Shown here: positions 1 to 35,928 of the stretch, one piece after another
Layout: each line of letters starts with the position of its first letter
Position numbering within the stretch: the first letter of the stretch is position 1
DNA from: Periconia sp. R9002
Lineage: Eukaryota > Ascomycota > Dothideomycetes > Pleosporales > Periconiaceae
DNA: 35,928 bases
Direction: 5' to 3'
Assembly: GCA_023627715.1 (NCBI GenBank)
Contig: JAMAHW010000057.1
Coordinates: 1 to 35,928 of the forward strand
Made by a program: the position numbers and the translations under genes
The notes under the pieces: generated by a model
Seen by the model: the letters and a program-made list of their open reading frames with translations, nothing else
Told to the model about the DNA's origin: nothing
The model's database searches: none

Positions 1-85
1 GGGTCAATCGTGGTTCCCCTCAGGTTGCGTCGGCGCGTAATTATCGTTGGCTTGTAATTACTTCCTTGTTCGTAACAATTCCCTA
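1..85. other. Non-RIPped sequence at window start
   Basis: This short stretch still holds CpA and TpG dinucleotides and C/G-rich words, unlike the next 6.4 kb where they are nearly absent. No gene is visible. It marks a sharp compositional edge just before the degraded retrotransposon, and may be the end of a non-repetitive segment or of an element whose remainder lies outside the window. Confidence 0.5.
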
Positions 86-2960
86 AAAAATATAAAAAAT
101 AGGAAAAGTTACTTTAAAAACTAGAAGGGTACCTTCTAAAATATAAACTATAAGATATTAAGATTAAACTTAAAGAAGGCAAAACTACTAATTAGGGACC
201 TATTTACTAAAAGTTAGAAGAAAAGTTATAAATTAAAAAAGAATACGTTAACTTAGTACTTAGAAAAGGGTAAATTAGACTATTAAAATTACTAGTATTG
301 TATAGGATAATATTTGTAGATAAAAAAGAGACTACTAAGAAATAATTATACGTAGACTATAGAAAGATAAACACTATTATAAAAAAGAATTAGTACCTTT
401 TACTCTTTATAGTAAACCTTTAGGACTAAATAAAAAAAGCTATAATCTTTATAAAACTAGATATTACTAACGTATACTACTAAATTAAGATTAAGAAAAG
501 TTATAAATAGAAAATAGCCTTTAGAATATAATATAGATTATATAAATACTAGGTTATACTATTTAAACTTACTAATATACCTATAGTGTTTTAAGATAGA
601 ATTAATATAGTACTTAAAAAGCACCTAAACGTTTTTATATTTATATACCTAAATAATATCCTAATATTTTTAGAAACTAAAGAAGAACACGTATAATATA
701 TATATAAAGTCCTAAAGAGGCTTATAGAAAATTACCTATTCTTAAAGATAAAGAAATATAAATTTTATACTAGAAAAACTAATTTTTTAGGTTTTATAGT
801 AGAACTAGGAAGGCTAAGGATTAACCTAAATAAGATTAAGTAGATTAAAGAATAGCCTATACTAAAAAACGTTACTAATATCTAATAGTTTAATAGACTA
901 GTAAACTTTTATAGAAAATTTATAGTTAGATAGTTAAAACTTACGGAACCTATTATATAGCTTATAAAAAAGGATATACCTTTTAAATAGATAGAAGAAT
1001 ACTAAAGGTTATTTAATAAAATTAAAAAAAGATTTATAGAATAGCTAATCTTAAGAATATTTAACTTAGACTAGCTAGAAATTATTAGAATAAATGTATC
1101 TAATTCTACGTATAGTATTGCTTTACTATAGATTAACCTAATAGAAGAGTATAAGTACTTAGTTAAATACTTCTTAAAATAAATAGGACTATTAGAACTT
1201 AACTACTCTATCTATAATAAAGAAATATTAGTAATATATAAAGCTTTTAAGTAATAGAGAGTATACCTCTAAAGAGTAAAAAATAGGACTAAGGTCTATA
1301 TAAACTATAAGAATCTTATAAGGTTTATAATAAATAAAGACCTAGGTTAATAATATACTAGATAGTAAGAATTCCTATCTATATTTAACTTTAAGATTAT
1401 TTATATAAAAGGATTAGAAAATTAATTAGTAAATACCTTAAGTAGAAGACTTAATCTTAAAAAGGAAGTTAAAGCTATAAGAATAATACTAGTTAAGAAT
1501 AAATAAGGAAATCTTATTCTAGATAAAGTAGTAGCTAACTCTAAGTAAGAAAGTAATAAACTAGATAAATAGATTAAGTAAAAAGCTACTAAAGAGTGTC
1601 TTAAATAGCTATAAAAAGATATTTAAGATAGACTCTATATAAAGTATAATAAGATCTATATTCTAACAAAAATATAAAGAGAATTTATATAATAATTCTA
1701 TAAACTACTAATATATAGCTACTAAAGAATTAAGAAAACCTTAGAAAGACTACTAAAATAGTACTATATACCTAAAGTAAAGATAATAGTAATAGAAGTT
1801 CTTAAAAACTATAAGAATTACTATAGGAATAAATATAATAGGTACACACTATATAGAATACTATAGCTAGTAGAAATACTTAAATAACTATAAGGAATAA
1901 TTATAATTAACTTTATTACGCACTTACTAAAGTTATAAAACCTAGTAACTAAAGTTAAATATAATAAAATTATAATTATTATAGATAAATTAACTAAGTA
2001 TACCTACTTTAAACTACACACTAAAAAAAGTAGAATAGAGGTAGTAGTATATAAGATTATTAACACTATAATTAGTAAATATAGTATTCTAGATAAAATT
2101 ATTATAAACTAAGATAAGTAATTTAATTTAAAGCTATAGAGTATAATTATAGCTATACTAGAAGTTAAATATAGTATAATAACAGCCTATTATCTATAAG
2201 TAGATAGATAGTTAGAATAAATAAACTAGATAGTTAAATAGTACTTAAGGTATTACCTTAACTATAATTAGAATAACTAGGTAGCACTATTACTAATAGC
2301 CTAGTTAGTATATAATAACTTAAAGAATATAGTAATAGGAATTATACTATTTTTTATAAACTATAGATTTAACCTAAACGTATATAATCTACCTAAGCAC
2401 GTATACACTTAGATAGTAAATAGTAAGAAATTTATAAAAAGAATTAAGAAAATCTATAGTTAGTTATAACTAGACGCTAAATTTCTTAATAAATAAATAG
2501 GGAAATACTATAATTAGTACTATAAAGAGGGACCTAATTTTAAGAAAGAAGAAAAAGTATAGTTAAGATACTAAAATATTAAAAGTAAGTAGCCTAGCCT
2601 AAAATTTAATTATATAAAGATTAGCCTATATAAAATTGCTAAATAAATTACGCTAGTTATATATAGGTTAGAACTACTAAAAAATATAGGAATATACCTA
2701 GTATTCTACGTCTTACTCTTAGAAAAAGCACCCTAAAATACTAAACTAGTAGTATATAAGTCTAACACTTATAGAGAATAAGATAAATAATAAAATATTA
2801 ATAAAATTATTAAATACTAGGTTTAAAATAGAAAAAACTATTACTTAGTTAGGTAGATAGGTACTAATAAGAAAGGAAAACTATAGGAAAATTTATAGAA
2901 ACTAGAAAATAGCTTTAGCTACCCTAAGAAGTTAGAGGATTTTTAGTCTACCCTATTAAA
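86..2960 (+). mobile_element. RIP-degraded Ty3/gypsy retrotransposon pol remnant with chromodomain
   Basis: Conceptual translation on the plus strand, read through many TAG/TAA stops, follows a Ty3/gypsy polyprotein in order. Reverse transcriptase spans about 130-900, with traces of VDYRKIN, a degraded YLNNILIF where YLDDILI is expected, and FLGFIV. RNase H is at about 1030-1330. An H2C2-like and integrase core follows at about 1640-2450, including IINQDKQF and a degraded VDRQLE for DGQTE. A chromodomain-like segment lies at about 2770-2940. The stops sit where CAG/CAA codons are expected and TpG has become TpA, the signature of RIP. The 5' part (LTR, gag, protease) is absent: the sequence starts just before the reverse transcriptase. 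The element cannot encode protein. Exact ends are uncertain. Confidence 0.88.
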
Positions 2961-4190
2961 TAAAGGAAACTAGAGAATAATATAAAATTTTTGCCTAGCT
3001 ATAAACTAAGAGGAGCGCTATTAGTAGTAGTATTAGTAGTAATATTTTAATTAGGAATTAGCTCTAGGTCTACCTACTAACTAGTTTACTAAAGTTTAGC
3101 TTTCTCTTTATCTAACTCCGCCTCTATTACGTAAAACTAAGTAGCTAATTTTAAATAAAGATATTCTTTCTATTTCTTAAAACGCTAAATTTTAAAATAA
3201 GCTTCTACTAAAGTACTACTAAGTTATATAATTTTATCTAGAAGCTCTTTTTAAGCTCTATAAGCTTTATTAAGCTAGCGTTATACTTTCTCTTTTACGT
3301 AGTTAATAGATATTACTAATAGCTATAAGCCTAAATACGCGTATTTTACTTTTAAATATAGACTTACTTTTAGATAGTAGTACTCTAGATATTTTATAGG
3401 AACTACGTATATTAGCCTAGATATATACTTTATAATACCTACTATTAGTAAGGGAACCTATATAAATAAGATTAAGCCTAGCATACTAAAAATACTTAGG
3501 AAATATAGTAAATCTATTATAATAAACTTTATTAGTAAGTAATAACCTAGATTAAGTTTTTAAAGAAACTATAATAGCTAAAAACGCTTTACTAAATAAT
3601 AAGTAGGGCTATAGTACTATTATACTCTAATCTCTAGAATAGATAAATATAGAGACTAAGTATAAAGAGGGGAATAGTATTATAGCTATACTTTATAGAA
3701 TTACTTTTAGTACTTATAGTAAGTATAATTTTAATAATAACTATAAGTAGCACGATATAGATAAAGACTAAAATCTTAGACCTAAAGTAGACTATAATAT
3801 AAATACGTAACTAAGTTATATAACAGCTTTATAACTTTATAGGTACTAAGATAGATAAAGACGTAAAAACGTCTCTATAAGATCTATATCTTTATAAAAT
3901 CTATATCTCTATAATTAATAGAGATTATAGAGCTATAGAGCTTAAGAATTTTATTAGTATATAGTAAGTATATATTACACTCTTTAGATAGTTTTTATTA
4001 TTAATTTAATCTTTTAACTAAAGAGCTACCCTACTTTTAATATCTATTATTTAGAATCTATATTATATTATGCTTATTAATAGTTATATACTCTACTATT
4101 ATCCTATAATATTATACTTCTATTTACTCCCTTTACGCACTACCTAGTATTCTACTTAAAGGCCTAAGTAGGACCCTAATAATACCTCCC
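2961..4190. repeat. RIP-mutated AT-rich repeat sequence, family not recognised
   Basis: This is AT-rich DNA almost free of CpA/TpG but retaining CpG, so it was mutated by RIP and must once have been repeated. The first 150 bp probably include the 3' end of the gypsy element; a purine run at about 3008-3016 could be a polypurine tract. No coding domain could be recovered on either strand. A faint coiled-coil-like reading on the minus strand near 3050-3350 was too weak to call. No intact gene is present. Confidence 0.6.
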
Positions 4191-4199
4191 TATAGTATA

Positions 4200-6020
4200 C
4201 CTAAAATAATATTAAATAAATTAGATATATAGCTTACTCTTTAGGCTTTAAATTAAAACGCGTTTTTTAGTATTAGTAAAGCTATAAAATTATATAGAAT
4301 ACTATAAAAAATACTAGCTAATTAACGTACTAGAAAGCTCTTTTAATATAATTATATACCTAATTTAATAAAACTTCTAAAGATAGAAGAAGAAGTAATT
4401 ATTAAGTATATCTTTAAACTAAATACGTAAAGGTTTCCTTTTTAGCTTACTACTATTAAAAATATAGCTAATTCTTTACTTACTAAGTGCTACTAAAACT
4501 TAGTAGGTATTAACTAGCTAAATATCTTTATAAAGTAGAGACTAAAGCTTAAAGTGTTATAGGCTTCTATTTTAGGGCGTACGGACTACCCTAGTTACGT
4601 AACCTAGAATAACCGTCGGCCTAAGTATATACTATATATACTTAGCCCTCCCTTATATAGTTCTTTATTATAGGTATCTTATGTATTAGACTACTCTACT
4701 ATCTTATATACCTCCTAATTGTAACGTCTCTTATATAAAGTTAAGTTTAATTAGAAGTATAACTATTTATAAGCTTAATATAAAAATCTAGAGCTTATTT
4801 AGAGTTAGTTTTAGCTTATATAAAATATAAAGGTAAAGTATAGTATTACTAATAATAATACCTATAATTTTAATAAAACTAGCTTTATAATAAGTATTAT
4901 ATTAATAAAAGCTATAGTTACTAAGTCTAAGAAATGCTATAAGCTAAAATAAGTTTAGCTAAGTAATTATAAGTAGACTATAGTTATCTAAGCTATTAGT
5001 ATAATAGGTAAAGTAATCCTACTATTTATTATCTTTATAGGTAAGTACTACTTTTTAGTATAGTACTAAAAATAAGATATTCCTCCTATATAAAGTATTA
5101 CTATTACTAATAATAGCTAGACTATAAATAAAGCTAGTATTAAGTAGTTAGAGCACTTTAATAGGTATACTAAGAGTTATATTATTAGCATCTATTATAT
5201 ACTAATTCTAAATAGCTACGAGAGCTATAACTTACTTAAATTCTAAAAAATTTATAGAGAAAAGAAAATTATTACTCTTTATATACCTCTATATTTATTA
5301 TACCTACTTTAGCTACTAGATATAAGCTATTTTTTACTTTTAAAAAAAGCGTATAGGCGCTAAGTTAAGAATCTTATATATAATTATATTAACTATATTA
5401 CTAAAATTAAGTTTCTACTTTACTTTATAGTAGTATTTTATAACGTAATTATAAAAAGTAATATTAAAGAAAGTTTCTAAAAAGCTAAGTTAGTCCTATT
5501 TAATTTAGAGGTAGTAGTATTAAAGCTTAATATTTAATTACGTATACTAACTCTATCTACTTTAGATATAGCTAATTAGAAGTTAAAAATACTAAGTAAT
5601 ATACTTAAATTTAGATTTTAGTTAACGCTAGTAAAGTAGAGGATTAAAATATATATAGATAGCTCTCTAACTTTAATACTTAATATAGTTAAAAAGCTTA
5701 CTAAAGGCGCTAAGCTTATAGCGTATTCTTTAGTATTAATAACTAAGCGTAATACTAAGCTTAAAGCTATAAATAAAATAGTAATAAGGTATAAATTATA
5801 TAAAAGAAAGTAAATTTAAAAAAAAAAGACTTTAACTTTTAATAAAAAAGTATATATAATAGCTTTAAAAAGTTTTAGTACTTATAGTAATAAAAAAAAA
5901 GTAATAAAAAAAGTATAAGTTAAGAGAAGTAAGCTACGTTAATAATACTATAGACGCTATAGTAAGTCTAAATATAATAAAGTAACTTATTAGAGTAATA
6001 GTAATACTACTATAGAATAG
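4200..6020 (+). mobile_element. RIP-degraded pogo-type (DDE_1) DNA transposase remnant
   Basis: Read through stops, the plus strand matches a fungal pogo/Tigger-type transposase in order. A CENP-B/Tc5-like helix-turn-helix spans about 4365-4560, with KLLKIEEEVIIKYI and NIANSLL. The DDE_1 core starts at about 4862 with YNFNKTSF, where YNFDETGF is expected. Later pieces include DIPP, LEHFNRYTKS, EKKIITLYIP and LLKKAYRR. A C-terminal zinc-knuckle-like tail lies at about 5935-5985, with YRRYSKSKYNKVTY for a C..C....GHN...C pattern. The first catalytic Asp codon reads Asn through TpG to TpA change. The reading frame is interrupted by a separate 181-bp insertion at 4555-4735. Non-functional. Terminal inverted repeats were not found. 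Confidence 0.82.
4555..4735. mobile_element. Solo-LTR-like insertion nested in the pogo transposase, 5-bp target duplication
   Basis: The transposase reading frame stops making sense at 4555 and resumes at 4741. The intervening 181 bp begins TGTTA, ends TTATA (CA to TA is expected under RIP), and is flanked on both sides by TAAAG (4550-4554 and 4736-4740). Leaving out the insert and one TAAAG restores the expected frame across the junction. Size, TG start and 5-bp duplication fit a solo LTR. An 11-bp inverted repeat (CTAAGTATATA and its complement) lies near 4621-4644. A short non-autonomous element is the alternative. The insert is itself RIP-mutated, so it arrived before or during RIP. Confidence 0.7.
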
Positions 6021-6550
6021 ACTATAATATAGTATATTACTATAAACTATAGTAGTTTACTATAGTTTACTATAAATTATTTAATTTTAATAGGGTTTTA
6101 GTAGGCCCTAGTAACTTACCTATAGTAGTAACTTACTTATAAAGTACGTTATACTTTTTATAAATAACTTTTTAACTACTTTTTTATACTAGGCCTAGGT
6201 AACCTAGGTAGTTATTACTATTAAAAGTGCCTAATACTTACTTATTTTATATCCTAGCTATAGATGTTACTATAAGACTTTAAACTAGTGTTAATACTAT
6301 AACTAATTTTACTAATTAATTATAATAAAAAAGACACTTTAATTAACTATCTAGAGTAATAGCTCTAAGTCCTAGTAATTGCTAGAAGGGTAAAGGAGTC
6401 TATTAAAAGTTATATTTTAGTATAGTTTTAGTAAAAACGCGCCACTTACTAGAGAGCGCTACTTACCTAGGAAGTACGTTAGGACTAAAAGCTAGATTAT
6501 TATTTACTTATATTATATTTATCTAATCTATTATTACCTAAACTTTCTAT
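6021..6550. repeat. RIP-mutated flank of the transposase
   Basis: AT-rich RIP sequence continues beyond the transposase. It contains short direct repeats of a CTATAGT/TTTACTATA type near 6040-6080. No coding capacity was seen. RIP composition ends abruptly at about 6545, roughly 40 bp from the stop codon of the neighbouring deaminase-family gene. Confidence 0.6.
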
Positions 6551-6586
6551 GAAACTAAAAAGTGAATTACCACTTTAGTATTTCTA

Positions 6587-8142
6587 TCAAACTAACGAGA
6601 TACCGCCTTCCTCCCCTTCTGTATCGCTGTCTACATCAAGCAGAATAGTACTGGAGGACGAAGCAGTGGCATCGTCTGACTCGATGCCACCATAGTCACT
6701 GCTAGCATTGGCTAGCACGTCAGTATATCCTTCCTCGTCTTCCATGATTGAGGCAGCATCAACCTCCCGTGTGCCAAATTGGGAAACAGAGATGCCAGTC
6801 GTAGAGTCAGGGTGAACATATATTGGACCCGCTCTGTCGATAATTTGTCTTAATGCGTCTCTGCGGATGTCTTGAATCATGAGATCCAAGATGTTTCGGA
6901 ACTCCTCGCTATCAGGTACGCCAGGTGGCTGCCAGGCTGTATAGATCTTGTGGTGGGAATTAGGTTCGACGAATCCACCTGGGTGATGGCGGAAATACAG
7001 AAGGCAGCAAAAACATGCAGGCTTACTGCATGCAATGTACTTGTCACGATTCGCGAATTCTTTATCGTTTTGGTGAAAATGATGAAGTACTTGGACCTCG
7101 GCATGAACTCGTGTTGGTTTCTTCGCTTCGGCATAATCCTTTCGGAACCTCTCTGAAACGGGAAACAGTCTGTCAAGATGTGCTAGAGCCTGTCGATAAT
7201 GTTCAGAGTCCGGTGATTCCGCAGGTAACATCCGTCCTAATGCTCGTTCTGCGGTTGTGGCATTTCGAATTGGTGGGCGGCTGATGGTCAGCTTTGGGGG
7301 TATAGGTATAGCCCGTACGCTGTAAGACTCTAGAAACACCGTCACCTTAGGCGTGTATGAAGCAAGAGCTCTTGCAGACCGAGCATGATGACCCAAGCGA
7401 CCGATGTCATGACGAGCTGCTGCGCATATTGCCGGTAAACTATCGCGGCTAGTTCCGTATAGTGGATTGCATGCCAGTTCTGCTAATCGACGCGTGAACT
7501 CGGAATGCCCATTGGCGTGGGCAAATTCAACCAGAGTGTGTGGGTCTTCTTCCGCAAGACTATGGAGTTTCTCTTCCCAAATTGCTATAGGATCGGCTAA
7601 TCAACGCAAGTTAGTACTGAATTGGTCTATACAAAGAAGGTGCAGAACTCACAGATCGCAGCATCCGCCCAATTTGGAAATGTTTTCAACTCCTCAAAAC
7701 TTGACAATAAGAACCTTGAGTAGGTCTTGATTTTTTCATGTGAGAACGTTACACTGTGTCTGAAAATATCTGCCGATAAACGTTGAACATCTTTGTGCTC
7801 ATGCCATTCCCCTAGTGTTGCTAGTAGCTTTTTAAGAAATGGAACGATTTTTTTTTGTGGACATTTATTTGCTGCAACCCAATATATGTGACTTTGAGGT
7901 GTTTGTTCAAGACCAATAGCTGTAACTGTATCACCCCCCTTCTCATGATCACAGAGGAAAGCTAGCTCGTCCAGAAATTTGCGTTGTAGTTGCGAGGCAT
8001 TCAAAGAGGCGATCTCTTCAGCTGAGGGTGACGTCTTGTGAGTATGCTTGCCGCGAGCCTTCCCGAGAGCAAAAAGAAGGCCAAGAGGCTCATAGAATCG
8101 ATGCAAATATTTGGTTGAAACAACTGGTCGTCTAGCGTTCAT
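6587..8142 (-). CDS. OTT_1508-like deaminase-fold protein
   Basis: Two exons, 8142-7653 and 7596-6587, are split by a 56-nt intron (GTGAGT, TACTAAC branch site, TTAG) and encode about 499 residues. The N-terminal part contains FLDELAFLCDHEKGGDTVTA and WVAANKC, which I recognise from fungal proteins carrying the OTT_1508-like deaminase domain. The C-terminal half holds the zinc-binding signature of that fold: HAE at about 328-330, then SKPACFCC at about 354-361, so H, E and both cysteines of the CxxC are kept. The tail is acidic and Ser-rich. Family members are predicted nucleotide or nucleic-acid deaminases; the substrate is unknown. The start is the first ATG of the exon and a further upstream exon is possible. 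The gene ends only about 40 bp from the RIP block yet is itself not RIPped. Confidence 0.8.
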
Positions 8143-9447
8143 TTCAGCGTATATGTTTTCTGTTTGTCTGCGAAGAAGGATATGTTGAAGCGCAGTTGGG
8201 GATTAGGGATTCTAAGTTGACCTATTAATAAGAGAACTTTCATTCCGTAGCGGCTTAGGGACTTCTTTCAACTGAGTGGTTCTACTGGCTGAATTACGTG
8301 CTCGTGTGGAGCTGCTGGCATTCACAAAAGGGATCTCCAATATGCAATATTGCTTCGCAATATCTGACATCAGTCGGCCCTCGGCAAAGACGATGCAGAA
8401 ATGAGATTCAAAGAGGGCGAAGGACCTCTGCGCCACGCAAGAGACCAGAAATGCTCTCATGCAGCAGGACTAGCCAGCTCGTTGACCAGTGAACCGCTCG
8501 GACGCCTGATTGAACAGACGATATGTATCCATATCTTACAGCCAGTCATCCAACGAAGTTGCGAGCCCAAAACTTGGGTTTGATGCAGCCTCCAAATTAT
8601 GGATGTGTTGTGGCCGCATAAGGCAGGTGGGGAATACTATCGCGCGTACGCTGAATTAGCGCACAGTGGTGCAGTTCCGCATTCGTACTTACCGGCCTCC
8701 TCTCACGACCCTCGCCATAGTCTCCCAATCCAGATAGGCATGCAGAAAATGATTGTGCCGATGGGTAGCGGCTCGAATAAGATGATTGGAGGAGTATAAT
8801 CATAATTCGAATTGAAAGACCTAAGTTGTACTGGTTACGACCTTGCCCCACCATATCGCTGAGCTGGATGATGCTGTTCGATCTGGTGCTTCTCTGCATA
8901 CCTGTTGCAGTACTCCAGAATAACTGCAAGAGGACAATTATCCCAGCTTGGTCCGGTGAGGTAGCTGCACATGTAGATTTATTACCTCAACAGACCTTAT
9001 CAGTATATTGAGCCGCTGGCAAGCTCCAGGCTTTTTTGGGTATCTGCATGCCCAGCCAATTGTACATGAAGACCGACCTCCATGACCATTTTTCCGGTCA
9101 ATATTGCTGTTGTCCACATCTTTAGCTGCGTCAAAGTATTGATTTCGTATGCGACTCTAGTACATCCAGCATTCGTGGCTGATGCGAATGTGCCTCCAAG
9201 TTGCGTCCGATGCACGGCTGAGGCGGAGTGCGCACATATGGCAGTAAGAGTGAGGATCACAAACAGGGCGTCGAAGAGCTGAGGTCTGACCGGTATGCTA
9301 TGGTGATTAGCAGCGATGCCTGGCCAAAGGTATCGTAAGTGCTGTCGGCCCTGCGCGTTTGTTCCAGTCCATCTAGACCAGGGAGTATGATATAAGTAAT
9401 ACCAATCTCGCTATATACTCTTATAAGTAATACATTTCTTTTGCTTC
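8143..9447. other. 1.3-kb region between divergent genes, no gene called
   Basis: This lies between the divergent deaminase-family and dsRBD genes. Reading frames here are short, lack convincing starts and match nothing I recognise. One minus-strand frame (about 9000-9290) is hydrophobic at its N-terminal side but has no ATG. A repeat (8642-8661) shared with 17477-17496 lies inside. TATA-like sequence at about 9390-9415 could serve the plus-strand gene. Confidence 0.45.
8642..8661 (-). repeat. 20-bp repeat, inverted copy of 17477-17496
   Basis: The complement of this site reads cgctaattcagcgtacgcgc, identical over 20 bp to the plus strand at 17477-17496. Similarity stops outside the 20 bp. 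The word contains CGCT..AGCG and GCGTACGC symmetric parts, as transposon ends often do. The two copies bracket the dsRBD, hypothetical and Dicer genes. Confidence 0.75.
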
Positions 9448-10571
9448 ATGCACCGTCCTGATCCTATAGCGATTGGAAAAGAGATGAAGAGACTGCTGGG
9501 CAAATCGCCGCGAAAAGTAGCATCTACGTCTATGGCCCCTATAGAAACCGAAGCTACTACTGGTACGATATTAATAAAAGAGTCTTTGTGTTTTGCCCTT
9601 GCTAACATATTTAGGAGGCGTCGACCTAGACTTGGTCATGGCTGGAGTGTCTTTCTCCCAAGGTGTGTCATCGTGATGCTTCGGCTGGTGCACGACAATT
9701 AAAACTCACATGGCTAACAGACTTTGGGTTGTGGTTTGGAAAATCAATTTTTGAGAGCCTCCTAGCTGAAGTCGTTCAGAAGGAGCATCTTGGAGACACA
9801 GCTGTCACTCTAGCCGTATGTGAGGTCACATGCAGTCGTATACGGAGCCTCAGGCTAACATTTTATAAGGACGTGCTAGAGCTGATGGTAGATATGTACT
9901 ACCTGGATGTCACAGAATTTTGCAGGGAGCGAACGGTCCCTCAGCAGACCTACAAAGACTTCTATCGTTCCATACACGATCGTCGTTGCGCTACGAGCGA
10001 CGCCGACTGGGAGGCGTTCCGCCAACAGCTGTCTTCCAATATTGCGATCAGCTGTGAGAGGCTGCGGAACGAAAAAGTCCCAGAGCTGCATGGCATCTCG
10101 TTATCGACGCCATCGGAGACCTCTACAGCTCTTACTCCAACGAGCGATGCTAGAAGTCGGGCATCTTTCTCCTCCTCCTCCTCCTCCTGCTCCATTACGT
10201 CGCTTGTCACTTCGCACCAACGACATTCAGCTGAGAGTCCATCTACGATAAAAGATACTGCGCAAAATCAGTCAACGTCGCAATCCCAAGCATCGCAACC
10301 TCACGCGCTGCAGCCTTTGGCGAACTCCGCCCCAGCGCCTCAAACTGCTGTCAGCATGCATCGATACACCTCTGTGTTGAACGAGCATGCTGCTCTTCAG
10401 GGAGAGAAGTTGACCTACGAAAGGAAACAATTGAGCGAATCCCCCTCATCTTGGCGGTGCACCGCCACTTTCGGCGAGATCTCCGGGGTGGGGATAGGGC
10501 GTAATACGACACAGGCGAAACATGCAGCATCTAAAAAAATCTGCGAACTCATAGATTTACCGGTTCTCTGA
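9448..10571 (+). CDS. Protein with C-terminal double-stranded-RNA-binding domain
   Basis: The last 70 or so residues form a clear dsRNA-binding domain: YTSVLNEH at its start, then WRCTATFG, GVGIGRNTTQAKHAASKKI with the basic Lys/His-Ala-Ala-Lys helix that contacts RNA. Before it lies a low-complexity Ser/Thr/Gln region with a TCC-repeat-encoded serine run (about 10165-10190), and an N-terminal helical part I do not recognise. The long frame has no early ATG, so an upstream exon is needed. ATG 9448 with exon 9448-9562 joined to 9721-10571 keeps frame (GTACGA donor, CTAACAG acceptor; about 321 residues). A donor near 9663 is an alternative. Its position close to a Dicer-like gene suggests a role in RNA silencing, but this is inference. 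Confidence 0.65.
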
Positions 10572-11561
10572 GATTTGCCTCTTTTGGGCCAGTAGTTATA
10601 GTTCAGCGCAAGTTGTCCATGTATGGGTTTAAGCAATGTACACTTTTTTTTTCACTACCTGGGAGACAATGTCTTCGGAGACATCATTCAACAGTTATCG
10701 GCTGCACCTTTACGAAAGAAAAGGGTAATCGTGTATATACTGCTCATGATGCTTCCATGCTAAGCAAAGTACGATTGGAAAGATAGCGCGGTATTTATGA
10801 GGTTTATGTTCGTCATCCGTATGTGAACTAAGCGAAGACCAATCACCTACACGTAGATAACATGTATTTTTGGAATACTGCAACAGGTGTATAGAGAAGT
10901 ACTAGATTAAATAACATCATCTAGCTTAGTAGTATAGTAGGGTAAGGTCGTGACTAGTATAACTTAGCTATTTTTAGTATAGCTCTATTCTGAACAGTTT
11001 ACACATCCTCAGCATAAGCTACGGATATAGTCGCTATGCACCAGCATCATATATGTCTGCTATCAGGAGCTGGAGAAACAGTAAAGCTCCTGGTAAGCGA
11101 CTGTTATCCTAGGCATTGTATATGCAACTTAAAACATGGTTTGCCGAAAGATAAGGATACAATTGACATTCGCACACATGATGGCGCGCTCAGACTTGAG
11201 GCAGGGTTATCGAGGAGAGACAGGGCTAGCGACATACTTAGTTGACTTGTAGTGTGTACGTCATTCAGCGCCTTATAAGAGTTTATTTTTAAATATGAAG
11301 TGAAGCGGTTAGATAGAAGTGCGTTCGTCACGTGAAGTTCGAAAGGGTGGATACCAAAACGTTTCCAAGCGTGGGGCTAGAACGGGGCCCGGAAGAGGAG
11401 CGAGATCTGGAACTGACACCGAAAATGGGTCCCACAGCCGGAACCAGCACTGGCGCTATGGCAGTCACACTAACAGTAGACTTGAGGATTGTTGACCTGA
11501 TGAAAAGAGCCATAAATCAATAGAAAGTAGTCGTAGGCTACATACTAACTAAGAAAACCAA
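10572..11561. other. Intergenic region with a RIP-like patch
   Basis: No convincing gene. About 10885-10990 is AT-rich with the same CTAGTATA-type words as the large RIP block, so it is probably a small degraded transposon fragment. The rest is of mixed composition with only short frames, none matching a known family. Confidence 0.4.
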
Positions 11562-12528
11562 TTAAGTCCAACTTTGATACCAAGAACCGTTGCTTTCTGC
11601 CTGGTAGCTGGGTTGAGAGTACATGTTCGGCAGGGGAATGGGGTAGTCCAAAGGAAGGCTATTTTGCTGAGTCTTGAATGATTCAAGCTTCGCGCCAATG
11701 ACACTCTGCCTCAACCAAATATATCGAGATGCAATTTGTGGAAGTGATATCTCCTTGAAGCGTTCCAGTACCGCGTTGAATTTTGGCCCCTTTTTCGTTA
11801 TCAGTTTCGTCCAACTTCTACACATTAGTTTTCGTGACCTCAAGTGTCTCCGGCCGACTATCACTTACTAGCTCTCTGACAGAGACGTGCCGAGGACGAA
11901 GCAGATGCCCTGATTAACATTCGCTTCGAGGTTCTTGTAGTATCCCCCACGTTCGATCATTATTGCCAATTTTCGCTTCGTTTCGAGTGCGTTGCCCTGA
12001 TGGCCACTTGCCTGGCACAGCCTCAAGATGGTGTCTTGGTCTAGTTCAGGGTCATATCCGGCGCTAGCTCTGTACTCCACGAGGAGGATGCATAGAAGCC
12101 TCATCTTAATACATGACTATGCGTGATCATGCGTCGATTGGAGGAAAGCGCGGTAGATCTGTTCCTGAGGATCAACCGAAACGTTGTAGTCCATCGCCAA
12201 GGAGTCGCCCCAGAACTGAAGAGGTTGGTGAAACCAATTGGAAGCATTGGCGTCCAAGAGCGTCAAGGTATCATTGTCGGGACCTAAGTACTCTGTAAAC
12301 TTCAGGAGCCTATTCCTATCTCCGTGGTTCTTTGGCTGGACTTTGAAACCAAGGCGACGGGCTAAGTCCTTGTCATGTTCAAGAAGACGACGTATGCAAC
12401 CGAGGTGCTCGTCAAGTTGCATCGCCCTCTATGAGAAGTAAGCACATGGATAGGACCTAGGTAGTGTTCAAGCATACCTCCTCTGGCGTACCACGGAGGC
12501 ACAACTGTAAGGGTAAATCCTGGTCCAT
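11562..12528 (-). pseudogene. Hypothetical protein interrupted by a RIP-type stop codon
   Basis: Exons 12528-12478, 12428-11869 and 11814-11562 join in frame (introns of 49 and 54 nt) and would encode about 287 residues, except for one TAG at 12119-12117 with open frame on both sides. CAG to TAG is a CpA to TpA change, as RIP makes. Wording such as KRKLAIMIERGGYY, GICFVLGTSLSES and TKLITKKGPKFNAVL resembles an uncharacterised fungal family I have seen but cannot name. The second intron has acceptors TAG and AAG three bases apart; only AAG avoids creating a TAA stop. An upstream ATG at 12564 is an alternative start. It could be a recent pseudogene, or the 3' part could be translated separately. 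No function is assigned. Confidence 0.6.
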
Positions 12529-13055
12529 GGCAAGGTGGAAGCAATGGCACGACACACAAAGCATTGACTTGAGCAGGAAGGACAAGGTCTTATATGTAGA
12601 CAGTTACAGCCTTGTGTATAAGCAAACCCTCTTGCGAGAAGGTTCTTCGTTCCAGAAATGCGCGAGTACGGCCAGTCCCTCATCTTGGCTCTGACCATGA
12701 CAAGCATATCGACAAGGGTCACTACCTAACGAGTAGCCCTTTGGTGCCTGTGCCATGGCATGCAGGTAGACCGGTCACTGCGAGGGAGGTTGTCTACCTT
12801 GCGATAGAGTGAGTCAGCTGAGCTGGTGCGGGGGACGCATCGCGCTTACCGGGGTAAAGCTAAGTAAAGCGTACGGTTCGGCAATAAGAGCTCACCCCCG
12901 AGCTGGAGCGCGAAGACTAAATGTGGCTAGTCGCCTGGTCTGTGCTCGCCGTGCGCCGATTTAGTGCCTTCTTCACCGAGACCGAATGGACTTTGATGTG
13001 ATTGGATTTCAATTTGCTAACGAATATGCAGAGAACTACTGTAAGAGCAAAGCGA
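12529..13055. other. Intergenic region with a degenerate copy of the island repeat
   Basis: No gene is called. At 12859-12875 the words GCTAA..AAGCGTACG resemble the 20-bp repeat at 17477-17496 with a small insertion and mismatches, in the same orientation. CG-rich short inverted words around 12830-12920 might be a remnant of a small transposon. Confidence 0.35.
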
Positions 13056-16000
13056 TCACTCAGCGTCTCGTCCTATGGCCAGCGCCTGGACTGCTCTGTG
13101 CGAGGCCAGTATTGACGCCTCGTTCCTGTTCTTGCAGTTTTCGGCCCTCGCAATCTCTGTTCCATCCACAGTGACCTCACAACTAAAGCTACAGTCGCTG
13201 CTACGCTGGCTTCGTACTTCGGCCAGAGGAGCAAGCTTTTGTAATGCGCTTCGTGGATGTGCAACGCCATAGTCTGATCTCACCATACGCTGTATGTGCG
13301 AGGATATCCCTATTGTCTCCAAGAACTGTTGGCATGCGCTCCAGTCTTCTCCAGAATCCACATATATCGCGCCGATGACACTCTGTACAAGGTCAGAGTA
13401 GAAGCCCTCGGGTTGTAGCTCTGCCAACGTGACCCAAGGATAGGAACGGCCACTGTGCATTTGCTGTTCAAGGCGCCCGCAGAGACGACGGTAGCGCGTG
13501 TTGCAAGCTTCGAGCGCTTCGCCCAGTTCTTTGGATTCGTATCGCATATACTTCCAGAGTGGCATAACCTCAACACGCGGAACCTGTCGAAATTGTTTGA
13601 GCGTAACTGTTTCAATGCTGAAAACTTTGCGTGGGATGCTGTGCGTCATGCAGATGTATCCAAGCATGTTAGAGTTAACAACTGCGGCTCTAATCTCGGT
13701 CATTCGGCCTTCTGACAGCTCTTCGACATGTTCCATGAGAGCTTTAGCGACGAGAAATCCAAGAACAGCATCTCCAAGAAACGCCAACCTTTGATAAGAC
13801 TCCTCACTCCCATGTGATGCACAGGATGGATGCGTTAAAGCTTGCAGTAACACTGTAATGTTTCCAAACTGGTGTCCAGTCAGCTGCTGTAGTTCTTCTA
13901 CTTCACACCTTGAGAAACCAACACCATGAGGCATTTCAAAGGTTGGTCGCTCGCATCGAATTTCTGGTATGAAGATTCCAATACATGACCTGGCAAGACC
14001 GTGCCCAGCATCAAGGTATGCAGCTGCAAATAGAGCCTGTGAAACATCTGCCAAAGTCTTACTGCTCATTTGACGTTTCCCGGGTGAACAGTTTGCATCC
14101 GAGATACGCGGTAATGCCCAATTACTCGTCTTTGGTGCCTTAGTCAGGATGTACTGATCGAGATGTAGGCTTAAAGCTGCATTAGCAAGGCTTGCGTTAG
14201 AGATAAGATTATCCCTATATTGGCTAAGCCATCCAGCCGGCCAGTTGACATGATCAGTGAAAACTTGTGTCGACACCACGATCTTCAAAACCGCGTCCCC
14301 GAAGAATTCGTACCGTTCGAAGTTTAAATGCGCATCCGCAGAAGGTGCAGTGAGTGCCGTGACGATGCGTGCGGCATTGTGAAATTTGCATGTTGGAAGA
14401 ACTGACATCTGCAATAGACCTGCAACCATGAACTTCTCAACCTGTCCAACGACGCGAGTCATGACTTCGCCTACGTCGATCAACGGAGACTGCGAAAAGA
14501 AGTCTTGTCCATCGTCGAAATCAAAGATATACACGAAGTCAGGATTTGCCACGTCGTCCTTTGGGCTTTCGCTTGATAGGTATAATGCTGCCATTCTTTG
14601 CCTTAGCCTCTCTAGCTCTTCAAAGGTGATTGTTAATTTCTTGGTATCAGATGCGAATGTCTGCTTCAGCGTGATGCCTGTGTGCTGCTTCGAGGTAGAT
14701 AAAGGCATTGCCGGAATCGACATTGGTGTGATGAATGAGATATGAAATGACGAAAAACCTTCTAATCGATTTGCCTCTACTTGAATCGTGGTTTTGCAAA
14801 TTTCGGGTGAAGACCATGTATTTGCCATTAGTCTCCACGGCTGTATATGCTCATCAACCTCTATTATTGAAGGCAGATCTTGGCAGCGCTTTTGTATATT
14901 AAGGATGCTAGGCAAAAAATTATGGTTGACAAGTTCAGCATTGTGAAGAGCTTTGTAGCATTCGTACGCCGCAGCCTTGGATGCTGCCCGTTCTGTACGA
15001 TATTCTCCTCGGGCCAGGTAAGATCGGGGGAAGGATCCTACACAATTTGGAAGCGCCACTCTTGCGGCCAAGAGCCCGAGGCCCTTTCTTGAGCTACTCT
15101 CATGGATCCAGAAGTTTGGGTTCGTATCGACAAACGGCTGCTTGGGCAAGGTATCGCAGAAATGGTGCAGGTGAGCCTTGGTCGCTTCTGCAGTCAGCAT
15201 AGCTCTACTAAACATCAGCAACGTAACTTTGAAGTCGACACGTGAATCATTACCCTGTCAACCCATCGCGAAGAGTGAGATCCAAACTTTCGTCCTGATC
15301 TTCAATCGAAAGAACTGTCTCTCGTTCTCTCTTTTCATCTTGACACAAACGGGTAACTTCTTCTTCAAGTTGGATCCAGCGATCAGTTCTAGTATTCGCG
15401 GATGTACAGAGCTGCATGATAACAAATTGAGAGTGTTTCTTCCGTGCACGGCCACGCCGCTGTATGAAAGATTTCAAATTCTGGGGTGGATCGAAGCATA
15501 TGACGAGATTGCATGCGGCAACATCGATACCTTCTTCTAGTACGTCTGTAGCGATTATGATGTGTTTCTTCCTGACACGGAAAGCCTCCAAGGATTTCGT
15601 TTGCGATTCCAGGTCGAGTAACTCGTGGATGCCGACTTTTCTCTTCACGGTGTTTGAAAGGCCAACAAAAGTCGCAAATTTGAACCTCTCTGCTGTCTGC
15701 GGATGCGTCGACAAGATCTGAAATAGCATACTGACGACGACACGTTCTTTCACAAATATGACACCTGTCGTGTCAAGTCGCTGCTTGCCGACGAGATTGA
15801 CCAACTTAACAGCTTTGTCGGATAGCGCGTCAGGGTGGCCAACCAAGGTCGGAATTATCGTATGCCTCGAACCGGACTGATCAAAGTATTTCGCTAGAAG
15901 TTTGCTCAAGACTTCATCGCGATGAGAAGCAATCTTTGTCAAGATTTCAGTGTTGCCAATGTAGAGCTCGTTTGTTGTCTGGATGAAGTAATCGGTTGCC

Positions 16001-17125
16001 CATGGTCCAAGTTCCTTATGGATGTGTCCTGCTTTTCTTCCATATTGCATCACTGTACGAGCCCATCGTTTCTTGTCAGAGGGCGTGAGGGATTTTGGGC
16101 TTATTACAGGACCGTGCTGGAATGTTACTTCACGTAGGAGGTTTTCTGTGTCATTTTCTATCGCTTCTTGCAACCTTTGTAAAGTGCATAGCGCAGACCC
16201 CGGTCGTACAGGCTGCAGATCTTCCGAAAACTCGAGGCTAACAAACTGAGGCTGGTTGACATGAGTTCGCAATTCCTGGCGATACACCCGTGGGGTTACA
16301 CAAATGGAGTCGAGGTTTTTTTCGAGTTGGCTAGAGAAGTGGTTAAGAGGGTGCGATCAAGGCCGGCCAGGACTTACTGAATCTCCTGTATTTTTAATCT
16401 CCGTACTGGGCTTGCAGAGAGACCTAGGATGTGAGGCAAATCTCCCAGTCCTTTCTCTTTCTTTTGATTGTGGTAAAACTGTTGCATGATGGAGTTGGCC
16501 GCGTGTTTTCCGTTGCAATGATGGGCTTGCACTAGAGTAAGCTCAGTCGATTTGATTCAATAAAAACTTTACCTTCGTCAAAAATCAGGAGCGCTAGACT
16601 CGATAGCCGTACAAACCCATGCTGCATGGCATCTAGTAGAACGGCATGTGTTGAGATAACGATTCGGTGGTTATGCAACGCAGCGTCCCATATGCTTTGT
16701 TCGCTCCAGTAGTCGAGATTGCTAGAGCCAACCAGTAGTAGAGGGGATGTATCAGGTAAACGAGATTCAATGTATTTGTGTTGTTGCTCGCATAAAGCAA
16801 CCGTAGGAGCCAGAAACCATACGCGCTGCTTTTGTGTAAGCATGTGGTGGAAATGGTAGAATTCTCCAAACCTTATCGCTAGCACAGCGGTCAAGTTCCG
16901 CTCGAATCCTCAATACGGCTCTGGGAGCTTTGGTTAGTCCGAGCTGACCAGATAAAGCTCAAACTGCCTACATTTCAGTCTTGCCACTCCCTGTATCCAT
17001 CTGCGTTCGGCGTAAGCTTTGCGAGAGCCATTGTTCTCAGATCATCTTACTGCAACAATCACATTCTCTTTGAGGCTTCGGTCCAGCATCTCGAGCTGAT
17101 AACTTCGAGCTCGAAATTCTTCCAT
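13056..17125 (-). CDS. DCL2: Dicer-like 2 protein, intact helicase, both RNase III domains missing catalytic acids
   Basis: Seven exons (17125-17051, 17000-16972, 16920-16872, 16825-16573, 16525-16378, 16330-15254, 15207-13056) join in frame to 1260 residues, slightly short for fungal Dicer-like 2. Helicase: MDTGSGKT at 26-33, APTVALC, DEAHHC at 134-139, SASP at 172-175, ATDVLEEG at 445-452, QRRGRAR at 475-481. Dicer dimerisation domain about 548-640. No PAZ recognised. RNase IIIa keeps E844, D848 and D931, but the fourth acid is Q934 (ADVSQ). RNase IIIb keeps D1023 and D1149, but has A1019 (RLAFLGD for RLEFLGD) and Q1152 (SDLVQ). A dsRBD-like tail lies at about 1195-1250. Family members cut viral and transposon dsRNA into small RNAs; this copy likely binds and translocates without cutting. 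The three changed codons (14037-14039, 13782-13784, 13383-13385) are not RIP-type. Confidence 0.92.
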
Positions 17126-17179
17126 ATTACCAAATTCAACGCCCTGAATGCCTTGAGGAGACGTCTCCTTCCCTGGTTC

Positions 17180-17254
17180 TTAATGAATCTTTAACTTAGG
17201 CGTTTCGAATGATGATATCCTCAATATCTCGGGGAGGAATCGATTGGTAAGCAT
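17180..17254 (-). other. 24-codon upstream ORF, or broken N-terminal extension, of the Dicer-like gene
   Basis: An ATG at 17254 opens a frame that is the same as the Dicer main frame, runs 24 codons and ends at TAA (17182-17180). After that the frame stays open up to the main ATG at 17125. It is either a regulatory upstream ORF in the leader, or an original N-terminal extension broken by a CAA to TAA change, which RIP can make. Dicer-like 2 proteins often have some residues before the RSYQLEML segment, so both readings are possible. Confidence 0.45.
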
Positions 17255-17280
17255 TTTTAGTCTTAGTATCCAAGGGCTGC

Positions 17281-17288
17281 ATATATAT
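17281..17288 (-). promoter_or_regulatory. TATA-like element upstream of the Dicer-like gene
   Basis: An ATATATAT run lies about 27 bp upstream of the ATG at 17254 and about 156 bp upstream of the main start. This spacing would place transcription start near 17255, making the short upstream frame part of the leader. Prediction from position only. Confidence 0.3.
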
Positions 17289-17476
17289 GTGGGTTGCATG
17301 CCATACGAAGTGCTCTCCACCGAATTTGCACGTGATAATTAATTATGCATTGCATCATCCAGTTTGTGTCGCAGCCCGGTTGCCCATAATATTTGGCATG
17401 GCTTCCTGTTTTGGCAATTTCAAGTGGTGGATGTAGAAGGTGGACAATCAAACACGATATGCAGCTGCATGCCGCA

Positions 17477-17496
17477 CGCTAATTCAGCGTACGCGC
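17477..17496 (+). repeat. 20-bp repeat, inverted relative to 8642-8661
   Basis: The plus strand reads cgctaattcagcgtacgcgc, an exact match to the complement of 8642-8661, 8.8 kb away. A 20-base match is not expected by chance in 36 kb. It probably comes from the ends of a DNA-transposon family, but no full element is visible around either copy. Confidence 0.75.
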
Positions 17497-18120
17497 TTCG
17501 CCCCACTCCGTCCGTTCCGGTGAGTGCTGGTCCTGCTTTTGGATCATGGTGCATCCAATTTACACGGCATCTCAGGTTGCAGTGTCATTAACACAATGCA
17601 GCATCACACTTACAGTTTTGGGGGCTGCATTGATCGTGATTACATGGTTGATAGTCTCCTTGGCTGGCCAACTATGACATGTGCGTACGCATCGCGTTTT
17701 TAACAAGGGCTCAAAGCGGTTCACCGGTCGATTCGCTCGTGGATTCGCCTGTATGTGAACATTCTGGCTCTGGCACACACTGCATACGTCTTTTCATTTT
17801 CATTGACTACACGTCCACCTCGCTTACCCAGAGAGCCAGCCAACAGTGTCCACCGCATCTAGTAGCAGAACACAGCGTTCCTACGGATCCAGCTCTTCCA
17901 AATGACGTCCATCGAGACAAGTGATTATTCTTCAATACTACAGCTCTTTCCAGTATTTTTATCTATAGCTCCTAGGGATCTAGTAAGAGGTATGCGTTAT
18001 CCTATCATTTAGATAATTATTTAGCCCGCTTAAACGCTGTACTGTTATTAAAGCTACTTTCTCCCTTACTTTTTTATTATAATATATATAACGTACTCTA
18101 ACTAAGTGTTTCAAATTAAA

Positions 18121-18146
18121 ATTGATTGGATTGATTGGATTGATTT
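18121..18146 (+). repeat. Short tandem repeat (ATTGATTGG unit)
   Basis: About three tandem copies of a 9-bp ATTGATTGG-like unit lie directly at the border between the AT-rich RIP patch and normal-composition DNA. Confidence 0.6.
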
Positions 18147-18530
18147 TCATCTATCTACTCGAAAGCCCTCCCCTCCCGGGGGGTCTGGTGGCAACGCAAG
18201 GCAGTCTTCTCGCTTCATGCACTTTCCCCATCCACGTGTTTATTTATTCCTTCCCTCCTTCCCATGCTAGTTCTCATACCCCCTTTTTTCAAAATTTCAT
18301 TATAATACACCATCATTCCTCATCGTCCCTACCCTCAAACAGGAAGGAAAAACCCAACATATACATTCCCGTATTCCTCAATCTGGACTGGAAAGGGGGG
18401 GAAAGTCAAGGAAGGCTACATAACAGTGCCCAATCATGTAATCATTTCGCTCTCCAAAAACGCCGAATGCCTTATTAAAAAAAATGAAGTGCCCAAAACA
18501 GAGAGAATGACAGTCGGCTCGTCAAAGTAC

Positions 18531-20084
18531 TCAGTTGTCGCTGTCGCTCAACGAATCACGACGCACTTTCCTGACCTCGCCTCCACGGCGGTATCCAGCC
18601 ATGACATCGCGCTGCTTCCTCTCCTGGCGGTATCCAGCCTGGCTGACGCTGTCGCTAACGGCAACGCTGCCGGCGGTGCTCAAGCCAGGGATATGGCACG
18701 GGTAAGACATGTTACCCTGAGCGGGGCCAAGGGCGGCAGTGAAGATGTCGGAGGCAGGAGGAGCGGTGGTGGATTGGCGAGAAGAGCGGTGGGTCTTGCG
18801 AGGAGACTCGGAGGTTGGGCGGGAACGAGAACCCTGGGGACGAGCGGATTGAGATTGGCGGCGGGTGTGGGATTGGCGTGGACGAGATGAGGAGCGTCCG
18901 TTGGGGCGGTAGTCCGAGTAGTAGGATGTTTCGGGCTCGGAGGGTGCGGCCTTGGAAGGTGATGGGTTATCAGTGTAGACGCCCGTGTAAACAGTTTGGT
19001 TATCGTCGTCGCCGGTCACGAAGGAATAAGCTGCAGAAGGTGCGGAACGACGAGCTGTTCGGTCAGGGGCCTCAGAGGCGGTGTAGTCGGATTGAGCAAC
19101 TGTGTATTCGGTCATGGGAGGAGCAGTGTATTCCGTCATAGGAGCCGTGTATTCAGACATGGGGGGAGCTTCGGACGGCGTGGGCTCGTACTCGGAACGC
19201 TTAGTCTTTTTGGCCTTCTTCATCTCAGCTTTTTCCTTCTTGGCAGCCTCCTTCTCAGCGACCTTCTGGGCCTTTGCTTGAGCGGCAGAGGCTTTGGCGG
19301 CTTCCTTCTCAGCAATCTTGGCCTGGCGCATGCGTTCTTTGGCGCGACGTTCCTTCTCTTTGGCTTCCTTCTTGGCGTCCTTGGGAGAGGATTTGTTCTT
19401 GTCCTTGACCAGAGGGCGGCTGGAGACGTTGGAGCCCAGTTCAGACGGTTCGGTGCCAGTAGCAGAGTAATCGGTGTACATGCCATCGGCTTCACGGTTG
19501 AGGCCACCAACACGAGCAGCGCGTTCCTTGCGGTATGACTGAAGTTCGGGGTCGTGGTGGTTGTTCTCAGGGTCACGGCGGGAACGCTTAGATTTCTTTT
19601 CGCCGTCGCCGCCGCGAATGCCAAATGCGCGACGGCCTTGACCTTCCTCGGCTTCCTTCATTTCGCTGACGGTAGTCTCTGTCTCATCTGAGTAACCAAA
19701 ACTGCTGGGGGCTCCGTAGCTGCCTCCGTGGACAACACTACCGCCGCCTAGCTTGGTACTCTTGGTTGCGTTACTCAGCGTCTTTCCGTCTGGTCCTTTG
19801 CGACGCAGTACGGTTGACTTGTAGTCCTCCCAGTCCTCCTTGCCCCTCCATTTGAAGCCACCGTTCTTAGCCCAGAAGAAGAACCAGAGGGCGGTGATGA
19901 CCATGCCGGCACCAAGCAGGGCGAAGACGACTTGAACACCGACATTGTTGAAGCTGTCGGCAGGCCTGGCACCGTCGGCAGGATTGATTTTGTAGGGGGC
20001 ACGCTTGGCGAGGTGGATGTCGCGAATGGCCATGGGCGAGAGGCCGCTCAAATCGGAAAGGATAGTGAGTGGGGAGGGCGCCAT
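18531..20084 (-). CDS. Single-pass membrane protein with long basic, disordered C-terminal tail
   Basis: A single-exon frame of 517 residues starts in a strong context (CCGCCATGG). One transmembrane helix lies at about 48-71 (VVFALLGAGMVITALWFFFW). It is followed by a motif-rich juxtamembrane segment (RGKEDWEDYKSTVLRRKGPD) that I recognise as conserved in uncharacterised Pezizomycotina membrane proteins. Residues about 225-300 are Lys/Ala/Glu-rich and may form a coiled coil. Then come short repeats of the M-S/T-E-Y-T-A type (about 308-345) and an Arg/Ser-rich tail. There is no clear cleavable signal peptide. Function is unknown; the tail most likely faces the cytosol. It is divergent from the Ase1 gene and has normal codon composition, so it belongs to the core genome. 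Confidence 0.8.
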   Translation of the reverse strand: MAPSPLTILSDLSGLSPMAIRDIHLAKRAPYKINPADGARPADSFNNVGVQVVFALLGAGMVITALWFFFWAKNGGFKWRGKEDWEDYKSTVLRRKGPDGKTLSNATKSTKLGGGSVVHGGSYGAPSSFGYSDETETTVSEMKEAEEGQGRRAFGIRGGDGEKKSKRSRRDPENNHHDPELQSYRKERAARVGGLNREADGMYTDYSATGTEPSELGSNVSSRPLVKDKNKSSPKDAKKEAKEKERRAKERMRQAKIAEKEAAKASAAQAKAQKVAEKEAAKKEKAEMKKAKKTKRSEYEPTPSEAPPMSEYTAPMTEYTAPPMTEYTVAQSDYTASEAPDRTARRSAPSAAYSFVTGDDDNQTVYTGVYTDNPSPSKAAPSEPETSYYSDYRPNGRSSSRPRQSHTRRQSQSARPQGSRSRPTSESPRKTHRSSRQSTTAPPASDIFTAALGPAQGNMSYPCHIPGLSTAGSVAVSDSVSQAGYRQERKQRDVMAGYRRGGEVRKVRRDSLSDSDN

Positions 20085-21292
20085 GGCGGGCGAAGCGGTG
20101 GTGGAGAGAAGTGCCGCAGCGAGAGTAATAGGGTGAGGCGTTCAACTGCGATAGATTTGGTCAGGAAAGTATTCTGATGGAATAGAAATTTGGGGAGTTG
20201 TGGGGAGAGGGAGAGGAGTTAGCTTTGGCGGAGTGGTGGCTCCTGATGGTAGTCGTGGTTGCCGTTTGGGGTGGCTGGCGCTGGCGGAGAGGAAAATTGA
20301 GGAGGTTGAGGGAGGCTGGGACGGCGGGGATGACGCAGCCAAACAAGGCGTTGGCGGGGCAACCACGGCGATAAGATAGCCGCCCTCTACACCTCAACAC
20401 CAACACCAAGTCCATTGTCTATACTACTATGTTTATTATAGGAGCATGAATCTCACCACTTTACACAATGGAACCGCATACTATCCAGGCGCTGTGTGTT
20501 ACTCGTGAAGATACTCGCAATGACACCTTGATTATTCCCGCCTATGTCCCCGGAGATAGGCAAGTTGTAATACATCGTCGATGTGTATTAGAGCTTTATA
20601 AACATAAATGCATACATTGTTGTGTTGTAGTACCAATGCAGTCAAGACGAGTACAAGTTACATGGAGGTGCCTGCGAGGCTACAACAGAAGAACCTTGGC
20701 CAGCGCATATGTATGAGTCGTGTATGGCGAGGTGTTGCAGGCGAATGGATCCCTTGCTTGATCAATGTGGGCTATACGGTTCTCCGCAAACAGGGTCGGT
20801 CGAGGATCAGAGAGGATCATCAATCGATAGGCCCGCAGGCTAGCGGCGGGCGTTGAGGCTGAAACAGGTTCCCGTGACCGGACGTCTTGTTTGTTGCGGC
20901 TGTTTCCATGACAACCAAGTCCACGCCCGCGTCCCACAACAGAATACTCGCCCACTACTACATCCACCATACATACATAGTACACAAGCTACACCTCCGC
21001 TACAAGGCCTCGATACATCTCCATCATTGCATTACTCGTCCGCTCCACCACGTCCTCTCCCTCTCCTCTCCGCTCCTCTCTTTCCCTCTCCCACATTCTC
21101 TACCTTCGATCCTCCACCATTGCGCATCCATTGCGCGCATCCTCTCCCATCCTACCCATCCACTTTCCGCAGGAGCCCTTGCCACGACATCTCACATAGC
21201 TCGCTTGACCGTTCCCCCACTTGTACGCGCACCATCGTGCATGCGCGCTTGATTCTCCACACACGATCCCGCTGGGAGGCGCTGCAGTCACC
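20085..21292. promoter_or_regulatory. Divergent promoter region between membrane-protein and Ase1 genes
   Basis: This 1.2-kb spacer separates two genes read outward. The Ase1 side has a strong C/T-rich tract at about 21040-21115 on the plus strand, typical upstream of fungal start sites. The membrane-protein side has a matching pyrimidine-rich stretch on its own strand near 20150-20400. No convincing gene lies within; overlapping frames are short and compositionally driven. Confidence 0.5.
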
Positions 21293-23633
21293 ATGGACAC
21301 AAGTTACCTCTCCCAGCAAGTCACCACCATCATCGGCCAGCTGCACGGCCTGTTTGACGACATTGGCGTCCCCAGCCATGATCGCGACTCGAGAGAGGCA
21401 GAGGTAAGCAGTGCCTGCAACCAATCCTCGTCCAATCACGCTAACTCTTTCTTCCAGCTCTTCTCTGCTCTGTCAGAAACATTACACAACCACCTAAAGC
21501 AGGTCACCAGCGAAAAGCATGAGATGACCGAGGAGGCCCATCGCCTGATGAAGAACATCAGGCAGATGGAGGCCTCGCTGGATGACAATAAACGCAGCCC
21601 CGGTTATGACGACAATGATAACTTCGAGGTCACATATCCTTTGACGCGCTGCATCAAGGAACTAAAGGAGAAGCATGCGCATATCAGCAAGCTGCACCGT
21701 GAGCGCTTTGAACAAGTCCGAAGTCCGTGTTCCCATTGACCACCTTCCAGCCTTTTGCTAACTCTATATAGAACTCGTAGAGGCCTTGGAGTCGTACGCT
21801 TCACATTTCGAATCCTCTTTCGTCCAAATCAAACTCCCTCCCACTGCTCCCAACGCCGTGATATCCCCTTCCTTCGACATCTCTCCCTCCTATGTCGAAT
21901 CCTTAGACCGAGAGTTCACCCGTGTTTACGAGGAGTACAATCGCCGCATCAACACCGTCCAGATCTTGTGCCAGGAGATTATTCAACTATGGGCTGAGCT
22001 AGGCACACCCCAGGCGCAGACAGACACAGCAATCGTTCAGCACTATCGCGAGGCCCCCGAACAATTGGGTCTGCACAAAGACGACCTTGCCCAGTTGAAG
22101 GCAAGAAAGGAACGGCTATTGGAGGAGAAACGGGGACGGGAACGTAAGCTAGGTCAGCTTCGCTCAACCATTGAAGATCTCTGGGACCGCCTCGGTATCG
22201 AACAGCACGAACGTAAGCAGTTCCTGTCAAGCAACCGAGGTTGTGGCCTGCGCACCATCAACGAGTTTGAGGATGAGCTGGCCAGACTGAACGAGCTCAA
22301 ACGCCAAAACCTCCACCTGTTTGTAGAAGAAGCGCGCGTCAAGCTCCAAGAGCTGTGGGACGCGTTGTACTTCTCTGAAGAGGAAATGCTCGACTTCACC
22401 CCTGCCTTCTCCGACGTCTGCAGCGATGCGCTCCTCTCTGCCCACGAAGCCGAGATAAACCGTCTAGAGGCCCTCAAAGAACAGCGTTTGCCCATCTTGC
22501 AGAAGATCGACCGTCATCGTGAGCTTGTCAAAGAGCGTGATGAACTCCAGCAGTCAAGTCAGGACGCCTCGCGTCTCATGGGCCGAGGCCAGAAGGGCGA
22601 GAGGCGCGATCCCGGAAAGCTCCTCCGCGAGGAGAAGATGCGGAAACGTATCGCAAAAGAGTTGCCCAAGGTTGAGGCCGAGCTCCGCAAGACGCTTGAG
22701 AAATGGGAAGACGAATATGGCCGTCCTTTCCTGGTTCTCGGCGAGCGTTATCTGGACGAACTGTATGCCTGTGAGTCTAGAGCTCCACCGCCTCGCTCCA
22801 AGACTCCCAACCCTGGCTCCATGCCTACCAGACAACACTCCAAATCTGTTTCTGCCTCCAGTCGCCCTGCAACAGTTCGAGGACCACCACCGAGCCGTTC
22901 GAAAACACCGGTCAGCAATTTCGGCGCAAGCATCTCGCGTAACCCTCTCGCCAGTTCTATGTCGGCAGCGTCCAACAAAAGCCCGACCAAGATCCCCGCA
23001 AGGGCACCTTTGAAGACCATGCCGCACGGAGGCAACTCACCTGAGCGACGACCTCCCATGCACAAACGTGGAGAATCTGCAACTGTCCGGAGTATGCCTC
23101 CCCCCATGGCTCCACCCCCACGGATGAAGGATCTTTTCATTCCTCCCGAACCGGCCCAAACCCCCCTCAATCGATTCGAATTCAACCGTGGCGAGCGAAG
23201 TGAAAGCATTGTACGATCAGTTCCACCGGAGGACCCATATGACGATCGTTCCTACCTCTCACAAACTATACGCGCCGACTACTCCAACTCATACGCTCCC
23301 CCGGCACCGAACAGCAGGCAAATCTCCAATGCTTCGTCAAACGAGACGGCAATGACCATGCAGTCTGGATCTGAGAACTGGGAAACCTTTAGCGAGCGAT
23401 CAGACGAGCCGCCGGAGCGCGACGTGGACCTTCATTACTACCGCCAGCAGGCTGCGCGTAACAAGCGATTTACACCCGAAGGCGGACACGCCGCATCTCC
23501 GCGGGCAGTGCACGGAAAGAAGATTCGCAGCGTGCGGCCTGTGGAGAGCGACTACATGGTGCAAGAAGGCGATCATATGGTGCGCGTCGTGGAAGGCAGT
23601 GAGGCTGGCTGGACCGACGATGGCGATTACTGA
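21293..23633 (+). CDS. ase1: Ase1/MAP65/PRC1-family microtubule cross-linker
   Basis: Three exons (21293-21403, 21458-21722, 21772-23633) encode 745 residues. The family bundles antiparallel microtubules at the spindle midzone in anaphase. Residues 1-130 carry the N-terminal helices (LSQQVTTIIGQLHGLFDDIG; KLVEALESYASHFES after the second junction). A long coiled-coil/spectrin-like region runs to about 440, with DLWDRLGIE and LQELWDALYFSEEE repeating the family's L-W-D/E-L pattern. The conserved microtubule-binding core ends with KWEDEYGRPFLVLGERYLDEL at about 435-455. The rest is a Pro/Ser/Arg-rich disordered tail, as expected for a region regulated by mitotic kinases. Intron 1 is 54 nt with no in-frame stop, so retention would add 18 residues. 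A clear core gene. Confidence 0.93.
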
Positions 23634-25104
23634 GCTTCTTCCCCTTCTTATCCCTCTCGTTTCATCGCTATGAATTGTTGAACGTCCGATGTCTCCTACG
23701 TCATGAATGATGAACCTGATCCTCATCTTCACGTTCTCCGTCTTTTCTGGATAACGACTGGAATGGTCCTTTATCTGATCACGTTTTGGCTAGCGACTGC
23801 ATTTCCCATTCATGGCCGCCTTGCCGCACGCTCTCACACTGGTATAAAGTGTGTCTGCTTCTCTCATTTGTACCTCTTGAATTGTAATCCATTGCATCGA
23901 GCGAGGCCAACTGTGTTTCGCACACAACGAAAAAAGCTCTGTCTTCACATCCTTCTTTCCACGACTGGATCTGTGGAATGTTTGCCAGCACGCGGACGGA
24001 GCATTCTCTCTATCGGGAGTCACGCCTATTCACTTCTGGTCCAGTCTTCTTCTTTTTTCTCATAATATATTTAGTACACATTCCAGCGGCCTCTACTTCT
24101 TCTTGTTCCTCCAGTCTTATACACAGACATTGAAAAAAGGGCGAACCCAGGCGTTTCTTCTCTCTCTCTCTCATCTTTTCTTCCAACGGAAACCCGGAAT
24201 CGGTCTCACGAACGAAACCCGTCTCCCCATTCTTCACCGCTCGTGGAGAAATTTTTTTGTATTCCGTTTTCTCTCTCTCTCATAGCCTGCCTATCTTTTT
24301 CTCTCCTCTTTCGATACTTGTTCTTTTTAACTGGGGTGGTTGTTCTTTCTGCTATTGATGCTTTTTGCATTTCCCCTACTTTTTTCTTACTCTCGTTGGG
24401 TTTTGTTGAGGAAAGGAGATGCATGGACATGGGCATGTTACCTTTGGGGAACTGGAGCCGATTCCGTGTGTCTCTTGCTTTCGGGATGGATGGGATGCGG
24501 AATGAGAAAGAGAGAGTGTGTATGACTTGTAAGTATTGTAGGTAACAACCAACCAACCTAAAGGGTTAAGAATTGAAGACTCTTTTTCCTTTCTCTCTCT
24601 TGGTCTTGGTTTTGGTTTTGGTGAATGTAGGAGCTTGAGGTTAAGGAATGAAAGCATCAATGTTCTCGAAACAAACAAACCAATCCAGTGAATTTTATTT
24701 TATTTCATTTGGCGAAAAACGTGTATGTTTGATGTTTGATCTTTTTTTTTCATGGTTTCGCGGTTGCGATTGAAGTAGTGCACACTCCGCCCCCTAACGT
24801 TTGTCACCTAACGTCGTTTTTTTTTTATCTAGGTTCTCTACTCTATGTATCTACTCTCTCTACCTATACACTTACCACCTCCCCCTCGCCTAAACGCACG
24901 TACAACACAACCCTTCCCTTTCTACCTACCTACCTCCCTCCCTCCCTACCTTTCCACCTACCTCCCTACCTCCCTTCCCTCCTTCCCCTCCTCCCCCCTC
25001 TCAAACAACCAAACCATACCAAACTATACTATTCATTCATTCACCTAACAATATTACTAGGTTAGCTAACTTCCTTATTTTATACGTGTTCCTAAGCGAT
25101 TAGA

Positions 25105-25460
25105 TAGATAGGGTAGTTAGTGGGGAGAGGTGGGGGAGAGGCTTAAGCATACGTAGAACGTTTAATATTTAAACTTTAGGGAGGTTTTTTTTAGTTAGGA
25201 GGGACGAAGGGGGGAGAGGGGTGTGTAGATGGTTTAGAAAGGGTATAAGGGATAGAGTGGGGGGGTGTAGGGGTTTATGGGGTGGGAGAGAGGGGAAAAG
25301 GGAAAGGGGGGAGAGTGTAGAGGGTGTTTAGGGAGAGGGGGCTAAAGGGATTATCTAGTATTATGGGGTGTGTACTGTGCTAGGTAAGAAGGATGTAGAT
25401 AATAGAAGTAAGGGGTTATTAGTGGGATTGATGTTTGTAGAAGGGGGGTGTTAGTTTAGG
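25105..25460 (+). repeat. G-rich strand-skewed tract with G-quadruplex potential
   Basis: The plus strand holds many runs of 3-7 G in about 350 bp, especially 25200-25345, separated by short A/T loops. Several stretches meet the usual four-G-run pattern for quadruplexes. The block immediately follows a C-rich plus-strand stretch, so purine/pyrimidine skew flips near 25040-25100. No reading frame explains it. Confidence 0.6.
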
Positions 25461-25669
25461 TGTGTTATACTACTTACTTGCGTGTCCGTGTGTAAACAAC
25501 TTCTGAAATACCTAATTCGTAGAGGTCTGCTAAGAGTTTATGTGTTTATTTGCGTGCTTGCATATCTGCTTGTGAGGGGGTTGTCTAATCAGGTAATTCT
25601 TGGAGTGTATGTTTGTGGTTTAAAGGGGATGAATGTACATGTTGGATGTGTGGAGGAGAGATGATCTGA

Positions 25670-25683
25670 CCCTAACCCTAACC
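25670..25683 (+). repeat. Interstitial telomere-type repeat, two CCCTAA units
   Basis: CCCTAACCCTAACC is two full units of the usual fungal telomere repeat. Two units are too few to be a telomere; they may be chance, a transcription-factor site or a repair scar. Confidence 0.5.
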
Positions 25684-25842
25684 TACATACCGTAATCGAT
25701 GAAGGTGGTTCTTACTCGATTGGGTAACTTGGAAGATTTGACAGTGTACAGGGGATTCTTTTTTACAAAAATATGCAAATGGTATATTGCTTCCCCAACT
25801 ATTTAATATATATATGTACAATCCCCCACTCATCCGCAATAT

Positions 25843-27720
25843 TTACAAACCTTTCCCCCCCGTCGCATGCTCATAGTCCTGCTGCAACGGAACAACCACC
25901 CCCTGATAAAACGCCTCGCGAAACGCAGGCTCCTCGAATTCAAACGCAAACGTGTCAAACGTGCACGTTATGCACCGGAGGACCGCTCGCGCGTAGTTTT
26001 CGGATTCGTAGTTGTTGAGGTCGCGGGCTAGGCGCGTTGCGATGGAGACTTCGGTCATGCTGTCTTCTTTGCCGTCTTCGCCTGAGGGGGGTATGGTTGG
26101 TTGGTAAAGGTTGGGAAGGTTGGATGTTGGAGGGGGGAATGACTTACTGAGGTCTTCGGGTTCTCTGAATGATAGGATCGGTGCGCCGTGGGCGAGTTCG
26201 AGGAGTGCGACTCCCAGAGCGAAGACGGTTTCGTTTTTTACCAGTCGGCGCCGTTTAGCGGCGGCAGCGACTTGCGAGGCGGAGGTGAATGTTTGTGAGA
26301 CGTAGAATTGGGATGGGATGAATTTGCCCCCGTGGGTTTTTAGTAGTAGGATGTCTTTTGTTTCCCAGGCTCGAGGCAGCCAGGGTGTGTCGTGGAGTTG
26401 GAGTACGGAAGACGCTAGAGTTAGAGATAGCATGCACTTCTGTCGCGGGGATATCCTTTGTGACCCGTGGATGATGTTGTTCATGGACGCTGCTTCGGAG
26501 ACTTGTGCTTTGGACGCGGGACCCGTCACGGCGTAGACGTGATGCTGCCAGGTTTCGTCTTCGAGTACGCCCAGGCAGCAGTTCTGTTGGTGGCTTGCTA
26601 GCAGCGCTCTGCAGAGACTATCGATTTTGGCAGTCAGGCCTGAAGAGGGGGCGCGCTTTGGCGTAGGTCGCGAAGGGGAAGATACAGTTACGGATGGCGC
26701 AAAACGAGCCATCTTCTTTCCCGGTGTTGGCACTTGGACGGCTGTCACCGTCATCCCTGTGTTAGCCACCTGCGAAGACTCGATCTCGATATCTCGCCAT
26801 TCCCATGGTGGGGTTGAAGTAGGTTGGTGGCGCTTTTCAAAGGTCAGTAGAAAGGCGAATTTTGTTGAGTCTTCCACGCCGCCGTCTTTTCTGATGTCCA
26901 GGCGCAAATTTGCTTGGTGAGGGTGCGTGCAAGCACACGGTGAAAATCGAGAATTGAGACTATCAAAAAGCCTTTGGGCCTGGTCTCGGATATTCTGCCA
27001 GTACGCGGATTGAAGTTTGTTTTTCTTCTCGGTCTTGATAGGTTCGAGTTGGATGGCTCCTGTGGTTAGTTTCGATAACTTCTCGATATCGCGATCGATG
27101 TCTGCAAGTAACGCCCCATACTTTTCCGTGTTGAACCCGCCCCTTGTTTTCAACCAGAAGCTTTTGAAGAACTTTTTGCGCGCCTTCTCATCCACCGTTC
27201 CATCCGAGGCAACCCAAGGTGGGAGGCCGTTATTCTCCAGTTTCAGCTTCTCGCAAAAGAGAGCAATGCGTTTATTCAGCTTTTCTTGGAGGGACATATA
27301 TCGGTTATGATTCTCTCCTAGTCGAACTTTGAGTAAGGCATGTAGTTCATTGTCCTTCCACGCTTCTGTTTGCCGCTCGCTTAGCAGCGCTCTCATCTGA
27401 CTGTCTGGAAGATTGAGCGGGCCAAGGAGCTTATAGCACGTATTCATATAGATTCCGATAGATGCGTCCAGCTAAATGGATAGATCAACATTCGCCATGG
27501 CGAGGTTGTTTTCGATCTACTTACTTGAGTACTATAATCATCGAATATGATTGCGTAGTCTCGCATATTCCTCATCACTCGAATCTGTTTATGTCAGCCT
27601 TCTCTAGCAAGAGTACGAGGAGCTATCATTCAAACTCACGCCATCGCTGTAGTGTTCCAGTGCAGATATTATGAGAGGAATCGAACCCAACACGACGCCC
27701 GCAACCTCAAAGCCGGACAT
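25843..27720 (-). CDS. HeLo-like N-terminus with DUF7580-type pseudokinase-like C-terminus
   Basis: Four exons (27720-27640, 27584-27525, 27471-26148, 26081-25843) join in frame to 567 residues. The N-terminus (MSGFEVAGVVLGSIPLIISA) has the hydrophobic start and helical pattern of fungal HeLo-like/DUF7580 proteins linked to programmed cell death and incompatibility. The C-terminal half looks like a degenerate kinase fold: LASSVLQLHDTPWL resembles a worn catalytic loop and VFALGVALLELAHG a kinase subdomain IX, but no HRD or DFG is visible. The last intron (26082-26147, 66 nt) has no in-frame stop. The gene is divergent from the ankyrin/ZZ gene, with only 190 bp between starts. A cell-death effector role is inferred from family and context, not shown. 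Confidence 0.8.
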
Positions 27721-27910
27721 GATTCCCACTCTTTATCACGCAAAGCCATGAGGGTGTAGGTGGACGAAGGCTGAAAGCTCCCCGCACTCCCAAAAAGGCC
27801 CCCGTGCACGGACCAGGGTGCATGATAGAACCTTCCCCACCTTCAGCCTTGCGTCTTGACTCTTCAGATCAGTCACATCCCTCTTCGAAGGAAGCAAAAA
27901 TGTGAGGATC
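27721..27910. promoter_or_regulatory. 190-bp shared bidirectional promoter
   Basis: The start codons of the DUF7580-type gene (minus) and the ankyrin/ZZ gene (plus) are separated by only 190 bp, so both promoters must overlap here. No clear TATA box or operator is visible. The spacing predicts co-regulation. Confidence 0.55.
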
Positions 27911-30900
27911 ATGGCAGAGCTCGTCTCATCTGCACATGCGCGGTGTTTCCTTGCGTTCGAGTCCCTTATCAAGGCACTCCAGCGGCCAGATCATGACTTC
28001 GACGACCAGATCCGCTTGACAGAGATTCAGAACGAGTTCGACAAATATACCATCTGGGCAGGCAATGTTGGTGCTGCGCATTCCGGGAAAAGGTTCAAAA
28101 TCTCCTTGGACTATCGTCTACGAGAAGCTTCGTTCTTGAAAGAACAGGTTTTACGACTTCTGGCAACTCTGGAAGGGAGGCTTTCAACTGCAGCCGGATT
28201 GGTTCGGGGTGATCACGAACTATCTGACGATCAGAGCGAAGGAACGGATTCTGAGACTTCTACTTCTGATATCGAGGCAAAATCATACCATGACGGGGAA
28301 GCATCCGAGGATTCTTCGTGGGAGATCTCATCTGACGATTCGAATGATGAAGATGGATCCTCTAGGTCTAATCAGAAGGCCGTTCCGAGGTCTGCTGGGA
28401 GAGTATCAGAGATCGCATCGAAACCTGAAGGCAGCACTCCCCCGTCGCACATGTCAAGATTGTTAGACTCCATCGAAATCACCATTGCCTACCTTTATCG
28501 ACTCCCCTTGAGAAAACCTGCACCTCTCGACCGCATCAAAAACAAATCTTTTCCTGATTCGGCATTGTATCAACACTTCGATGTCTTATACGTTAAAGAC
28601 AAGTTTCCAAACCTCCAGCCGCAAGCTGCAATGCGGCTGGGGAAGATGATAACGCGACGCCGGCAAGTACTTTATTACCGCGAAGCTCATAATCAAAATC
28701 TGGAGGTTACTAGGGTGCAACCCGAGGTGGCGACCGAATCACATGACCCACCCCCATCTTCTGTCTACAAAGGCAGACCAAAAGTGAACGTCGAAGACCG
28801 TGGCAGTCAATTAGCATCGAGCCAAGCCCCCAGCAGTCACTTTACGCTGCACTCGAAAGCAACAACCGTACGATCTGGGGATTTAAAACTCCTTGCTTCT
28901 AAGGATAATGCAAATGCCCTATTTGCACCCTCCGTCGCTGAGTCAAAATCATCCATGGCAAGTAGCTATGCGGGGAAAGATCTCCGCGTTGACGTTCCTT
29001 CGCGTCCTAGGGACGAGAATGGTCAGGAACTCGAACAATTTGAATGTCCTTACTGTCTGCTAGCCACGAACATTACTACTGGTCAAAAATGGAAAAAGCA
29101 TGTTCTGGAAGATCTTAAGCCTTATGTGTGCACGTACGGCGATTGCGAACTGTACGACCACTTTTTTGATAGTCGAGATACGTGGTTCAGGCACGAGACC
29201 CAGTACCATCGGACGAAATGGTCTTGCAATATTGATGGACATACAGAGTATGATTCAGAAGAAGACTTTCTCCTACACATGCGCGCAGATCACAATCGCA
29301 GGTTAGACGAGGCCAACTTCAACCTGGTGAAACATCAATTCCAAAAACCGACAAAGAGTGACCGAGGAACGTGTAATTTGTGTCATCGGCAATCAAAGAA
29401 TTTGAGAAGCCATGTCTCCCGACATCTTCAACAGATGGCTATTTTTGCACTCCCGCGAGCCAATCATACATCTGGCAGTGGGCATGCGGAGCGTGACTCT
29501 CACTCTTCAAGATTTAAAAAGGATGACAGCGACGAAAGTAGATCGTCTAATAGTGGCTCAGTCGACACAGATGAACCTCCTGACCAGCAGTCAGTTCCAA
29601 AGAACTTGGAATCTGAAACGGCCGACTTGGAAAACGATCTTGAAAGCGATTTTGATGAGGGTGACCCCATCCCTGACGATATGGGAGGCCAGGGTTGGGA
29701 CAATGTCACCGACAAATTCTCCAAGGCTAGACAAGCAGCTTTCAGAGACTTACGCATACTGATGCTCCGGATGAGTGACAAAGGCCGGCTTCAGATGTCG
29801 TCAATGCTTGAAAAGATGCACATTGACACCCGGTATGTTGAAATCCGGGTATACAGTTATTCGTTATTGAGACACTGATCATTTACTGAAATCCCTCTGA
29901 TTGTATTGAGCTGACTTCGTACTCAATATCTAGGTATGAAGACGAGGACATCCTCGTGGAACATCTTAAGAAGGTGGATGTAGTAATTATAGGGAATGTC
30001 CTCCTCAGCTGGCTTGAACTCAGCTCAATCGTTGGTCGAATTCGCGAGCGGACACGCGTGCCAATTATTGTTATAGGCGCTTCGGCACAAAGTGTAAAAA
30101 CACTTCAGGGTACGTATAGTGAGATAGAATGCTGGCTCGTGAATCCCAGTCAGAGCGATCTCGAAGATGCTCTGGGGAGACTGTGTCAATGGGCGCCGGC
30201 TCCGCCTCATTGGCGACCAGCGACCCCAACCAGATCAACCCCACCTCCGATTCCCGCCGGAACCGCCGAAGAAGCTCTGCTTAGGATTCTGCAACAGCTA
30301 GAAAGCTTTGCAGACCTCTTCAATTGCGCTGTTATCAACCGTGGATTCTATCGTGTCTTCAAAAGAAACGAGCTGGACCTGATGAAACGTACACTATGGA
30401 AGATGTCACCACCTGCTTGGGAGTATCGCGAAACCTGCTATGCGCTAGATTGGACTGAAGAAGAAGACACTCCGGCGTCTTATTTCCGAAGTTATAAACA
30501 AGGCATGGCAAACTTTGCTCAGATAAAAGGGTTAATCAAAAGCCAGTGGAGAATATACAATCCGCCCCGTATCATTGCTGATTTTGACAGCGTAGACCCA
30601 GAGATACGTAGGCGCGTGGATGATGCACTCTGGAGGATTGAGACCTTCTGCAAACTCTTTGCTTGGCGAAACTACGGTCCAGGTAAATTTAATGGGCGAG
30701 ATATGACTGTCCAAATAGATTGGCTACACGGCGGTATCTTGGCTAAGCTGTCCCAGACTGTTGACGATGTCAGCGTGGTGGAGCTGCTTGAGAGACTTCC
30801 AACATGTTTTGGGAAGGGAAATGCTGATTTGACGTCCGAAACACTAATGGATATACTTTACTTGTGGCATGATATAACTGAGCTTCTTCCAGCGATTGAT

Positions 30901-32907
30901 GGTGATACAGTCGGAGCACGGTCAGATGAGATCTCCGATAAGGTTGACATGGGAAACCACGATTTATACCATCGCACCAAGAAATCAGGTGAGAATATAC
31001 AAAAAACGGTTTCTAGTATCTTACTGACAACAAAAAGCAAAATGGCGCTTCTTGCTCGTAACGCATGGCTTCTCTGTTATTATCAAAGCCCATCAACTAT
31101 GGGAGCGCCCGGATTTTTCTATTCTAGATGTCATCCCCGAGAACGACCTTACTGCCTGGAGATCGTCCACTTCTAGTAGCTCTCTTGCCGACTTTCTCCG
31201 AGTGCCTATTCTCTATGCCTACGAAGATCGACTGAATGCAGCTCCCCCCGACCCCTCACCGTTTGTTAACGCGCTCCGGGTGGCTTCGTATGAAGGCCGT
31301 GAGTGGGCAGTAAGGCAGCTCATAATTCTTGGAGCAGATGTAAACTCCATCAGCGGTCATGATCAGTACTTCTGTACTGCGCTTTTGGCCGCTTCATCTC
31401 AAGGCCATTCCAACGTGGTCAGATTGTTGCTAGATAAAGCGGCCGACACCACTGTGACAGATAAGGACGGTTGTACACCGCTTCATCTGGCATGTAGCCA
31501 GGGGTCATTGGTCGTGGTGAGGTTACTTCTCGAGCATGGAGCAGACGTCAGTAAGGTACAAGAGGAAGGGTGGACATGTCTCCATTACTCATCGAGGAAC
31601 GGTTCAGTCACGAACGTAGTACTCTTGATAGAGGCCGGGGCAGATATAAACGCGACCACAGACGAAGGCTGGACACCTCTTCATTTTGCAGTTTGGAGGG
31701 GTGAACCTGATGTCACCAGGATATTGATTAAAGCTGGAGCAAATGTGAATGCGATGACACACCAAGGCTTGACATCTGTTCACCTCGCAGTCGACGGCGG
31801 TGAACCCGAGAGTTTCAGGCTATTGCTTGACGCTGGAGCAGACGTAAACTGGAAATCCCATTCCGATTTGACGCCACTAAACTACGCAGCTAACACTGGG
31901 GATTGCGATGCGGTCAAGCTGCTGCTCGATCATGGGGCAGATGTGCAAATAGCAAACGATCAAGGCTGGACGCCACTCATTACAGCTGCAGCTAAGGGTC
32001 ATCTCGACATAGTCAAACTGCTAGTAGTAGTGGGGGCTGACATGGCGGCGGCGAACCATTACGGCCGCACAGCACTCCACGTAGCCGCAACTAATGGCCA
32101 CATCGATTTGGTCAAATTTCTCTTCACGTGTGACGGTTTTCAAGTCAACAGCCTCGATCCAGTATTTGGCACCTTCTTGAACTCCCTTGCCTTCCTGGGG
32201 CACACGGATCTTTTACGAATGGCCTACGAGCAATGCAACGCAGATAAGGAGCTACATGAGCCACAACGCCGGAACCCTCTTCATCTGGCCGCGAGCGGAG
32301 GTCATCTCAATACTTTCCAATATCTCATGAGCCTAGGTTTCGATCTAAAAGCTAAGGACGAGAAAGAAGACACAGTGTTGGCATATGCCTGTTTGGGAGG
32401 TTCAGTGGAAATCGTAGACATATTGCTGGAGCATTATAATCCCGTTTCTGATATTCCTAGCGAGGCATATCCGGGCCGCACTGGGACACAATGGACACCT
32501 CTGCATTGGGCTTGCAAGGCAGGGAACCAGGAAATCGTCAAAAGACTGGTCGATGCGGGTCATACCAACGAAGTGTGCGTGATCCCGGACTATGGGTCTT
32601 GGACCCCTCCACAAATTGCCGTTTTCCATGGACATGGGGTCATGCTTCTCGATGGATTCCACTGGAGTCATAGTACCGGTAGACCTCACCTCGACTTCAC
32701 GTGCGATGGATGCAACTACGTAAGTCCTCATTCCAAACCCTCGGCGACGAGAAAATTGCACTCACAAATTATTTTGCGCTCTAGGTGATATACGGCACCC
32801 GTTACAACTGCAAGACCTGCAGTAATTTTGACTACTGTTTCATGTGTTATCCTTTGTTGAAAAATTTACACAAGTCTCACGAATGGGATCTGGTCGAACC
32901 TACCTAA
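27911..32907 (+). CDS. Large zinc-finger, ankyrin-repeat and ZZ-finger protein (NLR-like sensor architecture)
   Basis: Four exons (27911-29832, 29934-30988, 31038-32719, 32785-32907) encode 1593 residues. Order: an uncharacterised N-terminal domain (1-100); an acidic Ser-rich linker; a fungal C2H2-like zinc-finger block at about 376-515 (CPYC, CTYGDC, CNLCHRQ, HVSRHLQQMAIFALP); a segment at about 641-730 (VDVVIIGNVLLSW, VPIIVIGAS) that looks like a degenerate receiver-type alpha/beta domain; an unrecognised helical part (740-1060); about twelve ankyrin repeats at about 1066-1510 (such as GCTPLHLACSQG); and a C-terminal ZZ finger at about 1546-1580 (CDGC..YNCKTC..FDYCFMC..H..H). The parts fit fungal repeat-sensor proteins, which recognise partners through ankyrins. 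There is no NACHT/NB-ARC domain. Intron 2 uses an AAG acceptor. It is paired divergently with the HeLo-like gene. Confidence 0.85.
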
Positions 32908-33256
32908 TAGCTTTTTCACACGTCGTGGTTTTTTTATCACAAATCTACTCCACATCAAAAAAATATATTTTCGATAGCGATGCGATTCAATCAGTCGTTG
33001 TATCTCACAACTCTAATAGCGGGGGAGGGAGTGGAAGAAATTAGGCTTAGAAGTTTATGTCGTATCCCTCTTACTTGTTTTTGTACTATATCCTACTGCC
33101 TCCTTCAAACTACCTTTAACAAGAAATATACAAAGCAGGACAACATCACCACACAATATTCATCGCCCCATTGCCACAGAAGTAAACAAGAGAGTACAAC
33201 GACGTCCTCAGCCCAACCACACACACCCACAAAAGAGGTAACCTCCTATTTCAATG
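32908..33256. other. Convergent intergenic spacer
   Basis: A short AT-rich spacer between the 3' ends of the ankyrin/ZZ gene and the aldo-keto reductase. It contains only terminator-like A/T runs and no gene. Confidence 0.5.
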
Positions 33257-34661
33257 TCACTCCTCAACCGTATCACGATAATAATACGCCAAAAACTGCG
33301 GAGGCGCAGGCGGGCCCGCAAACCCCTTCTCCCCACCAAACCCTCTAATCTCCCTCTCCTCTTCATCGCTCAACTCCACACCCAACGCCCCCCAATTCTC
33401 CTCCAGACACTCGATCCTCCTGGTCCCCGGAATGGGAATGATATCATCACCCTGCTTGATCAACCACGCGAGAGCGAGCTGCGCAACCGTACAGCTATAA
33501 TCCACAATTACCCAAAGTCAGCGCAGCGCTCCAACTACACCAACTACACCAACACACCCTCACGACCCTCCCGACAAAGCGAATTTCAAAGCAAAAAAAA
33601 AAAAAGAACAAACACTCACCCCTTCCGCTCGGCAACCCCCCTAAACCTCCTTACAAGCTCAACATTCCTCCCCAAATTCTCCCCCTGAAACCGCGGCATG
33701 TGCGCCACTCTCGAATCCCCCTCTGCAAACCCCTTCGCACCGTCCTCAGCGAAGCTCGTCGTCAGGATGCCTCGGCCCAGCGGCGTGGCAGCGACGATGG
33801 AGACGCCGAGCTCGCGGCACGTCGCGAGGAGGTTGGTGCCCTCGGGGCCCTCGATGTCGCGCGAGAAGACAGTGTAGTCGGCTTGGACGGCGGCGATTTT
33901 TGCGACGGCGGAAGCGCGGCGGAGGGTGGTGGAGGATACGCCTGAGAGGCCTATGTGTTTGATTTTTCCTTCCCTGTTTGTGTGGAGGTTGGACGTGTGA
34001 AGTGCTATAGAGCGAATATATGAACTTACCTTTGCAGCTCAGCCATCGCCCTAACCGTCTCTTCGATAGGGGTGTTGGGATTCGCGCTGTGCAGCCAATC
34101 TTTCACCCATCATCATCAGCAAACACCCCTCCTCAACCAACCAACCAACCAAAAACCAAACAAAAGAAAATACACTCACAAACATCAACCCACCCGCACC
34201 CCAACCGCCCCAAACTCGCCTCACAAGCCCGTCTACAATACCCCCCCGAACTATCCACCTCGCCCACGCCTCCACCTTTCACAAACCCAAACTTCGTTCC
34301 CAGGAAAACGTTCTCCCTTTTCCCCGGGCGCGCGGCGAACCACTTTCCTAACAAAACCTCACTATCATCATACAGACTAGACACACACAACACGCGTGTT
34401 AGTTAACCCCCCTTCTATTCTTTCACACTCATTCACTAACGTCCCGGGAATAGATGAGATGAGGGGACCTTACTCAGCCGTATCCCAAAACCTAGCCCCA
34501 ATCTCGTACGCGCGGTCGAGAATCGCAAAAGCCTCGTCGTCGGTGAGCGGCGTCGTGGTGTTGTAGGCGTGGGTGGAGAGGGGCATTAGGCCGTAGCCGA
34601 GGGCGGGGACGAGGGTGGTGGTGCCGAAGTGGTGGAGTTTTTTGGGTGGTGGGAGGGTCAT
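33257..34661 (-). CDS. Aldo-keto reductase
   Basis: Five exons (34661-34474, 34376-34180, 34099-34030, 33973-33620, 33494-33257) give 348 residues, normal for the family. It is an NADPH-dependent cytosolic reductase of aldehydes and ketones; the substrate is unknown. The catalytic tetrad is complete: D in WDTAD, Y in LYDDSE, K in GTKFGF, H in [11 protein letters not shown]. Also visible are [28 protein letters not shown] and the cofactor-binding IPIPGTRR near the C-terminus. The start is ATG 34661, just before the first strand ([15 protein letters not shown]); an upstream in-frame extension is simple-sequence driven. Intron 2 (34100-34179) ends in AAG; intron 4 (125 nt) is long for this window. 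It resembles yeast and fungal pyridoxal-reductase/AKR13-like enzymes. Confidence 0.92.
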
Positions 34662-34711
34662 TTTGGGGGTGAGGTTTGGGGGTTTGTGTGAGGCTTTACG
34701 AGTTAGAATGC

Positions 34712-34733
34712 GTGTGTGTGTGTGTGTGTGTGG
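34712..34733 (+). repeat. (GT)n microsatellite, AKR leader
   Basis: An uninterrupted GT run of about 22 bp lies 50 bp upstream of the AKR start, probably in its leader or core promoter. Confidence 0.85.
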
Positions 34734-34770
34734 GAAGAATAAGATGAGATAATAGAACGGGGGGTACAAA

Positions 34771-34795
34771 TCTCTCTCTCTCTCTCTCTCTCTCT
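34771..34795 (+). repeat. (CT)n microsatellite, AKR upstream region
   Basis: A CT run of about 24 bp upstream of the AKR gene (GA on its sense strand). Confidence 0.85.
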
Positions 34796-35514
34796 TTTGG
34801 GCGGTTTATATACTTACACTTCACCTTACCTCCATCTTACGCACACAACATCTTTTCGTCCGTTCGTGCCCCGTCGGTCCTCCCAAACCCCTTTACTTCC
34901 GCGTCTTTCCATCTATCCCCTTCCCACCAAACCAAATCAACCCATCCACATCCCCCCCCCACCCCCCAAACCCAAAAACAGAAAACAATCTGGCACCCTA
35001 CCTACCTTTATACACCCACATACTCCTTTCTCTGAGACCCCAGGGGCGCGAGGACACCGAGGGAAGTGTGAGTGGTTGGCTTACAATGTTGTTGGAAAGG
35101 TGGAGGGTTGCTGGGGGCGGGGGCCGCGGGGACCGTTGGGGACCGTGGGGATTGATTGGATGTGTATACGAGGTAGAGGGATGTTGAGGTAAAATATAAG
35201 CAAACAAACACTTTCGAACACAGTATCGGTTCAGGGATGAGGGAGGAGGAAATTAGAGAGGAGAGCATAAGAGGGGATTGATGTAGGTGCGTAGGGAGGA
35301 GTGTTAGGAGGTTAGGGGAGGGTAGAGTAGGAAGGTGAGTCCGACTGCTCTGCTAACGCATTGATATGTATGTATGTACAAGTAAATCATCAACGTCCCC
35401 CAACCAAGCCAGACACGTTACCTGGGATTTGTACTACGTCCAAGCTAATCCAGTGATTTGTAGTGTGAGTTGCTTATCAAGATTAAGAAGTTATTTTTTT
35501 CGTATATGTGACTC

Positions 35515-35609
35515 TGTGTGTGTGTGTGTGTGCGTGTGTGTGTGTGCGTGTGTGTGTGTGCGTGTGTGTGTGTGCGTGTGTGTGTGTGCGTGTGCGTGTG
35601 TGTGTGTGA
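35515..35609 (+). repeat. Compound TG minisatellite with periodic TGCG interruptions
   Basis: About 95 bp of TG dinucleotides interrupted by C at mostly regular spacing, giving a higher-order unit of roughly 16 bp (a TG run then CG). Alternating purine/pyrimidine, so it can form Z-DNA. Confidence 0.85.
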
Positions 35610-35650
35610 GTACAGGAGGAGGTAGAGGGGAAGCTCCTATCTCAGATTTT

Positions 35651-35671
35651 TAATATATATATATATATATA
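35651..35671 (+). repeat. (AT)n microsatellite
   Basis: A 20-bp AT run followed shortly by a TAGA-type tetranucleotide repeat at 35680-35692. Confidence 0.8.
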
Positions 35672-35866
35672 GTATTAGGATAGATAGATAGGTAGCTTGA
35701 GATAACCCTTCACGCCCACCTCTCTCTTTCCCCTTCTTCCCTTCCCTCCTCTACCAATCACCCTTCCCTCCTATCCCTTGTTTCTACCGCCGAACAGATT
35801 TCGAAAGAAAGCCCTAGGGCTAAAGAGGTATATATGTAGACAATCACCAACTTCCCAAGGATAAAA

Positions 35867-35885
35867 GGGGGGGGGGGGGGGGGGG
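35867..35885 (+). repeat. Poly-G run
   Basis: Nineteen consecutive G near the window end. Long G homopolymers are rare in fungal DNA and often mis-sized in assemblies, so the length is uncertain. Confidence 0.8.
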
Positions 35886-35928
35886 ATGAGGGTGGTGAGT
35901 TACGATGAAAAAAACAAAGAAATAAAGA

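Follow-up and report, generated by a model that had tools for sequence, protein, structure and literature searches.

Can a Dicer be kept once it no longer cuts RNA, and if so, for what work? The question is raised by a gene in the window, the whole stretch of 35,928 nucleotides analysed here, in whose product a first-pass annotation had found that RNase IIIb has lost two of its four catalytic acids. Our analysis suggests that a Dicer was apparently diverted to a task that needs no cutting, and that this state seems to have been kept across many lineages.

A third Dicer-like gene

The gene is a DCL2-type Dicer-like paralogue at 13056..17125 on the minus strand. We spliced it by script from a putative start codon picked by family likeness, and the predicted splicing gives seven exons (17125-17051, 17000-16972, 16920-16872, 16828-16573, 16525-16378, 16330-15254 and 15207-13056) encoding 1261 amino acids. 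Its six introns are 43-51 nt long and all GT-AG, and the 1261-aa frame has no internal stop. The stretch flagged by the first-pass annotation lies within the last exon.

By descent and architecture, the predicted protein is a member of the Dicer family, with a DExD/H helicase (Walker A and DEAH-type motif II), DUF283 and two RNase III domains. Pfam matches cover DEAD, Helicase_C, Dicer_dimer and two Ribonuclease_3 stretches, all encoded on the minus strand. Exons 1-5 (16378..17125) encode helicase domain 1 (DEAD/ResIII, aa 8-177), in which the Walker A motif MDTGSGKT and the motif DEAHH are intact. The Helicase_C match (aa 418-481; 15445..15636) retains motifs TDVLEEGID and QRRGRAR, and is followed by the Dicer dimerisation domain DUF283 (PF03368, aa 556-645; 14907..15176, coordinates by arithmetic within exon 7). 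The tandem RNase III domains match PF00636 in two stretches with 116.8 bits: RNase IIIa (Pfam match aa 842-946) at 14004..14318 and RNase IIIb at 13350..13793. A weak dsRNA-binding motif at the C terminus (aa 1209-1254; 13080..13217) scores 18.1 bits against PF00035, for which the cut-off is 23. The protein has no Pfam match (E up to 0.1) to a RIG-I-type C-terminal domain or a CARD. PF26980 is a precomputed label on many canonical DCL2s.

The window gene encodes the third Dicer-like protein of its genome. The assembly, 42.9 Mb in 267 contigs, also holds a canonical DCL1 (contig 1) and a canonical DCL2 (contig 38), each with all eight metal-binding acids. Piwi-domain matches (four without stops and a split fifth) and RdRP matches (three without stops and two with a stop inside) indicate that RNAi machinery is present in the genome.

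Lost catalytic residues across a clade

Three of the eight metal-binding positions of the window protein no longer carry an acid. These positions read E845, D849, D932 and Q935 in RNase IIIa and A1020, D1024, D1150 and Q1153 in RNase IIIb. We compared them across a 138-row alignment that holds 21 members of the window's clade and 117 others (115 homologues with the genome's own DCL2 and DCL1). Homologues were chosen by likeness to the window, as the best 120 of 286 matches and 32 from a second search.

The alignment bears out the reported loss of two RNase IIIb acids. A1020 (codon GCG, 13782..13784, minus strand; signature RLAFLGD) replaces the first catalytic Glu, which is E in 117/117 other rows, and Q1153 (codon CAG, 13383..13385, minus strand; motif SDLVQS) replaces the fourth acid, which is E in 115/117, that is, in every row with a letter there; D1024 and D1150 are kept. 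The first-pass annotation named both residues correctly and numbered each one too low (1019 and 1152), presumably under another start or splice model. It was right about the loss in RNase IIIb, but the loss extends beyond that domain. In RNase IIIa, E845, D849 and D932 are kept and the fourth acid, a catalytic Glu in 117/117 other rows, is Q935 (codon CAG, 14037..14039, minus strand). All eight acids are present in 114/117 other rows, and the remaining three have gaps and carry the acids wherever they align.

Further changes touch both domains. G1146 (13404..13406, minus strand, coordinates by arithmetic) stands for the conserved catalytic Lys of RNase IIIb, which is K in 115/117 other rows, again all those with a letter there. 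A869 of RNase IIIa (14235..14237, minus strand, by arithmetic within exon 7) occupies a position that is Glu in 117/117 other rows and that we equate with an active-site Glu conserved in RNase III of bacteria (E64 in Aquifex). The lysine position lies four residues before the second-motif Asp, like human K1806 relative to D1810. Human K1806 is placed in a modelled active site with E1705, D1709 and E1813, and mutation of the conserved mouse lysine K1790 impairs cleavage according to a review (PMC8138440, PMC13334501).

These substitutions very probably leave the window protein with no dicing in Mg2+. In E. coli RNase III, E117A and E117Q are reported to abolish Mg2+ cleavage and to leave dsRNA binding uncompromised, and the matching S. 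meliloti mutants (E125Q) are described as largely inactive in Mg2+, with partial cleavage in Mn2+ (PMC6121014). Since the fourth acid of RNase IIIa is lost as well, the protein has probably lost dicing altogether instead of keeping one working domain. The earlier prediction that RNase IIIb should not cut is supported by substitutions fixed in 21/21 listed clade members, within the limit that E-to-Q RNase III retains partial Mn2+ activity. Compared with a competent Dicer, the protein lacks a complete set of four acids in either RNase III domain, the RNase IIIb lysine and a full PAZ-like region.

Fixation of the three acid losses in the clade is firm. Among the matches listed, 20 close relatives share 60-93% identity with the window's last exon. 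Across the 21 listed members, position 935 is always Q, position 1020 is A in 20 and S in one, and position 1153 is Q in 19 and K in two; position 869 is Ala in 21/21, and Gly939 has become Ala or Thr in 21/21. The kept acids E845, D849, D932, D1024 and D1150 are invariant, as is K928. This alignment settles in the affirmative whether relatives share the substitutions, a point raised by the first-pass annotation. Its view that the gene is not simply decaying also stands, given an intact frame, changes fixed in 21/21 listed members and a protein conserved around them.

Two technical explanations were considered and rejected. A sequencing or base error would not recur, yet 20 further public sequences carry the same state or a close variant. 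Misplacement of the acids by the alignment, with the true residues hidden elsewhere, is ruled out by the clade's motif stretches, which align without gaps on either side of the kept acids.

Statistically, an aim of the losses at the catalytic centre is no more than suggestive. The 117 others have 28 positions that are at least 99% invariant. Twenty-two of these are preserved by 90% or more of the clade members, and six are lost: 869, 935, 939, 1020, 1146 and 1153. We assign five of these six to active sites. At the 93% level, 64/80 conserved positions are kept. Counting only the eight acids, 3/8 active-site positions are lost against 3/20 elsewhere, which is not significant (Fisher p = 0.21); with the two lysines the counts become 4/10 against 2/18 (p = 0.10), and with 869 added post hoc, 5/11 against 1/17 (p = 0.022). 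Position 869 and the lysines entered the test after 869 and 1146 had been seen changed. The clade has lost catalytic residues and conserved those of the fold, the pattern by which a pseudoenzyme is recognised. Two of its members carry ordinary names at source: P0013 is called "Dicer-like protein 2", and P0010 "ribonuclease III domain-containing protein".

The clade has also lost much of the PAZ-like region. The interval corresponding to aa 650-845 holds 190-199 residues in 21/21 listed members, against a median of 292 (range 121-352) in the 117 others. Only two others fall below 200, P0105 (121) and P0136 (138), both shorter than the clade; the next are P0033 (224) and P0080 (234). About 100 residues are missing relative to canonical DCL2 at a gap site around aa 773-790 (14475..14525, minus strand); compared with P0125, the missing stretch starts after aa 773 with 76 residues, followed by 15, 6 and 8. 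In a profile of the DCL2 lineage with P0125 at its head, the PAZ-like region aligns to Arabidopsis DCL1 from 1272 on, presumably where PAZ ends and the connector helix starts. The clade still has part of the region. With about 100 residues gone, the predicted 3'-end pocket, which gauges the length of products, is severely curtailed if not absent. The name of the region follows the definition of fungal PAZ as the interval between DUF283 and RNase III (PMC12663654).

Descent and conservation

The acid loss happened once on our tree, which was built from 64 hand-picked rows of the 138-row alignment with the three diagnostic columns removed. The clade is monophyletic (100/100) on a stem 0.99 changes per site long. 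Its sister (99/91) is P0125, the closest listed relative outside the clade, which has all eight acids. Together they sit inside a DCL2 lineage with Penicillium/Aspergillus, Cladophialophora/Capronia and Microthyrium sequences, and the ordinary Pleosporales DCL2s form a separate branch that includes the genome's own copy, sister to the DCL2 of Periconia macrospinosa (100/100). The latter placement suggests that the genome belongs in or near Pleosporales, Massarineae. On this tree, a single clade placed inside a lineage apart from ordinary Pleosporales DCL2 implies one loss after an older DCL2 split. The type with lost acids coexists with intact-acid DCL2 elsewhere too: at species level, Paraphoma chrysanthemicola has a copy with the lost acids (P0010) alongside DCL2 (P0090 and P0114).

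The protein without its full set of acids is better conserved than canonical DCL2 in the one species pair compared. Between the window and Paraphoma, 531/693 residues of this protein are identical (76.6%), against 403/808 (49.9%, P0090) and 394/808 (48.8%, P0114) for the canonical DCL2 of the window's genome; the corresponding tree distances are 0.31 and, for DCL2, 1.16 and 1.17. The two lie in different suborders if the window is near Periconia. For this pair, the RNase III domains are the best kept parts of the protein with lost acids (IIIa 85.0%, IIIb 82.8%) and the linker is the worst (65.9%). Over the 21 listed members, the invariant fraction is alike for DUF283 (0.38), RNase IIIa (0.35) and RNase IIIb (0.40), and is 0.11 for the linker. 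A decaying gene would not show such conservation, although horizontal transfer could mimic it.

Helicase motifs are conserved along with the RNase III fold. From the best 120 of 408 matches to the helicase exon we aligned 28 (P0137-P0164), and provisionally assigned 22 of them (P0137-P0158) to the clade by identity (58-95%, the next being 43%). For six of the 22, a contig of the same length as one with a clade-type RNase III exon also points to the clade, although P0122 and P0229 agree in length too (4399) at a helicase identity of only 41%, probably a coincidence. All 22 aligned close relatives have TDVLEEGID and QRRGRA, motifs V and VI, with P0138 reading QRRGRAW. Helicase domain 1, with its Walker A motif, DEAH motif and small exons, was read as intact in the window gene only.

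We rejected RIP damage as the origin of the changes. The coding sequence has no RIP-like bias (TpA/ApT 0.64, (CpA+TpG)/(ApC+GpT) 1.33; the window as a whole gives 1.09 and 1.01), and changes from Glu to Gln or Ala each need a transversion, not a RIP transition. A pseudogene was rejected on the intact frame and the conservation. A scan of viral contigs and of bacterial and archaeal genome contigs found no DNA of the relatives.

A probable role without cutting

We think the protein is probably a conserved pseudo-Dicer, of DCL2 type and maintained by selection as a cut-free dsRNA-binding helicase that uses ATP. Metal-binding acids are gone from both of its RNase III domains, as is much of its PAZ-like 3'-end pocket. 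The two RNase III domains most likely retain their joint fold as an intramolecular pair and would hold dsRNA as an uncutting clamp, and the RIG-I/Dicer-type helicase would load on, move along or remodel RNA. With its helicase motifs intact, the protein should still use ATP to load onto dsRNA or move along it. Because the fourth acid is changed in both domains, and the first acid and the Lys of RNase IIIb are gone, we infer that the RNase III pair holds dsRNA and does not cut it. Retained dsRNA binding, ATPase activity, purifying selection and a biological role are likewise inferred.

An argument for a pseudo-Dicer is that the same three of eight acids are lost in 21/21 listed clade members. 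Against it, none of these members varies at the kept acids or at K928, perhaps a sign that metals are still bound for some use. The likeliest cut-free job would be to sense or remodel dsRNA or RNA:DNA hybrids, as the Dcr1 helicase of fission yeast does in its dicing-independent role. There, the dcr1-5 allele, whose RNase III is catalytically dead, keeps rDNA copies, for which a working helicase is reported to be required, and deletion of the helicase is described as giving no camptothecin phenotype, only K38A being defective (PMC12624956). In Arabidopsis, DCL2 is reported to have an RNAi-independent antiviral effect for which its RNase III catalytic residues are required (PMC12396379); a Dicer that senses dsRNA thus does not always do so without cutting. 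More specifically, and only tentatively, the protein may be a dedicated cut-free sensor or remodeller of dsRNA, a fungal counterpart of RIG-I-like receptors built from a Dicer, with a dead RNase III clamp and possibly with an adjoining dsRBD protein.

We judge a helicase role without dicing most likely, and restraint of active Dicers next. Pseudoenzymes often restrain or direct active enzymes, and a dead Dicer that binds dsRNA or partners (Argonaute, RdRP or dsRBD proteins) could in this way restrain or direct DCL1 and DCL2, an alternative that we hold possible but rather unlikely. A pathway is available for it to regulate, given the intact-acid DCL1 and DCL2 and the Piwi and RdRP matches in the genome. 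A dsRBD frame also adjoins the gene: the open frame at 9630..10571 on the plus strand, convergent with the Dicer-like gene, has a dsRNA-binding motif above the cut-off (PF00035, 25.4 bits), is one of at least two dsrm matches over the cut-off in the genome, and is a possible partner of the Dicer-like protein. In trypanosome editing complexes, non-catalytic RNase III proteins are reported to pair with catalytic ones and may control them (PMC9508840). The conserved helicase motifs speak against a pure decoy, which would not need them. Dicer RNase III domains pair within one chain, and a heterodimer of the trypanosome type is therefore less likely.

Slow divergence could instead reflect horizontal transfer between Pleosporales rather than constraint, which we regard as improbable. 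Transfer would account for the patchy distribution among named species, since the matches listed include only two named holders, Paraphoma chrysanthemicola (Phaeosphaeriaceae) and Paraconiothyrium brasiliense (Didymosphaeriaceae), and for the gap between tree distances for the two kinds of Dicer (0.31 against 1.16). The Paraconiothyrium protein is nonetheless closer to the window's (80.2%) than is that of Paraphoma, which fits suborder membership if the window is near Periconia (Massarineae). Transfer alone would also leave unexplained an open last exon and the same lost residues in 21 listed copies, down to 60% identity.

The protein might still nick RNA if RNase IIIa were a weak or Mn2+-dependent nickase that cuts one strand, and this we find doubtful. 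Three of four acids and the lysine of RNase IIIa are kept in 21/21 listed members, and the partial Mn2+ cleavage of S. meliloti E125Q offers a precedent (PMC6121014). The E. coli E117A and E117Q enzymes are reported dead in Mg2+ (PMC6121014), the changes of Glu 869 to Ala and Gly939 to Ala or Thr are each present in 21/21 listed members, and much of the PAZ-like region that would position a cut is missing.

A relic in early decay or an assembly error, suggested by the lost catalytic residues and the long stem branch, is very improbable, given that the six GT-AG introns splice to an uninterrupted frame of 1261 aa and that the last exon is open in another 20 copies (among the matches listed, from gene callers that report open frames only). 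Conservation above that of canonical DCL2 in one species pair and the absence of RIP bias also speak against it.

Comparison with known systems

A conserved pseudo-Dicer would give evolution's own separation of the two functions of Dicer. Work on dicing-free Dicer has so far been argued from mutant alleles in fission yeast and plants, and a natural, conserved Dicer that has lost some catalytic acids, beside Dicers that keep them, makes the question directly testable. There is also a practical consequence: two clade members carry Dicer-like or RNase III names, and counts of RNAi genes by name can overstate dicing capacity. Among titles and abstract openings of the open-licence literature, we found no description of a clade-wide inactive fungal Dicer. 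A survey published in 2025, which covers the Dicers of 1592 fungal proteomes, takes up the absence of PAZ, helicase and dsRBD domains; its main text uses neither "inactive" nor "acidic residues" nor "pseudo", and none of its four uses of "catalytic" concerns lost residues (PMC12663654).

Variant Dicers and RNase III proteins have been described elsewhere. Naegleria DCR3, Phaeodactylum DCR1, Albugo DCL2 and Trichoplax Dicers are reported with variant ExxGD/DxxE motifs in one or both domains, but as presented there they are single variants, not a conserved clade with PAZ loss and helicase retention (PMC4791657). Mucor R3B2 has an unusual RNase III signature and two dsRBDs, and its account describes no helicase (PMC4395119). 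The non-catalytic RNase III proteins KREPB6-8 of kinetoplastids contain a zinc finger, and the catalytic RNase III partner with which they pair is a separate protein (PMC9508840). They differ in this from the window protein, which has both RNase III domains in one chain together with a helicase.

Further comparisons are with helicases and with Dicer itself. The helicase of RIG-I-like receptors and Dicer-related helicases is related to that of the window protein, in that chains of RIG-I, MDA5, LGP2 and Dicer-related helicases are matched by the DCL2-lineage profile, and, as with these receptors, we expect no nuclease activity in the window protein. Neither of these groups is known to contain RNase III domains. 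S. pombe dcr1-5 resembles the window protein in that RNase III activity is absent and a helicase-linked function remains (PMC12624956), both of which we predict here. That allele is a laboratory product, whereas the window gene is a natural extra gene, fixed in a clade, beside Dicers with intact active sites. Fungal DCL2 has the same order of helicase, DUF283, RNase IIIa and RNase IIIb as the window protein, and against this shared plan the window's clade has lost three of eight acids, the RNase IIIb lysine and about 100 PAZ-like residues.

A frame with a dsRNA-binding motif beside the Dicer-like gene

The Dicer-like gene faces an open frame with a dsRNA-binding motif (9630-10571, plus strand). 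The two are convergent, with 2.5 kb separating this frame from the Dicer-like stop codon. Its motif scores above the Pfam cut-off for dsrm, as does at least one further match in the genome. The product of the frame is a possible partner of the Dicer-like protein.

On the far side of this frame lies an OTT_1508-like deaminase gene (6587-7600, minus strand; PF14441, 73.1 bits). Elsewhere in the window, 25843-32788 holds a DUF7580 gene, a frame judged zinc-finger-like by eye, for which a Pfam match was sought and none found, and a long ankyrin-repeat gene. This set is reminiscent of fungal recognition loci.

RNase III-like, Piwi and RdRP matches in the genome

Two further small RNase III-like frames, L012 on contig 77 and L013 on contig 44 of the same assembly, seem to lack catalytic residues. 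One of the two reads DRLGLLGTT and TVRAIIGAAY; the other carries RLAILGD, within a match that holds an internal stop. Three Piwi and RdRP matches (contig 1, 1015423-1016315 and 1358059-1359701; contig 189, 3329-4966) contain in-frame stops or are spread across frames, and these interruptions may be either introns or marks of broken copies.

A plant DCL4 structure with the same substitution

The Glu-to-Gln change in the Dicer-like protein is shared with a plant DCL4 structure. In the chain as deposited (PDB 9kby, chain A), each of the two RNase III domains has Asn and Gln in place of its second-motif acids, changes presumably engineered for substrate trapping.
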